A program made the translations under genes and the position numbers. From the NCBI GenBank assembly GCA_029547205.1, contig JAKPPT010000137.1:1-64000 (forward strand): DNA of 64,000 nt. Direction: 5' to 3'. Shown here piece after piece: positions 1 through 64,000 of the stretch. Numbering within the stretch: position 1 is the stretch's first letter; each line of letters opens with the position of its first letter. Under the pieces are notes generated by a model. The model made no database searches. It saw only the letters and a list, made by a program, of their open reading frames with translations, and was not told where the DNA came from. The stretch comes from Spirochaetota bacterium. Its GTDB lineage: Bacteria > Spirochaetota > Spirochaetia > Treponematales > UBA12059.

Positions 1-112
1 GGGTTCGACCCCCCTGAAGGAGCCAGGAAGACTACCTGGTTGATAGGCTGCAGGTATACGCACAGTAATGTGTTCAGCCGAGCAGTACTAATCCTCCGTG
101 AGGCTTGACCAT
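1..112 (+). rRNA. rrl: 23S rRNA, 3' end (partial)
   Basis: This is the last part of a 23S rRNA. The stretch around 38-110 follows the conserved end of bacterial 23S: a 'gttgataggctgcaggt' block, a 'cgcacagtaatgtgttcagccgagcagtactaa' type block and the closing 'cgtgaggcttgacc'. The gene enters from the left edge, so its 5' part is outside the window. The exact mature 3' end is uncertain by a few bases. A 5S gene follows on the same strand, so this is the distal end of an rRNA operon. Confidence 0.95.
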
Positions 113-154
113 AGCATAGCAAGCTCTCAATACAAATATGCAGAGAAACTATAG

Positions 155-176
155 ACAATCGTTTTTACAATCGTTT
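155..176 (+). repeat. Short tandem repeat in the 23S-5S spacer
   Basis: The 10-mer ACAATCGTTT occurs at 155-164 and again at 167-176, a period of 12 bases, within an otherwise T-rich spacer. No function is evident. It could be slippage in the spacer or part of an rRNA processing or antitermination signal. Confidence 0.6.
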
Positions 177-192
177 CTTTTTTCCGCGCGCA

Positions 193-221
193 GTGAGGCT
201 CCTCTTTCTTGAGCGCCTCAC
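193..221 (+). other. Hairpin in the 23S-5S spacer
   Basis: GTGAGGCTC at 193-201 can pair with the reverse-complementary arm ending at 221, leaving a two-base bulge and a pyrimidine-rich loop. No U-run follows and a 5S gene lies downstream, so a processing stem in the precursor rRNA is more likely than a terminator. The partner stem for 23S maturation would lie upstream, outside the window. Confidence 0.45.
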
Positions 222-247
222 GTAAAGCATACAGGTTATGAATGTAT

Positions 248-360
<113 letters not shown>

Positions 361-417
361 TTTTTTTATTGTAGTGAATTTATAAAAGTAGTGAGTTTTA
401 AAAAAAGAAAAAATTAC

Positions 418-446
418 TTGAGCCGATAATCTAAAAATGTTACACT
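418..446 (+). promoter_or_regulatory. Predicted sigma-70 promoter of cheW
   Basis: TTGAGC (418-423), 17 bases, then TACACT (441-446), which also carries an upstream TGt, giving an extended -10. The predicted transcript starts near 453 and includes the GGAGG before cheW. Confidence 0.55.
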
Positions 447-475
447 ATAAATAACAAGGGTTTGTGGAGGAAATA

Positions 476-955
476 ATGGCTGATAGAGATGCAACGCTCC
501 AATTGGTAACATTTCAGCTTGGTGAAGAGCTATATGGAATTGATATAATGGATGTTAAGGAAATTGTCAGAGTTCAGGAAATCCGACCAATACCAAATGC
601 TCCTGCATATGTAGAAGGGTTATTCAAACTTCGTGAATTTATAATTCCAATAATCAATTTACATAAACGATTCCACTTAAAAAAAGCGCAGCTCGATGAA
701 GATGAAGAATTGCTGTCGGGATTTATCATTCTTGATATTGATGGCATGAAAATAGGAATTATTATCGATAAAATTGAGCGAGTCATTTCTATCGAATTCA
801 ACCAGATACAGCCTCCACCCCAGATGCTCTCTGGTATTGGTGCAGAATACATACAGGGCGTTGTAAAACAAAATGATAGTTATCTCATTATTATCGATAC
901 ACAAAAACTTTTTACAGCAAAAGAACTGCAAAAAATCGATGAAATAAGAAGATAA
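476..955 (+). CDS. cheW: Chemotaxis coupling protein CheW
   Basis: A 159-residue protein that is one CheW domain throughout. CheW is a cytoplasmic adaptor linking chemoreceptors to the CheA kinase. Typical segments are visible: an N-terminal 'LVTFQLGEELYGIDI' strand, 'VKEIVR', 'PNAPAYVEGLFKLR' before the hydrophobic 'IIPIINL' strand, and the later 'GIIIDKIERVI' region. The frame also opens at a GTG (464), but GGAGG at 466-470 is placed five bases before the ATG at 476, so ATG 476 is chosen. No other chemotaxis gene is in the window, so CheA and the receptors must be encoded elsewhere. The next gene starts 12 bases after the stop and probably shares the transcript. Confidence 0.95.
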   Translation: MADRDATLQLVTFQLGEELYGIDIMDVKEIVRVQEIRPIPNAPAYVEGLFKLREFIIPIINLHKRFHLKKAQLDEDEELLSGFIILDIDGMKIGIIIDKIERVISIEFNQIQPPPQMLSGIGAEYIQGVVKQNDSYLIIIDTQKLFTAKELQKIDEIRR

Positions 956-967
956 GGTTATAGCAAC

Positions 968-2071
968 ATGATATTGACTCCAAAAAACTCTTATATCAGA
1001 CGGCGTGAAATGAATGCCGTTCTCGATTGTCTTGTAGAAGATTTTTCAAACAACGGATTTTACCGCACGCAATTCCTTAAACAAGCAAAAGAAATTTTTA
1101 GTTTTGAATATGGTGTTGCGCTACGCTCTCCGTGTACAGCATTGAACTATGCATTGCAATGCTGCGATATCCATGCTGGAGACATGGTGGGAATTCCTGC
1201 GCTGGCAGATGCATGGGTGATGCATGTTTTAGAAGCATTAGGAGCAAAACCCGTCTGGATTGATGCTGATGAAACATCAGCGGTGATATCACAAAATAGC
1301 CTCGGTGAAGCGATGAAGCAGGGTATAAAAGCACTGTACTATAAACATCCCTGGGGCATCCTGCATGAACCATCATTGTTTGAAGGTATAACGATACCTA
1401 TAATAGAAGATATTTCGTGCGCGTTTGGAGCCTGGTCAGTAGAAAAAATTGATGAACAGGAAACAGAAGCAAAAAATACAGAGAATTCCAATGAAGATAT
1501 AGAAACAATCCCTAAAACAGCACGGTTCGCAGGAACATTCGGTACATTTATACTTATTGGACTTGAACCTGGAGATTATTTTACTGCTGGTGGAGGAATG
1601 TTATTGTATGCAAAGTCGCGCAGGGAGGCACAGGTATTAAAAAACTTTGCAGACAAACTGCCTGATGAAGTAATGCTCGGTGATATGAATGCAGCACTTG
1701 CAGTATCACAATTTGCTGAAAAAAATCGCATGCAAAAAAGAAGACAGGAGCTAGCTGATCTCTTTAAGCAAAGTCTTGGACGATCTCATCACAAAAGCCT
1801 TATTCAAACTGCTGAAGGTTGTTCCAGCAATGCAGGTTGTGTTGTACTTGCAACGGGGAGCGTTAAAGACATAGTACAGTATGCAAAAAAGAAAGAAGTA
1901 GAAACGATGCCTGCTTTTGCAAATTCCTGTGTGCTTAAAGGCTTCGTACCAGATGATTGCTGTCCGGTAGCAAAAACGTTGGCTTTTAGAGCAATAGCCT
2001 TTCCTTTATATCCGGGAATCAATAAAACGCAGGCAGGAAAAATTGCAAAAGTGCTTGCAACCATGCCCTAA
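968..2071 (+). CDS. DegT/DnrJ/EryC1-family aminotransferase homologue without the PLP lysine
   Basis: A 367-residue protein with the fold pattern of sugar aminotransferases: 'YGVALRSPCTALNYAL' for the cofactor phosphate region, 'IPALADAWVMHVLEALGAKPVWIDAD', and 'IIEDISCAFGA' (residues 145-155) with the conserved Asp148. The family normally has SFxxxKxxxxGEGG. Here the matching stretch reads 'FILIGLEPGDYFTAGGGM' (194-211), and the Schiff-base lysine position is Glu or Gly whichever way it is aligned. An acidic insertion (about residues 160-185) lies before it. Family membership is clear. Loss of transamination is an inference, and the present role is unknown. It lies between cheW and nadK. Confidence 0.75.
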   Translation: MILTPKNSYIRRREMNAVLDCLVEDFSNNGFYRTQFLKQAKEIFSFEYGVALRSPCTALNYALQCCDIHAGDMVGIPALADAWVMHVLEALGAKPVWIDADETSAVISQNSLGEAMKQGIKALYYKHPWGILHEPSLFEGITIPIIEDISCAFGAWSVEKIDEQETEAKNTENSNEDIETIPKTARFAGTFGTFILIGLEPGDYFTAGGGMLLYAKSRREAQVLKNFADKLPDEVMLGDMNAALAVSQFAEKNRMQKRRQELADLFKQSLGRSHHKSLIQTAEGCSSNAGCVVLATGSVKDIVQYAKKKEVETMPAFANSCVLKGFVPDDCCPVAKTLAFRAIAFPLYPGINKTQAGKIAKVLATMP

Positions 2072-2095
2072 CAGCATGCATGAACTCGAGTTCTG

Positions 2096-2104
2096 TGATA
2101 CAAT
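2096..2104 (+). promoter_or_regulatory. Extended -10 element upstream of nadK
   Basis: TGATACAAT (2096-2104) is an extended -10 with no good -35. Transcription would start near 2111 and give a leader of about 50 bases before nadK. Confidence 0.4.
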
Positions 2105-2157
2105 ATGTGTGAGTATATGAAAGCAATGCTCAGTAAGTTACATACCGTTCATGTAAG

Positions 2158-3018
2158 GTGGCAGAGGTGAATGTTAGCAATGTTGCTGTTATAGCTAATC
2201 GGCATAAACAGGATTGTGAACGGCTGGAAAAAGATATACGATCACGACTCGAAGCTGAAGGTGTACAGGTTCATGTATTTAGTTTTTTCGGAAAACCTAC
2301 TGAGACACCCAATCTGTGCAAATCAGATCTTATTATTACGTTAGGTGGGGACGGAACAGTATTATACGCAGGGAGACTCGCTGCCGGCTGTAATGTTCCT
2401 ATATTACCAGTAAATTTAGGGAGTCTTGGATTTATTGCCTGGATAAAACGAAATGATTGGTATGCAGCATACAGAGCTGTCGTTGAAGATAAACTCGTTA
2501 TGTCTCGCCGCATGATGCTTTCAGTCCAGATTGTACGAGAAGGCATCACTATTCATGAATATGTTGCTTTAAATGATGCCGTTGTCTCGAGCGCAATGCT
2601 TGCCCGGATAGTCAATTTAAGTATCAATATTAGCGGTTCACCTCTTGGAACATACAAAGCCGATGGCGTTATCGTTGCAACACCTACAGGTTCAACAGCG
2701 TATTCACTTGCTGCAGGCGGTCCTATTCTTGATGTTGACATGGAAGCAATGGTGTTTAATCCGATATGTCCATTTACCCTCTCAAATCGACCGCTTGTTG
2801 TTCCAGGAAATGAAACAATAGAACTTTATGTTGAAATGGAGCAGCGAGAAAAATTGATTTTGACTATCGACGGTCAAGAGTATCTCGATTTAATGGAGGG
2901 TGATAGAATATTTTTAAAAAAAGCTAATTATAGTGCTAATATCTTTTGCAGCGCACGCGGTGCTTTTTATCAAGTATTGCGTTCAAAGTTCAATTGGTCA
3001 GGTGGTCCCGATGCTTGA
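2158..3018 (+). CDS. nadK: NAD kinase
   Basis: Phosphorylates NAD to NADP using ATP or polyphosphate. About 283-286 residues, normal for bacterial NadK. Key motifs are present: 'LGGDGTVL' (nucleotide and catalytic Asp), 'LNDAVVS', and 'KADGVIVATPTGSTAYSLAAGGP', with a C-terminal 'LTIDGQE'. The start is uncertain. GTG at 2158 and GTG at 2167 are in frame, and AAGG at 2155-2158 sits eight bases before 2167, which makes 2167 at least as likely. The end overlaps recN by eight bases, so the two are probably translationally coupled. Confidence 0.95.
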   Translation: MAEVNVSNVAVIANRHKQDCERLEKDIRSRLEAEGVQVHVFSFFGKPTETPNLCKSDLIITLGGDGTVLYAGRLAAGCNVPILPVNLGSLGFIAWIKRNDWYAAYRAVVEDKLVMSRRMMLSVQIVREGITIHEYVALNDAVVSSAMLARIVNLSINISGSPLGTYKADGVIVATPTGSTAYSLAAGGPILDVDMEAMVFNPICPFTLSNRPLVVPGNETIELYVEMEQREKLILTIDGQEYLDLMEGDRIFLKKANYSANIFCSARGAFYQVLRSKFNWSGGPDA

Positions 3019-4687
3019 AGAATTAGTGATAAAAGATTATGCAATTATTGAAAGAACTGTCATAGAATTTGAAAAAGGCTTAACATTATTTACCGGTGAA
3101 ACTGGTGCTGGAAAATCAATACTCATCGGTGCACTGGGTTTTCTTCTCGGTGCAAAGGCTGAAACTGGCTGTATTAGAACAGGCGCAGAAGAAACATCCG
3201 TGTCCGGAACATTTTCCATCTATGGAAATCAGGAAGCATGTTCCTGGCTGGCGAATCATGATATTGCTGCAGATGATGAAAAAGTAGTGTTGCGGAGAAT
3301 TTTAAAAACTAATGGCAGAGGTGCATGCTACATAAATGATATTCCTGTAACACGGCAAAACCTTGAAGCATTTGCGCAAACACTTGTAGAAATTCATGGA
3401 CAGCGGGATGGTATGGGACTGCTTAAGCCTGAACGACAACGGCAGGTTCTTGATAGGTACGCAGGGTTAGATGAGAAACTAGCAGCTTATACGAATGTTT
3501 ATACAGAGCTATGCAGTCTACAGCGTCAATTGGAAATTATTGAACATGATGATGCACAAGAAGAACGAGAGACTGAATTGCTTGCTTTTGCAGTAAAAGA
3601 AATAAGTGAAGCTAATATTTCAGCTAATGAAGAAAATTTGCTTCAGGAAGAAGAAAATAGACTATCACAATATGAAAAACTGTACGCATCAGTATCTTCA
3701 TTGCATGAGATTTTTTCTGACCATGAGGGAATTATTGCAAAATTACGGAAAGCAACTACCACCTTAGAACATGTCGGTACCCTGGATCCAAAGCTTTCAA
3801 GTATTTCTGAATCAGTAACAAATTCTTATTACGAACTTGAAGAAGCAGCTCGTAATATCTCAACCTATCTCGATAAGCTTTCATTTGATCCCGATCGATT
3901 AGAAAAAATTGAAGAACGACTGGCTCTCCTGCAAAAGCTCAAGAAAAAATATGGAAAAACAGTGGAAGATGTAATCAAGTACAAAGAAGAAGCAGAAAAA
4001 AGACTTGAAGCATTTGCTCATCGAGGTGATGATATTGAAATCCTTAAAAAGAAAATTACTGAAAAAGAAAAACTTGTGTATGAGCTTGCTGATGAGTTAA
4101 GCAAACAGAGAAATTTTGCAAAAAAAACATTAGAAGAAAAAATTCTTTCGATACTCCATACTCTTGGTATGCCTCATGCTGTTTTTTCAATAAAAATGGG
4201 TAGAAAGCCGCTCGATAATGGAAAAATTGTTGTTGGCCCTTATGGCTATGATGAACCAGAATTCCTGATTTCTGCTAACAAAGGTGAACCGCTTAAACCT
4301 TTGTCGCTTGTTGTTTCTGGTGGAGAATTGGCGCGTATTATGTTAGCGGTAAAAACAGTGCTTGCGATGGCAGATGATATACCAACACTCATTTTTGATG
4401 AAGTTGATACGGGCATAGGTGGAGAGGTAGTAGTAAGCGTTGGTAAACATTTGTTTGAGTTATCCAGAACAAAACAGGTTTTATGTATTACACATCTTGC
4501 AGTTATCGCTGCAAAGGCTGATAATCATTATAAAGTAGAAAAATATATTGAAAAGGATCGTACAGCAACACGGCTCCAGAAAATGCCTTTTGACGCACGG
4601 GTAAAGGAAATTGCACGAATGCTGGCAGGAGATTCTGCAGGTGAAGCAGCTTTATTGCATGCCCGAACACTGTTAGAAGATAAGTAA
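3011..4687 (+). CDS. recN: DNA repair protein RecN
   Basis: SMC-like ATPase of double-strand break repair, 558 residues (family about 550). Walker A 'GETGAGKS' lies close to the N-terminus, long coiled-coil segments fill the middle, and the C-terminal part has the signature 'LVVSGGELARIMLA' and Walker B 'LIFDEVDTGIGG', followed by 'CITHLAVIAA'. The frame opens earlier (2933), but ATG 3011 gives the usual MLEELVIKDYAII N-terminus and has AGGTGG at 3000-3005. It overlaps the nadK stop, so nadK and recN form a coupled pair. Confidence 0.97.
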   Translation: MLEELVIKDYAIIERTVIEFEKGLTLFTGETGAGKSILIGALGFLLGAKAETGCIRTGAEETSVSGTFSIYGNQEACSWLANHDIAADDEKVVLRRILKTNGRGACYINDIPVTRQNLEAFAQTLVEIHGQRDGMGLLKPERQRQVLDRYAGLDEKLAAYTNVYTELCSLQRQLEIIEHDDAQEERETELLAFAVKEISEANISANEENLLQEEENRLSQYEKLYASVSSLHEIFSDHEGIIAKLRKATTTLEHVGTLDPKLSSISESVTNSYYELEEAARNISTYLDKLSFDPDRLEKIEERLALLQKLKKKYGKTVEDVIKYKEEAEKRLEAFAHRGDDIEILKKKITEKEKLVYELADELSKQRNFAKKTLEEKILSILHTLGMPHAVFSIKMGRKPLDNGKIVVGPYGYDEPEFLISANKGEPLKPLSLVVSGGELARIMLAVKTVLAMADDIPTLIFDEVDTGIGGEVVVSVGKHLFELSRTKQVLCITHLAVIAAKADNHYKVEKYIEKDRTATRLQKMPFDARVKEIARMLAGDSAGEAALLHARTLLEDK

Positions 4688-4730
4688 TCTGCCGATATTT
4701 AAGTAATAAACCTATCTAGGATGCAAATGT

Positions 4731-5543
4731 ATGGGAAAAGCAACGCAGGAATCACGAAACAAATACATGCTAAAAGTTCAGGAATATAAAAAAATAATCG
4801 ATGAACTTTCAGCAAAAGAACAGTCGATGGTGGCTATTCTTAAACAGGGAAATCCAATTACGATTGGTCATGGCTATTTTAAACTGGCAAATGCTGCTCT
4901 CGATATTACATCGTATTATATTTTATTAAATACGCTTTCTGTAGCACTCATTGGCATAAAAAATGAAGATGCATTAGCAGATGCACGTAAAGCTGTTGGT
5001 CGTTCTATAAAATACATTGAAGATATTGTGACACCATATATTGATGTGCCATTTTCGGAATATGAAAAGAATCTGGAGGCCATAGCAGACATCTCATATG
5101 AGGACCGCTACAATTTATTTAGAAAAATAGGTTTTGCAATTGCGGAAATTGAAACCGGGTATGGCACTTTATCTAAGTGGAAATGGTCTTTTGTAGAGTT
5201 ATGGGGAAAACATGCAGTTATAACAAGAAATTTGCTGGATCTCAAAAAAGCATACACCGATATGGACTTTTCATCGCCTAATAGGGAGATAGTTTTATCG
5301 TATATTGATTATATAAAAAAATTATTTCAACAAGCAGCTGATAAGTATCGGGAAAAATATGAAATATTTTCTAATAAAATTGAGGATTTTAAGTCTGCTA
5401 TAGTGTTCCTTTCTGGACTGCGTAGGTTTTATATTACAATGGGCGAAAAAGACGAAGCTGATGAACTTAAGAAAAAAATTGAAGTCTGGAATAACAAGCT
5501 CAACGCTGATCAGAAAAAAATGGAAGAAGACCGTAAGAAATAA
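4731..5543 (+). CDS. Conserved-looking helical protein of unknown function
   Basis: 270 residues, mostly charged and predicted helical, with no signal peptide and no recognisable motif. It has a central 'YYILLNTLSVALIG' hydrophobic patch and a strongly basic and acidic C-terminal tail (KKMEEDRKK). AGGA at 4718-4721 is about nine bases before ATG 4731. It lies 43 bases after recN on the same strand and may be the last gene of the cheW-recN transcript. Its stop is two bases from the cdd stop on the other strand, and no terminator is visible between them. A cytoplasmic structural or coiled-coil role is possible, but I do not recognise the family. Confidence 0.7.
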   Translation: MGKATQESRNKYMLKVQEYKKIIDELSAKEQSMVAILKQGNPITIGHGYFKLANAALDITSYYILLNTLSVALIGIKNEDALADARKAVGRSIKYIEDIVTPYIDVPFSEYEKNLEAIADISYEDRYNLFRKIGFAIAEIETGYGTLSKWKWSFVELWGKHAVITRNLLDLKKAYTDMDFSSPNREIVLSYIDYIKKLFQQAADKYREKYEIFSNKIEDFKSAIVFLSGLRRFYITMGEKDEADELKKKIEVWNNKLNADQKKMEEDRKK

Positions 5544-5545
5544 AC

Positions 5546-5947
5546 TTACTGTTTTTTAAGTTCATGGAGTGCATCAAACGGAAAAAGCTCGCCCATAGTG
5601 GTAGCAATAATATTATCTGAGGTACTGCCAAAATAAATAGGAAAATCTGCCTGCACAAATTCGCTTAGTACCTGACGGCATGCACCACAGGGGCTGACAG
5701 GGTACTGCGCATCTGGTGTAGCAATTGCCAATGCTGTAAATTTAGTTTTACCTTGTGTGACTGCGGTTGTAAGAGCAGTCCGTTCTGCACAAATTGTGAG
5801 CCCATAGGACCTGTTTTCTACATTTACACCAGTAATAACTGTGCCATCATCACAGAGTAACGCAGCACCGACTCTAAAATTTGAATATGGTGCATATGCT
5901 TTTGATGCAGCAGCAAATGCAAGAGCAAAAAGTTCATTGTGTGTCAT
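5546..5947 (-). CDS. cdd: Cytidine deaminase
   Basis: Zinc-dependent deamination of cytidine or deoxycytidine to uridine in pyrimidine salvage. 133 residues, the size of the homotetrameric bacterial enzyme. Zinc and catalytic residues are in 'ICAERTAL' (Cys and catalytic Glu) and 'SPCGACRQVL' (two Cys). 'APYSNFRVGAALLCDDG' and 'GVNVENRSYG' are typical substrate-binding segments. The frame extends to a TTG at 5962, but GAGG lies eight bases before ATG 5947, which is therefore chosen. Confidence 0.95.
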   Translation of the reverse strand: MTHNELFALAFAAASKAYAPYSNFRVGAALLCDDGTVITGVNVENRSYGLTICAERTALTTAVTQGKTKFTALAIATPDAQYPVSPCGACRQVLSEFVQADFPIYFGSTSDNIIATTMGELFPFDALHELKKQ

Positions 5948-5969
5948 AATGATATTCCTCAATTTCCTA

Positions 5970-5998
5970 TTGACTAGTAGTCATATACATTATACGAT
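5970..5998 (+). promoter_or_regulatory. Predicted promoter for the 6027-8803 operon
   Basis: TTGACT (5970-5975), 17 bases, TACGAT (5993-5998). The leader would be about 20 bases and contain the GTGGAG before ATG 6027. It lies in the gap shared with the divergent cdd. Confidence 0.5.
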
Positions 5999-6026
5999 TT
6001 TTCTGTATTTGAGAAGTGGAGATTTC

Positions 6027-7115
6027 ATGTCTGACGAGAAAAAAAATAAGAAAACGCTACTCGGTTTTATTTTCCCAGTTGTTTTATTGATTGCACTGTT
6101 TGTATTGCCAGCCAATTTACAAAAAGAGAGTTATTATAAGACAGCCTGGTATGTTTCTCTTGAAGAAATAAAACCATTTGCTCTGCCTGAACAAACGTTA
6201 AACAATGCAGCTTTAATACCATTTGTTACTGCAAATCGAATAGGATATATTACTCAAAATGGTACATTGGTCATGAACCTGGAACGAATGAATGGAAGCA
6301 TTATCGATAAAAATAAATGGTCTCAATGGAATTCTGTAGGTGATGAAAAACTGATAAAAAATATAGATGGAATAACCAGTAAAATTCCAGCACATGAGAT
6401 TCCTTTTTTTCAAAGGAATCGGATTTTTTCTGTTTCAACAGATGTATTGCGGTTAACCGAGTATAGCAAAGATGGCAAGGTTCTCTGGAATTACCAGCTT
6501 CCCTGTCATGTTTCTGCATTTTCTGTAAATGATTCTTTGGTGGCATGTGGATTAGTCAATGGTGATATAGTAATACTGGATAATAAGGGAAATGAGATTT
6601 CGTATACAAAAATTGGCGGAAGTAGAATCGAAGTCATTTTAGGGCTTGCGATTTCAAGTTCTGGTAATTATATAGCTGCAATAACGGGGATTGATCAACA
6701 GCGTATCATAATTCTTGAACGAGGTCAGAAAAATTATAGAATAGTTAAACACAAATACCTTACTAGCAATTTTAGAAATCAGGTGAATATCTACATCACA
6801 GCAGATGAAAATTATGTCTTATATAAAGATATGAGCGGTATAGGCGTATATGGTATTAAGAGAAATGAAAATATTGTGCTTCCCATTCCTGTTGATACTT
6901 TTAATATTTATGAAGGTCACGAAGGTTTAGGTATATGTCTCGTTGCTGATTTTATGCATGAACGCATCGTATACATTATGAATATGCCGCAGACAATTGT
7001 TGGAAAAATTATACTTCCTGCACGAAATACATTTTTTACCCTGCAGGATAATGCCTTATTGTTTGATGATGGTAGTGGTATTGCAGCATTGTTTTTCGAA
7101 AAGGATATGCAATGA
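6027..7115 (+). CDS. Membrane-anchored beta-propeller-like protein
   Basis: 362 residues. A basic N-terminus (MSDEKKNKK) is followed by one hydrophobic segment (about residues 11-28, 'LLGFIFPVVLLIALFVLP'). The rest is a periplasmic domain of repeated beta-strand units with PQQ/WD-like phrases such as 'SKDGKVLWNYQLPCHVSAFSVNDSLVACGLVNGDIVILDNKGNEI'-type sequence (only the pattern is meant) and 'LAISSSGNYIAAITG'. ATG 6027 follows GTGGAG. The earlier in-frame ATG at 5841 lies inside cdd and is rejected. The stop overlaps the next start (ATGA at 7112). Function is unknown. It is probably an envelope scaffold working with the M23-like protein encoded next. Confidence 0.75.
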   Translation: MSDEKKNKKTLLGFIFPVVLLIALFVLPANLQKESYYKTAWYVSLEEIKPFALPEQTLNNAALIPFVTANRIGYITQNGTLVMNLERMNGSIIDKNKWSQWNSVGDEKLIKNIDGITSKIPAHEIPFFQRNRIFSVSTDVLRLTEYSKDGKVLWNYQLPCHVSAFSVNDSLVACGLVNGDIVILDNKGNEISYTKIGGSRIEVILGLAISSSGNYIAAITGIDQQRIIILERGQKNYRIVKHKYLTSNFRNQVNIYITADENYVLYKDMSGIGVYGIKRNENIVLPIPVDTFNIYEGHEGLGICLVADFMHERIVYIMNMPQTIVGKIILPARNTFFTLQDNALLFDDGSGIAALFFEKDMQ

Positions 7116-7957
7116 AGCGTTATGGTATTCTCTTTGTGCTAATTGGATTAGTTGCGGTGCTTTGGGCTGTTATCTGGCCACTTTCATATGAGTATGCTTC
7201 AAATGGATTTGGCTTATTCATTCGGGGAACGATTAATCGGGGTATTGAGTTTAACTCACAAAATACCCAAATTACCGCTCCATCTGATGGAGAAGTTGTT
7301 TTCGAATGCAGTGAACCAACATTGTTAAGCGGCTTTCCCATTCCGGAAGGTTCTATGCTTGTATGTAAAAATCAGGGTGATATTCTTACTATATACACTG
7401 GTTTGATAACTGCTCCTACGGTTTTGAAAACTCCTCAATTCAAAGAAAATGATCTGCTTGGAATGACACAGAATGTTCCTGATGCACGAGCATATGCATA
7501 TGTTTTTGATCTAAAAAATTCAATGTATCTGCACCCTCATCATGTCTTTCCAATTATAAAAGAGACTAATGCGCCGCAGATCCGTGCTGCTCTGCTGTTT
7601 AACGAAACCGGCGAGGTACAGCTTTCACAGATTAAAAATATCAAGCAGGGTAATTGGTACCTTAAATGTAAAGCTATTGATATTGTAAACCCTGCTTATA
7701 CTGATGGAGTAAAAAGGGTAACTTTTTTACTCAATGGAATGGAAAAATACACTATCATGCTTGATACAATTGCTGTAAAAAATGGCAAGCTGGTATTTCA
7801 AGCAAATAATAGTTGGTCTAGTGATGTAATTGATTCAAATGGTTTTATTGTTTTAGGTCCAGCTTATATTACTAAAGGTAAATCTATTATAACTCTAGTT
7901 CTGGAAGATTTTTATGGTAATACAAAAGGTTATTCCTGGTCGATAACTGTTGAATAG
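7112..7957 (+). CDS. M23/LytM-like envelope protein lacking the zinc ligands
   Basis: 281 residues with an N-terminal membrane anchor or signal (about residues 4-22). The segment 'ITAPSDGEVVF' followed by 'GSMLVCKNQGDILTIYTGL' resembles the beta-barrel core of M23 peptidases. However, the HxxxD and HxH metal-binding motifs are absent, so catalysis is unlikely. The C-terminal half ('GNWYLKCKAIDIV', 'VTFLLNGMEKYTIMLDTI') resembles an immunoglobulin-like beta domain. It overlaps the propeller gene by four bases and is directly followed by a methyltransferase gene. Degenerate LytM proteins often regulate cell-wall enzymes, but that role is only an analogy here. Confidence 0.6.
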   Translation: MKRYGILFVLIGLVAVLWAVIWPLSYEYASNGFGLFIRGTINRGIEFNSQNTQITAPSDGEVVFECSEPTLLSGFPIPEGSMLVCKNQGDILTIYTGLITAPTVLKTPQFKENDLLGMTQNVPDARAYAYVFDLKNSMYLHPHHVFPIIKETNAPQIRAALLFNETGEVQLSQIKNIKQGNWYLKCKAIDIVNPAYTDGVKRVTFLLNGMEKYTIMLDTIAVKNGKLVFQANNSWSSDVIDSNGFIVLGPAYITKGKSIITLVLEDFYGNTKGYSWSITVE

Positions 7958-8803
7958 ATGGCAGTAAAGACATATGCAACACTAAAATCATCATCTCATA
8001 GCTGCTCTGTGAATTGTCCCATATGTGGTTCCTCTATCGTTCGGGGTAAACAATGGAATACACAGGGAGTAACATTTGTCCAGTGCACATGCGGTTTATG
8101 GCGTCAGGATCCACAACCTGCAAAAGAAGAAGTAACAGGCTGGTATGATAGTGCATATTTAGCATATGAAATTGAACATCAGTATGTGTTTCGCGATATT
8201 GCTCTGAAGAGTCTTAGCGAAGCTGGTATCATTCCGGAACTAATTCCGCAAACTTTACCTCCTGACCTACTCGAAATAGGTTGTGCAACAGGGGCACTGC
8301 TCGATGTTTTTGCAAAACAGGGATGGAAAACAACCGGGGTAGAAATAAGCAAGGAACTTGCCAATTATGGTCGTGAACAGTTTGGGCTTACCATACAGAA
8401 CTGTACTCTCGAACAGGCGCATTTTGCAGATGCTTCATTTTCAATGATTTTTGCGTTTCATCTCATAGAACATTTAAATGATCCAGCATCATTTATTGCT
8501 GAACTGTATAGAATACTCCGTCATAAGGGGAAACTTGTGCTCATCACACCAAATGCATCCAGTTTCCAGGCTCATCTCATGCAGGAAGCATGGCGCAGTG
8601 CTATATCAGACCATCTGTTTTTATTTTCAGTACAGAATCTCAAAGCTTTGCTTAAAACGTATGGGTTTTCCATTGCATATATAAAAACATGGGGTGGGTG
8701 GCCACTCGGTATGAAACCAAAACTGTTTAAAAAACCGCTTGATAGACTTGCAAAGGCTGCAGGTTGTGGTGATGTTATGATAATCAGAGCCCAAAAGCCA
8801 TAA
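7958..8803 (+). CDS. Class I SAM-dependent methyltransferase with an N-terminal zinc-finger-like motif
   Basis: 281 residues. An N-terminal Cys-rich segment ('NCPICGSS' and 'QCTCG', about residues 19-48) looks like a metal-binding knuckle. It is followed by a Methyltransf_11-type Rossmann domain: 'LLEIGCATGALLDVFAKQGWKTTGVEIS' is motif I and the acidic loop, 'MIFAFHLIEHLNDP' the later core, and 'LVLITPNASS' a post-core strand. This domain order is known from sugar or lipid O-methyltransferases and biotin- or ubiquinone-type enzymes, so the substrate cannot be named. The ATG follows the previous stop with no gap and no clear ribosome-binding site, so translation probably depends on the upstream gene. 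Confidence 0.8.
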   Translation: MAVKTYATLKSSSHSCSVNCPICGSSIVRGKQWNTQGVTFVQCTCGLWRQDPQPAKEEVTGWYDSAYLAYEIEHQYVFRDIALKSLSEAGIIPELIPQTLPPDLLEIGCATGALLDVFAKQGWKTTGVEISKELANYGREQFGLTIQNCTLEQAHFADASFSMIFAFHLIEHLNDPASFIAELYRILRHKGKLVLITPNASSFQAHLMQEAWRSAISDHLFLFSVQNLKALLKTYGFSIAYIKTWGGWPLGMKPKLFKKPLDRLAKAAGCGDVMIIRAQKP

Positions 8804-8869
8804 TGCTAGTATTTTTTTTTATTTTTATTTACACTAAACATATCGCACAGTAGAAAAGGAGTATCGTTT

Positions 8870-10747
8870 ATGAACCAGAATCTCAAAGTGCTTTTTATTG
8901 ATGCAGCATCAGGATTTTATAAAATGAAGCACTACAGTACACGCGATTATTTTGGTCCTGTTGATCTTGGGCTGCATTTAGCCGGGAAGTATTGGAGCCT
9001 CAATATTGGAACAGGAATGTTTGCTGGTTCAATTCTCCCTGGTTCTAACCGCTTAATTTTTAACGGGTTTTCACCTTGCTGGCGTGGTTTCTATGTTTCG
9101 AGCATGGGAGGAGCTGGCCTGATTTTTGATAATCTTGGAATAAACATGATTTCGATAATCAATAAATCTGCTACACCATCTATTCTCTATCTCAACCGAA
9201 ATCATGGTGAAGAAGTCGAAGTTGAACTTATACCGATAAATACGCATGAAATCTGGAAACAGGGAAGAAAAGGGGCATATGCAATGCTCGATTATGCTCT
9301 CGCTACATGCGGTTCACGGTATCAGGGAGAGTATAGAGCGCTGGCTGTAGGTCCGGCTGCACTTTCCTGTGATTTTGCCGGAGTGCTTTCTGCCCCGGTA
9401 AAGGATGGCAAAGCAACAGAAGTTGATACCTGGGCTGGTCGTGGTGGCTTTGGTTCTAAACTGCTTGCCGATCATGGTATAGCTGCAATTGTATATGGCG
9501 GCACCGTAATTGATGAAGATTTTAGAGATAGAACCGTAGCAGATGCTTGGTTCGAAGAGAAGTATAAGCAAAAGCTTGCGGTAAAGGACTTTGAAGCAAC
9601 TACTAAATATCGTTTTGATCCAAAGTTTGAAACAGGAGGCACATTCGGAGTTAATTTTGCAACGATTGGTGGCCGAATTATTGCTTTTAATTATCGCACG
9701 ATATTCTGGAGTGAAGAACAGAGGCTTGATCTTCACAATCGGTTTATTGTAAATCACTATCTCAAGCAATTTAATGAAGAAACAATCAAAACAAAGAGCC
9801 AGCACACATGCGGAGAGCCTTGTGCAGCTGTATGCAAAAAAACCAATGGTGAATATAAAAAAGATTATGAGCCGTATCAAACGATGGGTCCTCTCTGTGG
9901 TATTTTTGATCAGCGTGCGGCAGAAATGCTCAATAAAAAAGCTGACAGTGCAGGCTTCGATGCCATTTCAGTAGGCGGTGTGCTCGCCTGGCTTATGGAC
10001 TGTCTTGATACCGGAGCTCTCTCAACGGATGATCTTGGCGTGACAAGAAAGCCCCACTGGAATTATGAGACATTTGATGTAATCAAGGATTCTCTCCATA
10101 ATGCCGAACTTGGCTGTGAGCTTATCGATTCTATTCTTGAAAAGAGAGGTATTATCGATTTTTCAGAAGGAATAAGAAAATGGGGCAGAAAAGTAAGAAA
10201 AACTAAAAATGTTCGTATTCTCGATTCACTTGTATATACTGCACATGGCAGAAAAGGTTGGATGATACCTAACCAATACTGGACACCAGGTGCTCTCGCA
10301 CCAATGGCAATTATGGGAAAATACTACATGCACTATGGGTCTGAGTTTTATCCACCGCGAAAACTTGGACAGATTTGTGCTGAAAGACTTAAAAAAGAAT
10401 TGATTATGGATAATGCTGGGGTGTGCCGGTTCCACCGTGCATGGGCAGAAGAGATGATACCAGGAGCATTCGATGCTCTCTATCAATGTGGTAAAGATTA
10501 CATAGCAGCAATTTCAGTTGCTGCAAGCCGTATCAACTCGCGTAATGCAAGTGTGTACTGGGAAAGTGATCGAGACAGAGCATTTGTTCATAAATTCCTT
10601 GAGCGAATACTTACTGTAGAAAAAAAAGATGATCCTGAACTCACATATTGGGCTGATCGGTTTGCAAAAGAACCGGAAGAAACTGCTCTGGATTTTTGGT
10701 TTGAAATGCGCAAAGGTATTGATGAATCATTGCGCGACTTTATGTAG
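8870..10747 (+). CDS. Aldehyde ferredoxin oxidoreductase family protein (tungsto/molybdopterin enzyme)
   Basis: 625 residues, the usual AOR length. The N-terminal domain contains the pterin-binding 'GRGGFGSKLL' (about 190), the middle 'DSAGFDAISVGGVLAW', and cluster cysteines Cys314, Cys318, Cys322 and a distal Cys519. Known AORs have CX2CX3C plus a distal Cys, while this one has CX3CX3C. The family oxidises aldehydes, or related acyl or aromatic substrates, with ferredoxin as partner. The exact substrate is open. AAAGGAG lies eight bases before ATG 8870. No cofactor biosynthesis or ferredoxin gene is adjacent. A reading frame on the opposite strand (9314-9880) is a shadow. Confidence 0.9.
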   Translation: MNQNLKVLFIDAASGFYKMKHYSTRDYFGPVDLGLHLAGKYWSLNIGTGMFAGSILPGSNRLIFNGFSPCWRGFYVSSMGGAGLIFDNLGINMISIINKSATPSILYLNRNHGEEVEVELIPINTHEIWKQGRKGAYAMLDYALATCGSRYQGEYRALAVGPAALSCDFAGVLSAPVKDGKATEVDTWAGRGGFGSKLLADHGIAAIVYGGTVIDEDFRDRTVADAWFEEKYKQKLAVKDFEATTKYRFDPKFETGGTFGVNFATIGGRIIAFNYRTIFWSEEQRLDLHNRFIVNHYLKQFNEETIKTKSQHTCGEPCAAVCKKTNGEYKKDYEPYQTMGPLCGIFDQRAAEMLNKKADSAGFDAISVGGVLAWLMDCLDTGALSTDDLGVTRKPHWNYETFDVIKDSLHNAELGCELIDSILEKRGIIDFSEGIRKWGRKVRKTKNVRILDSLVYTAHGRKGWMIPNQYWTPGALAPMAIMGKYYMHYGSEFYPPRKLGQICAERLKKELIMDNAGVCRFHRAWAEEMIPGAFDALYQCGKDYIAAISVAASRINSRNASVYWESDRDRAFVHKFLERILTVEKKDDPELTYWADRFAKEPEETALDFWFEMRKGIDESLRDFM

Positions 10748-10788
10748 CAACGAGTATTAAATACAGGCGCACAACGAGAGAAACGATT

Positions 10789-11505
10789 ATGACTGGTTAT
10801 GAAGACATACCCAATCGGCTTGAAGTAATTCAATCACGTATTCATGCAGCTTGTATGAGAAGCGGCCGCACTTGTGATTCTATCACGCTGCTTGCGGTTA
10901 GTAAATTTCATCCTGCAGAAGCGGTAGCAAAAGCATATGAAGCAGGACTCCGCGTTTTTGGAGAAAACAGAGTGCAGGAAGCAGTTGAAAAATTTAATAG
11001 CCCGCTCATCAAACCACTGCGAAATACAATACAGGTGCATTTTCAAGGACATTTACAATCAAATAAAATCAATAAAGCACTAGAACTATTTGACTGTATA
11101 CAATCGCTGGATTCGCTAGAATTGATTGAACAGCTTATCAAACGGCTTTCTATTCGTCTTGCACCACTTGAGGTTCTTTTTGAGCTCCATACCGGTGAAG
11201 CATCTAAAGCTGGATTTCTTGAAGAATCAGCATTACTCAAAGCGCTCGAACGCGTGCTGGAAGTGCCACAAATAAAACCTCGCGGCTTAATGACTATGGC
11301 ACCATTCACGAGTGATACCGATGCAATTCGCGCTTCATTTAGAAAATGCAAAAAGCTATTTGAGCATATTCAAAAAACATATAAAATTCCAGATTTTACT
11401 GTACTTTCCATGGGTATGAGTAATGATTTTGAGATTGCTGTTGAAGAAGGATCAACCCTGCTCCGCATAGGAACAGCCATTTTTGGAGAACGTACCTATG
11501 AATAA
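10789..11505 (+). CDS. yggS: YggS/PLPBP-family pyridoxal phosphate homeostasis protein
   Basis: 238 residues, single-domain type III fold. PLP lysine in 'LLAVSKFHP', then 'RVFGENRVQEAVEKF', 'VHFQGHLQSNKIN' (family usually HxIGxLQxNK), 'PRGLMTMAPF' and C-terminal 'LSMGMSNDFEIAVEEGSTLLRIGTAIFG'. The family binds PLP and buffers vitamin B6 and amino acid pools without known catalysis. A weak GAGAG lies about eight bases before the ATG. It overlaps the next gene by eight bases. Confidence 0.93.
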   Translation: MTGYEDIPNRLEVIQSRIHAACMRSGRTCDSITLLAVSKFHPAEAVAKAYEAGLRVFGENRVQEAVEKFNSPLIKPLRNTIQVHFQGHLQSNKINKALELFDCIQSLDSLELIEQLIKRLSIRLAPLEVLFELHTGEASKAGFLEESALLKALERVLEVPQIKPRGLMTMAPFTSDTDAIRASFRKCKKLFEHIQKTYKIPDFTVLSMGMSNDFEIAVEEGSTLLRIGTAIFGERTYE

Positions 11506-11899
11506 AAAAATTTTATGCCTGATCGTTTTACTCTGTACAGTTACGCTCACAGCATTGTATGCTCAGGAAAAACCTGCTGAAAACGCTTTGCCGGAACCGT
11601 ATAAAGCATCTGAATTTCCTGAGTGGCTTAATCTTACAAGACGGTTCGAAATTATTGCTGTTGGTGTATTCCCCATCATGCTGTTTTATACGCGATTTTC
11701 CTTTGACATGTATCGATATATCAGCAATGGATTTGATTCAGTGTATGCGCCATGGCCTTTTAAGAATGAGTTCTCCTATAAACCAACAGATAGCGAACAG
11801 TACCAATCAGTCATGATTGCGGGTATTGCATCACTCATTTTTGCCGGTGTCGATACATTTCTCTACATAAAAAAACAGGAACGCAATAGCAAAGATTGA
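11498..11899 (+). CDS. Small envelope protein with signal peptide and membrane segments
   Basis: 133 residues. The N-terminal signal (MNKKILCLIVLLCTVTLTALYAQ) has a probable type I cleavage after 'LYA'. It is followed by 'FEIIAVGVFPIMLFYTRF' and 'MIAGIASLIFAGVDTFLYI', two hydrophobic segments that would place it in the inner membrane with a basic C-tail (KKQERNSKD). GGAG at 11485-11488 precedes ATG 11498; an in-frame TTG at 11483 is rejected. Translationally coupled to yggS. I do not recognise the family. Confidence 0.7.
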   Translation: MNKKILCLIVLLCTVTLTALYAQEKPAENALPEPYKASEFPEWLNLTRRFEIIAVGVFPIMLFYTRFSFDMYRYISNGFDSVYAPWPFKNEFSYKPTDSEQYQSVMIAGIASLIFAGVDTFLYIKKQERNSKD

Positions 11900-11910
11900 G
11901 TTTCTCAAGC

Positions 11911-11939
11911 TTGACATAGTGCACAGTCAATACTAGTAT
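11911..11939 (+). promoter_or_regulatory. Strong sigma-70 promoter with palindrome over the -10
   Basis: TTGACA (11911-11916), 17 bases, TAGTAT (11934-11939). A 12-base perfect palindrome AATACTAGTATT (11929-11940) covers the -10 and could be an operator. Only seven bases separate the -10 from GTG 11947, so the transcript should start at or next to that codon. Confidence 0.75.
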
Positions 11940-11946
11940 TAAGATT

Positions 11947-12336
11947 GTGAAAAGCAAAAAAATGAATATTTTAGTGTTATATGAAGATGAAGTGCAAGAA
12001 TTGGCCACTTTTGCTCAAAAGATCAAAGCTAGTGCTGGTTCAGAATACACAGTAAAAATTCGGCCTGTCAGCGAAATGGCAATCTCTGAACTGCTTGCGG
12101 CTCAGGTACTGCTACTTGGTGTGCAGGATATAAAAAGTCCTTACTGGCAGGAATTCAAACGGCTCATGAACGGTATCAATCTTGCAGGACGCAGTGCTGG
12201 TTATTTTCTTTTAAAAAATGCGCATGAACTTGTTCAAGTTCTTGCTCCTACAGATATTACACTTAAGCAGGAAAATTTTACCGATCCTGCATCGGTAGCA
12301 GTATGGTTAAAAACCGTTAAGCCATTTACTGCATAA
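11947..12336 (+). CDS. Small flavodoxin-like/alpha-beta protein of unknown function
   Basis: 129 residues. The pattern 'MNILVLYEDEVQELATFAQKI', 'LLAAQVLLLGVQDI' and 'LAGRSAGYFLL' suggests an alternating alpha/beta, flavodoxin-like fold, but no FMN phosphate loop is clear. Start choice: GTG 11947 lies seven bases after a strong promoter's -10 and would be a leaderless start. ATG 11962 is the alternative, and neither has a Shine-Dalgarno sequence. It lies 21 bases before apt and is probably co-transcribed with it. Function is not known to me. Confidence 0.65.
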   Translation: MKSKKMNILVLYEDEVQELATFAQKIKASAGSEYTVKIRPVSEMAISELLAAQVLLLGVQDIKSPYWQEFKRLMNGINLAGRSAGYFLLKNAHELVQVLAPTDITLKQENFTDPASVAVWLKTVKPFTA

Positions 12337-12357
12337 TTCTATTCATATGAGGGCTTC

Positions 12358-12888
12358 ATGAAACAGTTTGATCTTGATTCAGCAATTCGCAAAGTTCCGG
12401 ATTTTCCAAAGCCAGGTATTTTATTTTATGACATTACCAGCGTACTCGCAAATCCTCAAGCATTTGCATACTGTGTGGAGGCTATGGAAGATCGCTATGC
12501 AAATCAAACAATCGATGCAGTTGCTGCAATAGAATCGAGAGGATTCCTCTTTGCAGCACCATTTGCATATAAGCGAAATATTCCCATTTTACTGGTAAGA
12601 AAAAAAGGCAAGCTACCGGGGAAAACTATAGCAAAGAAATATGCGCTCGAGTATGGTGAAGCGGAAATAGAAATACACATTGATGATATTCCTCAGGGTG
12701 GCAGGGTGCTTATTGTTGATGATCTTGTTGCAACAGGTGGAACATTACGAGCCACAGCAGATCTCCTGAGAGAGGGTAAGGCTGAACCAATAGGTGTATT
12801 TTGTGTTATTGGTCTTCCTTTCCTGCACTATGATAAGCTGCTCCATGATATTCCAGTGCACACACTTATCAATTATTCTTGTGAATAA
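12358..12888 (+). CDS. apt: Adenine phosphoribosyltransferase
   Basis: Converts adenine and PRPP to AMP in purine salvage. 176 residues. N-terminal 'VPDFPKPGILFYDIT' is the typical Apt opening, followed by 'AIESRGFLFAAPFA', the flexible 'RKKGKLPG' loop and the PRPP-binding 'VLIVDDLVATGGTLRA'. GAGGG lies about five bases before the ATG. It follows the flavodoxin-like gene and has its own downstream promoter region before gpmI. Confidence 0.96.
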   Translation: MKQFDLDSAIRKVPDFPKPGILFYDITSVLANPQAFAYCVEAMEDRYANQTIDAVAAIESRGFLFAAPFAYKRNIPILLVRKKGKLPGKTIAKKYALEYGEAEIEIHIDDIPQGGRVLIVDDLVATGGTLRATADLLREGKAEPIGVFCVIGLPFLHYDKLLHDIPVHTLINYSCE

Positions 12889-12931
12889 CACAGTAGCAGA
12901 AAAATTATTTCTCGACACAAACACCACATTG

Positions 12932-12960
12932 TTGATGCATGCAATATCAAGCAGTATAAG
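12932..12960 (+). promoter_or_regulatory. Predicted promoter of gpmI
   Basis: TTGATG (12932-12937), 17 bases, TATAAG (12955-12960). The predicted leader is about 37 bases and includes the GGAGG before ATG 13004. Confidence 0.55.
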
Positions 12961-13003
12961 CATCAGCAGTATATAGTTTTTACTTTTATGAGCTGGAGGA
13001 ACT

Positions 13004-14653
13004 ATGAATTCATTAGCAGTAAATCCTAAATGGAAAGGACGACGATGGCCGTTGCTCCTGGTAATTATGGATGGCGTTGGATATGGAAAATACAAAGAAG
13101 GTGATGCAGTCCGCGATGCAAAAATGGATACGCTTAACAGGTTAACAGCAGCATGTCCGCATACGAGCCTTAAGGCACATGGAACAGCAGTAGGACTACC
13201 GAGCGACGAAGACATGGGTAATAGTGAAGTCGGACACAATGCAATTGGTTGTGGAAGAGTATTTGCACAGGGTGCAAAACTGGTAAGCCAGTCTATCGCT
13301 TCAGGAGCAATGTTTCAGGGAAAAGTTTGGAAAACGATTGTAGATCGCATTGCAGGTAAAGCAACATTGCACTGCATTGGTTTGTTTTCCGATGGCAATG
13401 TGCACTCAAATATTGAACACCTTAAGGCTATCCTGGAGCAAGCTGCAAAAGAAGGCATACAGCGAGCACGCATACATATTCTGCTGGATGGAAGAGATGT
13501 TGGGGAGCAGAGTGCTCTCGAGTATGTGAGACCGTTCGAAGCATTTTTAGCATCTATTAATAGTAAAGGCTTTGATTACCGTATTGCGAGCGGTGGCGGC
13601 AGACAGTACATCACTATGGATAGGTACAATGCAAATTGGGGTATGGTAGAGCGAGGCTGGAATACTCATGTGCATGGAATAGGTAGACAGTTTGCAAGTG
13701 CAGAGGAAGCAATACTTACCTATCGCAAAGAAAAACCTGGCATTATCGATCAGGATGTTCCCGAGTTTGTTATTGCTGAACAGGGAAAACCTATTGGAAA
13801 AATTGAAGATGGCGATGCGGTTATCTATTTCAATTTCCGTGGTGATCGCGCTCTCGAAATAACTGCTGCTTTCGAGCAGGATAATTTTGATAAATTTGAT
13901 CGAGGCAAGCGACCTAACGTTTTCTATGCGGGTATGATGGAATACGATGGTGATCTCCATGTGCCTGCCAATTATCTTGTCAACCCGCCAAGCATTGACC
14001 GCACAGTCGGTGAATATTTAGTTGCTAATAAAGTGAAAATGCTTGCAATCTCTGAAACACAGAAGTTTGGACATGTGACGTATTTTTACAATGGCAATCG
14101 TACTGGCAAGTTTGATGAAAAATTAGAAGATTACATTGAAATCCCAAGTGATCGTGTTCCATTTGAACAGAGACCATGGATGAAGACTGCAGAAATTACT
14201 GATAGAGTACTCGAAGCGATTGAATCAGGGACATATCAATTTATCAGACTGAATTATCCGAATGGAGACATGGTTGGTCATACAGGCAATTATCAAGCAG
14301 TTGTCTGCGGACTTGAGGGCATGGATATACAGCTTGAGCGATTACGCTCAGCAATAGAAAAAGCAGGCGGCATCATGATTCTCACAGCAGATCATGGCAA
14401 CGCTGATGATATGTTTGAGCATAACAAAAAAACAGGAGAGGTTGAGTACAAAGCCGAAGGAGTCCCTAAGGCAAAAACCAGCCATTCGCTCAATCCAGTT
14501 CCCTGCATTATTTATGACCCAGAGTATAAAGGTGAATATAAGGTAACATTAAAGACAGGGCTCGGTATTAGTTCTCTTGCAGCGACATGTATAGAGTTTT
14601 TAGGGTATATTCCGCCTGAAGATTATGATCCTTCAGTATTAGAGTGGAATTAA
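13004..14653 (+). CDS. gpmI: 2,3-bisphosphoglycerate-independent phosphoglycerate mutase
   Basis: Interconverts 3- and 2-phosphoglycerate in glycolysis using two manganese ions. 549 residues, slightly longer than the usual 510-515. The N-terminal 'LLVIMDGVGYGK' metal site, the phosphoserine motif 'DMGNSEVGHNAIG' (Ser74), 'HCIGLFSDGNVHSN', 'HILLDGRDVG', 'NFRGDRALEI' and the C-terminal metal-binding 'LTADHGNADDM' are all present. GGAGG precedes the ATG. A 164-codon frame on the other strand (12745-13239) is a shadow. Confidence 0.97.
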   Translation: MNSLAVNPKWKGRRWPLLLVIMDGVGYGKYKEGDAVRDAKMDTLNRLTAACPHTSLKAHGTAVGLPSDEDMGNSEVGHNAIGCGRVFAQGAKLVSQSIASGAMFQGKVWKTIVDRIAGKATLHCIGLFSDGNVHSNIEHLKAILEQAAKEGIQRARIHILLDGRDVGEQSALEYVRPFEAFLASINSKGFDYRIASGGGRQYITMDRYNANWGMVERGWNTHVHGIGRQFASAEEAILTYRKEKPGIIDQDVPEFVIAEQGKPIGKIEDGDAVIYFNFRGDRALEITAAFEQDNFDKFDRGKRPNVFYAGMMEYDGDLHVPANYLVNPPSIDRTVGEYLVANKVKMLAISETQKFGHVTYFYNGNRTGKFDEKLEDYIEIPSDRVPFEQRPWMKTAEITDRVLEAIESGTYQFIRLNYPNGDMVGHTGNYQAVVCGLEGMDIQLERLRSAIEKAGGIMILTADHGNADDMFEHNKKTGEVEYKAEGVPKAKTSHSLNPVPCIIYDPEYKGEYKVTLKTGLGISSLAATCIEFLGYIPPEDYDPSVLEWN

Positions 14654-14661
14654 ATAAAACT

Positions 14662-15207
14662 ATGATAGAAGTAGAATTAAAGGCTCATGTTCATAACATG
14701 AGCCTTGTTCGTGCAAATGTTGCAGCTTTTGCAGAATATGTGCGGGATTTTGACAAATTTGACTCATACTGGCATGGACCCGATTGGCGTTTTGCACGCG
14801 GAACGAAAGGTTTTCGTGTTCGCAAAGATAGTGATACGGTAATAGTTACCTATAAGACTAAACGAAATGAAAGTGGTATAGAAATAAACAAAGAAACCGA
14901 ATTTACCGTTTCCGATATCGATGCCTTTTTATCATTTATTTCACGCATAGGATGTGAACCATTTTATCAAAAAAGAAAAACTGGCTCTGCGTATATGTGT
15001 GATGGATATCTCATTGAGCTTGTTACGGTTGAGGGGCTCGGTGACTTTATCGAAATCGAAAAGCTTATCGAAGAGGAAGATCCCGATACAATCTCATTAG
15101 TGCTCGGAACACTCAAAACCATACTATCGAGAGCTGGTGTTGACGCTCGAGATATTGAAGCGCGTTCTTATTCCGAACTTATTTTGCAAAAAGACCAAAA
15201 AAGATAG
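14662..15207 (+). CDS. CYTH-domain protein (class IV adenylate cyclase/thiamine triphosphatase-like)
   Basis: About 181 residues. The N-terminal 'MIEVELKAHV' carries the ExExK signature of CYTH phosphatases and cyclases. Basic and acidic residues that line the tunnel are seen in 'KGFRVRKDSD', 'VTYKTKRNE', 'KETEFTV', 'YQKRKTGSAYM' and 'FIEIEKLIEE'. Members bind triphosphates: CyaB makes cAMP and ThTPases split thiamine triphosphate, and sequence alone does not choose between them. A GTG at 14644, overlapping the gpmI end, is an alternative start. ATG 14662 is preferred because ExExK normally lies at the very N-terminus. Confidence 0.85.
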   Translation: MIEVELKAHVHNMSLVRANVAAFAEYVRDFDKFDSYWHGPDWRFARGTKGFRVRKDSDTVIVTYKTKRNESGIEINKETEFTVSDIDAFLSFISRIGCEPFYQKRKTGSAYMCDGYLIELVTVEGLGDFIEIEKLIEEEDPDTISLVLGTLKTILSRAGVDARDIEARSYSELILQKDQKR

Positions 15208-15264
15208 TGTTACAAAGCTGTGTATCGTAATAATCATTTATTAGTGTCATGAAGCTTGTATAAT

Positions 15265-15301
15265 AAAAAAGCTGTCTGCGTTTTAAACAGACAGCTTTTT
15301 T
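15265..15301. terminator. Bidirectional terminator between the CYTH gene and tRNA-Val
   Basis: A-run, GCTGTCTG (15271-15278), loop, CAGACAGC (15288-15295), T-run. The stem is perfect, and the flanking A and T tracts let it end transcription from both sides. Confidence 0.9.
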
Positions 15302-15304
15302 AAG

Positions 15305-15379
15305 TGGGCGCTGAGGGATTTGAACCCCCGACATTCTGGGTGTAAACCAGACGCTCTGGACCAGCTGAGCTAAGCGCCC
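15305..15379 (-). tRNA. tRNA-Val (anticodon TAC)
   Basis: Read on the minus strand, the 75 bases fold as a normal cloverleaf. The acceptor GGGCGCT pairs with AGCGCCC, the D arm carries AGCTGGTC, and the anticodon stem TCTGG/CCAGA holds loop TTTACAC (anticodon TAC, codons GUA/GUN). The T arm is GGGGG TTCAAAT CCCTC and the discriminator base is A. The CCA end is not encoded. Transcription ends at the hairpin just downstream. Confidence 0.97.
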
Positions 15380-15396
15380 TGACGCAGATGACGTTA

Positions 15397-15420
15397 CCAT
15401 ATTTTATTATTCTTGGTCAA
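15397..15420 (-). promoter_or_regulatory. Possible promoter of tRNA-Val
   Basis: TTGACC on the minus strand (15420 to 15415) is a good -35. The matching -10, about 18 bases on (TAACGT), is poor. The position upstream of the tRNA supports the call. Confidence 0.35.
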
Positions 15421-15481
15421 GAGCTCTTAACCACTTGATTTCGTTTATATACCTATTTTGCTATGTAATATTATAATTGTA

Positions 15482-15490
15482 TGGTATACT
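15482..15490 (+). promoter_or_regulatory. Extended -10 promoter of the PfkB-family kinase gene
   Basis: TGGTATACT (15482-15490) is a full extended -10, and no good -35 is seen. Only six bases (15491-15496) separate it from ATG 15497, so the predicted transcript starts at the start codon. Confidence 0.6.
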
Positions 15491-15496
15491 TTTGAT

Positions 15497-16450
15497 ATGA
15501 AACCACGATTGGTTGCAATTGGTAATGCGCTCCTGGATTATTTTTACTTTGTATCAGCTCCATTTACGTATAGCCCACCCTCAATGGAACATGAGATTCT
15601 TGATGTTTTTTTGAAAAATTTTTCAGAAGAAGGAGTGGTAGTAGCGGGTGGCTGCGCGACAAACTGTGCAAGAATATTCTGGGCATTAGGCGGTGAAGCC
15701 TTACTCGTGGGCTGTGTAGGCACTGATGCAGAGTCAGAATTGTATAAAAAAGATCTGGCAACAGCTGGTGTACCTCATATTTTATACACTCGAGCTGGAA
15801 GAACTGGAAAGTTTATTGTTGTTATAAGCGAAACAGAACGGTCGGTGTTTGTGAACTCTGGCGTAGCCTCACAGTTTAAGATACCATATGAAAAACTGGT
15901 TTCTATTACCACACAAGCTGATATTGTTCATGTCGATGGATTTATTGGAACTGATAGCGAAAATTTAGAAGAAATAATAACTAATCTTGGCAAAATCGGA
16001 AAACCTTTTTCATTTGATGCAGGGGGCAGAAAAATCTGTATGAAAAATAAAGAGCTATTTAAGAAGATTATCAATAAAGCACGCTATATTTTTGTGAACC
16101 GTGACGAATATGAAGCACTATTTGATGCGCCAGTTGAAAAAAGTCTCGAAGCAGTATCACAATCAATACCCGGGTTACTCATCGTAAAGCGAGATGCACA
16201 GGGAGCTGTGTGTTTTACACAAGGTAATTTTATTGAGAGTCCTGTTCGTTCGATTAAGCCGCTTGATGAAACTGGAGCGGGGGATAGTTTTGCTGCCGGA
16301 TTTTTATTCGGTATGCTTTCGGGACTTTCTTTGCCAGTAAGCATGCGGTTTGGTAATGCGGTTGCTAGCCATGTTATTAGTATTCCTGGTATTAAAATAA
16401 ATAATACCTATATGCAAAAAATTGCCAGACTGTTTATTACACCTGTATAA
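15497..16450 (+). CDS. PfkB-family carbohydrate/nucleoside kinase
   Basis: 317 residues. The ribokinase fold is shown by the N-terminal 'RLVAIGNALLDYFYFV', the 'VVAGGCATNCARIFWALGGEALLVGCVGTD' signature region and the C-terminal catalytic 'ETGAGDSFAAGFLFG' (base Asp, anion hole). Substrate (sugar or nucleoside such as adenosine or ribose) cannot be decided. ATG 15497 gives the family-typical start. The earlier ATG at 15458 would add 13 residues with no supporting site and would lie upstream of the predicted -10. No Shine-Dalgarno sequence is present, which fits a leaderless message. Confidence 0.9.
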   Translation: MKPRLVAIGNALLDYFYFVSAPFTYSPPSMEHEILDVFLKNFSEEGVVVAGGCATNCARIFWALGGEALLVGCVGTDAESELYKKDLATAGVPHILYTRAGRTGKFIVVISETERSVFVNSGVASQFKIPYEKLVSITTQADIVHVDGFIGTDSENLEEIITNLGKIGKPFSFDAGGRKICMKNKELFKKIINKARYIFVNRDEYEALFDAPVEKSLEAVSQSIPGLLIVKRDAQGAVCFTQGNFIESPVRSIKPLDETGAGDSFAAGFLFGMLSGLSLPVSMRFGNAVASHVISIPGIKINNTYMQKIARLFITPV

Positions 16451-16557
16451 GACAAATTACTTGCCTCATTCCACTGTTTTTTATTATCTTGAGAGTATAA
16501 TTTACTGTTTTAAGTAGATTTTTTATATTATTACATCATTTTAGCTATTTTATATAC

Positions 16558-16586
16558 GAAAACCTATAAGGTTTTCAATGTATACT
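16558..16586 (+). promoter_or_regulatory. lon promoter region with perfect inverted repeat
   Basis: GAAAACC (16558-16564), five bases, GGTTTTC (16570-16576) is a perfect inverted repeat. It lies four bases before TATACT (16581-16586), a good -10, so it occupies the spacer and -35 region. Flanking ATAC (16554-16557) and GTAT (16580-16583) are also complementary. It is a good candidate operator for a repressor or activator of lon. A small RNA hairpin is excluded if the transcript starts near 16593. Confidence 0.6.
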
Positions 16587-16609
16587 AATAACAATTTATG
16601 GAGTACGCT

Positions 16610-18964
16610 ATGGCTGAAAATCAAATTATTCCGATTGAAATGGTACTTCCTCATAAAATTCCCATTATTCCATTAAATGGAAAACCAATTTTTCCGGGTA
16701 TTTTTACCCCAATTCTACTGAGTAATGCTGATGATATAGCAGCTGTGAATGAAGCACTTAATACCAATGGCGGTATTTTGGGCATGGTTCTTGTGAAACA
16801 GGAAGCAAGTCCCATGACTATCGAAAATCTCTATGAAATTGGTACGGTTGCTAAAATTGTTAAGCGCATTAATCTACCCGATGATACGATTAACATCTTT
16901 ATTTCTACCCTCAAGCGCTTTAAAATAAAAAAAGCGTTAAGTAAAGAACCACCCCTCATGGCTGCAGTTGAATACTTAGATGATGAGGGTGAGGTAGGAG
17001 ACGAAATTAAAGCTCTTACTCGAGCGCTGATTTCTGAAATGAAGCAGATAACGGAAAACAATCCACTCTTTTCCGAAGAAATGCGCTTAAATATGGTTAA
17101 TATTGATCATCCTGGGAAAATAGCTGATTTTTTTACCAGTATTCTCAATATAGAAAAAGAAGAGCAGCAGAAAATTCTTGAAACGCTTGATATTCATGAA
17201 CGAATGGAAAAAGTGCTCATGTTTATTAAGCGTGAACAAGAGCTTTTGAAGATACAAAAGAAAATACAATCAGAAATTAATGAAAAAATTGAAAAAAGCC
17301 AGCGTGAATATTTTTTAAGAGAAGAGCTAAAAGCGATAAAACAAGAACTTGGTATGCCAGGAGATGCAAAATCTTCTGATTACCAAAAGTTTAAAGAAAA
17401 AATAGATTCATTTAAATTTACCGGAGAAATTCTTGAAACAGTTACTCAGGAACTGGAAAAATTCTCTCTCATGGATCCTAATTCAAGTGAATATATTGTT
17501 ACAAGGAACTGGCTTGATCTGGTATGCTCTCTTCCATGGAATCAGTCTTCTACTAAGGAATTTAATCTTGAGGAAGCAGTAAAAATACTGGAAGCCGATC
17601 ATTATGGACTCAAAGATGTCAAAGAACGAATTGCTGAGTATTTAGCAGTGAGAAAACTCAAAGGCGACAGTAAAGGATCAATTCTCTGTCTTGTAGGTCC
17701 TCCTGGTGTAGGTAAAACCAGTATAGGACGCTCTGTTGCGCGAGCACTTGGAAAAGAATTTTTCAGGTTCTCAGTTGGCGGTATGCGAGACGAAGCGGAA
17801 ATTAAAGGGCACAGGAGAACCTATATTGGAGCTTTGCCGGGGAAAATCATACAGGGGCTTAAAATTACAAAAATAAAAGATCCTGTTTTTATGATAGATG
17901 AAGTTGATAAGATGGGTGTAAGCTATCAGGGTGATCCATCAAGTGCACTCCTCGAAGTACTTGATCCTGAACAAAACTTTTCATTCAGAGATCACTATCT
18001 TGATTTGCCATTTGATGTTTCTAATGTATTCTTTATTGTAACTGCAAACACACTCGATACCATACCCGCACCGCTCAGAGACCGCATGGAAATAATTCAA
18101 ATCCCCGGATATATTGATAGCGAAAAAATAGAAATAGCAAAGAATTATCTTATACCTAAGAGTCTGGAACGAAATGGTCTTAAGAAGAATCAGGTAAAAT
18201 ATACGCGTGATGCACTCCTTGCTATTGCAGAGGGATACGCTCGTGAAGCTGGCGTGCGTAATTTTGAAAAGCTTGTTGATAAAATTCACCGAAAAATTGC
18301 TTACACGCATGTTATGAAGCAAACCAGTACTAAAGATAAAATAATTGTTGATAAGAAATCTCTTGAAAAATATCTTGGTAAAGAACGGTTTGATTTTGAA
18401 GATATTAAACGTGCTACTATACCAGGAACTGCAATAGGACTCGCCTGGACAAGTATGGGTGGAGAAACACTTATCATTGAAGCTGTCGCGAATCCTGGTA
18501 AAGAAGGGTTTAAGCTGAGTGGCCAGATGGGAAGTGTCATGCAGGAGTCAGCAGGAATTGCTTATACCTGGGTGCGGCACTACAGTGCAGAAAAATACAA
18601 TATACCAGCTTCCTATTTTGAAGAGAGACAAATACATCTGCATATACCCGAAGGAGCAACGCCTAAGGACGGTCCCTCTGCGGGTATTACCATGGCTACA
18701 GCTCTCATGTCCCTTGTGCTAAATAGAAAAATCACTGATAGGCTGGCAATGACTGGTGAATTATCATTAACAGGTCAGGTGCTTCCTATTGGCGGGTTGC
18801 GGGAAAAAACAGTTGCTGCAAAACGAAATAAAATCAATAAAATAATTATTCCTAAGAACAATGTAAAAGATCTTGAAGAAATACCTGAAAATGTTAAAAA
18901 AGGTATAACCTTTTATCCGGTTGAGCGCATGGAAGAAGTGCTTGCGATCGCATTGCCGGATTAA
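16610..18964 (+). CDS. lon: ATP-dependent protease Lon
   Basis: 784 residues, normal for bacterial LonA. The N-terminal substrate-binding LON domain (to about 210) is followed by a coiled coil ('[24 protein letters not shown]' pattern), the AAA module with Walker A 'GPPGVGKTS' (about 362), Walker B '[11 protein letters not shown]', and a C-terminal serine-lysine protease domain with Ser690 in 'KDGPSAGI' and Lys733 in '[10 protein letters not shown]'. The 43-residue spacing is the same as in the E. coli enzyme. GGAG lies six bases before ATG 16610; the in-frame ATG 16598 overlaps that site. A perfect inverted repeat upstream suggests control by a transcription factor. Confidence 0.98.
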
Positions 18965-18982
18965 AACTGATACAGGTGTCTG

Positions 18983-19034
18983 AAAAAGCGGGCACCCTAT
19001 ACCACTCCTGGTATAGAAAGGTGCCTGCTTTTTT
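18983..19034. terminator. Shared terminator between lon and the UDPGP-family gene
   Basis: The A5 run is followed by GCGGGCACC (18988-18996) pairing with GGTGCCTGC (19020-19028, one G-T pair), an inner stem CTATACC/GGTATAG and a T-run. It serves lon on the plus strand and the gene ending at 19042 on the minus strand. Confidence 0.9.
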
Positions 19035-19041
19035 CGATAGC

Positions 19042-20556
19042 TTAATCCTCAGCCTGCCATTTCCCATTTAAGAGTTTTAAGTTGCAGGGACCACTGAGTA
19101 CTGTGTGGATTCCTTCCTGCATGAGCCTGGCTGTTTCTGCAAATTCTTTTGGAAACGCACTCGTGTTGCTCCAGCTTCCCAGTATAGTTTCGGTGAGCAT
19201 TTTTGCAGCAAGAAAGCGCTGTTTCTTTTCTACAGCAAGTCCGCCTGGCTTATCCAAAAGACCTATAACCTCCCAGGTTGTTTGTTCAGCCTGGCTGTAT
19301 TTCCCTGCGTCCTTATCCTGGTCTGTTAGGTGGATAGGAAGACTCTTTATGATGGTATCGATTTTTTTTGTCAATATTTTTAAGTCAAATATACCCGCAC
19401 CGCAGTTTGCAAGTACTGTTTTCCCTTGTCGTTCAAATTCAAGTACTTGAGCAAGCGGAATCGATTGTCCAATATCAATAGCAGTAATTTTCCCATTGGG
19501 TAGGGTAACAACAATACCACCTTTTACATCGAGCGGTGTTCTGTATGTAAATTCAAACATGGCATCATTACCAGAAAGCGCTGTCACTGCAATCAAGAGT
19601 GGATCCGGATAGTAACCCATATTGTCGACATTCCCGAGCATTGCAAAACGGTATCCATCATTGAGTAAGACCTGGTAAATGTTTTTTAATACTTGGAACG
19701 ATTGGCCATGTCCCCCAGGCAATGCAAGCGGATTATTTGGTTTTCCGTATGCTTCTGTGAATATTGTTCGTGGGTTACCATGTGAAGAATGAGTAAATGC
19801 AGCTATGAGGGGCTGTTTAGCGGTTCTCGGTCTTGTAGGATAGGTGCCGGTGCGTTCCATGCCTTTTTTTAGCCAGGGATGCTGTTCGTACTCTCTATAT
19901 GCTTCTCGTAGTGCATCATCGGTTCCATCGCTGGTCATCTGGAAAAAAGGAAGGAGCTCACGCGGAGGTTTCCCAAACAGGCTGTGATAGGTCCTTGCAT
20001 GTTCAACGAGTATGCGCATTTTGCACATGAGAAAGCTTTCTCCAGGGCTTCCATCGGGATTGAGATAGGCAGGCGTAATGCCTTTCGGTTTATCCTTGCA
20101 GAGCGGGGCGAGTGTATCAAATATCGGTTTGATTGCATTGAATACATCAGCATTGATACTTGCATTTTTCTTAACATCACCATAGCTTGTTGCCGATCCG
20201 CCATTCAATACACCGTATGCAGTAAAGGCGAAGAGGGCAGTGCCAATGCGTATGAGTGCCTGTCGTTCAAAGCGCCAGATACCATTCGTTTTAGATGTTG
20301 CCAGTGTTTCAGGTAGATTTGTCAGTGCCAGGATTTCCTTTGCACGGGCTTCTGGAGCATCAAAAAAATCCAGATTTTTACAATTTACAATTACCTTGCC
20401 ATCAATATTGGGTAAACCGGTAAATTGAATTGCTGGCTTTTCATCAATTTGGGTGCTGTTAATAGTATTAAGCAGAGCAAGGGTTGCATCAATATCAATT
20501 TTTTTCTCTTTCATTGCTCGGATAAGCTCTGGGTTAAGATTTTTACTCTCTATCAT
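19042..20556 (-). CDS. UDPGP-family nucleotidyltransferase (UDP-sugar pyrophosphorylase-like)
   Basis: 504 residues, with the layout of the eukaryote-type UDPGP family rather than bacterial GalU. The nucleotide-binding loop is 'GVLNGGSATSYGDVKK' (residues 115-130), a variant of the usual LxGGxGTxxGxxxPK. Later come 'PGGHGQSFQVLKNIY' and 'MLGNVDNMGYYPDP', matching the family's PxGHGD and NxDN motifs. The expected reaction is UTP plus a hexose-1-phosphate giving UDP-sugar. It lies 30 bases after glk on the same strand, so glucose phosphorylation and nucleotide-sugar formation may be co-expressed. A purine-rich AGGA lies before the ATG. The substrate is not settled. Confidence 0.75.
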   Translation of the reverse strand: MIESKNLNPELIRAMKEKKIDIDATLALLNTINSTQIDEKPAIQFTGLPNIDGKVIVNCKNLDFFDAPEARAKEILALTNLPETLATSKTNGIWRFERQALIRIGTALFAFTAYGVLNGGSATSYGDVKKNASINADVFNAIKPIFDTLAPLCKDKPKGITPAYLNPDGSPGESFLMCKMRILVEHARTYHSLFGKPPRELLPFFQMTSDGTDDALREAYREYEQHPWLKKGMERTGTYPTRPRTAKQPLIAAFTHSSHGNPRTIFTEAYGKPNNPLALPGGHGQSFQVLKNIYQVLLNDGYRFAMLGNVDNMGYYPDPLLIAVTALSGNDAMFEFTYRTPLDVKGGIVVTLPNGKITAIDIGQSIPLAQVLEFERQGKTVLANCGAGIFDLKILTKKIDTIIKSLPIHLTDQDKDAGKYSQAEQTTWEVIGLLDKPGGLAVEKKQRFLAAKMLTETILGSWSNTSAFPKEFAETARLMQEGIHTVLSGPCNLKLLNGKWQAED

Positions 20557-20586
20557 GCTAGTGTCCTTTCTGTTACTAAAATATAA

Positions 20587-21591
20587 TTATTGTGAAGTAT
20601 AGTGTATTGCACTTGCAAAGGCCAGTCCAAAGAGTGCAGTATCTTCAGTCCCTGCTAAATAAATAGGAGTGTTGCTCAGCACAGGTTGTAAGCTTGGTGC
20701 CCAGCCGGCTTTAAAGTGTTCGCTGAAAATATTTTTATTAAAGAGCGGCTTAATTTTCTGGCACACACCACCTGTAATGAATATTCCCTGTGGTAAAAAG
20801 ATCGCAGTTGATTCAGCACAGTAACGCGCAAGGAGTGCAACAAAGAGATCGATTGTTTTCCTAGCATCATCGTTACCATTTATTGCTAGCTCCGTAATAC
20901 GAGCCGGGCGTTCTTTAACAGGGATGGATGCAATATCTGGGTGAAGCGAGCCTTTTGTAATAAACTCATATATTAATGCTATGCCAGATCCTGATATGAG
21001 TTTCTCGACATCAAAGCCTTCTGGATTGCGTTCTGCAGTAAAGAGTGCAAGTGCTGCACTCGTGCTGTCCCATACGGGAATTGCTGTATGACCACCTTCC
21101 GATGCAAAAACGAGCGGTCCGTTATTATGAAAAACAGCAAAACCAAAGCCTAATCCAGTACCAGGCCCCAGTGCGACAATAGGGTTGGTGTTGCGTTGCG
21201 GTTCTCCATGTATAAGTTCGTGCTCGTGCTTTCCATGCAAAAAGTCTTCGAGTACTCCCCACGTCATAGCAGAAAAATCGTTCATGAGGAGCACGTTTGT
21301 TTTAAATTCGTGTTCAATAGCATGCTGAGAAAGAGAAAAGTCAGCATTACTCATCGTAATATGGTTATTTTTTACGGGACCTGCGCCACACAGGGCTATG
21401 ATTTCGGGTTTCCATGAAATATTTTCGCTCAAAAATTCTTGCAGCACAGGATTTATAGTAGTATATTGAGCTGTCTTATAGTGTTTTCGTGCTGTAATCG
21501 TAAAGCGATTGTTTTCAAGAAAGCCACCTGCTACGCGAATATTAGTGCCGCCAGCATCGACAACAATGATGGGTGTTTTATCTGTTTTCAT
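20587..21591 (-). CDS. glk: Glucokinase
   Basis: ATP-dependent phosphorylation of glucose. 334 residues. Belongs to the Glk (PF02685-type) rather than ROK group: N-terminal phosphate loop 'IIVVDAGGTNIRVAGGF', 'ALCGAGPVKNN', catalytic Asp in 'LLMNDFSAMTWG', 'ALGPGTGLGFGFAV', 'FASEGGHTAIPV' and C-terminal 'GIFITGGVCQKIKPLF'. An extended -10 lies just six bases before the ATG and there is no Shine-Dalgarno sequence, so a leaderless transcript is predicted. It is the first gene of a pair with the UDPGP-family gene. Confidence 0.94.
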   Translation of the reverse strand: MKTDKTPIIVVDAGGTNIRVAGGFLENNRFTITARKHYKTAQYTTINPVLQEFLSENISWKPEIIALCGAGPVKNNHITMSNADFSLSQHAIEHEFKTNVLLMNDFSAMTWGVLEDFLHGKHEHELIHGEPQRNTNPIVALGPGTGLGFGFAVFHNNGPLVFASEGGHTAIPVWDSTSAALALFTAERNPEGFDVEKLISGSGIALIYEFITKGSLHPDIASIPVKERPARITELAINGNDDARKTIDLFVALLARYCAESTAIFLPQGIFITGGVCQKIKPLFNKNIFSEHFKAGWAPSLQPVLSNTPIYLAGTEDTALFGLAFASAIHYTSQ

Positions 21592-21597
21592 GGTGGC

Positions 21598-21606
21598 ACT
21601 ATAGCA
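21598..21606 (-). promoter_or_regulatory. Extended -10 promoter of glk
   Basis: On the minus strand TGCTATAGT (21606 to 21598), then six bases (GCCACC) and the ATG. The possible -35, TTACCT, is weak. The element is almost identical to that of ettA. Confidence 0.6.
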
Positions 21607-21632
21607 TATTTTAATATATAAGGTAAATTAAA

Positions 21633-21654
21633 GGCTGTTCCCTTCGGAACAGCC
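21633..21654 (-). terminator. Terminator of the 21698-22690 outer-membrane protein gene
   Basis: GGCTGTTCC, loop, GGAACAGCC: nine perfect pairs with a four-base loop. On the minus strand a modest T-rich tract (TTTAATTT) follows. It separates the porin-like gene from the glk promoter. Confidence 0.75.
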
Positions 21655-21697
21655 CCTGTATGTTGTAGTAACACCTTAGTTACCGAGTACTTAGCAG

Positions 21698-22690
21698 TTA
21701 AAATTGAATACGTGCAAGCACATTAGCTCCTACATTACCATTGGCTGGTATATAGATAGCCATTGCATCAACATAAATGAAGAGCAGGTTGAGAGATACT
21801 CCACCATAGAGACGAATTACTGGTTCTGTATGTTCGGAGCCAAAGCGGAAGCCTTCTGCACTGATTACAGGAAGGGTGATACCGCCCTGCGCCAGTGTGT
21901 CTTTTATGGTCTGGAGATTGCTTTCGGAAATAGGTTGCCCATCATAGGTTAGCTCTGCATCGAGTCCGCCTAATACGCTCAAAGTTCCAAGCGAAATACC
22001 AGCTCCTGCATATGGAGTGATAAATAGCACCTTAATAGACGCCTGTGCGGTAAAATCAAAGGAACTTGTTGTAAAATCGAGTGCCATTTTAGGGTTAGTC
22101 ACTGCTATAGTGTGGGTAGCTGCGCCATCGGTAAAGGTATAGCTTGCTGTTGGCATACCATCGAGTGGCATTGTTATGTTGCCTGAGAGGTAATCATAGC
22201 TTGCACCTATTGAAACTTTAAGACCAGCATTGATTACTGGAACACGAATAGTAGCTCCTAAGAGTGTATAGTCTGCAGATATGCCTTTCCCTGCAAGGAG
22301 AGCAGCAAGCTCTGGAAACATTTTCATGCCCTTTACACCAATATCAAACGGAAGAATGAGTCCTCCCAGTTTTGCAGTCAGAGCAATAGCAGGAAAGGGA
22401 AGACCATTTTGAAGTTCCTGAGGAATAGGCGCACCCATTGCTTCAAAAAATGGATTCAATGTGGTAGACGGAATCATAGAAATCCCAAATGTCAGTCCAG
22501 CTCCAAAGTGCGGTAAATTGCCTAAATATGCAGTGCTCCAGATATCGCCTGTAGTTGCATTATAGCTCAATACGGGGGCCATAGCACCTGCAAAGATCTC
22601 AAACTGTTCTTGGAATTCTTTGAGATCCTGGGCTCCCACAGAAACCAGCAGTATAGAAATAATTGCAATAACTAATGCGATACGTTTCAT
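21698..22690 (-). CDS. Outer-membrane beta-barrel-like protein
   Basis: 330 residues with a signal peptide (MKRIALVIAIISILLVSVGAQ). It has many alternating amphipathic strands such as 'GLKVSIGASYDYLSGNI', 'KVLFITPYAGAGISLGTLSVLGGL' and 'IRLYGGVSLNLLFIYVDAMAIYI', and ends in 'ARIQF', the terminal phenylalanine expected by the BAM machinery. No lipobox. AGGAGG precedes the ATG. It is a stand-alone transcript with its own promoter and terminator. Specific function is unknown. It could be a transport or structural barrel. Confidence 0.75.
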   Translation of the reverse strand: MKRIALVIAIISILLVSVGAQDLKEFQEQFEIFAGAMAPVLSYNATTGDIWSTAYLGNLPHFGAGLTFGISMIPSTTLNPFFEAMGAPIPQELQNGLPFPAIALTAKLGGLILPFDIGVKGMKMFPELAALLAGKGISADYTLLGATIRVPVINAGLKVSIGASYDYLSGNITMPLDGMPTASYTFTDGAATHTIAVTNPKMALDFTTSSFDFTAQASIKVLFITPYAGAGISLGTLSVLGGLDAELTYDGQPISESNLQTIKDTLAQGGITLPVISAEGFRFGSEHTEPVIRLYGGVSLNLLFIYVDAMAIYIPANGNVGANVLARIQF

Positions 22691-22722
22691 ACAAACCTCC
22701 TAACGCATGTTATGTATAGTTA

Positions 22723-22751
22723 AATATAGTGCATATTTTGATTAAATCCAA
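22723..22751 (-). promoter_or_regulatory. Predicted promoter of the 21698-22690 gene
   Basis: TTGGAT (22751 to 22746), 17 bases, TATATT (22728 to 22723) on the minus strand. The leader is about 25 bases. Confidence 0.6.
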
Positions 22752-22762
22752 TATTCTAAAGC

Positions 22763-23779
22763 TCATTGTAACGATTTTATAAATTCATACAGTTCGGTAC
22801 TGGTCCATTGTCCTTTAATGACATCGAATATTTCAAAATGGAGATGTGCTCCATGGCCCTGCTTTTTTGCATTGATGCCGGTATTACCACCTCTCCCGAG
22901 CTTCTGACCTGCTTCGACGAATTGACCTTTTTTTACAGTAACATCGTGCAGGTGAAAGTAACTGTAATACCGTTTTTCGAGCGGATTATAAATAATGACA
23001 CCATTTCCTGCACGAGGAGAAATACCACCGCTTATATAGCTTTCTGGAGTATCTCCGCCTTTCCAGTCACCTCGAGCTGTAATAACAATACCTGGCGAAA
23101 CGCTAAAAATATTAGGACCAAGTTCATTTTTATCGCGATTTTTAACCTGGTTAAAAAATATGTCTAAGGCATCAGGATGAGAATACGAAAGGCTCCTTCG
23201 TGAAGGCAGTGAATATTTATCTCTTGCAATAGGAACAGCATACTTGAGTGTTCTTGTTTTAGGTTTGAATTCGTTATAGTAGAGTTCAAGTAGAATTTCT
23301 ATGCCCTCACTTTGAGCCTGTGCTGTTTCAATGAGTGCAGTAATTTCCTGGTAAAAGCGTCCGAAAGCAGTATCTTGTGTTATGTCATATTGAGCGAACA
23401 GCGTTTCGCTTGTTACAAAAAGTCGTGCGAGAATCCAATTATCTTCCGGTATGAGAATATGTGCAAGTTTTTCCTGTGAAGGGTATTGTTCTTTTAGCAG
23501 GGTAAAGCGTTCTAAAATGACTGATCGGTCCAGCAAGTAAAGTGATGCTGGATCGAGCGCTGCTTCACGGAGGGCTTCTGGAATATGAAATGGAGCATCG
23601 TGCGTAGGTTGATCGAGAATGGTTAAAAGCATTGTGTTGGTAAATGAATTATCTTTTGTAATCTTTGAGGAGACAATAGCTATAGATGCAACAGCAGTAA
23701 TCCAAACTAGAAATACTAGCAAGAGTGATACGATAATACGAACTCTGGATGGGATAGTGTCTAAAAAATTCATTTGCAA
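22763..23779 (-). CDS. M23-family peptidoglycan endopeptidase, membrane anchored
   Basis: About 338 residues. One N-terminal transmembrane segment (roughly residues 14-36), a helical periplasmic region, then a LytM/M23 domain. Metal ligands are present: 'YSHPDALDIF' supplies HxxxD and 'GHGAHLHFEIF' supplies HxH; 'YFHLHDVTVKKGQFVEAGQKLGRGGNTG' is the typical core. It should cut peptide cross-links in the wall. The start is TTG 23779 (GGA six bases before it) or ATG 23773. It is divergent from the aminotransferase gene at 23873. Confidence 0.88.
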   Translation of the reverse strand: MQMNFLDTIPSRVRIIVSLLLVFLVWITAVASIAIVSSKITKDNSFTNTMLLTILDQPTHDAPFHIPEALREAALDPASLYLLDRSVILERFTLLKEQYPSQEKLAHILIPEDNWILARLFVTSETLFAQYDITQDTAFGRFYQEITALIETAQAQSEGIEILLELYYNEFKPKTRTLKYAVPIARDKYSLPSRRSLSYSHPDALDIFFNQVKNRDKNELGPNIFSVSPGIVITARGDWKGGDTPESYISGGISPRAGNGVIIYNPLEKRYYSYFHLHDVTVKKGQFVEAGQKLGRGGNTGINAKKQGHGAHLHFEIFDVIKGQWTSTELYEFIKSLQ

Positions 23780-23872
23780 TAGTTTTCCATCACGATAATT
23801 TTATGATAGTATATGTGATAATCTTGTATTCGTACAGTGCTTTGTAATGCATTAAAAGGGAGGATTTCTTCA

Positions 23873-25168
23873 ATGAACAGTCTTGCTCAAGAACTCAATG
23901 AAATTTTAGCAGATACCTGTGCAATTCGTCTTTTTTCGGAAGCTGGAAGGCGTATCTACTTTCCTAAAGGAATACTATCACAATCTGCAGAAGCAAAACA
24001 GAAGGCTCATCGATATAACGCCACAATTGGTATGGCGTATCAGGATGGATCTCCATTAATATTAGATGCAATCAAAGAACAGCTGCCCTCGTTACAAGCA
24101 GAGGAAGCAGTAGCGTATGCTCCAACTTCAGGAGTGGCTCAATTTCGTGATTGCTGGCAGCAGGAACTATTTAAGAAAAATCCTTCATTGAACGGAGCTG
24201 CACTATCCTTACCAGTTGTAGTACCGGGTCTTACCGCAGGTATTTCGTTTTTGGCTGATATGTTTGTAAACATGTATGATGCAGTTGTTGTTCCCGATAT
24301 GTTCTGGCCAAATTACAGGCTCATTCTGGAAGAACGAAAGCATGCGACTATGTCCCACTATCCATTTTTCAATAGTAAAGGTGGGTTTAATCTTGAAGGT
24401 TTTGAAAAAACAGTGCGCGCTTCCGCACGTCAAAATGGTAAAGCTCTTGTCATACTTAATTTCCCCAATAATCCAACAGGATATACACCTACTGTAGCAG
24501 AGGGACAGGCAATAGCATCAATTCTGGAATCGGTAGCATCTGAAGGGTTTGATATTCTTGTGATTGCTGATGATGCATACTTTGGATTACAGTATGAGGA
24601 TATGTCGCTCCATGAATCAATTTTTGCGCTGCTTGCCAATAAACATGAGCGAATTCTTGCAGCAAAAGTGGATGGTTCAACTAAAGAAGATTTTGTATGG
24701 GGATTCAGGGGTGGGTTTGTCACATTTGGTTGTAAAGGCATGGATAGAAAGCACTATGAAGCGCTTGAAAAAAAGCTCATGGGCATTATTCGGTCGAGCA
24801 TTTCCAGTTCTCCATCACCCACACAGTATATTCTGCTTAAGGCAATCGAGCATCCTTCCTATCACGAACAAAAAGAGCAATTTAAGCAGCTGCTTCTCAA
24901 ACGTTATCAAACGGTAAAGCGATTTCTTGAGAAACATCCATGCCCCTCGGTACTCAAGACTCTGCCATTTAATTCAGGGTATTTCATGTGCTTTGAATGT
25001 AATGGTATCAATGCAGAAATTCTCAGGTTGCATCTCCTTAACACATATGGAATAGGTACCATTTCTATACAGGAAAAATGGCTTCGTGTTGCTTTTTCAA
25101 GTGTTAATGAAGAGCATATAGAAGATCTGTATGCACATATTTTCAAAGCAGCAGAGGAATGCAAGTAA
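23873..25168 (+). CDS. Class I/II PLP-dependent aminotransferase
   Basis: 431 residues. Fold-type I markers: '[18 protein letters not shown]', '[11 protein letters not shown]', '[16 protein letters not shown]' and the PLP lysine in '[18 protein letters not shown]', plus a C-terminal '[17 protein letters not shown]'. The N-terminal '[15 protein letters not shown]' is like aspartate- or tyrosine-type enzymes. The amino donor and acceptor cannot be named. GGGAGG lies nine bases before ATG 23873; the longer frame from 23837 is rejected. It overlaps the RlpA gene by ten bases. Confidence 0.88.
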
Positions 25169-25905
25169 CAAAATTCTCTTTTGTAAAACAGTGGAATCTT
25201 GTTCTCTGCATTTTTTGTGTGTTTACAGTACTTGCTGCTCAGGAAGTAGTAACACGCACTGTGAACAAAGATGGAAGTATACAGCAATACCAGTTTTTGT
25301 ATTTTGAAACTGGTACTGCAAGCTGGTATGGAGCCGAATTCCATGGAAGAAAAACTGCAAATGGGGAACTGTTTGATAAAAACAGCTTTACAGCAGCACA
25401 TAAAACACTTCCATTTGGGACTATTGTACTGGTGCGGAATCTTGCCAATGACAGAGAAGTAATTGTACGCATCAACGATAGGGGACCCTTTGTAAAAGGA
25501 AGAATTATTGACCTATCTGAAGCTGGTGCACGTGAACTAGGTATGCTTGGCACTGGAACTGCCCAGGTTGTGCTCTACATTATGCAGCCTATGCCTTCTA
25601 CTACCCTGAATCAGGTGGATACAGGTGGTAAAACTGCGAAAACACAGAACGAAACTCTCACAGCACAGGCTTTACAGCTCTATAAAGTGCAGATAGGGAG
25701 TTTTTCGCAGGAAGCGAATGCGCGAGCGTTTCTCAATACATTACTGCAGGCTGGCCTGAAGCCTGTTATTGAAGTGGTGCTGGTAAACGGAAAAACTTAC
25801 TATAGAGTGACTGTAACAGTCACGGAATCCGATCTTGCTCTAACCCTCAGAAAACTCGCTGATCTCGGTGTCAGTAATCCGCTTGTTACCACAAGTACGC
25901 AATGA
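25159..25905 (+). CDS. rlpA: RlpA-like septal ring lytic transglycosylase with SPOR domain
   Basis: 248 residues. Signal peptide (to about residue 27, ending 'LAAQ'), then a double-psi beta-barrel with '[19 protein letters not shown]' and '[17 protein letters not shown]' (catalytic Asp in RINDRGPF), and a C-terminal SPOR domain from about 172 ('[21 protein letters not shown]'). RlpA cuts naked glycan strands at the division site, to which SPOR binds. No lipobox cysteine is visible, unlike E. coli RlpA. The ATG lies within the last codons of the aminotransferase gene directly after AGAGGA, so coupling is likely. Confidence 0.9.
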
Positions 25906-25918
25906 AAGGATAAACCGG

Positions 25919-25946
25919 AACGATTACATCGTTTTATTTTTATATT
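25919..25946 (+). terminator. Weak terminator after rlpA
   Basis: AACGAT, three-base loop, ATCGTT (25919-25933), followed by TTATTTTTATATTT. The stem is short but the T-rich tract is good. Confidence 0.55.
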
Positions 25947-25976
25947 TAAAACTTGTACAGTGTGTTTTTATAAAAA

Positions 25977-26006
25977 GAGGCTGTCCTTAATGTTTCGGAC
26001 AGCCTC
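25977..26006 (-). terminator. Terminator of the ornithine decarboxylase gene
   Basis: GAGGCTGTCC pairs with GGACAGCCTC around a ten-base loop. On the minus strand it is followed by TTTTTATAAAAAC. Confidence 0.88.
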
Positions 26007-26052
26007 TCACTATCAAGAATCAAATGCTTTTTCGGTGTATCGATAAGTCCGT

Positions 26053-27228
26053 TTATTGCGGCAGAATATATGCTTTAAGCGGCGGGAACCCATTAAAGTA
26101 TATTGAACTGTAGCTTTGCGTATATGCGCCAGTGGACAGTATATAGACACGCTCGCCAATTTTGGTTCCAGCAGGCATTTCATAACGGTATTTCTCATAC
26201 AGAATGTCCATGCTGTCACAGGTTGGACCCGCTAACACGATGTCTATAGAAGGTCCTGTTCGTTCAAAATAGATAGGGTATTTTATTGCCTCATCAAGCG
26301 TTTCAATTAAGCCGCCAAATTTTCCAATATCCAGGAATACCCAGTGGAATAAGTCATGGGTTGTCTTTTTAGCAATATTTACTATTTCAGTAACAATTAC
26401 ACCACTATCACCTGCAATCGAACGGCCTGGCTCAATGATTATTTCAGGAAGAGTTTCGCCAAAATTTGATATGAGATATTCATAAATATCTTTGGTGTAT
26501 TGGGTAATAGGATATGTTGGATCATTATAGTGAGCAGGGAATCCTCCACCCATATTAATCATTTTAAGAGTTACTCCATGGTCTTCAGCCCAATTAAAGA
26601 TACCCGCAACAGTTGTCAGCGCAGTTGACCATTGACCAATATCACGCTGCTGTGATCCGACGTGAAATGAAATACCATACGGTTCAAGCCCAAGATCTTT
26701 AGCATGGAGAATGAGCTGTCGTGTCATTTCTGGATATGAACCAAATTTTCTAGAAAGCGGCCAATCTGCTCCTAAACCTTCTGTAAGAATGCGAAAGAAA
26801 ACCCGTGAGCGAGGAGCTGCTCGAGCAATTTTTTCTATGTCCTCGAAGCTGTCGGTTGCAAACAGTGTAACGCCTTTAGAGTAAAAATATGCAATATCAC
26901 GCTCTTTTTTTATTGTGTTACCAAAACTCATTTTTTCTGGTGACACACCGAGCCGTAAAAGCTGATCAAGTTCAAAACGTGTTGCTACATCAAAGTGAGA
27001 TCCTAGTTTATGAAGCAGTGAGACTACTTCATCAATAGGGTTGGCTTTAACAGCATAATAAACTTTTGCAAATGGCATATTTGTTCTCAGTTCATCATAC
27101 TTTTGCTTAATAACATCAAGATCGATTATGAGACAGGGCGTTTCTTTGTCTTTTGCAAAGTTTTTAATTCTTTCGAATTTCTCTCTGCTCATATAGTTTT
27201 CAAGGTCAAACTGATAATCTTCCTGCAT
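26053..27228 (-). CDS. Ornithine decarboxylase family (fold type III)
   Basis: 391 residues, a short eukaryote-like ODC. PLP lysine is Lys61 in 'YYAVKANP'; further motifs are 'SFHVGSQQRD', 'INMGGGFPAHY', 'IIEPGRSIAGDSG', the active-site cysteine loop 'GPTCDSMDI' and a C-terminal 'STGAYTQSYSSIYFNGFPPL'. CDSxD points to ornithine or lysine decarboxylation rather than diaminopimelate. The product would be putrescine or cadaverine. AGAGGAG lies four bases before ATG 27228. The open frame runs 54 codons further but those codons overlap the promoter. It has its own promoter and terminator. Confidence 0.9.
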   Translation of the reverse strand: MQEDYQFDLENYMSREKFERIKNFAKDKETPCLIIDLDVIKQKYDELRTNMPFAKVYYAVKANPIDEVVSLLHKLGSHFDVATRFELDQLLRLGVSPEKMSFGNTIKKERDIAYFYSKGVTLFATDSFEDIEKIARAAPRSRVFFRILTEGLGADWPLSRKFGSYPEMTRQLILHAKDLGLEPYGISFHVGSQQRDIGQWSTALTTVAGIFNWAEDHGVTLKMINMGGGFPAHYNDPTYPITQYTKDIYEYLISNFGETLPEIIIEPGRSIAGDSGVIVTEIVNIAKKTTHDLFHWVFLDIGKFGGLIETLDEAIKYPIYFERTGPSIDIVLAGPTCDSMDILYEKYRYEMPAGTKIGERVYILSTGAYTQSYSSIYFNGFPPLKAYILPQ

Positions 27229-27268
27229 GCTTCTCCTCTTTGTAAAAAAGTGCCTCTCAATATCGTGA

Positions 27269-27297
27269 ACAATAATTCTTTGAACTGCATTTGTCAA
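27269..27297 (-). promoter_or_regulatory. Promoter of the ornithine decarboxylase gene
   Basis: On the minus strand TTGACA (27297 to 27292), 17 bases, TATTGT (27274 to 27269). The leader is about 34 bases with a good ribosome-binding site. It is divergent from the PilZ promoter about 40 bases away. Confidence 0.7.
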
Positions 27298-27333
27298 TAT
27301 TGCTAAAAAATTTTTTATGCATTTATGTATTTC

Positions 27334-27362
27334 TTGACCGAATTTAATGTATACCATACAAT
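27334..27362 (+). promoter_or_regulatory. Promoter of the PilZ gene
   Basis: TTGACC (27334-27339), 17 bases, TACAAT (27357-27362). ATG 27370 begins eight bases after the end of the -10, so the transcript should start at or within a base or two of the codon. Confidence 0.75.
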
Positions 27363-27369
27363 TACTGAC

Positions 27370-28332
27370 ATGGGTGTAATCACGAGTCAACAGCTTCTGC
27401 GGTACTATGAACTATTTAAAAATATCGATGTTACGTTTACCAAAGATATTATTACGCTTACTGGTTTACAGGTTAATCAGATATTTTTAAAGTGTATAGG
27501 TGATCAGTGGCCCTGTGTGCTCTATAGTTCATCATTTTCTCAGGCAAAGCTTATCATTTCAAAATCGCCCGTGCTTATGGAAAAAATTACTAAAGCAAAA
27601 AACACAGTTAGTTTGCGTCTTGCTTTTCAGCTTCGGGGGGGCAAATCAAGTAATGCATTTCGTAGTTTTTTCATCAATGGAAAAGTAACCGGTTTCAGTC
27701 AATACACAAAAAAGCCCGATGAGCTGCAAATTGTAACGGTGCAATTTACCCATCAGCCGCCAGACGATTATATAGAAGTAATTGGCAACATTCTTGATGC
27801 ACATGTCAATGCAACCCGCAGAAAAGATGACAGAATTTTGCTCTCTGTAGAAGCAATTAGGACTATTAAGCTGTTGCGCAAAGAAACAGTAGTGCAAATA
27901 AATAATCAGGCTTTAAAGTGTATTATTCGTGATATTTCATTTTCAGGTGCAAAAATAATCGTTGTAGGAACAGCAGATTCCTATCTTAATGCGCCTGCAG
28001 TGCTCTATCTTGATTTTGATGATCCCAGAGAGCGTATCCAGCTAGCAGGAACTATTGTACGGTATGAAGACGTAGATAAACCTAATATGGTAGCACTTGG
28101 TATGCATTTTGATGAATCAAAAATTCCTCTTTCCTATAAAATGCACATCAATCTTTTTGTTGCCTCAAATTTACAGATACAAACCAATTTGGGAACAAAG
28201 CCAAAAACTGATGAAAAGCCACAACCGCCAAGTTCTGGAAATGCACCGCAGTCCTTATCAAAACCTGGTGAGAACAATGAACAATCTGAAAAACCTGAAA
28301 CCAATTTACCAGAAGAAAGCACATCACAGTAA
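27370..28332 (+). CDS. PilZ-domain c-di-GMP receptor, PlzA-like
   Basis: 320 residues. An N-terminal PilZN-type domain (about 1-140, beginning MGVITSQQLLRYYELF) is followed by a canonical PilZ domain with RxxxR in 'RRKDDRI' and the second c-di-GMP motif DxSxxG in 'RDISFSGAKI'. Both binding motifs are complete, so nucleotide binding is expected. A disordered Pro/Ser/Gln/Glu-rich tail (last about 45 residues) is extra. Spirochaetal PlzA proteins affect motility and host-related genes. The start at 27370 has no Shine-Dalgarno sequence but sits right at the predicted transcript start. Its stop is 12 bases from the convergent TPR gene. Confidence 0.9.
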   Translation: MGVITSQQLLRYYELFKNIDVTFTKDIITLTGLQVNQIFLKCIGDQWPCVLYSSSFSQAKLIISKSPVLMEKITKAKNTVSLRLAFQLRGGKSSNAFRSFFINGKVTGFSQYTKKPDELQIVTVQFTHQPPDDYIEVIGNILDAHVNATRRKDDRILLSVEAIRTIKLLRKETVVQINNQALKCIIRDISFSGAKIIVVGTADSYLNAPAVLYLDFDDPRERIQLAGTIVRYEDVDKPNMVALGMHFDESKIPLSYKMHINLFVASNLQIQTNLGTKPKTDEKPQPPSSGNAPQSLSKPGENNEQSEKPETNLPEESTSQ

Positions 28333-28344
28333 TACAATTGACTG

Positions 28345-29697
28345 CTAACCATTCATTTTTTTGAGTATTGCAGTAAGTTTTTCTCGATCATAGATTTCGA
28401 TAGGACGGTTTTCTGCATACTGTAATGCTGAGTTCAAAATATCGGAACTGCAAACCATAATACCACGTATAATGTTTTTTTTCTTCATTTCATCAAGGAG
28501 GTTGCGTACATGTATCTCAGAAATGTTATCTGCTATGCGCATGTATCGGAACAGTTTTGGCATTTTTTTTGTGCCAAGCCATTTATCTTTTTCTGCTTCG
28601 ATTGCGATAATATCGATACTGTCAGTACCATCCTGAACTTTTTGTGAAATATGGTTAAACGCTTTGAGTGTGATATTCTGACAGAGTTCCGCAAATTCGT
28701 TTTTTGAACAGGTTAAATAATCTTTTATGAGATCATCATGGCTGAATTCTTGATACTGCCGTAATTTGTCAGTGACATCGAGAAATTGTGGTCTTTTTTT
28801 ATAAATATATTCCCAGTGCTCAAGAGCCTTTTCTATTTTTCGCAGTTTTTCATAGCAGAGAGATGCAAAATAACGAGCATACAGCATGTCAGAGGAATCC
28901 GGATCAGGTGCTATTCGTACGGCTCGTTCAAGTTCGATAATTGCATTATCGATTGATCCTTCATTCATAAAAATAGAGCCACGTTCAATAAGCGATTTAA
29001 GCCTGAAGGTTGAACTTTTTTGCGCTTTTTCAAAAGCTTGAAGAGCGCCACGACTATCTCCGCCTTCTTTAAGAATTTTCCCGAGATAGTAATATGCATC
29101 ATAATTGGAAGCATCATATTTCAATGCTTTTTCAAACTCATTTTTTGCCTCCTGGAGATGCTTTGTCTTATAGTAAATAGAGCCAAGTATATAGTGAGCT
29201 TCTGCGTTGGTAGTATCGAGTTCGATTGCTTTTGAAAGATATTTTATTGCTGTATCATTTTTCCCGAGTTTTTCAAATAATTTTCCACATTTAAATGAGT
29301 ATTTTGCATTATTTGGATCAGAATTAAGCAGGAGCACATACTCTTTGAGTGCTTCTTCATACTGCTCGAATGTTTCGTATAAGCCTGCGATGGTTCTCCG
29401 GAATTCAAGTTCATTGATTTCTTCTGTAATGCCGCAGGATTCCACAAGCTTCATTTCCATAAGCGCAAGTTCGTTTTTATTTTCCTGAAGATAGAGTCGT
29501 GCCATGAGAAAGTGTGCAGCACTGTTTTTAGGCTCTTTTATAAGTATGTTTTTAAGGATTTTAATTGCCTGGGTTGTCCGTCCCTGCTTAAAAAGCCGTT
29601 CGACTGTGGAAATTTTTTGCGGATTTATAAAAAATTGGAGTGTAATTAAAAGGAGAACAAGCGCAACACTTCCGACGATAATTATAATAAGAAACAT
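28345..29697 (-). CDS. Membrane-anchored TPR protein with a restriction-endonuclease-like C-terminal domain
   Basis: 450 residues. One transmembrane helix at the N-terminus (about 2-23), then roughly eight TPR units (about 30-300; 'AKYSFKCGKLFEKLGKNDTAIKYL', 'AEAHYILGSIYYKTKHLQEAKNEF' type). The C-terminal 130 residues contain 'DIIAIEAEKDKWLG' and 'IIRGIMVCSSDILNSALQYAENRPIEIYDREKL', which resembles the Mrr-type nuclease core where an 'A-x-x-x-A' helix precedes a final 'IxLxD' strand. The D-ExK catalytic set is at best partial, so a binding rather than cutting role is likely. Domain assignment of the C-terminus is tentative. Confidence 0.7.
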   Translation of the reverse strand: MFLIIIIVGSVALVLLLITLQFFINPQKISTVERLFKQGRTTQAIKILKNILIKEPKNSAAHFLMARLYLQENKNELALMEMKLVESCGITEEINELEFRRTIAGLYETFEQYEEALKEYVLLLNSDPNNAKYSFKCGKLFEKLGKNDTAIKYLSKAIELDTTNAEAHYILGSIYYKTKHLQEAKNEFEKALKYDASNYDAYYYLGKILKEGGDSRGALQAFEKAQKSSTFRLKSLIERGSIFMNEGSIDNAIIELERAVRIAPDPDSSDMLYARYFASLCYEKLRKIEKALEHWEYIYKKRPQFLDVTDKLRQYQEFSHDDLIKDYLTCSKNEFAELCQNITLKAFNHISQKVQDGTDSIDIIAIEAEKDKWLGTKKMPKLFRYMRIADNISEIHVRNLLDEMKKKNIIRGIMVCSSDILNSALQYAENRPIEIYDREKLTAILKKMNG

Positions 29698-29732
29698 TGG
29701 TAATCCTGCTAATTAAAATATATTTCATGTTT

Positions 29733-29761
29733 ATTATAGCAGTAAACTGTGATAAAATCAA
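29733..29761 (-). promoter_or_regulatory. Promoter of the minus-strand TPR gene
   Basis: TTGATT (29761 to 29756), 17 bases, TATAAT (29738 to 29733) with upstream TGC. Predicted start near 29726 and a leader with CAGGA before the ATG. Its -35 overlaps the -10 of the divergent promoter. Confidence 0.75.
29750..29758 (+). promoter_or_regulatory. Extended -10 of the plus-strand TPR gene
   Basis: TGATAAAAT (29750-29758). The predicted start near 29765 falls at the AGGAGG of the gene at 29779, so the leader is only about 14 bases. Confidence 0.5.
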
Positions 29762-29778
29762 ATAATAGGAGGTTCTGT

Positions 29779-30486
29779 ATGGCAAAACAATTTATAGCAG
29801 TAGCTGCTATGTTTACAGTATTTGCTTTACAGGTTTTATGTGCACAAAATTGGTATGACCAGGGAATCGAATATTTTATGAACAATAAACCGCTCGAAGC
29901 ATCGGTGGCTTTTGAAAAAGCAATTCGAGATCCAGGTGCTGATGAACGAGCATACCTTTATTTGGGAATTGCATATATTCAATTGCAGCGTTATGATGAA
30001 GCGCTGCTTGTTCTGCAAAAAGGAACAACAAAAGCAATAGCATATACGCATTTGTTTTATTTCAATATTGGAAATATTTTCTTTATTCAAAATAAAAATG
30101 AATTTGCTATTGAAGCATATACATCAGCAATTAATGCAAAACCTGATTATGCACCTGCATATTTAAACAGAGCAAATGCACGGCTCAGAATTAAAGATTT
30201 TATCAATGCGGTTCCGGATTATAAGCTCTATCTCTCATTTGATCCTGAATCGTATCAGCGGGAAACAATACAGAAGCTAATTGAACTCCTCACTGCTCAG
30301 ATTGCACAGGCGCAGCAAGCTCAGGCACTGCTTGAAGCACAAAAACTTGCAGAAGCTCAGGCACAGGCAGCACTGCAAGCTGCTATTTCGCAATCACTTA
30401 TCGATGCAGCATCAAACACAACAAATATTTCTACTGGTTCGGGGGATTTTCAAGGATATGATGACCCTTTACAGCTTGATGATTAA
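29779..30486 (+). CDS. Secreted TPR protein
   Basis: 235 residues. Signal peptide (to 'LQVLCA', about residue 22), then three to four TPR units (about 25-165; 'ASVAFEKAIRDPGADERAYLYLGIAYIQLQRYDEAL' type). A Gln/Ala-rich helical stretch follows (about 180-215, 'AQIAQAQQAQALLEAQKLAEAQ' type), then a short acidic tail. GGAGG lies six bases before ATG 29779; the upstream in-frame ATG at 29749 lies in the -10. Periplasmic. Probably a partner or scaffold for the larger TPR protein that follows. Confidence 0.8.
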   Translation: MAKQFIAVAAMFTVFALQVLCAQNWYDQGIEYFMNNKPLEASVAFEKAIRDPGADERAYLYLGIAYIQLQRYDEALLVLQKGTTKAIAYTHLFYFNIGNIFFIQNKNEFAIEAYTSAINAKPDYAPAYLNRANARLRIKDFINAVPDYKLYLSFDPESYQRETIQKLIELLTAQIAQAQQAQALLEAQKLAEAQAQAALQAAISQSLIDAASNTTNISTGSGDFQGYDDPLQLDD

Positions 30487-30490
30487 ATAA

Positions 30491-30499
30491 TGATATAAT
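30491..30499 (+). promoter_or_regulatory. Extended -10 upstream of the 30548 gene
   Basis: TGATATAAT (30491-30499), five bases after the previous stop, with a perfect -10 hexamer but no good -35. Confidence 0.5.
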
Positions 30500-30547
30500 C
30501 TGATACACCACAATCCATAAAATACATATAGCAAAGGAGAAAAATCT

Positions 30548-32569
30548 GTGGACAGTAAACAAAAAAAGAAGCTCTTAATAATTTCAATAACTGTAGGAGT
30601 TATCCTGGTATTACTGCTTGCTGGGATACTTATGGGTATATCTACAGCGAAACATGCTGCTCAAAAGGAACGGCTCAATGTACTCAAGCTCGCACGAGAT
30701 TACGGTGAAGCAGGAGATTATGACAGAGCTCTCAATCTGCTTGATACACTGCTTATAAAAAATGCTGACGATAAAGAAGCGCTTGAACTCCAGCGGGAAA
30801 TACTTGAAAAAAAGCTGGAAAGTCTCAAAGAAGCAATGAAAAAAGGGACAGGCAATTCCGAAGAACTCTCAAAGACATTAGCGCAACTTGAGAAAACGCT
30901 CAAGGCAACACAGACAGGAAGTTCGGGAAATACACAAAGTACGCAAGGTTCGCAGCAGCAATCACTAGCTCAATCAGGTAGTCAAACACAGCAGCAAAAT
31001 GCTCAAAACCAAAGTGATGCGGAAGCTGCTCGTAATGCCGAAGAAGCAGCTCGTGCTCAGGCAGAAGCACTTGCAAAAGCACAGGCTGAGGCTGCACGTC
31101 AGGAAGAGTTAGCACGCAAAAGCAAAGAACTTCGTGATAAAATGGATGCAATTACAGCATTAGTAAAGAAAGGAAAGGAAGCACTTTCCGGGAAAGATAT
31201 AAAAAGTGCACAAACTAATTTTTCTCAGGCAACTAATATGCTTCCTGAAGGAGAAAAACGTTTTAATGCTTTGACCTGGGCAGATATTGCAGAAGCCTGG
31301 TATGATGCATATCGAAGTGATCCCCAATCACAGACTGGACTTGAGGCTGCCAAGGAGGCACAGCGTGCTGCTCAGGAAGCTATACGTACTGATGAAACAC
31401 TGGCTGAACCTCACTATACGTTAAGCAAAATTTATAACGATGCTAACTTGCCTGACAGGGCACTCAGTGAACTGGAACAAGCACAGAAACTCGACCCCAA
31501 TAATTACCTCTATGCCTATGAGCTTGGTAAAACATATTTTAAGCTTAAGCGATATGAAGAAGCCCGGCGGGCATTTGAATCAGTAACCACCAAACTTAAT
31601 CCAAAGTTTGAACCAGCTTTTTTTAATTTAGGTATGACGTACAAAGCACTTAAGAATAATGCTGCTGCTCTCAAAGCATTTCAATCCGCAGTTGCTCTTA
31701 AGCCAGATTATGTCAAAGCACATATAGAAATTGGACGGCTTTTAATGGCTAACAATGATTATCCTGGTGCAATAAAAAGCCTGCAGGCCGCACTTTCATT
31801 TGATAGCAGTGATGTCTCTGCTTTACGGGAGTTAGGAATAGCATACGCTGCAACCGGCAAACTCAAAGAAGCAGAACAAGCTTTTCTCCAGGCTATAAAA
31901 ATTGCTCCTGATGCCTTAACATACTATAACCTTGCAAAGGCTCAATATGATCTCAATAAACCAGCTGATGCTCTAGCATCGATACAGAAAGCAGTTGAAT
32001 TAAGCCCTGGAACTGCACTGTATCAGTATCAGCAGGGGTTAATTGCTATACAAAATAATAATACGGATCTTGCAATTTCAAGTTATGCAAAAGCTGCTGA
32101 ACTTAATAAAACATATGTGGAGCCTCGAATAAATTTGGGCATTATCTATTTAGAGTCTGGTTTTGTCGATAAAGCACTTGCAATACTTGAAGAAGCATAT
32201 AAAATTAATCCAAAATCTTTAGAAGCGAATAATAATCTTGGCAATGCATATGGAAAAAAGGGTTTGTTCGAGAAGAGTGTGTTTTATTATGAAAATGCTC
32301 TTGCACTTGCTCCGCGTGATGCAACAATTCGTCTTAACCTTGCACGCGCATATGTACAAGCAGGTAATAACGAAAAAGCACGGGATACGTATGTTGAACT
32401 CATTAAGCTAAATCCATCATCATGGGATGCGATGTATGAACTTGGAAAGTTATACATAACAATGGGCGATAAAGAGAATGCGAAAAAAGTATTAACAGAA
32501 TTATTGGCTAAAAACCCCGATTATGCAAAAAAGAGCGAGGTGCAGTCAATTTTATCGTCACTCAAATAA
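30548..32569 (+). CDS. Large membrane-anchored TPR protein
   Basis: 673 residues. N-terminal basic stretch (MDSKQKKK), one transmembrane helix (about 9-32), a short TPR-like helical pair (45-80), a low-complexity Gln/Ser/Ala linker (about 118-180) that becomes a charged helix, then about ten TPRs to the C-terminus. Start is GTG 30548 with AAGGAG eight bases before. The protein would project a long TPR solenoid into the periplasm. With 28345 and 29779 it makes a cluster of three TPR envelope genes. Molecular partner unknown. Confidence 0.82.
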   Translation: MDSKQKKKLLIISITVGVILVLLLAGILMGISTAKHAAQKERLNVLKLARDYGEAGDYDRALNLLDTLLIKNADDKEALELQREILEKKLESLKEAMKKGTGNSEELSKTLAQLEKTLKATQTGSSGNTQSTQGSQQQSLAQSGSQTQQQNAQNQSDAEAARNAEEAARAQAEALAKAQAEAARQEELARKSKELRDKMDAITALVKKGKEALSGKDIKSAQTNFSQATNMLPEGEKRFNALTWADIAEAWYDAYRSDPQSQTGLEAAKEAQRAAQEAIRTDETLAEPHYTLSKIYNDANLPDRALSELEQAQKLDPNNYLYAYELGKTYFKLKRYEEARRAFESVTTKLNPKFEPAFFNLGMTYKALKNNAAALKAFQSAVALKPDYVKAHIEIGRLLMANNDYPGAIKSLQAALSFDSSDVSALRELGIAYAATGKLKEAEQAFLQAIKIAPDALTYYNLAKAQYDLNKPADALASIQKAVELSPGTALYQYQQGLIAIQNNNTDLAISSYAKAAELNKTYVEPRINLGIIYLESGFVDKALAILEEAYKINPKSLEANNNLGNAYGKKGLFEKSVFYYENALALAPRDATIRLNLARAYVQAGNNEKARDTYVELIKLNPSSWDAMYELGKLYITMGDKENAKKVLTELLAKNPDYAKKSEVQSILSSLK

Positions 32570-32579
32570 TGAGTAATGC

Positions 32580-34421
32580 TTATGAAATAGTTCGACCTAT
32601 TCTGGATAAGAGCTCTTTTTCCGTTAGTTCTATCCAGATAGGTCTGCCATGCGGGCAGTGTGGATCGGGTAGTGCAAGTGCTTCTTTGATTAAATCACAA
32701 GCAGATTCTGTATCAAGTAATTCACCTTCTTTTACTGCTGCCCGGCATGCAATAGTTGCAAGTGTATGTTTAATGATAGCCTGAGCGTCTCCATGCATCA
32801 AGAGCAACTCAAAAATATTGCTTATAGCATCATCAGGTAAACATGCAGGTACACTGGTAATGTTCCAGCACGATCCGTCTCTTTCCAGTGTGATATGGAT
32901 GTCTTTCAATCTGGGAATTAGAGAAGCAAGCAATGTATCCTCTTCTTCTGATCTGCTTGAATAGGTGAATGGTATGAGCAATTCCTGGGAAGCGGTATCC
33001 GACGCTAGTAATTTTTCATAGAGTATTCGTTCATGAGCTGCATGTTGATCGAGTATGTAGAGTGACCCGTCGCGTTCAAAGAGTAGAAACATGAGCAGGA
33101 ATTGTCCATAGTATCTAAAAGTAGCATGAGTAGTGTTTGGAAATTCACTTATTGTTTTTCTAAATGATTCTATATGTTCATTTGTGCCTGATGTTCGATT
33201 TTGCTGAATGAGTTGACGAAGTGTTGTAAAATCGGGAGTTGGCTGTAACTCATGCTCTTGAACGGCATCAGCGTGATACTGTTTTGAAAAATGAGTATGT
33301 GCAGTGGGATACTCGATTGCCGTTGCTGGATTGGGGCATGAATGATATGACTGTGAAGAGCTTGGCATTATTTGTGTATCGAAAAGAATTGCTCCATATT
33401 GTGATTCGGGCGAATGTTGTGGATTGGAAAATAATGGTAGAGTAGTGCGCAGGTAATGCTTGACAGCATCAATAATGCCAGCGCGTATTACCGTTATGTT
33501 CTTAATGCGTGCTTCTTTTTTTGCAGGATGTACATTAAAGTCGACTAATGCCGGATCAATAGTTAATAGCAAGATTGCACAGGGGTACGTTCCACCGGGG
33601 AGCTGTTCTCGAAATGCATATTCAATAGCTTGAATGACTGAAAATTCCTGTATCTTACGATTGTTAATATAAATTTGAATTAACCGGCGGTCTTTTCTTG
33701 AAAAGGTAGGAGATGCAGTGAGTATTGTTCCAGAAAAACCATCACCGAGTACTGGAAATTCGTGAAGTGATTCAATAGGAAAATCTGGAAATAGTAGCGT
33801 TTGAATACGATCTCTTACTGATTGTCGGGGAAGTGTCAGTTTAGCGGTTTCAGTAGTAAACTGCAATTCAATTTCGGGAAAGGGTATAGCTTTTTCGATA
33901 AAAGTTTGCCTGCATGCAAGAGACTCTGCGTGTGGATACTTGAGGAATTTTTTTCGTGCTGGGAAATTAGCAAACAAATTGCGTACAGTAACTGTCGTAC
34001 CTTTTGAAGCTCCGTATGGCTCTACATGAGCCTCTGTCGCCGGAGTTGAATACAGCCGTGCTCCTTTTCCATGTTCCAGCGCCGAAACTATTTCCAGTTC
34101 CGCTACAGCTGCAATTGACGCTAATGCTTCACCTCTGAAACCTAACGTGTGTAGGGTTAAAAGATCGTCAATCTGAGTTATTTTCGATGTAGCATGCGGC
34201 TCAATTGCAAGGGGCAGATCAGCTGCTTCAATACCATCTCCATTATCAGCGACCTGAATATATTCAATACCACCCTGCTCGATAGTAACTTCTATACGCG
34301 CAGCATGAGCATCGATGGCATTATCGAGTAACTCACGTATAACCGATTGGGGACGCTCTATGACTTCTCCTGCTGCTATTTTACGAGCAGTTTCAGGAGG
34401 TAGTTTAAGAATTTTATTCAT
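32580..34421 (-). CDS. mutL: DNA mismatch repair protein MutL
   Basis: 613 residues. N-terminal GHKL ATPase: 'IAAGEVIERPQSVIRELLDNAIDA', 'VADNGDGI', 'ATSKI', 'TLGFRGEALASIAAV'. The C-terminal domain has the endonuclease set: 'DQHAAHERILYE', 'ATIACRAAVKEGE' and 'CPHGRP'. This shows an incising MutL, as in species without MutH. An extended -10 ends six bases before the ATG with no Shine-Dalgarno sequence, so a leaderless message is predicted. Convergent with the TPR gene, with ten bases between stops. Confidence 0.97.
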   Translation of the reverse strand: MNKILKLPPETARKIAAGEVIERPQSVIRELLDNAIDAHAARIEVTIEQGGIEYIQVADNGDGIEAADLPLAIEPHATSKITQIDDLLTLHTLGFRGEALASIAAVAELEIVSALEHGKGARLYSTPATEAHVEPYGASKGTTVTVRNLFANFPARKKFLKYPHAESLACRQTFIEKAIPFPEIELQFTTETAKLTLPRQSVRDRIQTLLFPDFPIESLHEFPVLGDGFSGTILTASPTFSRKDRRLIQIYINNRKIQEFSVIQAIEYAFREQLPGGTYPCAILLLTIDPALVDFNVHPAKKEARIKNITVIRAGIIDAVKHYLRTTLPLFSNPQHSPESQYGAILFDTQIMPSSSQSYHSCPNPATAIEYPTAHTHFSKQYHADAVQEHELQPTPDFTTLRQLIQQNRTSGTNEHIESFRKTISEFPNTTHATFRYYGQFLLMFLLFERDGSLYILDQHAAHERILYEKLLASDTASQELLIPFTYSSRSEEEDTLLASLIPRLKDIHITLERDGSCWNITSVPACLPDDAISNIFELLLMHGDAQAIIKHTLATIACRAAVKEGELLDTESACDLIKEALALPDPHCPHGRPIWIELTEKELLSRIGRTIS

Positions 34422-34427
34422 GCTGGA

Positions 34428-34436
34428 ATAGTAACA
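34428..34436 (-). promoter_or_regulatory. Extended -10 promoter of mutL
   Basis: TGTTACTAT (34436 to 34428 on the minus strand), then TCCAGC and ATG. No clear -35. Confidence 0.5.
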
Positions 34437-34499
34437 GGTTTTATCATTTAAATAAAGGCAATACTATTTGAGTAAATAATAAGTATGTTGCAGTAAAAA

Positions 34500-34523
34500 G
34501 GGGCTGCCCGTATGAGCAGCCCC
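34500..34523 (-). terminator. Terminator after the FecR-barrel gene
   Basis: GGGGCTGC, eight-base loop, GCAGCCCC; on the minus strand TTTTTAC follows. It ends the two-gene barrel operon before the mutL promoter. Confidence 0.88.
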
Positions 34524-34574
34524 AAACTATTCATCAAAACACCCAATAATGGTGCTTGTCAAAAAACTACCATG

Positions 34575-36785
34575 TTAGAACTGGAGTCTCGTTTCAATCA
34601 TAATGACTGGTAGAATAATTGGACTTTGAGGATTATCAGCCCGGTACAAAACATTACCAGAATCATCGTGAGCAACTGCAGTTGATACGACAAGTGCAAG
34701 ACTCAAGAATGGATTTCCCGGTATTGGTACAATGAGTTCACCGCCAAACACCGTGTTTTCATCAAATAGGCTTAAACCAGCACCATTCATAAGGGATGGA
34801 ACAAAGTTCTTGCGTTCATACACAATTGAACCGTACACATTGATTACTGGTATCACACCTTTTTTGACAAGCAGTTTTGCCTGGAAATAGTCATTGCTCT
34901 GGGCAATATCGGCAAGCGTAGCTGCATCAGCTGGCCATGGCCAGAAGTAACCAAAGCTGAACACGAGCTTATCATTGATAAGTGATGCACCACCTTCTCC
35001 ATAGATTCCCATGACCGTGGGTGAAGTATTAACAGGTGTTGTACCACTCATATAGCCCGCATACTCAGCTACATATGCTGAGCGCTTGCGTTCATAACCG
35101 GTATCAAAGAATGAGGGGCGGAATACTCCATTAAAATATCTCAGTTCAAGGCGATAGGTTATGAATAAAATGTTTCCCATGAATCCAGAAGCAAGCCCCC
35201 AGTTTTTTACTCCACTTGCATCAAATAAAAGTTCTGTTTTGAAGCCAGCAGTGACAGGGTTGCCTTCCCATGTAAAGTCGTTGCGTACATATGGCATCAT
35301 AGCAGCAACATCGGTAAAAAATCTCAGTCCAAAAGGTCCTTGAGGAATGATGGGGAAATCAATGTCAGCACCAAGCCCCATAAAAATTGGGTTACCATAA
35401 TCATTGGCAGCAGCAGGATTTGTTGTCGTATTAAATACACGTGCGGGTGCAAGGTCTGCTACAACAGATGCTCCTAATGCAAATGGTGAACCCTTGATAG
35501 GCATAAAGTAGAGGCGTGTCCCCAGTATTTCCGGGTTTGTTAATTCATTTGTTAAGAACTCAAAACCAACCTGTTCGCCTTTAATGCCAATATTAAAACC
35601 AATTTTCCTGACAGCTGGGAAATCGGAATCATTGGCATAGTTTCGCATAATGAGTCCATGTCCAATGGTAAAGCTGCGCAGATTACCAATTTTAAGGAAG
35701 AAAGGATCATCAAGTTGACTGCCATATTCGATATATTTGATCTTAAGGCTTAAGTCAGTAAGAGCATCAAGGAATGCTTCCCATGGATGTTCCTGCCAGC
35801 CAACATCAAAACCAAATGACCATTCATCCTGACCATTTGGATGATACCAATCTTGAGGATCAAAAAGGTTTTTATCATAAATGATTGGAAGGTAGAGTGC
35901 AGTTTTTAATTTACCAAGGGTAATGGTTGGCTGAACGACAACTTTTGACCATGTCTGATCATTTATTGTAATAGATCCCAATTCCATTCCAAGCACATCT
36001 TTGAGCCAGGTAATAAACGGGTTTTCAGGTGCTGGCTCAGCAGGTTTTGTTGGTTCTTCAGGATTTGTTTGTGTCTCTGGTTTGACTGGTTCTGGAGCTG
36101 GCTGAGTTTGAGCAGTTTGTGCAGGTTGTTCGGGCTTTTTCTCTTCTGGTTGTGTTCCTGGCGGGAGTGTGCTTACTGGGACACCCATATCCCCATATTC
36201 TTCATTGAACATTTGTTCGTTAAATAATTGAGGTGCAAAGCTTGCATAAAAATCAGCAAACTGACCTTTTTCTACAAGAATCGATTTTCCGGTTTCAATG
36301 CCAGTAAACTCAACAGTACCTTCTGCAACCATGAGCAGGGCTTTTTTACCTTCTTCATATGAAAAAATAAAGTCAGTACCTCGTACACCGCACACAGTGG
36401 AAGTAGTCTTTATTTCATAATTAGAACCCTTTGCAGCAATGGTGCGAACTTTGCCAAGCACCAGTGTAAATGAATTTTTGCCGCCGCTGCTCGTCGCAAG
36501 TAAATCAATTTTAAACGTTGTGTTTTTTGCTAATTTTATGACAGTGCCATTTGGCTTGAGTTTGAGAACTGCTTGTGTTGAAAGTCCTGTCGATACGATT
36601 GAACCTATAGGTATTGTATCACCTTCAAGAATACCACCTTTTGCGTAAAAAAATTGTGCTCCTTCTGGATTTGTTACACTAAACTCTGTTCCATCAACAA
36701 ATTCCAGTACGAGTGTTTGATTCACTGGCTGTGCCCACACAGCCAGTGAAAGCAAAACTATAAACGATAGCAATAGTTTTCTCAT
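34575..36785 (-). CDS. FecR-domain outer-membrane barrel protein
   Basis: 736 residues. Signal peptide (to 'VWAQ', about 19), a FecR-like periplasmic domain (about 55-182: 'GSIVSTGLSTQAVLKLKPNGTVIKLAKNT', 'IKTTSTVCGVRGTDF', 'VAEGTVEF'), a Pro/Glu/Gln/Thr-rich linker (about 205-255), then a long beta-barrel region ending 'IETRLQF'. The barrel contains 'FLKIGNLRSFTIGHGLIMRNYAN', also seen in the next protein upstream. FecR domains normally sense or bind in the periplasm, so a sensing or peptidoglycan-interacting barrel is an inference. It lies 30 bases downstream of its paralogue and probably shares the promoter at 38195-38223. Confidence 0.82.
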   Translation of the reverse strand: MRKLLLSFIVLLSLAVWAQPVNQTLVLEFVDGTEFSVTNPEGAQFFYAKGGILEGDTIPIGSIVSTGLSTQAVLKLKPNGTVIKLAKNTTFKIDLLATSSGGKNSFTLVLGKVRTIAAKGSNYEIKTTSTVCGVRGTDFIFSYEEGKKALLMVAEGTVEFTGIETGKSILVEKGQFADFYASFAPQLFNEQMFNEEYGDMGVPVSTLPPGTQPEEKKPEQPAQTAQTQPAPEPVKPETQTNPEEPTKPAEPAPENPFITWLKDVLGMELGSITINDQTWSKVVVQPTITLGKLKTALYLPIIYDKNLFDPQDWYHPNGQDEWSFGFDVGWQEHPWEAFLDALTDLSLKIKYIEYGSQLDDPFFLKIGNLRSFTIGHGLIMRNYANDSDFPAVRKIGFNIGIKGEQVGFEFLTNELTNPEILGTRLYFMPIKGSPFALGASVVADLAPARVFNTTTNPAAANDYGNPIFMGLGADIDFPIIPQGPFGLRFFTDVAAMMPYVRNDFTWEGNPVTAGFKTELLFDASGVKNWGLASGFMGNILFITYRLELRYFNGVFRPSFFDTGYERKRSAYVAEYAGYMSGTTPVNTSPTVMGIYGEGGASLINDKLVFSFGYFWPWPADAATLADIAQSNDYFQAKLLVKKGVIPVINVYGSIVYERKNFVPSLMNGAGLSLFDENTVFGGELIVPIPGNPFLSLALVVSTAVAHDDSGNVLYRADNPQSPIILPVIMIETRLQF

Positions 36786-36815
36786 AAAAACCTCCTCAGC
36801 TTGAGCCTTCCAGTG

Positions 36816-38165
36816 TTAGAATTTTATGGTGGTTTTGAGGCTGGAAGTTACATCAAAACCATTCGGAGCATCGGGATTGTATCGCAAGTTATAGAGCAGC
36901 GTAAAAACAGCTGAACCACTACGGAAGTTAACAGCTGCTGTTATTACTGCATTAGTTGGATCGACTAGATCTTCAAAAAATCCTACATCGCGACCAATAA
37001 AATATTTATCGTATGCAAAATCAAAAAAGAACCCGCCCAGTAAACCTTCTCCAACAAGGAAGGTGCCGCGAAGGTGTGGGTAGAGAGCAGGATTGTCAAC
37101 AGGCGTACTCGGTATAGCAGCAAAAGGACCTTCGAGATTTACTTTGAATACGAGCTTACTTTCTAGTACATCAAAACCGAGCTGAGCAAACCATCCTTGG
37201 AATCCATCTCCTGATGGTGCTTGAGCAAGAACAAGTGCTTTAATATCCCGGTAGAGATCATAATTTGTATCGAAATATGCAGGAATGAAGCCAGCGCTCA
37301 TGATTCTGAGCTGAGCACCATAAACAATGATACCAGCAAGTTTTCCTCCAAACCCAAGCATCCATCCCCAACGTTCAGGCTGTATAGCATAATCGGAAAA
37401 AACACTGAGTGGGAAAACCTTATTTTGAATAATAGGAACAACAACATCAATGCCACCCATTATCACAGGAGCGAGTCCTGGATGCGCTGTTGAATAAAGC
37501 GAAGGATTTGAATCGGTTATAATTGATCCTCCAATCTGCATGTCTTTGATAACTGCAGCCTGAAGCCATGCCAGCGGACGGACAAACAATCGGGCACCAA
37601 CTACATCGAACCGTGCAAGATTACCTGTGAGGGCTTCAATTCCTATGTACGGGAAATTGAACAGTGTGCCATCAAGACCGATGTGAACACCGCTGATACG
37701 CAGCTCTGGTAAAAATGAAGTATTGGCATAGTTATTCATTAAAAACCCATTGCCAATGGTAAAATCATTGATAGAACCAATCTTTACAAAAGCTGGTTCT
37801 CCTCGTAAACCGTATCTAAAATACATGAGTTTAGGAAGATAAATATCAAAAAATGTTTTGCCATTGCCTTCAAAATTGGGTATCCAGTCTCCGCCATAAA
37901 TAGTTATAGCTGTATCGGGCGTCGGGAGCAATTTGAATCGAATTGCAATATCGAGACCGATACCAAATTTTCCAAAAGCAATATCTGGTTGAAATGCTAG
38001 ACTATTCCATGTTTCTGTAGTGCCATTAGGACCTGGAATAATATCGTTACCCAATGAAATACCTGCAGAAAAGTTAAATGGATTGCTCTGAGCATCTTCG
38101 TTCTGTGCAAAGAGCGGAACAAGCATGATAGCAAGTAACAGTGTAAGTATTGTAAAACGTCTCAT
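36816..38165 (-). CDS. Outer-membrane beta-barrel protein, paralogue of the FecR-barrel protein
   Basis: 449 residues with signal peptide (to 'LFAQ', about 21) and amphipathic strands throughout, ending 'TTIKF'. The segment 'AFVKIGSINDFTIGNGFLMNNYAN' (about 122-145) and the following 'GARLFVRP' match the barrel of the neighbour (FLKIG..FTIG.G..M.NYAN, GTRLYFMP). It lacks a FecR domain. GGAGG precedes the ATG. A tandem duplication followed by domain gain or loss is likely. Transport substrate unknown. Confidence 0.8.
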   Translation of the reverse strand: MRRFTILTLLLAIMLVPLFAQNEDAQSNPFNFSAGISLGNDIIPGPNGTTETWNSLAFQPDIAFGKFGIGLDIAIRFKLLPTPDTAITIYGGDWIPNFEGNGKTFFDIYLPKLMYFRYGLRGEPAFVKIGSINDFTIGNGFLMNNYANTSFLPELRISGVHIGLDGTLFNFPYIGIEALTGNLARFDVVGARLFVRPLAWLQAAVIKDMQIGGSIITDSNPSLYSTAHPGLAPVIMGGIDVVVPIIQNKVFPLSVFSDYAIQPERWGWMLGFGGKLAGIIVYGAQLRIMSAGFIPAYFDTNYDLYRDIKALVLAQAPSGDGFQGWFAQLGFDVLESKLVFKVNLEGPFAAIPSTPVDNPALYPHLRGTFLVGEGLLGGFFFDFAYDKYFIGRDVGFFEDLVDPTNAVITAAVNFRSGSAVFTLLYNLRYNPDAPNGFDVTSSLKTTIKF

Positions 38166-38194
38166 ATAGCCTCCTTATACAGTGAGCATTAGTA

Positions 38195-38223
38195 AATATA
38201 TTGCAAAATATAACTATTTTCAA
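38195..38223 (-). promoter_or_regulatory. Promoter of the barrel-protein operon
   Basis: TTGAAA (38223 to 38218), 17 bases, TATATT (38200 to 38195) on the minus strand. The leader is about 23 bases. Confidence 0.7.
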
Positions 38224-38300
38224 ATATTACTATACAAATCATTCTTGTTTTTTCCTGTATTTCAGTGCATACTGCATAAAACTGCTTGAGGAGTCGTGAT

Positions 38301-39695
38301 ATGGGATTTTATGAACGCATTGTCAATCGATGGGAAACTGCACATACGCTTTTATGTGTTGGTCTTGATCCGCGCGGGATAACAGATCCGGATAAACTTT
38401 TTTCCTGGGCCTGTAGAATTATCGATGCAACAAAAGCATACACTGCTTGTTATAAGCCGAATAGTGCATTTTATGAAGCATTAGGTTGGGAAGGTATGCA
38501 GGTTCTTGAGAAGATTATTGCATATATACCTCACGATATTCCCGTAATACTCGATGTAAAGCGTGCTGATATTGGTCCTACAGCACAGGCATATGCAGAT
38601 GCTTGTTTTTCTGTACTCAAAGCCGATGCGGTGACTGTGAATCCCTATATGGGGCGCGATGCAGTAGACCCATTTCTCTCCCAGCCTGATAAAGCTGTGT
38701 TTGTGCTGGCACGAACCAGTAATCCTCATGCAAAAGAAATTCAAGATCAGAATGTCCGTGGTGAACCATTGTATAGTTTTATTGCAAAACAAGCAGTTTC
38801 ATGGTCTCCTCAGGTGGGACTTGTGGTTGCCGGTAATGATGCGCAAGCGCTGCAGCTTTTGAGAAATCAATTGCCTGATACCTGGTTTTTAGCACCAGGG
38901 ATTGGGGCACAGGGCGGAGATATAGCGCAAGCTATTCATGCCGGTGCACGGAGTGACGGATTGGGGATCATTCCAGTAGTTGCACGGGGCATTACCGAAG
39001 CAGAGGATCCGCAGGAAGCAGCCCGGTCATATGCTGTAGCAATCCAGAAAGCTGTGGAAACAGTTAGAGCGTCTCAACCTCAAAGCGTGCAGGCTCTATC
39101 AGGTTTTAAGCATAAGCTCATGGAAGGACTTATTGCAACACAGTGTTTTAAGAAAGGATCCTTTGTTCTAAAAAGTGGCAAAGTATCTCCATTTTATATT
39201 GATTTGCGCAGGGTAATCAGTGATCCCAGGGTACTGGATTTAGTTTCAAGCGCTTATTGCTCAGTTATAAAAGATTTATCATTTGATCGAATTGCTGGTA
39301 TACCTGCTGCTGCTCTTCCGCTGGCTACAGCAGTTTCACTAAAATCAGGAAAACCAATGATCTGGCCTCGAATTCCGCTTAAAGATCATGGTACTGGACA
39401 ACGAATTGAAGGTGAATTTAAACCAGGCGAACATATACTCCTTCTTGATGATCTCATTACAACGGGTGCATCAAAACTGGAAGCACTGGAAGTACTCCGT
39501 GCAGAAGGACTTGTTGTAACAGACCTTGTAGTACTCATCGAGCGTGGAAAGCAAGGCAGAATTGATATGGAACGAGCAGGGGTCACACTCCATGCATGTT
39601 TCCATGTCAGAGAGCTTTTTACACTTTGCTGGGAACTCGGTATTATCACACAGGAAGAATTTGCTGCAATTGAACAATTTGCAACACAGGAATAG
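38301..39695 (+). CDS. PyrF-PyrE fusion: orotidine-5'-phosphate decarboxylase and orotate phosphoribosyltransferase
   Basis: 464 residues. The N-terminal half (about 1-270) is a type-2 OMP decarboxylase ('LLCVGLDPRG', catalytic 'ILDVKRADIG', 'VNPYMGRDAV', 'LAPGIGAQGGD'). The C-terminal half (about 285-460) is orotate phosphoribosyltransferase ('FVLKSGKVSPFYIDLR', PRPP motif 'HILLLDDLITTGASK'). It performs the last two steps to UMP. Domain order is decarboxylase first, the reverse of the animal UMP synthase. GAGGAG precedes ATG 38301 by seven bases; the frame extends to 38286 without support. Its stop is six bases from the convergent RsmI-like gene. Confidence 0.95.
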   Translation: MGFYERIVNRWETAHTLLCVGLDPRGITDPDKLFSWACRIIDATKAYTACYKPNSAFYEALGWEGMQVLEKIIAYIPHDIPVILDVKRADIGPTAQAYADACFSVLKADAVTVNPYMGRDAVDPFLSQPDKAVFVLARTSNPHAKEIQDQNVRGEPLYSFIAKQAVSWSPQVGLVVAGNDAQALQLLRNQLPDTWFLAPGIGAQGGDIAQAIHAGARSDGLGIIPVVARGITEAEDPQEAARSYAVAIQKAVETVRASQPQSVQALSGFKHKLMEGLIATQCFKKGSFVLKSGKVSPFYIDLRRVISDPRVLDLVSSAYCSVIKDLSFDRIAGIPAAALPLATAVSLKSGKPMIWPRIPLKDHGTGQRIEGEFKPGEHILLLDDLITTGASKLEALEVLRAEGLVVTDLVVLIERGKQGRIDMERAGVTLHACFHVRELFTLCWELGIITQEEFAAIEQFATQE

Positions 39696-39701
39696 CTATG
39701 T

Positions 39702-40400
39702 TTATGCCTGGAAAAAAAATACTGCAGGTACTTTAGGCAGCGTATAATTTGATTGGTTCCAATCGAGAATCCTCTTAGTCTGAATAGATTCTTCATGGGT
39801 CATAAGACCGGAAGCAATACAAAGTCTCGTTTCTGGATTAAGATTTTGTTTTAATGCTTCAAAAAGTTTTTGATTCCGGTATGGTGTTTCTATGCATCCG
39901 ATGCTCATGTGTTCTTTTAAAGAAATTTGTTCTAAAAATTTTAGTCGCTTAATTCTCTGGCTATGTTCAATGGGAAGATAACCATCAAACATAAATCGTT
40001 GACCGTTCAATCCGCTAGCCATAAGTGCCATAAAGAGCGATGAAGGGCCTGGATGAGGAATTATTGTTATATGCTTTTTATGAGCTGCTGTGATAAGTGC
40101 AGCACCGGGATCTGCTATACAGGGGAGTCCTGCTTCTGAAAGTAAACCTGCTTGTTTGCCATGTAGGATTGGGTTGAGCAAATTAGGAATAGCTTCTACT
40201 GGTGTATGTTCATCGAGAACTGCATACTGACGCGATTCCGAAAACTGAGCATTGACAAATAGGGAGAGCGTCTTTCTTGCACTTTTTTCATTTTCGACTA
40301 TAAAGTAATCGATTCCTTCAATAATTGTTTTTAAGTAATGAGGATATTCAAAGATTTCTCCAAGCGGGGCAGGTATAAGATGCAGTGTGCCAGGTTTCAT
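39702..40400 (-). CDS. RsmI-like tetrapyrrole-methylase-fold SAM methyltransferase
   Basis: 232 residues, shorter than E. coli RsmI (about 286). N-terminal 'GTLHLIPAPLGEIFEYP' (usually GTLYLVPTPIGN), 'GLLSEAGLPCIADPGAALITAAHKK' and 'IIPHPGPSSLFMALMASGLNG' follow the family closely. The C-terminal winged-helix part of RsmI is missing. RsmI 2'-O-methylates C1402 of 16S rRNA. The short form may have another substrate. GGAG is six bases before ATG 40400. It starts one base after the FAD-subunit gene stop, as the last gene of the long minus-strand block. Confidence 0.85.
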   Translation of the reverse strand: MKPGTLHLIPAPLGEIFEYPHYLKTIIEGIDYFIVENEKSARKTLSLFVNAQFSESRQYAVLDEHTPVEAIPNLLNPILHGKQAGLLSEAGLPCIADPGAALITAAHKKHITIIPHPGPSSLFMALMASGLNGQRFMFDGYLPIEHSQRIKRLKFLEQISLKEHMSIGCIETPYRNQKLFEALKQNLNPETRLCIASGLMTHEESIQTKRILDWNQSNYTLPKVPAVFFFQA

Positions 40401-40401
40401 A

Positions 40402-41226
40402 TTAATCTCCAGGAATGTTTGAAAGATAGTTGATAAGATTTTCAATAAAAAAGTATTGCTGTGTTTTTGAAAAATTTTGTTCAATCAGTAGATCGCTAAA
40501 AATAGATAATGTAGTTTCTATTTCTTCACCTGCTAATGGAAATTCCTTTCCTATAAGATATAGCTCTACAGGTCGTACTCTTATAACACGACCATCGTGG
40601 ATCATTATTCTCATATTTGTACAATTTGAGTCTAAAAAATCAGCCGTTAGTGCGAGTAACACTGTTTCGGGATCAGGAAATGTATTTGTACTGTTTTTTG
40701 CAAAGAGAAATACCTGCCATGAATATTCAAGGGGAATTCGAATTTTAGTAATAATGAATGAATCTGGCAGCATGGATTTGTTCTGTGGTTTAATTAAATC
40801 ATAAATTTTAATTGTTTTTATTGTATTAAAAGTGCGAAGTTCACAGTTTGCATCAAGCAATACAAGTATTGGAAATAATGTTCCCGTCCCATTAACAAAA
40901 AGGTTCCCCCCAATTGTAGCGAGATTGCGTGTTGAAAATGTACCAATGGTTTCTATAGCCTTTTGCAGCGGAAACAATTGTGGAATGTTAGGTATTTGCA
41001 GAATTCGTGACAGAGTTACTCCTGCCCCAAATTCAATAAAACGATCAGTTTTAGCAATTTTGTGAAGCTCCTGAATATTATGGAGTGAAATGATACTTAT
41101 AGACTTATTAGATGATTCGAGCATTAAACTGGTGCATCCAGATGCAGGAACCACATTGGGAAAACGTTTATAAAAAGATAACGCCTCATTAAGATTTTGA
41201 GGTGCTGAAACTTCAGCGATTTGCAT
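40402..41226 (-). CDS. Xanthine-dehydrogenase-like FAD-binding subunit
   Basis: 274 residues, normal for the medium subunit (CoxM/XdhB type). 'IIEFGAGVTLSRIL'-like strand, 'FSTRNLATIGGNLFVNGTGTLFPILVLLDANCEL' is the FAD pyrophosphate-binding signature, and a helical C-terminal CO_deh_flav_C-type region follows. It would pass electrons from the iron-sulfur subunit to an acceptor. The start overlaps the iron-sulfur subunit gene by 14 bases. Confidence 0.85.
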   Translation of the reverse strand: MQIAEVSAPQNLNEALSFYKRFPNVVPASGCTSLMLESSNKSISIISLHNIQELHKIAKTDRFIEFGAGVTLSRILQIPNIPQLFPLQKAIETIGTFSTRNLATIGGNLFVNGTGTLFPILVLLDANCELRTFNTIKTIKIYDLIKPQNKSMLPDSFIITKIRIPLEYSWQVFLFAKNSTNTFPDPETVLLALTADFLDSNCTNMRIMIHDGRVIRVRPVELYLIGKEFPLAGEEIETTLSIFSDLLIEQNFSKTQQYFFIENLINYLSNIPGD

Positions 41227-41701
41227 AACGGTTTATTCTTCCTTCTTTTTTTTCGAGGGCTGTATAGGCTATTTCTCGAAACACAGTATCAGATAAACAT
41301 TTGCAGTGTATTGATGATAAAATACTATCAATTAAATGTGTTTCAGGACGAATAGGCATATCGAGAATATATGATAATAAAAGTATTCTTGATGATTCAC
41401 AGAATATACACCATGATGCATGATGTTCTAAGATAGAATCTGTAATAAGAGCATAATTACTGGTTTGTTTAATGCCTTCCAGTGTTATAATTTCAGTCCC
41501 CCGTAATTTAAAAGCTGGTATAAGACAGGAGTTTGACGGATATCCATTTAAAAGAATGATACATTTGCCACAATTTCCTGAAGTACAATCAGTATGCAAT
41601 GATGCAATTCCACAAAATTGTTTGAGCACTATCAATGCTTTTTCTTGAGCATGTGCGCTAATAGAAATATCTTCTCCATTTAAAATAAAATTGATTGTCA
41701 T
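41213..41701 (-). CDS. Xanthine-dehydrogenase-like 2Fe-2S subunit
   Basis: 162 residues, the usual size. First cluster: Cys39, Cys44, Cys47 and Cys59 in 'DCTSGNCGKCIILLNG...SCL' (CX4CX2CX11C). Second cluster: Cys98, Cys101, Cys133 and Cys135 ('WCIFC', 'HCKCL'). All eight cysteines are in place, though the residues around the second cluster differ from the usual QCGFCTPG and GNLCRCTGY. The start overlaps the stop of the molybdopterin subunit gene (ATGA). Confidence 0.88.
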   Translation of the reverse strand: MTINFILNGEDISISAHAQEKALIVLKQFCGIASLHTDCTSGNCGKCIILLNGYPSNSCLIPAFKLRGTEIITLEGIKQTSNYALITDSILEHHASWCIFCESSRILLLSYILDMPIRPETHLIDSILSSIHCKCLSDTVFREIAYTALEKKEGRINRYANR

Positions 41702-43779
41702 TGATCATCCTTTGGTGTTATATCTTTTTCAACACTAAATGAAAATACATCATTCAAATTTGTTTTTAACATACTCTCTCTATAATCAATAAATGAATCA
41801 TTTGTAATAGGTGTGTCTGTTATGAGCTGTAATGCGTTCAATGCTGCAGCTGGAATGAGACCATACGCAAGTTCTCCAATATTTTTTGGTTCTGCACTGC
41901 TTTCAATAAAATCAATGGTAATAGGTATATTTTTTGCAACAGGTTGTTTTACAGAGTAGTATTGTTGATCAGCTTGTAATGGCAAATATAATTTAGAAAC
42001 AACGGTTTCAATATCCAGTAGTAATGAATTACGGGCTTTTTCTTTATTGAGTATTTTACCAGCATTGACAACTAACCAGATACCTGTTATTGATGGTTGT
42101 AATGATATACCGGAACATTCAAGCTCCACAACTGCGGCTCCCCACGTTTTTTGAGAAATATTGCTATTCTTGTTTTCTTTTTGCTGTTTGTAGAGTTTAG
42201 TAATACTAATAGGTAGTGTTTCTCGGAAGCGTTTTTTTTGTATATCGATGCAGGCCTTTTTAATTAAATCATTGATTAGCAATACAGTAGATCCAGATGA
42301 AGTAATAAAATTTTCTATTTTGCCATGTGCATCTTTTTCTGCAATTTTAATTGCAGATTTTGATAATCCCATAATTTCCGCAGCAGTGGATTTAAAGATT
42401 TCTAAAGATTCAGGATTATCAGGCACGTAGGGTAATAGGATTGTAAGATCAAGATTCTTTTCAAGCGTTACAATAATTGAATGTCTCACAAAATCAAGTT
42501 GGTGAAAATAACTAAGCTGATTTTGACATCCAAAAGCAAATCCGATTGAACGCTGACTGGATGTATAAAATCCTGTTGTTTGTCTTGCTTTTACAAGTTT
42601 ACATGATGCATATTTTCTGTTGAAATCGCTTAATAAAATAATTTTTTCAGTTATTTCATTAAATATAGCAATCAATGAAGTGTTATAACCTTTTTTTGCT
42701 GTACTTATATTTTTTTTTCTAAATTGAATTGGATCCATTCGCAGAAGTGATGCACATGTATCCATTGTTTTTTCTAATGCAATGATTGCCTGTGAAGTTC
42801 CAAGCGCTGTAAAAGAATCATGTGGTGGCGTATTTGTTTGAACACCAAAGCTTTGAATACGTACGTGAGGAATATTGTAGATATCTTTAATAATAGCATT
42901 AAATTGATTGAGAATTGTTGCTGAACTAGGTGCTTGCCAGCCAAAATCAGCACAAAAAACAGCATCAATCACCTGGAGTGAACCCTGTTCATCCATTCCG
43001 GCTTTCATGCTTATTAAGGATTGAGGATAATGCGCTGGCGAATATAAAAAATCTTCATTGCGGGAATAGATCATTGCTACCGGATGTTTTGAATAAAAAG
43101 TTGCTAATGCAGTATGACAGGCTACTATAGCAGGATACCAGATTTTTGATGAAAAAGAAGGTGCTGAATATAATTTTTTTATTACTAAGTTCTCAGGTTT
43201 AATTTTTAGCATTTCACATATTGTTTTGTGTATAAGAGCTGGCCACTGTGATGTAATATAGATATCCATTTTATCATAATTATATGTACAGTATGCTGCA
43301 TACGTATCAGGATGAAAAGAATACGCAGGGGTGAGATATAGCGATTGTTCTGTTTGTAATGCGCTTTGCAGAAATGCAATATCCGGATTCCCTTGAACTA
43401 CTATATCGTTTGCAAGAAGTTGTCTATGTGAAAATGTTTTAAACTCCATTTCTGGTAAGTTAGGTTCAATTGTTAGTTTTACATTGTTTGCAAATGCTAT
43501 TAGTTTTGCTCTATCGGGTCCTGTTAAAATTGCTATAGGTTGTCCTTCATACCAAACGGTTCTATCTGCCAAAATGGGTATTTTAGATGTACCAATGATT
43601 ATTGTACTGTTCCCTGGAATATCATCGTAAGTAATAAAACGATAATCTCTGGGCATGTGAGGAAATTCAATAGACATAATTGTGCCACATGCTGCAGGAG
43701 AACGTATAATAATTGCATAGTAGCAATCAGATGATATGAGATTTTCTACTGATAGGTTTCTGATATCGCTTATTTTCAT
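41698..43779 (-). CDS. Xanthine-dehydrogenase-like molybdopterin subunit, divergent
   Basis: 693 residues, slightly short for the family (about 750-800). Fold markers: 'VWYEGQPIAILTGPDR' (N-terminal a/b hammerhead), 'SFHPDTYAAYCTY', 'PVAMIYSRNEDFLYSPAHYPQ', 'FTALGTSQAIIALEKTMD', and near the C-terminus 'NIGELAYGLIPAAALNAL' with Glu636 in the position of the catalytic glutamate. The moco-binding GGxFGGK loop is replaced by 'SAPSFSSK' (205-212). Overall assignment is firm. Activity and substrate (purine, nicotinate or other) are open. It begins two bases after the aminotransferase stop. Confidence 0.8.
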   Translation of the reverse strand: MKISDIRNLSVENLISSDCYYAIIIRSPAACGTIMSIEFPHMPRDYRFITYDDIPGNSTIIIGTSKIPILADRTVWYEGQPIAILTGPDRAKLIAFANNVKLTIEPNLPEMEFKTFSHRQLLANDIVVQGNPDIAFLQSALQTEQSLYLTPAYSFHPDTYAAYCTYNYDKMDIYITSQWPALIHKTICEMLKIKPENLVIKKLYSAPSFSSKIWYPAIVACHTALATFYSKHPVAMIYSRNEDFLYSPAHYPQSLISMKAGMDEQGSLQVIDAVFCADFGWQAPSSATILNQFNAIIKDIYNIPHVRIQSFGVQTNTPPHDSFTALGTSQAIIALEKTMDTCASLLRMDPIQFRKKNISTAKKGYNTSLIAIFNEITEKIILLSDFNRKYASCKLVKARQTTGFYTSSQRSIGFAFGCQNQLSYFHQLDFVRHSIIVTLEKNLDLTILLPYVPDNPESLEIFKSTAAEIMGLSKSAIKIAEKDAHGKIENFITSSGSTVLLINDLIKKACIDIQKKRFRETLPISITKLYKQQKENKNSNISQKTWGAAVVELECSGISLQPSITGIWLVVNAGKILNKEKARNSLLLDIETVVSKLYLPLQADQQYYSVKQPVAKNIPITIDFIESSAEPKNIGELAYGLIPAAALNALQLITDTPITNDSFIDYRESMLKTNLNDVFSFSVEKDITPKDDQ

Positions 43780-43781
43780 AG

Positions 43782-44945
43782 CTACTGCAATAATGTTTGT
43801 ATTGTTTCAATAATACGATGAACTTGATTGTTATTCATACCGTGCCATATGGGCAAACTTACAACGCTGTTAAAATGTTTTACAGCGTTTGGAAAATCAT
43901 CAGGTTTATAATGATAAGTTTTAGCATAGAATGGCATAAGATGCAGGGGTATAAAATGAACGGATGTTCCAATCCCTGCATTGGTAAGAGCTTCAATGAG
44001 CTCGTCGCGGGATAATTTTGCTTCATGCAGTATGCGCAGACTATATAAGTGCCATGCATGATCTTCTGCTGAATTTCCCGGCGGCAACAGACAGCCTTTT
44101 ATTGCTGAAAAAGCCGAATTGTATGCCTCTGCAATCGCAGTTCGTTGAGTCTTAAAATCGTTTGCTTTTTTTAGCTGAACCCTTCCAATTGCGGAGAGAA
44201 TATCAGGAAGGTTATATTTGAACCCGGCATCCAGCACTTCGTAATACCAAGTTGCACCTTTACTGGTATACCTGTTCCAGACATCTCTATCGATTCCATG
44301 TAGCCGCATGGTTTTTATGCGTTTGGCTATTTTTTCAGATGCAGTCACCACCATTCCGCCTTCGCCAGTGGTAATAGTTTTGGTTGCATAAAAAGAATAA
44401 ACCCCAATATCACCGATAGTCCCAATGTATTTACCATTATATGTTACTGGAAATGCATGAGCAGCATCTTCGATTACTGTACACCCGTATTGATGCGCTA
44501 GAGATACGATTTCGTTCATTTTGCAGGGGAGACCGCCGACATGAACAGGAATTACCGCTTTACAGTGTTTAGTGGTCTTTAAAATTTCGGCTAGCTTTTG
44601 AGGATCTATATTAAAACTTTCCACTTCTGTGTCGCAGAAAACGACTTTTGCGCCAAGATGATGAACAACAGCAGCAGTTGAAGCAAATGTATATGGTGAT
44701 GTGATAACAGTATCACCCTGACCAACACCAGCTGCTTCAAGAGCTAAATGGAGACCGCTTGTTGCAGAATTAACAGCAAAGGCAAATGGTGCAGAAACAA
44801 AACTGGAAAACTCTTTTTCAAATGCAAGGGTTTCAGAGCCAGTTGTCAGCCAGCCTGATCTCATGATTCGTAAAACGGCTTGTTCTTCTTCTTCTGATAT
44901 AAGTGGCTTTGCAAATGGAATAAAATCATTGTTGATTTCTGACAT
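43782..44945 (-). CDS. DegT/DnrJ/EryC1-family nucleotide-sugar aminotransferase
   Basis: 387 residues. All family features are present: 'FAVNSATSGLHLALEAAGVGQGDTVITSPYTFASTA', 'VIEDAAHAFP' and the PLP lysine motif 'YSFYATKTITTGEGGM', plus a C-terminal 'SVHFIPLHLMPFY'. Similar to PglE/PseC-type enzymes that aminate UDP-4-keto-6-deoxysugars. ATG 44945 follows GGAGG by eight bases and overlaps the dehydratase gene by 20 bases; the frame's earlier start at 44972 is rejected. The pair should make a UDP-4-amino-4,6-dideoxyhexose for surface glycan or glycoprotein. Confidence 0.92.
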   Translation of the reverse strand: MSEINNDFIPFAKPLISEEEEQAVLRIMRSGWLTTGSETLAFEKEFSSFVSAPFAFAVNSATSGLHLALEAAGVGQGDTVITSPYTFASTAAVVHHLGAKVVFCDTEVESFNIDPQKLAEILKTTKHCKAVIPVHVGGLPCKMNEIVSLAHQYGCTVIEDAAHAFPVTYNGKYIGTIGDIGVYSFYATKTITTGEGGMVVTASEKIAKRIKTMRLHGIDRDVWNRYTSKGATWYYEVLDAGFKYNLPDILSAIGRVQLKKANDFKTQRTAIAEAYNSAFSAIKGCLLPPGNSAEDHAWHLYSLRILHEAKLSRDELIEALTNAGIGTSVHFIPLHLMPFYAKTYHYKPDDFPNAVKHFNSVVSLPIWHGMNNNQVHRIIETIQTLLQ

Positions 44946-46392
44946 AATCTGGTTCCTCCACTGTTGGTACATATCGTTTTATGATTTCGTAAAGCTTATG
45001 AGCATTTCTATATGATATACTTTCCGGATTAAATATTATTCCAAGATCTTTAAATAGGTTTTCAATATCAATGATGTCATACTTTCTTTTAAGTAATGAA
45101 ATCCGTTCAAATTCAGTTTTTTCAAAATACTCATTTTGTGCTATGAGAGATTCATGAATTTTTTCTCCTGGACGCAGTCCAATAATTTCTATAGGTATTT
45201 CTTTATATGGTTCATAACCATAAAATTTTATAACATTTTCTGCTAATTCAATGATTCTCACAGGATATCCCATATCAAAAATATATGATTCTCCTGGTTT
45301 GCCTGTATGTGCAGTTTTTAATACGAGTGAACAGGCTTCTGGTATAGTCATAAAGTATCGTGTTGCATCAGGATGCGTTACAGTAACAGGTCCGCCATAT
45401 TGTATCTGGCGCTGAAATAACGGTATTATTGAACCCCTTGACCCCAGTACATTGCCAAATCGTACGATGATCGGTTCCATCTGTGATTTATTTGCATCAA
45501 GTACGATGTGTTCACCAATAAGCTTTGATGCGCCATATATGCAGATAGGATCTACAGCCTTATCGGTACTGATAAATATAAAACGTTTTGTTCCAGCATG
45601 AATAGCAGCGTCAACGAGATTTTTAGTTCCTAGAACATTATTTTCAATTGCAATAACTGGATTTTGTTCCATGAGTGGAACATGTTTGTATGCTGCAGTA
45701 TGAAATATTATATTAACTTTAAGTTTTTTAATAAGATCATGGATATAAGCGCGGTCGCGGAGTTCGCCAATTATTGGAACGATGGTTGTTGTCGTTCCTA
45801 CTCCGCCTCTTTGAAGTTCTCGAAGTTCACGATCAATTGTATAAATTGAATTTTCACCATGACCAAAAAGGTATAACCGTTCAGCACCGGCTTCAAGGAG
45901 CTGTCGGCAGAGTTCAGAGCCAATTGATCCCCCTGCTCCAGTTACGAGAATACGTTTGTTTTCAAACCAGGAAAGGGTTTCTGTGATATGGAGAGGAGAT
46001 GGTTTTCTCCCCAATATGTCCTGTGGATTAATTTCCCTTAGTTGTGCTGCATGAGCTTCGCCTTCAATAATGGTAGCAATGGATGGGATAATATGAATTT
46101 TTACAAAGCCATAGGCTTTGCCCATGTTATAGAATTTTTTTATTGTTGCATTATCAGCAGATGGTATGGCAATGATGAGTTCTTCCTGCGGATTTTTTCC
46201 AAAATTTTGTATTGCGCTAGAAACTGGTCCGATGACAGGAATTCCTAATATTTTTGAACCTATCTTATGCGGATCATCGTCAAGAAAAGCTTTAATCGTA
46301 TAAAGGGCTGATTTTTGCATCAGCTCTTTTGCAAGTGAGGTGCCTGCTATACCTGCTCCAATTATTATTATTGCTTTTCTTGAATGGTTCAT
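44926..46392 (-). CDS. Nucleotide-sugar 4,6-dehydratase, CapD/PglF-like without membrane helices
   Basis: 488 residues. An N-terminal Rossmann domain (about 5-125, 'IIIIGAGIAGTSLAKEL', 'AFLDDDPHKIGSKILGIPVIG') is followed by a Polysacc_synt_2 short-chain dehydrogenase domain ('ILVTGAGGSIGSELCRQLL', 'FHTAAYKHVPLME', 'FISTDKAVDP', 'YGASKLIGE'). PglF and WbpM have four transmembrane helices before this arrangement. None is present here, so the protein is soluble. It should turn UDP-GlcNAc (or similar) into the 4-keto-6-deoxy sugar. It overlaps the NusG-like gene stop by four bases. Confidence 0.9.
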   Translation of the reverse strand: MNHSRKAIIIIGAGIAGTSLAKELMQKSALYTIKAFLDDDPHKIGSKILGIPVIGPVSSAIQNFGKNPQEELIIAIPSADNATIKKFYNMGKAYGFVKIHIIPSIATIIEGEAHAAQLREINPQDILGRKPSPLHITETLSWFENKRILVTGAGGSIGSELCRQLLEAGAERLYLFGHGENSIYTIDRELRELQRGGVGTTTTIVPIIGELRDRAYIHDLIKKLKVNIIFHTAAYKHVPLMEQNPVIAIENNVLGTKNLVDAAIHAGTKRFIFISTDKAVDPICIYGASKLIGEHIVLDANKSQMEPIIVRFGNVLGSRGSIIPLFQRQIQYGGPVTVTHPDATRYFMTIPEACSLVLKTAHTGKPGESYIFDMGYPVRIIELAENVIKFYGYEPYKEIPIEIIGLRPGEKIHESLIAQNEYFEKTEFERISLLKRKYDIIDIENLFKDLGIIFNPESISYRNAHKLYEIIKRYVPTVEEPDYVRNQQ

Positions 46393-46916
46393 GCATTTTC
46401 CTTCTTTTGTATGTTTTCAAAAGCAACTTCAATAATATATGGTGTCTTGCACATGTCAATACATACTTTTGCACGCTGTTTTCTTTTATTAACTTTTATA
46501 ATATAGCCTTCAAGATCTTTTAGTATTCCATCAACAACAACAATTTTATCGTTTTCATCAAAATAAACGGTTGAAATTTGTTTGCTTTTGGGTTGAAGAA
46601 AATAGGACAAAAGTTTTGTATCTTGAACGCTCAGAGGAAGAGGCGATAACGTTTGTGGTAAAATTCTGATAAAATATGGAATTTTCTGAATAATGGTAAT
46701 AAGCGATAGAGGGATTTCCTTTTCAGAATATTCAAGAAAAACGTAGCCGGGGAATACGATCTGCTCATTGTTTTTTATTTTACCCTGTTTCCGAATAGGT
46801 TTTATATGTACAGGAATTTGTAATGATACTGTGTATAGATTTTCAATTTTGAAAAGCAGTTTTTGTTTAAATTGGTTTTCATATCCTGTTGATACCTGGA
46901 TTGCAAAATAATACAT
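46389..46916 (-). CDS. NusG-family specialised antiterminator (LoaP/RfaH/UpxY-like)
   Basis: 175 residues. N-terminal NGN domain (1 to about 105: 'YYFAIQVSTGYENQFKQKL', 'IVFPGYVFLEYSE', 'ILPQTLSPLP') and C-terminal KOW domain (about 122-170: 'NDKIVVVDGILKDLEGYIIKVNKRKQRAKV'). Its sequence is too divergent for housekeeping NusG, and it stands first in a glycan/enzyme operon. Such paralogues act on their own long operon to suppress termination and Rho. The leader carries a hairpin that closes just before the ATG. The downstream genes 46392-39702 are tightly packed, as expected for the target. Confidence 0.85.
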   Translation of the reverse strand: MYYFAIQVSTGYENQFKQKLLFKIENLYTVSLQIPVHIKPIRKQGKIKNNEQIVFPGYVFLEYSEKEIPLSLITIIQKIPYFIRILPQTLSPLPLSVQDTKLLSYFLQPKSKQISTVYFDENDKIVVVDGILKDLEGYIIKVNKRKQRAKVCIDMCKTPYIIEVAFENIQKKENA

Positions 46917-46955
46917 GTATACCTATCCTTTGAACATATTTTAATATCGGTATAC
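46917..46955 (-). promoter_or_regulatory. Structured leader of the NusG-like gene
   Basis: GTATACC and GGTATAC form a perfect seven-base inverted repeat (46917-46923 and 46949-46955) around a 25-base loop. The loop contains the ribosome-binding AAAGGA and a smaller ATATT/AATAT hairpin. The right arm ends one base before ATG 46916. It could control translation or be the RNA site read by the antiterminator. Confidence 0.55.
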
Positions 46956-46959
46956 GTCT

Positions 46960-46968
46960 ATTGTATCA
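46960..46968 (-). promoter_or_regulatory. Extended -10 promoter of the NusG-like operon
   Basis: TGATACAAT on the minus strand (46968 to 46960). The start would be at about 46954, the first base or two of the leader inverted repeat. No good -35. Confidence 0.55.
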
Positions 46969-46990
46969 TAACTTGAGGGGATAATGGAAG

Positions 46991-48646
46991 TTATTGACGT
47001 AAAAGTATGCGCTGAACTTCAAGTGCCTTTTTTCTTACCTGTTCGGGAAACCTGCTGTCCTGTAGTTTTGTTAATAGTATTGCTGCATCGAATAAAGCAG
47101 AGGAAATTCCTTGTGATACTGCAATACTCATAACGCAGTTAATCAATGCCAGTGCAGCTTGTGTAGACCGAGGCAGAGTAAAATTTTGAGAAAGTTTTCT
47201 TAAAACTATGTTGTAAGGGTCAAGTCCAATGGCTGCAATTGCATTGAGAGCAGCTGCTACAAGCGTTTCATCGGTTTCTTTAAGAGCTGTTTCTAATAGC
47301 CAGGGAATTGCAGAAGGGTCTCCATTATTGCCAAGGAGCATACATGCACGGCTTCTCAATGGAATAGAAAGATTTTTTTCAGGATCTGGGAGGTTTTCTC
47401 CTGGTACGAGAGCTGCAGCCCCTAACAGCATGCCATAATCAGTCGCAGATAGCGGTTCCATTTTTTGTAGAGCAAGTGATGCACGATCAAGGTAGGGAAG
47501 AAATGATTCGTCAGAATAACCAGAACTAAGCCAGACTAATTCTGATGAAACAATAGTACGAGCGGGGAATTGGTAGTTTTCAGAATATGCAGCATCATAT
47601 TGAGCTGTCAAATTTTCAAATTGATACACATAGAGAATCCAGTCAGCACCACCTGAAAAGATAATTCCAGATTTCCCGGGAACAAGCCTTGTTGTTGAAT
47701 TTGTTATATTAATTTCACGAAATAATTCTCCCTGTAACGAGAAACTTTGAGCTCTTTTTTTATTATATGCAATAATTCTTTCCGATGATATAAAGAGTTT
47801 GGTTTCACTGTCTGCTTTAAGTTGTACATTCCAGGCTGTTTTATCATGTAATAACAAGTAGAGAGTATTGTTGCTCAGTAAAACAGCTCCGTATTCATTT
47901 TTAAGTGAGATTGTCAAAATTTGAGCAGGAAATTCAGCAATAGTAATAGGATTTAGATTTTTTGAAGAAAAATAGTATAACTTGTTTCCTATGCTGCAAA
48001 GCACGCCATCATTATGAGCGATGCATATGAGAGGTTTTCCAGAAATTTCCCATTGGTTTACGCGAAGATCAGGCAGCATTATACTTATAAGAATTATTTC
48101 TCCTGTATCTGTTCTTATTACAGCGAATAATAGTTTGTTACTGTTATTATTGTTAATGCATGTTTGTATCGGTGTACCAGGAAGCAAATAGCGTGTACGC
48201 AGCTTTCCACCAGGAGTGTAGATAAGCACATTTCTATCAATGCAGAGGTACAAAAATCCATCACGATCAAACAGTGGCGCTGTGCTGAGCTTTCCATTAA
48301 ATGTAATACTCCATACAAGTTTGCAACGTTCATTGTATAAATCTGCTTGCGAAAAACCATCGGTAATCAGTAATCGTCCAAATGCATCAGGAATAGCATA
48401 AGCAGGCTCTGAAAAATTGATTGTGCCTTTCCCAATAACAGTACCTGTTTCTGTAAGTGTAAAGAGCTGTCGACCTTCACTGAGAATCCAGATTCGTGTT
48501 GTATCAACAATCGGGTCCATGAGCAGGCGTCCGCCTGTAGGAAATCTAAAAGCGTATGGAGGAATTTCTTGAGCATACATAGTGGCTAAAAGTATGCATG
48601 AAAAAACATAAAGAATCAGTTTACGACCGTGATATGAAACGTGCAT
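46991..48646 (-). CDS. Secreted beta-propeller and HEAT-repeat protein
   Basis: About 551 residues. Signal peptide ('LILYVFSCILLATMYAQ'), then PQQ-like propeller blades (about 30-370: 'DAFGRLLITDGFSQADLYNERCKLVWSITFNGKLSTAPLFDRDGFLYLCID' pattern), and a C-terminal helical region with HEAT/PBS-like units (about 400-551: 'ACMLLGNNGDPSAIPWLLETALKETDETLVAAALNAIAAIG' pattern). ATG 48646 overlaps the methyltransferase stop by 26 bases; an earlier frame start at 48682 is rejected. Envelope scaffold, function unknown. Repeated propeller genes are a theme in the window (see 6027). Confidence 0.78.
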   Translation of the reverse strand: MHVSYHGRKLILYVFSCILLATMYAQEIPPYAFRFPTGGRLLMDPIVDTTRIWILSEGRQLFTLTETGTVIGKGTINFSEPAYAIPDAFGRLLITDGFSQADLYNERCKLVWSITFNGKLSTAPLFDRDGFLYLCIDRNVLIYTPGGKLRTRYLLPGTPIQTCINNNNSNKLLFAVIRTDTGEIILISIMLPDLRVNQWEISGKPLICIAHNDGVLCSIGNKLYYFSSKNLNPITIAEFPAQILTISLKNEYGAVLLSNNTLYLLLHDKTAWNVQLKADSETKLFISSERIIAYNKKRAQSFSLQGELFREINITNSTTRLVPGKSGIIFSGGADWILYVYQFENLTAQYDAAYSENYQFPARTIVSSELVWLSSGYSDESFLPYLDRASLALQKMEPLSATDYGMLLGAAALVPGENLPDPEKNLSIPLRSRACMLLGNNGDPSAIPWLLETALKETDETLVAAALNAIAAIGLDPYNIVLRKLSQNFTLPRSTQAALALINCVMSIAVSQGISSALFDAAILLTKLQDSRFPEQVRKKALEVQRILLRQ

Positions 48647-49793
48647 AGGCTTCCATCTCTGTAGTATGAGGATAAAAATCATAAAATTTGAGTTCAGTCA
48701 GTGTATAGCCATGATCGCATAAATCGCTAGCATCGCGTGCAAGCGTCTCTGGATTGCAGGAAACATAGCCCAGCAGAGGAATTCTTTTTTGTTTAAGCCA
48801 GGTACGGATTGGTTTTGAAAGACCATTTCTCGGAGGATCTACAACGACATAGTCATAATCGTTTTGAGCAGCGGCAGTTTTGATCCATGATTCTGCACTG
48901 AGTGCATAGACTCCTGCATGAGCACAATTTTGAGATATCCACTGTGTACTGGCAATGGAAGATTCAACACAATCAATTTTAGTAAATTGCTGCTGTAAAA
49001 AAATACTGAATAAGCCTACTCCAGCATAGATATCCAATGCACGTTTCCCTGATACGTCTCTGCACACATCTTCAATTAGTTCAGGGAGCAGAATATGGTT
49101 AGATTGAAAAAAGCATTCAGGTGAATATCGTATATGCTTGTGCAATATATCTGCATATGCTTCACGGTTGACCCCTTCAATAAACACTTGATCCTCGCTT
49201 GCAGTTACCGTAAATCGTTCAGGGATTGCAGCATTATTTTTTATGACTGAAGTGGCTTCTTTAAGCCAGGTATTTAGTGAAGGTGCAAGTACAGGACATT
49301 CTGTCACTGGAATAGCTTCTGCTGATGACCGTGCGCGAAAGCAGGGTTCATAATGCTTGTTTTTAAAAAATTGAGCGCGAAACCGATAGCCATATTCTGG
49401 GCTAGATTTAATTTCAAAACCATTTGCATGAGCAGGGCATGCACCTGTATCAATATTTTGAAAGAGTTTGATCATCCAGTCTTGTTTAATCGCACGCTGG
49501 TACTGTGGCATGATATGCCCAAGCTGGCATCCACCGCATTTTCCGTAATAATTACACAGCGTTTCTCTATTTCGCATGTGGCTCGGCTGTAAAATAGAAA
49601 TGATTGAAGCAGTCGCTCGATTTTTTTCACATGATTGTATCTCTGCTGTAATGCTATCATGAGGAGCACTATACGGAATATAAATGGTATACATCTGCTC
49701 AGTATCAGCATCACCTGAATTGAGTTTTGCAATGCCATAGCCCTCTAAGTTTACAGCTGTAACTGAAAGAGTAACAATATCACCTTTTTGCAT
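48621..49793 (-). CDS. RlmD/RumA-type 23S rRNA uracil-5 methyltransferase
   Basis: About 390 residues. TRAM domain at the N-terminus ('VTLSVTAVNLEGYGIAK'), 4Fe-4S cysteines Cys80, Cys86 and Cys89 ('LCNYYGKCGGCQLGH') plus Cys in 'VTECPVL', a class I methyltransferase fold ('ALDIYAGVGLFSIFL', 'VVVDPPRNGLS') and the catalytic 'YVSCNPETLARD'. Probably methylates U1939-type position of 23S rRNA, though RlmCD and TrmA relatives cannot be excluded. ATG 49793 has AGGA nearby; the TTG at 49829 is rejected. Confidence 0.92.
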   Translation of the reverse strand: MQKGDIVTLSVTAVNLEGYGIAKLNSGDADTEQMYTIYIPYSAPHDSITAEIQSCEKNRATASIISILQPSHMRNRETLCNYYGKCGGCQLGHIMPQYQRAIKQDWMIKLFQNIDTGACPAHANGFEIKSSPEYGYRFRAQFFKNKHYEPCFRARSSAEAIPVTECPVLAPSLNTWLKEATSVIKNNAAIPERFTVTASEDQVFIEGVNREAYADILHKHIRYSPECFFQSNHILLPELIEDVCRDVSGKRALDIYAGVGLFSIFLQQQFTKIDCVESSIASTQWISQNCAHAGVYALSAESWIKTAAAQNDYDYVVVDPPRNGLSKPIRTWLKQKRIPLLGYVSCNPETLARDASDLCDHGYTLTELKFYDFYPHTTEMEAYARFISRS

Positions 49794-49846
49794 AATTCCT
49801 ATCTTATGCTGGCTTATAGAAAAATTCAACAGACAGGAGGATTATT

Positions 49847-49889
49847 AAAAAAGGACTGTTTGGCTCTTCCAGCAACAGTCCTTTTTTAT
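49847..49889. terminator. Terminator after the TRAP permease gene
   Basis: GGACTGTT/AACAGTCC with inner TGG/CCA pairs, flanked by A-run and T-run, so it works in both directions. On the minus strand it ends the TRAP operon before the methyltransferase gene. Confidence 0.9.
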
Positions 49890-49907
49890 TATATATTCAC
49901 AGGAATA

Positions 49908-52052
49908 TCAGGATGCAGGCTTTATGTGATTTTTTGTTATTAAAAATTGCCATATAGTAATGCCTGCAAAGAGTACAATACCAATTATATCTGTAATAGT
50001 TTCCGGGAATACAAGCAGGAGACCAGCAGCTATAGCAATAATGCGCTCCCATATTTGCATCTCTTTAAAATAATAGCCGGTAATTCCGGAAGCCACCATC
50101 ACAATACCGGTAACAGCAGTAAAGAGCATAAACAATGCTGGTAGGAAATGCACATCAATAAGGAGCATCGCTGGATTATATACAAACATGTATGGCACGA
50201 GAAATGCAGCAATTGCTAATCTGCTGGCATTCAATGCAGTACGCATGGGGTTAGATTTAGCTATACCTGATCCAGCAAATGCTGCAAGGGCTACAGGCGG
50301 TGTTACATCTGCAATAATGCCAAAGTAAAACGCAAACATGTGTGCGGGAAGTACAATAGCCATCGCGCTGGGATCAAGAGTAGGGTAAAGCTGCCGCAAA
50401 AGAATAATAATTGCAGGGGCTGCAATAGTGGAAGTAATAATGTAATTTGCTGTGGTTGGCACACCCATTCCAAGTATGAGGCTTGTAATCATAGTAAAAA
50501 ATAGTGTTAAAAATAAATTACCATGAGCCAGATTGACAAGTTCTGCTCCAAGCTTTAATCCTAGTCCTGTTTTTGTAACAACACCAATAATAATTCCAGC
50601 ACATGCCGTCGCTGCAATAACTCCTAATGCGGAACGTGCACCCGTTTCAAGACTTTTCCCAATTGAAGCAACAGTTATAGTACTTTTTTTCTTTAGAAGA
50701 TAACGAATGAGCATAATAGCAACTAATACCGATAGTGCGCCAAGCGGTGTTACCTGACTGAGATATTTCATAACACCCTGTGCAGTATTGGGGTTAATTT
50801 TAAAAAGCGGTGGAACAACAGCAAAAAAGAGCAGCATAGCACCAACCGGAAGAGGTGCCCACCATCCTAAAATTGCTGATGCAAGTGAAAGAATTATAGC
50901 ATAGAATGCTGCAGTCATTGGAGTAAACCCGCTAACTAAAAGCCATACAATACCGATGAGCGGTATGAGCAAATAGCCTCGTTTAAAAAATATATCGCTC
51001 AATTTGGGTAGTTCGGATTTACTAAGACCCTTGAGACCTAACTTTTTAGCTTCGAAGTGAACACCAGCCCAGACACCGGTATAGTAAAGGAGTGCCGGAA
51101 TGATTGCTGCTCCTATAATACGAACATATGGAATGCCTGTAATTTCTGCCATAAGAAACGCTGCAGCACCCATAATTGGTGGCATGAGCTGTCCTCCGGT
51201 AGAAGCAGTTGCTTCGACTGCACCAGCAAATTCAGGCTTATATCCTAGTTTTTTCATCATGGGTATAGTGAATGATCCGGTACCAACAACATTGGCTACT
51301 GAACTCCCTGAAACGGTACCCATGAGTCCACTTGAGAGAACCGCAACCTTTGCAGGACCTCCAGATGCCCAGCCAGCTACTGAATTTGCAAGATCGATGA
51401 AGTACTGACCTAAACCGGTTTGTTCAAGAAATGCACCAAACAGGATAAAGATGATAATAAATGTACTTGAAACACCAATCGGAATACCAAAAATACCTTC
51501 GGTAGTAAAAAACAAGTGCTGGACAAAATCGTCTACCGATAAACCACGGTGTGCAAGTTTCCCGGGAATATAGGGACCAAAGAACGAATACGCAATAAAG
51601 AGAAGCGCTACAATAACAATAGGTAATCCCACGACTCTTCTTGCTGCTTCGAGTACGAGCAGGATACCAATGACTCCGATAATCATGTCAATCGTATTTG
51701 CAGTGCCAGCTCTCAGAAGCAGTTTGCTGTAGTTGAACAAAATGTAGAGCGGAGCTGCCGCTCCTAATAGTGCAAATACAGCATCAATTGGATGCAGATT
51801 TGTTCGTGACCAGCTTTTTTTCATTGGATAGAGTAAAAAAATGAGCGTCAATCCAAATGCCAGGTGTATGGCACGCTGTTTCATTGCATCTAATACGCCA
51901 AAAACTGTTGTATAGAGATGAAAACATGCAAATGTAATAGCAAGCGCTGTTATCACTTTTGCAAGAAAACCCGTATATGTCCTAAAATCAGCCTCTTTAT
52001 CAAATTTTTTTAAGACACTCTGGGCATCAATTATTTCTTGATTGTCCGACAT
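49908..52052 (-). CDS. TRAP transporter permease, fused 4TM/12TM (TAXI type)
   Basis: 714 residues. About 18 hydrophobic helices: a small DctQ-like part at the N-terminus ('LAFGLTLIFLLYPMK'), then a DctM-like part with 'GLMGTVSGSSVANVVGTGSFTIPMMKKLGY' and 'MGVPTTANYIITSTIAAPAI'. This is the fused permease that pairs with TAXI binding lipoproteins in cation-driven uptake of organic acids or amino acids. AAAGGAG precedes the ATG; a long imperfect hairpin lies just upstream. Last gene of the three-gene operon with 52162 and 52648. Confidence 0.95.
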   Translation of the reverse strand: MSDNQEIIDAQSVLKKFDKEADFRTYTGFLAKVITALAITFACFHLYTTVFGVLDAMKQRAIHLAFGLTLIFLLYPMKKSWSRTNLHPIDAVFALLGAAAPLYILFNYSKLLLRAGTANTIDMIIGVIGILLVLEAARRVVGLPIVIVALLFIAYSFFGPYIPGKLAHRGLSVDDFVQHLFFTTEGIFGIPIGVSSTFIIIFILFGAFLEQTGLGQYFIDLANSVAGWASGGPAKVAVLSSGLMGTVSGSSVANVVGTGSFTIPMMKKLGYKPEFAGAVEATASTGGQLMPPIMGAAAFLMAEITGIPYVRIIGAAIIPALLYYTGVWAGVHFEAKKLGLKGLSKSELPKLSDIFFKRGYLLIPLIGIVWLLVSGFTPMTAAFYAIILSLASAILGWWAPLPVGAMLLFFAVVPPLFKINPNTAQGVMKYLSQVTPLGALSVLVAIMLIRYLLKKKSTITVASIGKSLETGARSALGVIAATACAGIIIGVVTKTGLGLKLGAELVNLAHGNLFLTLFFTMITSLILGMGVPTTANYIITSTIAAPAIIILLRQLYPTLDPSAMAIVLPAHMFAFYFGIIADVTPPVALAAFAGSGIAKSNPMRTALNASRLAIAAFLVPYMFVYNPAMLLIDVHFLPALFMLFTAVTGIVMVASGITGYYFKEMQIWERIIAIAAGLLLVFPETITDIIGIVLFAGITIWQFLITKNHIKPAS

Positions 52053-52082
52053 GCATACTCCTTTGTATTGAAAAAATTAGGT

Positions 52083-52128
52083 GAATAAAGTATGTTTGGC
52101 AACCATGTCATTGCGAACATCTTTATTC
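52083..52128 (-). other. Long hairpin in the DUF1850-permease gap
   Basis: Arms GAATAAAG (52083-52090) and CTTTATTC (52121-52128) with further pairing ATGTT/AACAT inside. A T6 run follows after six bases on the minus strand, then the permease Shine-Dalgarno. It could be a weak attenuator or an RNA-stabilising or processing stem. Confidence 0.55.
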
Positions 52129-52161
52129 CAAACAAAATCTCATTCAAATTATAAAACAGTC

Positions 52162-52644
52162 TTATTGTATGTGCAATGAAAAATTATTAGTAATTACAAG
52201 TATTGTGTTACTTTTTGAAAAATATATGAGGGGATACCGCTGTTTCTTAATTATAAGCGCATGACCTGGAATTGGTGAAACAGCAAAGCTCAGAGTGGGT
52301 GTCTCTCGATTGAGGGTAAGGATAAACCATTCTCCTTCCTGCTTAAAGCCTTGAGCATCGGTACTATCGATACCGGTCGAGTAATCTTTGAACATGCTTT
52401 CCGTAATAACAAAACCATCATGTTGTACCAGTATTTTTTCTATTACCTGTGATTTGTTAATGGAATGTATATAGGTATGTATAAAATATTTTTCCTCAAG
52501 TACTATGCTTCCTACAAGACAGGATTGTTCATTATATATGTAGAGAGCTTCTCTCGTATCAAGTAAAAATAAAACCAGTGAAAAACATACTAGTACAAAA
52601 AAACGGGGGAAGTACCCCCGTTTTTGAGAATCTATCATACTCAA
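52162..52644 (-). CDS. DUF1850 protein of the TRAP-TAXI operon
   Basis: 160 residues. Short N-terminal stretch, one hydrophobic helix (about 13-30), then a small periplasmic domain with 'EEKYFIHTYIHSINKSQVIEKILVQHDGFVITESMFKDYSTG', the HS..K..V.E.....DG pattern of DUF1850. The family is almost always next to TAXI permeases, and its role is not known. Start is TTG 52644 or ATG 52638, three to nine bases after the binding protein stop with no clear ribosome-binding site, so coupling is likely. A terminator-like hairpin lies within codons 7-14. Confidence 0.75.
   Translation of the reverse strand: MSMIDSQKRGYFPRFFVLVCFSLVLFLLDTREALYIYNEQSCLVGSIVLEEKYFIHTYIHSINKSQVIEKILVQHDGFVITESMFKDYSTGIDSTDAQGFKQEGEWFILTLNRETPTLSFAVSPIPGHALIIKKQRYPLIYFSKSNTILVITNNFSLHIQ
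52600..52624 (-). terminator. Intrinsic terminator inside the first codons of the DUF1850 gene
   Basis: On the minus strand AAAAACGGGGG, five-base loop, CCCCCGTTTTTTT. A strong GC stem with a T7 tract placed 20-40 bases after the binding-protein stop. Most transcripts should end here, leaving little read-through for the permease. Confidence 0.85.
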
Positions 52645-52647
52645 CCG

Positions 52648-53592
52648 TTATTTTTTATTAAAGAACTGTTCAGCTCCTTTATGGAGTGGAAGGGGCATAC
52701 CTTCAAGACCAGTAGCTTTTGTAATGTAGTTTCCTTGTTTATGTGCAGCAATAAGTGCATCCTGGTTTTCATACATAACTTTGAGCAAGTTTTCTACGGT
52801 ACTAGCAGGAAGGTTGCTAGTTGCAGCAAGCATTGCTTTTACGGCAACAGTCTGAACATCAGCAGTCTGTTTTGGGTAGGTTCCTGCAGGAATTGTAATT
52901 CGAGTATAGAATGGGTACAGGCTGGTGAGTTTTCCAATAATATCTGGATCAAGGTTTATGATAACAATATCTTTTGATGCAGCGACATCGGAGACTGCAG
53001 CGGTAGGGAATCCAGCGGTGAGGAATGCTGCATCGATATTGCCATCTTTGAGGTTATTTGCAGCTTCGGAGAAACTGAGATACTGTACTGAAATGTCTTT
53101 ATATGTGATGCCTGCAGCTTCCATAATCTGACGTGCATTTGCTTCTACACCTGATCCTGCAGCGCCTACAGCAACACGTTTGCCTTTGAGATCTGCAACT
53201 GATTTGATCCCTGAGCTTGCGAGAGCGATAAGCTGGCAGGTTTCTGAATAGAGCACTGCAACACCTTGAAGTCCGGTGAAGCTGTTGTTCTGGAACATCT
53301 CAAGACCATTTGCTGCATAATAAGCAATATCATTTTGCACAAAAATAATATCAACCTTGCCTTCTTTTAGCAGGTTGACATTTGCAACTGAAGCACCTGT
53401 ACTTTGAACGGTTGCATTCATGCCTGGAATTTTTTCATTCCAGATTTTTGCCATACCGCCGCCAAGTGCATAGTATGTACCGCTTGTACCACCAGACGCA
53501 ATGTTAATGAATGTCTGTTTTTTTTCACAGCCGGCAAAAAGAACAGTTACAGCAAGCAGCAAAACAACAGTAATCTTTAATGTTGTTTTCAT
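52648..53592 (-). CDS. TAXI-family solute-binding lipoprotein
   Basis: 314 residues. Signal peptide with lipobox 'LFAGC' (lipidated Cys22), then a type II binding fold: 'INIASGGTSGTYYALGGGMAKIW', 'DIIFVQNDIAYYA', 'DLKGKRVAVGAAGSGVEANARQIM' and 'AFLTAGFPTAAVSDVA'. TAXI proteins deliver substrates (for instance glutamate, alpha-ketoglutarate or other acids in studied cases) to the fused TRAP permease. Substrate here is unknown. First gene of the operon with promoter at 53648-53676 and a Shine-Dalgarno AGGAGG. Confidence 0.95.
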   Translation of the reverse strand: MKTTLKITVVLLLAVTVLFAGCEKKQTFINIASGGTSGTYYALGGGMAKIWNEKIPGMNATVQSTGASVANVNLLKEGKVDIIFVQNDIAYYAANGLEMFQNNSFTGLQGVAVLYSETCQLIALASSGIKSVADLKGKRVAVGAAGSGVEANARQIMEAAGITYKDISVQYLSFSEAANNLKDGNIDAAFLTAGFPTAAVSDVAASKDIVIINLDPDIIGKLTSLYPFYTRITIPAGTYPKQTADVQTVAVKAMLAATSNLPASTVENLLKVMYENQDALIAAHKQGNYITKATGLEGMPLPLHKGAEQFFNKK

Positions 53593-53647
53593 ATAACCTC
53601 CTAATAAAATTCATTCAATGGCGAAAACCGCCAATGCTATTAGTTAC

Positions 53648-53676
53648 ATTATATGCATGCATCTCTAAACCTGCAA
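53648..53676 (-). promoter_or_regulatory. Promoter of the TRAP-TAXI operon
   Basis: TTGCAG (53676 to 53671), 17 bases, TATAAT (53653 to 53648) on the minus strand. AACCT/AGGTT inverted repeat (53668-53680) overlaps the -35 and a small TGGCG/CGCCA hairpin lies in the leader. Confidence 0.6.
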
Positions 53677-53706
53677 GGTTATAATTACACAATCTTCAAA
53701 TTATTT

Positions 53707-55359
53707 TTAGTATTTAAACGAGCTTTCGCCAATAAATTCCCGCACAATGCTGTCATCAGGAACATACTGCGCAGGAATTGGAGCAAAAAACTCAAGAAAA
53801 TTAAGGAGACGTTTTGCTTCACTGTATTCAACATCCTGTGGCTTGATGAGCCTGAGCAGCGGTTCAGCATACACTTTAAGTACACCTAATTCATAATCGA
53901 GTGCTGTATTGAGTGCGATATCTGCATTGTTCTGGAATGGGAAAATGTGCAAACGCTCTCCACGCTGGACGCTTGGCCACATATTAATTGTCTTTTGAGC
54001 CGTGTGTCCTCGGAATTGGTTGTCGCGAACAATCCGGCGGATGAGTCTGTTATCGGTTGTGGAAATTCGATTGTGTGCATCCAGATTTATTTGCGTTAAT
54101 GCGGATACATAAATTTTAATTTTATGTTCTTTGGGTATTTTAGGTGTCAGCTTATCATTGAGTCCATGTATGCCTTCCATAATAAGAATTTCACGGCCAG
54201 TCATTTTAATAATTTTTCCGGATGGCTTTCTACTGCCAGATTTGAAATCATAGGAAGGGAGCTCTATTGCATTTCCATTAAAAAGCTCAATGAGCTGTTC
54301 ATTGAGATACGCAACGTCGAGAGCTTCAAGACATTCAAAATCCGGCTGACCATTTTCATCAATAGGAGTTTTATCACGATTCACAAAATAATCATCGAGG
54401 CTAATGACGATGGGAATAAAGCCTAATACCTTAAGCTGGATTGCAAGCTTCTTTGATGTGGTGGTTTTTCCTGAACTTGAAGGACCAGCTATAAGTATGA
54501 CTTTGACGGTATCTGAGTGTTCTGCAACTTTGTCAGCTACTTCCGCGATGTGCTTATTCATGAGTGTCTCAGCAACCTGTATGTATTCTTTTATTTTTTT
54601 AGGTGCATTGATTCGGTTTAACGATCCGACACTGGTTATGCCAAGAATTTGTGAGCGTTTGCGGGAGTCTTCGGTAATTTTATAGAGCAGCGGATCATCG
54701 GTAAATGGTTCAAGCCGGTCTGGAGTTTCTTTTTTGGGGTATCGTAATAAGAAACCATTGCCATAGAGCATGAGTGCAAATGTCTTGAGAATACCGGTTG
54801 AAGGAACGAGTGGTGTAGTCTGGAGATCACGGAAACCTGCACATTCATTGAGTGTAATGACCGGATCATTGATCATTTCCAGGAGCATCAGTGTTTCTGT
54901 CTGTTTTTGTTCAGTAAAATACTGAACTGCCTCTTCGTAGCTCCAGAATTCTGTGTGTATGGGAATATCGCGTGCGACGAGCTCTCTCATGGCAGCTTCA
55001 AGAGCTTGTATATCATCTTCGGAAGCAGGACCATCATTAAAATAGTGATAAAAACTATAACCAAGCGACTGCCCTACAATAAGGTTACGGTCAGGAAAGA
55101 GCTGTTTGGCTGCTATTGCAGCTAAAAAACAGAGTGAGCGCCGATAGGCATATGCTCCCTGTGTGGAATCGATATACACTGGTGCTACTTTTGCATTTGC
55201 AGTGAGAATTGCATCGAGTGACATGAGTTCATTGTTCACTGATACTGCTGCAAGCGGCATTGGCAGAGCTCCAAAACCCTGAATGATGTTTGCAATCCGA
55301 ATCCCAAAAGGATAATTCATGGTTTCACCGGAGGGGTAGGTAACAGTAATTTGATGCAT
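53707..55359 (-). CDS. TGS-domain uridine kinase/phosphoribulokinase-like protein
   Basis: 550 residues. N-terminal TGS domain as in threonyl-tRNA synthetase (about 1-65, 'ITVTYPSGETMNYPFG'), a ThrRS-like second additional domain ('GQSLGYSFYHYFNDGPASEDDIQALEAAMRELVARD'), and a C-terminal P-loop kinase with 'ILIAGPSSSGKTTTSKKLAIQL', 'VISLDDYFVNRDKTPIDENGQPDFECLEALD' and 'ILIMEGIHGLNDKL'. The kinase half is like uridine kinase. The N-terminal half is borrowed from tRNA synthetases. The substrate is unproved. It lies upstream of the TRAP operon on the same strand, 114 bases away. Confidence 0.9.
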   Translation of the reverse strand: MHQITVTYPSGETMNYPFGIRIANIIQGFGALPMPLAAVSVNNELMSLDAILTANAKVAPVYIDSTQGAYAYRRSLCFLAAIAAKQLFPDRNLIVGQSLGYSFYHYFNDGPASEDDIQALEAAMRELVARDIPIHTEFWSYEEAVQYFTEQKQTETLMLLEMINDPVITLNECAGFRDLQTTPLVPSTGILKTFALMLYGNGFLLRYPKKETPDRLEPFTDDPLLYKITEDSRKRSQILGITSVGSLNRINAPKKIKEYIQVAETLMNKHIAEVADKVAEHSDTVKVILIAGPSSSGKTTTSKKLAIQLKVLGFIPIVISLDDYFVNRDKTPIDENGQPDFECLEALDVAYLNEQLIELFNGNAIELPSYDFKSGSRKPSGKIIKMTGREILIMEGIHGLNDKLTPKIPKEHKIKIYVSALTQINLDAHNRISTTDNRLIRRIVRDNQFRGHTAQKTINMWPSVQRGERLHIFPFQNNADIALNTALDYELGVLKVYAEPLLRLIKPQDVEYSEAKRLLNFLEFFAPIPAQYVPDDSIVREFIGESSFKY

Positions 55360-55395
55360 ATGTTGCTCCTTCTCCTGTAAAGTATAAAACTAGTT

Positions 55396-55425
55396 TTGCG
55401 GAAAAGTCAAAAATAATGCTATACT
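55396..55425 (+). promoter_or_regulatory. Promoter of the M28-like gene
   Basis: TTGCGG (55396-55401), 18 bases, TATACT (55420-55425) with TGC before it. Only six bases lie before ATG 55432. Confidence 0.65.
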
Positions 55426-55431
55426 TTTTAC

Positions 55432-56262
55432 ATGAATATTCCTGCATGGTTTTATCGATTTATTGATATTGAGGCTAATCGAAAAGCAATTCTAAAAGAA
55501 GTGCTCGAAATAAATAAACTGCAGTTTCGGGAGGTTGTACTTAACACTGATACACATTTGCTTGTATATCCGTATAATACAATACGTAAACCTGGGCGGA
55601 AAATAAAATTGCTTACTGCTCATTACGATCGTGTTCCGGGAACTCAGGGAGTGCTCGATAACTCCTGTGCAGTATGGCAGCTCTTAGAATATGCAGCAAG
55701 TCCCATTCAAAAAGAAAATATAGTGATAGCATTTACTGACCATGAAGAAATACCACATGAGGGCTCAGCAAAAGAACAGGGAGCATTTTTCTTAGGCAAA
55801 GCGCTTGCTTCAATGGGTATAGAAGCCCCAGCAGTCTTTTGTTTTGATGTTACCGGACATGGTGATACAGTACTTATTGCAGATACAGTTCAGCAAGTTG
55901 TTGGGCGCTATGCGTCGCTTGAGCCTCTGCAGCAGCAAATTTCTCTTATGAGCAGGCTGCTGCTTGCTGCATTAAAAAAACATGTCCGCTGCATAGAGGG
56001 TTATCTTCCATTCGGTGAAAATCTTGGATTTATGCTCGCTGGTTTCCCTGCACTTGAAATTTCAATTGTTCCAGAAAAAGAAGCGCCTCGGAGAATGAAT
56101 GATTTTTCAGGATTAGCACAACCGCATGCAAACACTTCTGCACCTCAATTCTGGTCGTATTTACATACAAATCGGGATACGCTCGAACTAATTACACCAG
56201 AGGCTTTTTTTATTATGCAAAAAGTGCTTGCATGCCTTGGATCGATGCATTTGTCAAAATAA
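55432..56262 (+). CDS. M28-like zinc aminopeptidase family protein
   Basis: 276 residues. Probable ligands: His and Asp in 'LLTAHYDRVPGTQGVLDNSCAVWQLLEYA', Glu-Glu in 'FTDHEEIPHEGS', Asp in 'VFCFDVTGHGD' and His in 'YLHTNRDTLELI'. This order fits the M28 di-zinc core. No signal peptide, so a cytoplasmic peptidase is likely. No Shine-Dalgarno sequence, and the -10 sits six bases upstream, so a leaderless transcript is predicted. Its stop is 19 bases from that of the convergent ettA. The activity is inferred. Confidence 0.75.
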   Translation: MNIPAWFYRFIDIEANRKAILKEVLEINKLQFREVVLNTDTHLLVYPYNTIRKPGRKIKLLTAHYDRVPGTQGVLDNSCAVWQLLEYAASPIQKENIVIAFTDHEEIPHEGSAKEQGAFFLGKALASMGIEAPAVFCFDVTGHGDTVLIADTVQQVVGRYASLEPLQQQISLMSRLLLAALKKHVRCIEGYLPFGENLGFMLAGFPALEISIVPEKEAPRRMNDFSGLAQPHANTSAPQFWSYLHTNRDTLELITPEAFFIMQKVLACLGSMHLSK

Positions 56263-56281
56263 AACTGATGCAGTTAAAAAT

Positions 56282-57961
56282 TTATCGCGATAATTTTCGG
56301 TATACATACCGGTGCGGTCTGTCTGCAGAAGCACCGTATCGCTCACGCCGGTACTCTACATACTCTGACCAGTTTCCATCATACGCGATTACTTCTCCGT
56401 CTTCAAAGACAAGGAGATGCGTGCATACTCTGTCTAAAAACCACCGGTCATGGCTTACCACAAGTGCGCTTCCTGCAAATGTATCGAGTGCTTCTTCGAG
56501 AGCGCGAAGTGTGTTTACATCAAGATCATTTGTTGGCTCATCAAGTAAGAGCACATTTGCGCCTTCTTTGAGCATGAGAGCAAGATTGAGTCTGTTGCGC
56601 TCACCGCCTGAGAGCACACCAACTTTTTTTTGCTGGTCAGTGCCAGAAAAATTAAACCATGAACAGTATGCGCGGGAATTGACTTCCTGTTTTCCGCCAA
56701 GTTTTATTATATCAAGTCCACCCGAAAGCTGCTCCCATACGGTTTTTTCAGAGTCGAGTTCTTTGCGGAGCTGATCAGCATATGCGAGCTTTACCGTTTC
56801 ACCAATCTTTATAGAACCTGTGTCTGGTTTTTCTTCTCCAGTAATCATTTTGAGCAGTGTTGTTTTACCAGCACCATTAGGTCCTACAATACCGACGATT
56901 GCTCCAGGTGCTATTTCAAACGAAAGATTTTCGTAGAGAATTTTATCGCCATACGATTTTGATATATTCTTTGCCTCAATCACCACATTTCCAAGTCTGG
57001 GTCCAGGTGGCACTACCAATTTGGTTTCTCTTACTTTTTCACGCTCGCCTTCGGCCAGGAGCTGCTCATACTGATTGATACGCGCTTTGCTCTTTGCATG
57101 CCGTCCTTTAGGGCTCATGCTGATCCATTCAAGTTCGCGCTCAAGTGTTTTTGCCCGCTCAGAAGCACCCTTTTCTTCCTGTTCCAGACGCTGTCGTTTC
57201 TGTTCTAGCCATCCAGAATAATTACCTTTCCAGGGAATACCCTCGCCGCGGTCGAGTTCCAGAATCCAACCCGCCACATTATCGAGAAAATAGCGGTCAT
57301 GTGTAACTGCAATTACAGTTCCTGGATAAGTCTGGAGATGCCGTTCAAGCCAGGCGATCGTTTCTGCATCTAAGTGATTGGTCGGTTCATCAAGGAGTAA
57401 GATGTCTGGTTTTTTCAGGAGGAGTCGGCACAGTGCAACACGCCGGCGCTCACCCCCTGAGAGTGTATCTACAAGCTGGTCTTCGGGTGGACAACGCAAG
57501 GCATCCATTGCAAGCTCAAGTTGATTATCAAGGTTCCAACCATCCTGGGCTTCAATAGCTTCCTGAAGTTTTGCCTGTTTTTCTGCAAGTTTATCAAAGT
57601 CAGCATCGGGGTCACCAAAGGCTTCGCTCACTTTTTCAAATTCTTTTAGTAAGTCAACAAGTTCCTGTACTCCTTCTGACACGACTTCTTTTACAGTTTT
57701 GCCAGGTGTCAGCACCGGCTCCTGTTCCAGATATCCAATAGTATAGCCTGGTGCACAGGTTATTTCTCCATTGAACTCGGTGTCTACACCTGCCATAATA
57801 CGGAGCAGGCTTGATTTACCAGAACCATTTAAACCGATAACACCAATCTTTGCACCATAGAAATAGCTCAATGAGATATCTTTTAGTACCTGTTTAGTCC
57901 CATGCCGCTTGCTCACGCGGTACATGGTATAAATGATTTTTTTGTCGTCTACTGTTGCCAT
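56282..57961 (-). CDS. ettA: ABC-F translational ATPase EttA
   Basis: 559 residues, close to E. coli EttA (555). Two ABC domains: Walker A 'GLNGSGKSSLLRIM' and 'GPNGAGKTTLLKMI', signatures 'LSGGERRRVAL' and 'LSGGERNRLNL', with Walker B 'ILLLDEPTNHLDA' and 'VLLLDEPTNDLDV'. Linker 'ISMSPKGRHAKSKARI' is the EttA-type interdomain tool. It controls entry into the elongation cycle according to the ATP/ADP ratio. ATG 57961 has no Shine-Dalgarno sequence, and an extended -10 ends six bases before it. The longer frame to 58024 is rejected because the promoter is inside it. Confidence 0.96.
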   Translation of the reverse strand: MATVDDKKIIYTMYRVSKRHGTKQVLKDISLSYFYGAKIGVIGLNGSGKSSLLRIMAGVDTEFNGEITCAPGYTIGYLEQEPVLTPGKTVKEVVSEGVQELVDLLKEFEKVSEAFGDPDADFDKLAEKQAKLQEAIEAQDGWNLDNQLELAMDALRCPPEDQLVDTLSGGERRRVALCRLLLKKPDILLLDEPTNHLDAETIAWLERHLQTYPGTVIAVTHDRYFLDNVAGWILELDRGEGIPWKGNYSGWLEQKRQRLEQEEKGASERAKTLERELEWISMSPKGRHAKSKARINQYEQLLAEGEREKVRETKLVVPPGPRLGNVVIEAKNISKSYGDKILYENLSFEIAPGAIVGIVGPNGAGKTTLLKMITGEEKPDTGSIKIGETVKLAYADQLRKELDSEKTVWEQLSGGLDIIKLGGKQEVNSRAYCSWFNFSGTDQQKKVGVLSGGERNRLNLALMLKEGANVLLLDEPTNDLDVNTLRALEEALDTFAGSALVVSHDRWFLDRVCTHLLVFEDGEVIAYDGNWSEYVEYRRERYGASADRPHRYVYRKLSR

Positions 57962-57967
57962 GGGCGC

Positions 57968-57976
57968 ACTATAGCA
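57968..57976 (-). promoter_or_regulatory. Extended -10 promoter of ettA
   Basis: TGCTATAGT (57976 to 57968 on the minus strand), then GCGCCC and ATG. Same element and spacing as glk. Confidence 0.6.
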
Positions 57977-57998
57977 AAACCTGAAAAGATAGGGAATA

Positions 57999-58031
57999 GG
58001 GCAGTATAAGCTATGCTCGCTCATACTGCCC
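57999..58031 (-). terminator. Hairpin between the alkaline phosphatase gene and ettA
   Basis: GGGCAGTAT/ATACTGCCC, nine perfect pairs around a 15-base loop with further AGC/GCT pairing. No real T-run follows on the minus strand, so termination may be weak. An RNA-processing or protective stem is possible. Confidence 0.55.
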
Positions 58032-58060
58032 CTCTATCTTATATTTTTATAGCTTAAATA

Positions 58061-59713
58061 TTACTTTAAAAAATCAAGTGCTTTAGCATTGATATACCAT
58101 GATTTAGTTTCTGCAATGTATACAGTAACTCCATCAAGTTTCTGGTTTTTGCCATTGACAATGCAGTAATTCTTATTTACCGGAAATATGATTTCTCTGG
58201 TGCCAGTCTTTACAACTAAAACAGGATTATTGGGATTGGAAAAATCTGTTTCCAATTTTGCTCCCGATGCCTTAAAAAGTTCTTCTGCAGGAACATAGAG
58301 GTATTGGCTTGCACCATAAAGGTTCAGTCCGAGCATTTCTGCCATGTACCATGCAATATCAGTATTTTGCACGGTTCCTGTTAATTTTTTTGCACCTTGT
58401 GGAGCATAGACATATAACACTACATCTTCTCCGGTGTGGCCGCCCGTGGTAAAACCAATTTTTGCACGTTTTGCAATGAGACCTCCAATGAGTGACATGC
58501 CAGTATATGCATCAAGCTTAGTGTTTTTAATTAAATCAATTTCCTCCTGAGTTGCATCGGTTATGCCATATACATTTGCAAGCACGTCAAGCAAGTTTGA
58601 TTTGTCTTCTTTCAGTAAGGATGCAAACACATAGCCACTTTTTTTTGCAGCCTCCAGTGGTTTTAGGAATGTAGAAAGCGGAATCTTGTCATAGCCACTT
58701 GTAATAGATCTGTCTCCAATGGTAATGCCACTGTTCCCGTGATCGCTTGCAATGATGATAATAGTATCATTTCTAGACTTAGCAAACTGTACAGCAACAC
58801 GCACTGCTTCATCAAAAGCAAGAATATCATGAACTAATCCTACAGGTTCATTAGCATGTGCAGCCCAGTCTATTTTAGAACCTTCGACCATAAGGAAAAA
58901 TCCCTTATTGTTCTGCGAAAGAATGTCGATAGCTTTTTTAGTCATTTCTGCTAAAGATGGTTCGGTATTCTTATCACGGTCAATTTCATAGGCTAAATCC
59001 ACAGGGGCAAAAAGACCCCATACGAGTGAATTACCTGTAATTTTGAGAGAATCAAATTCATTTTTTGTAGTGATATATGTATAACCAAGATTTTTCAGTT
59101 CTTGTACGAGATCTTCCTTGTCTTTTCGGTTTTTACTTTCAAGATATTGATACCCGCCTGAAAAAACAACAGTGAGTCCGTTATAAACCTGTTGCTCAAG
59201 AATATCATCATAATTTTTTCTGCTTGGTGCATGTGCCGAAAAATCAGCTGGTGTTGCATGGGGAATTTCGCAGGTAGTAACAAGGCCAGTTGATTTACCA
59301 GCAAGACGTGCTGCTTCCAGTATAGTAGCAACAGGCCTAAATGGCGTTGTAGCGGGAGGGACGCCCCACATACCAGCTTTAGAAGGTAATACAGCTATAT
59401 ATGGACTGTTAGTCTTATAGCCCGTTGCATATGCTGTTCCAGCTGGAGCAGAATCGGCGATCGGTGTGTCGGCGTTATAGGTGCGGACGAGGCCGCATGC
59501 AAGTTCATCCATTGCTAGCGGTTTACCGCCCTGGAACCAGCGTGCCAGTGTAACGCCACCCATGCTCATTCCATCGGGAATAAGGAAAATTACATTTTTA
59601 ATTTGTACAGACTGATTTTTTGGGGCAGTCTGTGCGTAAGCGTTTCCGGGTACTGCAATAATTACCATTGCCAGAATAACACTTACTAACGCAGCAACTA
59701 ATTGCTTTTTCAT
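58061..59713 (-). CDS. Alkaline phosphatase (PhoA family) with C-terminal stalk-like domain
   Basis: 550 residues. Signal peptide (to 'AYAQ', about 28). Active site: metal Asp in 'LIPDGMSMGG', serine nucleophile in 'IADSAPAGTAYATG', 'VEGSKIDWAAHAN', 'ASDHGNSG' and 'TGGHTGED'. The last about 70 residues ('REIIFPVNKNYCIVNGKNQKLDGV') look like a copper-amine-oxidase N-terminal-like (stalk) domain, found in surface proteins. Periplasmic or surface phosphomonoesterase. AAGGAGG precedes the ATG. No PhoB-type box was recognised. Confidence 0.9.
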   Translation of the reverse strand: MKKQLVAALVSVILAMVIIAVPGNAYAQTAPKNQSVQIKNVIFLIPDGMSMGGVTLARWFQGGKPLAMDELACGLVRTYNADTPIADSAPAGTAYATGYKTNSPYIAVLPSKAGMWGVPPATTPFRPVATILEAARLAGKSTGLVTTCEIPHATPADFSAHAPSRKNYDDILEQQVYNGLTVVFSGGYQYLESKNRKDKEDLVQELKNLGYTYITTKNEFDSLKITGNSLVWGLFAPVDLAYEIDRDKNTEPSLAEMTKKAIDILSQNNKGFFLMVEGSKIDWAAHANEPVGLVHDILAFDEAVRVAVQFAKSRNDTIIIIASDHGNSGITIGDRSITSGYDKIPLSTFLKPLEAAKKSGYVFASLLKEDKSNLLDVLANVYGITDATQEEIDLIKNTKLDAYTGMSLIGGLIAKRAKIGFTTGGHTGEDVVLYVYAPQGAKKLTGTVQNTDIAWYMAEMLGLNLYGASQYLYVPAEELFKASGAKLETDFSNPNNPVLVVKTGTREIIFPVNKNYCIVNGKNQKLDGVTVYIAETKSWYINAKALDFLK

Positions 59714-59853
59714 ACTTTGTTTCCTCCTTAATCGTTTGGGATATAATCTATCCGAAACATACCATACCGAGGTTAAATAAAAATTGTATGAATTTGCCGT
59801 TAAAAAAAAGTTTTCGTAATTCGTAAAACTGAATATTTATGAATTGTAAAAAA

Positions 59854-59881
59854 GGGCTGCCCTAAAAGCTCGGAGCAGCCC
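59854..59881 (-). terminator. Terminator of the MFS transporter gene
   Basis: GGGCTGC, 14-base loop, GCAGCCC, then TTTTTTAC on the minus strand. Confidence 0.88.
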
Positions 59882-59908
59882 TTATTGTAAACAGTAAGCA
59901 ATGGGGAT

Positions 59909-61339
59909 TTACGTATTAATTTCTTTAAGTTCTTCCTTTGAGAGTTGCTCTTTCTTTGATAACACTTTAAGAACATCCTTCTCATTGTATTTTAAGAACA
60001 GGATCATTCCAAGAAGACAGAAGGCTACTGCAGCAAGTGCAGATATGCGAATCCCGAGAGGATTTTCAGGACTTTTACCGAGCAATAAAATTGATGGGAA
60101 TAAGAAATTAGCGACTGAAATACCCATTTTCATCATAAAGGTTCGCGCACCATAAAAAATTCCAGCTTGGTAGACACCTGTTTCAATACCGTGAGCATCA
60201 GCAATATCAGCAACAATTGCGTTCGGAAGAATTCCAAATATTGCAATGGGTAATGAAGCTAGAATAATAACGAGATAGGCTTGTGCTGTGTTGGGGAGAG
60301 GTAACCAGCCAAAGAAAAAGGTTAGCAGAAATACAAAAGCAAAGATTGCAAATGCAGCAGTCAATACAGGCTTTTTTCCCAATTTTTTTGAAATGATATT
60401 AATGGGGATATAAAACACGAAGCTTAAAACAAATAGTATGAGCATGAGAAAGGACGGCAGAGTTTCATCGAGTCCCAGTAAGGTAATTACATAGTAAGTA
60501 ATTCCCATTTGTATAAAATTAAGAGCAATCCAGTAGGGAAGGTCAGAAAAAACAAACCAGCGGAAATTTGTATTTTTAAACGTTGATACGACAGAAGCAA
60601 TAATACCCTGGTCTGAGGCATGAGTTTCTGCATATTTCTTTTCGTCAATAAACAAAACAGGAAGTAACATACACATTGCTGCAATTAGTTCAAAAATACC
60701 CAGTACAATCTGGAAAGCTCTCGTCTGATCAACAGAAAATAGTGTTTTAGCTACAGGAATTAGTGAATAAGCCTGATTACCAATTGCAAAACCGAGTGCC
60801 CATGTAATAGAAATAGCTGTTGCTATGTTAAGCCGTTCATTTGGGGTGTGCCCAAGCTCTGCAATTAAAGAATTATAGGGTGTGCAATACATCGTTATAA
60901 AGATGTAATAAAGGAACATTGTCACTGCAAGCCAGATAGCGTTGATTGTCATTCCACTCTGTGTTGAACCATCAGCAACTGGCACAAAGACTAAAAATGC
61001 AAAAAGTGCAGTGGGAATGGCTGCTATCGCAAGGAAAATTCGGCGTTTGCCAAATTTAGAGCGAGACCGGTCAGACATATTAGCAATTATTGGATCGGTA
61101 ATAGCGTCCCATATACGACCACCGGCATTGATAAGTCCAATAATCGTTGCAATACCCAATACTGCGCCTTGAAAAATAAAGGTTGGGAATAATGCGCCTG
61201 TTCCTGCTTTTTCGGGTGGCATGTAAAAGAAATTGAGAGCATTTCCTACTGACCACGAGCCAAGTGACCAGCCAAATTGTCCTAATGCGAACATAATAAG
61301 GCGCCATCTTGGAAGTTTTTGTACCATATTCTGCTCCAT
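59909..61339 (-). CDS. GPH-family MFS sugar transporter
   Basis: About 472-476 residues with twelve hydrophobic segments. 'FALGQFGWSLGSWSVGNALNFFYMPPEK' at the N-terminus and 'GGRIWDAITDPIIANMSDRSRSKFGKRR' after helix II are the glycoside-pentoside-hexuronide:cation symporter signature. C-terminal tail is charged (KKEQLSKEELKEINT). It should import a sugar with Na+ or H+. Start: ATG 61339, or ATG 61327 which has GGAG six bases before it and is slightly better. It has its own promoter downstream of the kinase gene. Confidence 0.92.
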   Translation of the reverse strand: MEQNMVQKLPRWRLIMFALGQFGWSLGSWSVGNALNFFYMPPEKAGTGALFPTFIFQGAVLGIATIIGLINAGGRIWDAITDPIIANMSDRSRSKFGKRRIFLAIAAIPTALFAFLVFVPVADGSTQSGMTINAIWLAVTMFLYYIFITMYCTPYNSLIAELGHTPNERLNIATAISITWALGFAIGNQAYSLIPVAKTLFSVDQTRAFQIVLGIFELIAAMCMLLPVLFIDEKKYAETHASDQGIIASVVSTFKNTNFRWFVFSDLPYWIALNFIQMGITYYVITLLGLDETLPSFLMLILFVLSFVFYIPINIISKKLGKKPVLTAAFAIFAFVFLLTFFFGWLPLPNTAQAYLVIILASLPIAIFGILPNAIVADIADAHGIETGVYQAGIFYGARTFMMKMGISVANFLFPSILLLGKSPENPLGIRISALAAVAFCLLGMILFLKYNEKDVLKVLSKKEQLSKEELKEINT

Positions 61340-61383
61340 TTGTTTTGTTTCCTTTCAGTAAGTATAAAATAATGACCATAGCT

Positions 61384-61412
61384 ATTGTAAATGCAATTTT
61401 TTAATTTTGCAA
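61384..61412 (-). promoter_or_regulatory. Promoter of the MFS transporter gene
   Basis: TTGCAA (61412 to 61407), 17 bases, TACAAT (61389 to 61384) on the minus strand. The gap to the sensor kinase stop is 115 bases. Confidence 0.65.
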
Positions 61413-61454
61413 CTAAAATATGGGCGAAATAACATTACTTTTATGCTATATATC

Positions 61455-63359
61455 TTACTGTAAAAAACTTATCGATACTTTAAGCCCGGGATTGGGATGT
61501 TGTGAGGATGCAGGTGCTAATGTAAGCTGTGCGCAGTGCTGTTTGCAAAGCGATACGATAAGGGTATATCCCAGGGTTTTTATATGCTCAGGGTTAAAAC
61601 CAGGTGGTAATCCTTTGCCATTATCTTCAACCAACAGTGTTATTCGCTTGTCGGTATCATAACCGAGCGTGATGGTTATTTTACCGTTTGTGTCAGGAAA
61701 AGCATATTTTACCGCATTGGTTATGAGTTCATTGATGATGAGTCCAACAGCAATTGCTTTATCGATGGGAAAGGTAATTGGTTCGAGTGCAAGTTCGTAA
61801 GCAATATTTTTATTGAATAAATAGGTATAGCTATGATATTCGTCGACAAGCGAAGTAATATATTCAGCCATATTGATGGAAGAGAGATTTTCCGAAGCAT
61901 AGAGGTGTTCATGTATCTGTGCAATACTGATAATCCTGTTTTTATTTTCTTCCAATAGTAGTTTGTCGGTATCATTTTGCATATGATCGATTTGCAGTGA
62001 AAGTATACTCGCTACAATCTGCAAATTGTTTTTTACTCGGTGGTGAATTTCTTTGAGGAGAGCCTCTTTTTCTTTTAGAGATGTTTCGAGTGCTTTTTTT
62101 ATCTGGATTTCTGGAGTTATATCACGAACGACAACTATAAAAAGATTATTGGAACTTGGAGCTATGCGTAATTCAAAATAATGCATCAATCCGTTTATAA
62201 TTCGTTTCGTGTTTTGTATCTGTACATCTAGTTTTTGTGCAGCATCAGCAAGAAAGTGAAGAAATTGAGTTTTTTCTTCCTCTGAATCGAGCATCTGCAA
62301 AAAATTCATCTTATCTGTTAAATAGTTAGTATACGGTTTGTCTTTTTGTTTTATATCAAGAATTGTGCCTTTGGTGTCTACTATATAAAAAATATCGGGC
62401 AATGCGGTAAAAACTGCATCAGAAAAGGCTTTTTCCTGTTGCAGTGCTACGAGTATTTTATTGAGATTTGCAGTTTGCTCCTGTATTCGTTTTCTCATAA
62501 CTGCAGCAGTAATGATGAGGACTACAATAATAATAAAAACACAAGCACCGGCAGAAACGAGAATTACAACCAGCGTGGGGCTCAAAACAGGATAATTGCT
62601 TTTACCATACCATTTTTCATTAATATACGTAAATGTTGATGCAGGAATACGAGAGAATCCTTCTTCGATTAGCTTAAGCAATTCGGGATTTGATTTTGCA
62701 ACTGCCCGGTGAAAAAATCCTGTATACAAGATTGATAAAATACGATAATCCTTAAAAAGATTATATTTTATCATAAAGTACTGTGCAGGCGGCTGATCAA
62801 CACAAAATACAAACTCTATGCCCTCACGTGCTGCAAGGATTATGGATTCATAGCTTGGATACTCTACGATATTTGTTAGACCTAACGTTCTCAGCTGTCC
62901 AATACATGCATCACCTTGCTTAACAGCAATTTTAAACCCTTTAAGATCATCGTATGATAACACAGCAGAAAGGCTTTTATGGACATAAATTGGAACATCG
63001 ATGCGCTGGTATGGTTTTGTAAAATTGTATAGTTTTTCACGTTCTGGCGTTCGGAAAATGGTGTCAATAATATCGGCTTTACCTGCTTGCATAAATTCCT
63101 GTGCTTTAGCCCAGTCCATACCGATGAGCTGTACTCGAAACCCTGTGGTTTCCTGCCACATATTCCACTGATCGACGAGTATTCCTTTGAGGCTGCCATC
63201 TGGATTCTGCATGACAAAAGGAGGATAGTTATTATCCATTACCACAGTGATAATATTAGATTGGACAGTATTTATCTGTGTTTGTGAAAAAAGTACAGCA
63301 ACAAAGAAGAACAAGAGGGGTATGAGTAACAATTTTTTTAAGTACAGGCTTTCTTTCAT
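61455..63359 (-). CDS. Sensor histidine kinase with periplasmic SBP_bac_3 sensor domain
   Basis: 634 residues. Signal or first helix (about 8-25), a periplasmic amino-acid-binding-type domain (about 35-255, 'TVVMDNNYPPFVMQNPDGSLKGI', 'GKADIIDTIFRTPERE'), one transmembrane helix (about 262-288), a PAS-like domain (about 310-420), a HisKA_2 dimerisation helix with phosphoaccepting His439 ('LKEIHHRVKNNLQIV') and a HATPase region ('GLIINELITNAVKYAF', 'VEDNGKGLP'). It is a stand-alone gene, and no response regulator is adjacent. The ligand could be an amino acid or a related small molecule. Confidence 0.92.
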   Translation of the reverse strand: MKESLYLKKLLLIPLLFFFVAVLFSQTQINTVQSNIITVVMDNNYPPFVMQNPDGSLKGILVDQWNMWQETTGFRVQLIGMDWAKAQEFMQAGKADIIDTIFRTPEREKLYNFTKPYQRIDVPIYVHKSLSAVLSYDDLKGFKIAVKQGDACIGQLRTLGLTNIVEYPSYESIILAAREGIEFVFCVDQPPAQYFMIKYNLFKDYRILSILYTGFFHRAVAKSNPELLKLIEEGFSRIPASTFTYINEKWYGKSNYPVLSPTLVVILVSAGACVFIIIVVLIITAAVMRKRIQEQTANLNKILVALQQEKAFSDAVFTALPDIFYIVDTKGTILDIKQKDKPYTNYLTDKMNFLQMLDSEEEKTQFLHFLADAAQKLDVQIQNTKRIINGLMHYFELRIAPSSNNLFIVVVRDITPEIQIKKALETSLKEKEALLKEIHHRVKNNLQIVASILSLQIDHMQNDTDKLLLEENKNRIISIAQIHEHLYASENLSSINMAEYITSLVDEYHSYTYLFNKNIAYELALEPITFPIDKAIAVGLIINELITNAVKYAFPDTNGKITITLGYDTDKRITLLVEDNGKGLPPGFNPEHIKTLGYTLIVSLCKQHCAQLTLAPASSQHPNPGLKVSISFLQ

Positions 63360-63368
63360 TCTTATTCA

Positions 63369-63397
63369 AGTATAGGGCTTTTAATGGATTCTGGCAA
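63369..63397 (-). promoter_or_regulatory. Promoter of the sensor kinase gene
   Basis: TTGCCA (63397 to 63392), 17 bases, TATACT (63374 to 63369) on the minus strand. Nine bases separate it from the ATG, so the 5' leader would be only two to four bases and there is no ribosome-binding site. Confidence 0.75.
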
Positions 63398-63405
63398 ATA
63401 AAAAA

Positions 63406-63441
63406 GGAGGAATAGCAATCGTGAATGGAATCTATTCCTCC
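63406..63441. terminator. Terminator between sppA and the sensor kinase
   Basis: GGAGGAATAG pairs with CTATTCCTCC around a 16-base loop, flanked by A5 and a T-rich tract. It ends sppA on the minus strand. Confidence 0.85.
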
Positions 63442-63492
63442 TTATTTATAACTATGAGCAGTATAGGTGTACTGCTCTAGTTGGTTATAATC

Positions 63493-64000
63493 CTATTTAA
63501 TCTGGTAGACATTATCAAAAAGAATTTCCCAGTCATCAAGTGCAATTTCGAGACGAGCCTGTCCATTTGTTTTTATCTTATTGTGAGCAAGCTCATTGAG
63601 TGCTCCTACTGCATCAAATGAAGTTCGGGCAGGCATAAAGTAGTTTGTGATAAGGCGTGCAGCCTGAGCAGCAATTCCTTCTGGGAAAAACATAAATGGT
63701 ACATCCGGGAAATATTCGTCAACGTACACATATTCGGTGCTGGAAAGTCCTATGGCTTCTTTAGCATAGTTGATTGCATCAATGAGTGAGCCAAGTTCAT
63801 CGACAAGACCGACTGTACGGGCATCTTCACCTGAATAGATTCTACCCTGTGCGAGCTGTTCCACTTTTGCTGGATCCATGTGTCTGCCTTCTGCAACTTT
63901 TCGTACAAATTCTGCATACAAATCTTTAATATATTCCTTTGCTTTTTCAATTTCTTCCTCTGTAAGATTACGCTGTGGTATAAAAATGCCAGCATACGCA
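63493..64000 (-). CDS. sppA: Signal peptide peptidase SppA, C-terminal part
   Basis: The frame stays open to the right edge. The visible part matches the S49 peptidase C-terminal region: 'PQRNLTEEEIEKAKEYI', 'YAEFVRKVAEGRHMDPAKVEQLAQGRIYSGEDARTVGLVDELGSL'. The catalytic serine and lysine regions lie outside the window. The real start is not in this sequence. It clears leftover signal peptides in the membrane. The end of the gene is followed by a clear terminator. Confidence 0.9.
   Translation of the reverse strand, partial: AYAGIFIPQRNLTEEEIEKAKEYIKDLYAEFVRKVAEGRHMDPAKVEQLAQGRIYSGEDARTVGLVDELGSLIDAINYAKEAIGLSSTEYVYVDEYFPDVPFMFFPEGIAAQAARLITNYFMPARTSFDAVGALNELAHNKIKTNGQARLEIALDDWEILFDNVYQIK

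Follow-up and report, generated by a model that had tools for sequence, protein, structure and literature searches.

The junction between the substrate-binding-protein gene and the DUF1850 gene of a TRAP-TAXI transport operon carries, within the first DUF1850 codons, a hairpin that probably (at roughly two chances in three) serves as a leaky internal intrinsic terminator and would also provide a monocistronic binding-protein mRNA with a protected 3' end. The operon lies on the minus strand of the window, the 64,000-nucleotide stretch of DNA that was analysed, where a uridine-kinase-like gene (53707-55359) is followed by a TAXI-type TRAP substrate-binding protein of 314 aa (52648..53592; PF16868 NMT1_3, E = 1.6e-85), a DUF1850 gene of 158 aa (52162..52638, from ATG 52638, with an alternative TTG at 52644; PF08905, E = 3e-16) and the TRAP permease of the TAXI system, of 714 aa (49908..52052; PF06808 DctM, E = 5.3e-87). 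A search of the genome contigs returned no close relatives of the DUF1850 protein, and literature searches found neither a paper that names DUF1850 nor one that describes a stem-loop for any TRAP operon of the dctP type.

The intrinsic-terminator-like hairpin, AAAAACGGGGG-TACTT-CCCCCGTTTTTTT (52597..52625, minus strand), was recognised from its sequence, fold and terminator score, and consists, in the direction of transcription, of an A5 tract (52625-52621), CGGGGG (52620-52615), the 5-nt loop TACTT (52614-52610), CCCCCG (52609-52604) and a T7 tract (52603-52597) that supplies a U-run immediately 3' of the stem. The stem spans 52625-52599 and comprises 11 bp, six of them G-C and five A-U pairs; it begins 22 nt, and its G-C core 27 nt, beyond the TAA stop of the TAXI binding protein (52650-52648). 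The fold has a z-score of -3.8, with equally stable folds in 1/200 shuffles, and the hairpin was paired with a probability of 1.00 in all contexts tried, from 0 to 400 nt of upstream sequence, none of which was predicted to contain an antiterminator or other competing fold. By its sequence features the hairpin is a textbook intrinsic terminator, and its d'Aubenton-Carafa score of 40.4 exceeds those of the other four strong terminators in the window (6.3-35.8). The presence of a CGGGGG/CCCCCG hairpin with a T7 tract after the binding-protein stop and inside the DUF1850 codons, as proposed in the initial annotation, is thereby confirmed by sequence, fold and score. From these features we infer, rather than observe, termination at the hairpin, its frequency and the resulting protein ratio. 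As the A5/T7 arms are symmetric, the hairpin also reads on the plus strand as a weaker terminator-like element, with a score of 13.9.

The five terminators thus compared were those returned by a strict scan of the 64 kb that required a stem of -10 kcal/mol or lower and no fewer than 6 T in 8, the remaining four lying on the minus strand at 59854-59881, 34500-34523, 21633-21654 and 15268-15298. The hairpin at the DUF1850 start was the only one within an ORF, as judged against crude longest-ORF gene calls, and the scan placed it 26 nt past a same-strand stop, with three of the other four at 28-52 nt past one. Three of those four have same-strand genes downstream and come after a gene for an MFS transporter in one case and for an exported or outer-membrane-like protein in the other two; the terminator at 15268-15298 has no same-strand gene end nearby. 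The stem was found once in the 2.65-Mb genome with two mismatches tolerated, and Rfam gave no match above threshold, the sub-threshold matches over the hairpin (E 0.18 and 0.92) being attributable to chance.

Counted from ATG 52638, the hairpin makes up codons 5-14 of DUF1850, with the A-tract in codons 5-6, the G-C core in 7-12 and the T-tract in 12-14. This overlap with coding sequence is forced, because the DUF1850 frame offers no in-frame ATG, GTG or TTG between the hairpin and the DUF1850 domain, and its only upstream starts are TTG 52644 and ATG 52638. The ATG is situated 9 nt past the binding-protein stop and approximately 13 nt ahead of the stem, and it is because DUF1850 starts so close to that stop in this species that the terminator has to fall within its first codons. 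DUF1850 takes its positively charged N-terminus from the hairpin, and the T-tract begins a hydrophobic segment (FFVLVCFSLVLFLL), features that would fit an exported or anchored protein. The predicted Shine-Dalgarno interaction of DUF1850 is very weak (-2.9 kcal/mol), against -9.6 kcal/mol for the binding protein and -7.5 kcal/mol for the permease.

The junction was then compared across the same order using 44 orthologous junctions, the window counted in, and 82 more distant TAXI junctions (paralogs); these relatives are related to one another rather than independent, and no same-genus genome is among them. A 45-nt folding profile over the 44 orthologous junctions dipped sharply only at 0-45 nt past the binding-protein stop, where the mean z at +20 was -1.9, compared with about +0.1 to -0.6 beyond +100; neither the body nor the end of DUF1850 showed a comparable dip. 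When the strongest hairpin of the first 100 nt was set against the strongest one at 300-400 nt, the former surpassed the latter in all 42 testable orthologs (p = 1.6e-8) and in 72/82 paralogs. Best-hairpin positions at individual loci, including those behind the placement of start codons, are approximate, because in some GC-rich relatives and paralogs the best picks are not a dedicated stem but codons of an alanine-rich signal peptide. A terminator-like, T-rich tail was present at 25/44 orthologous junctions versus 3/125 control windows, the latter being coding DNA, in which folding is weaker than between genes; by genome GC, the tail was present in 8/10 junctions below 50% and 8/19 above 62%. 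The initial annotation had looked to conservation of the stem among relatives, and here the outcome was divided: the stem sequence is wholly different between genera, and a hairpin at the junction is nevertheless retained. Within one related group of nine junctions, a 13-bp stem had 98.3% of its cells paired, with both-sided changes at two pairs and compensatory changes giving a covariation of 0.256 versus 0.154 when shuffled. Across 20-kb regions around the junction in four relatives, an equally strong hairpin was present at 0/37 other same-strand junctions; in the window the figure was 5/36.

Retention of the hairpin is broader than retention of the U-tract. Hairpins without a U-tract occur at all three g8 junctions (L005, L006 and L009), in many GC-rich genomes and in an AT-rich genus of another class (L152-L165), whose members mostly have an AT-rich hairpin approximately 12-24 nt past the stop with no T run, a few having no hairpin at all. 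In one further genus (L007, L010 and L013), tandem hairpins follow the binding-protein stop, of which the first is without and the second with a T6-7 run. The position relative to DUF1850 is similarly variable: DUF1850 could start past the hairpin at 27/40 orthologous junctions, and the likely start falls just past it in L012, L014, L017, L022 and L026, inside the 3' arm in L019 (TTG) and in L033, L034 and L060 (ATG), and ahead of the stem in the window. The spacing of the hairpin had a standard deviation of 20 nt to the binding-protein stop versus 45 nt to the last possible DUF1850 start, where the former figure is bounded by the 100-nt search window and the DUF1850 starts are themselves predicted. 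Taking the best of all candidate DUF1850 starts, the median Shine-Dalgarno value was -4.7 versus -9.6 for the permease, which had the stronger site in 34/36 orthologs and 40/41 paralogs. That DUF1850 is nearly always without a Shine-Dalgarno sequence while its neighbours have one is a hint of translational coupling or re-initiation. A 4-nt overlap of the ATGA type between DUF1850 and the permease gene is present in many of the relatives (L005, L012 and L025 among them), implying coupled translation, and in the window and a few other lineages this overlap has been lost and a gap of approximately 100 nt or more is found instead.

Under the favoured reading, RNA polymerase starting ahead of the binding-protein gene would produce approximately 1 kb of RNA before the T7 tract stopped most polymerases, leaving a stable message for abundant binding protein, while a read-through minority would go on to make the full message including DUF1850 and the permease. 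Since the terminator lies 22 nt past the stop codon, a ribosome finishing the binding protein would be expected to stay out of the G-C stem. The most likely outcome of the junction hairpin is much binding protein and little DUF1850 and permease; an excess of binding protein over permease is most likely because relatives keep the hairpin at the same place, and the weak DUF1850 Shine-Dalgarno sequence, relative to that of the permease, fits a low DUF1850 output. The high ratio of binding protein to permease suggested in the initial annotation is well supported by comparison, through the order-wide hairpin and the precedent of ABC importers (PMC9045158). Two observations weaken the case for a leaky terminator that sets the permease level, namely the many relatives that hold the hairpin without a U-tract and a second promoter-like site ahead of the permease gene. 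In the relatives lacking a U-tract, termination cannot be the conserved function, because the hairpin is kept there without it, and mRNA protection may be that function. Given that many relatives have lost the U-tract and kept the hairpin, the pattern points to protection as the older or more general role and to termination as the form used in the lineage of the window.

A possible alternative explanation is that codons for Arg, Gly, Tyr, Phe and Pro fold in this way by accident, as might be argued from a stem sequence known from a single species only. This is very improbable, because synonymous recoding of the peptide MIDSQKRGYFPRFFVLVCF with the codon usage of the window gave folds as stable as the real hairpin in only 37/20,000 cases (156/20,000 with uniform codon usage); the stem is moreover built on minority codons (CGG 11.5%, GGG 9.2% and CCC 15.9%), and relatives carry a hairpin at the same junction position. 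Wider retention of the hairpin than of the U-tract, with approximately 19/44 orthologous junctions having no terminator-like tail by the scanner, instead favours a role chiefly in protecting the binding-protein mRNA, in which polymerase would read through, the downstream portion would be cut and decay, and 3'-to-5' exonucleases would be blocked, such that an excess of the binding-protein segment would remain, as happens at malE-malF of Escherichia coli. The long AT-rich hairpin without a T run that is mostly kept by L152-L165, despite the ease with which T runs arise in AT-rich DNA, points the same way, as does the finding that the binding protein was invariably the stabilised gene in five E. 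coli ABC operons, via differential decay (PMC5927463). However, the T7 tract and the A5/T7 arms of the window hairpin are exactly of the terminator type and come at a cost in codon choice, and a pure protector needs no T-tract, such that a chiefly protective hairpin is an unlikely account of the junction, if a serious one. The protective and terminating roles are mutually compatible.

The initial annotation further envisaged a translation-sensitive switch; in such a switch, a ribosome that initiates at DUF1850, or resumes translation past the binding-protein stop, would melt the stem and let polymerase through. The placement of the ATG between the upstream stop and the stem means that a re-starting ribosome could reach the latter, and the pil1 operon of Streptococcus gallolyticus operates in this way (PMC3894217). 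However, the Shine-Dalgarno sequence is weak both in the window and in nearly all relatives, no alternative fold is predicted, and ribosomes finishing the binding protein would be at the edge of reach across the 27-nt gap to the G-C core, since pil1 leader peptides ending 28 nt or more upstream gave no relief. Nor is it a conserved feature that ribosomes must cross the hairpin, with the possible DUF1850 start past it in the majority of orthologs (27/40) and inside its 3' arm in several others, and relief of termination by translation of the first DUF1850 codons is consequently improbable. Less easily set aside, though still doubtful, is that the terminator forms a true boundary, with the binding-protein and permease genes each owning a promoter of the same type and only DUF1850 needing read-through. 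Pattern matching identified a candidate promoter on the minus strand 55 nt ahead of the binding-protein ATG (TTGCAG-N17-TATAAT, 53648..53676) and a candidate second promoter, also on the minus strand, at the end of DUF1850 and 95 nt ahead of the permease ATG (TTGCAC-N17-TATAAT, 52148..52176), both of putative function. Two of the five TTGCA-N18-TATAAT sites in the 2.65-Mb genome thus fall in the TAXI operon, ahead of precisely these two genes; the genomic count is nevertheless near that of a reversed-pattern control (5 versus 3), for which reason each site alone may be a chance occurrence. Junctions with a run of six or more T had a DUF1850-permease gap of 98-160 nt in 5/5 measurable cases, versus 2/33 others, a correlation that was spotted post hoc and covers approximately four lineages. 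Graded U content was uncorrelated with this gap (rho 0.16, p = 0.33), and the long gaps of relatives show no promoter-like site. If the second promoter is real, the terminator would divide two units and chiefly limit DUF1850.

The closest precedents for the leaky internal terminator are the ABC importers of cellulolytic Clostridia, in which premature termination at stem-loops that follow binding-protein genes has an efficiency of 20.7-96.1%, and of over 90% where the stem-loop carries a U run, as determined by reporter tests in a Clostridium relative (PMC9045158). As in those importers, the binding-protein gene comes first in a transport operon, a single stem-loop lies just past its stop, there is no antiterminator, and the A/U arms pair with the U-tract. 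However, the Clostridia stem-loops are intergenic and belong to ABC importers, whereas the present terminator falls within the coding start of the next gene, in a TRAP-TAXI system (DctM permease and NMT1_3/TAXI binding protein) of another phylum, and termination that was measured in the Clostridia is here predicted from sequence. The E. coli malE-malF case is likewise similar in having a stable hairpin 3' of the binding-protein segment, and the coding-region position is common there, exonuclease-resistant protective hairpins often being located in coding regions; that study, though, left out gene pairs split by terminator motifs, and the present hairpin has a full T7 tract (PMC5927463). The pil1 leader shares a translated frame that enters the terminator hairpin, but has a leader peptide provided with a ribosome-binding site of its own and with phase-variable repeats (PMC3894217), whereas the DUF1850 junction has no Shine-Dalgarno sequence, repeats or conserved crossing. 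Stem-loops of the cip-cel operon of Clostridium cellulolyticum also mark abundant segments at their 3' ends, determine subunit ratios, and shift in position and energy over evolution, although most of them have no U run and act after RNA processing (PMC4423207). Among the RNA 3' ends of Borrelia burgdorferi, 63% are located within ORFs or upstream of them (PMC10319736); this species is a spirochaete, as the source of the window probably is too, judging by the company of its relatives.

The hairpin is most likely a known device in a new setting, namely an internal terminator placed in a TRAP-TAXI operon, such that a ratio-setting device shown experimentally for ABC importers would now take in TRAP-TAXI systems and a further phylum. 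The junction is also a clear case of a short intergenic gap that forces a terminator into coding DNA, and gene-calling and expression models that place terminators between genes would miss such cases. DUF1850, the TAXI partner, looks as though it is purposely kept scarce. As a tentative extension, for which the chances are appreciable but short of even, the TAXI operons of the phylum may generally possess a conserved 'brake' hairpin past the binding-protein stop, free to slide between intergenic and coding DNA, with DUF1850 being deliberately under-made: devoid of a Shine-Dalgarno sequence and starting before, inside or just after the hairpin, it would be translated only where a message is one of the few to extend beyond the hairpin and a ribosome re-starts on it once the binding protein is complete.
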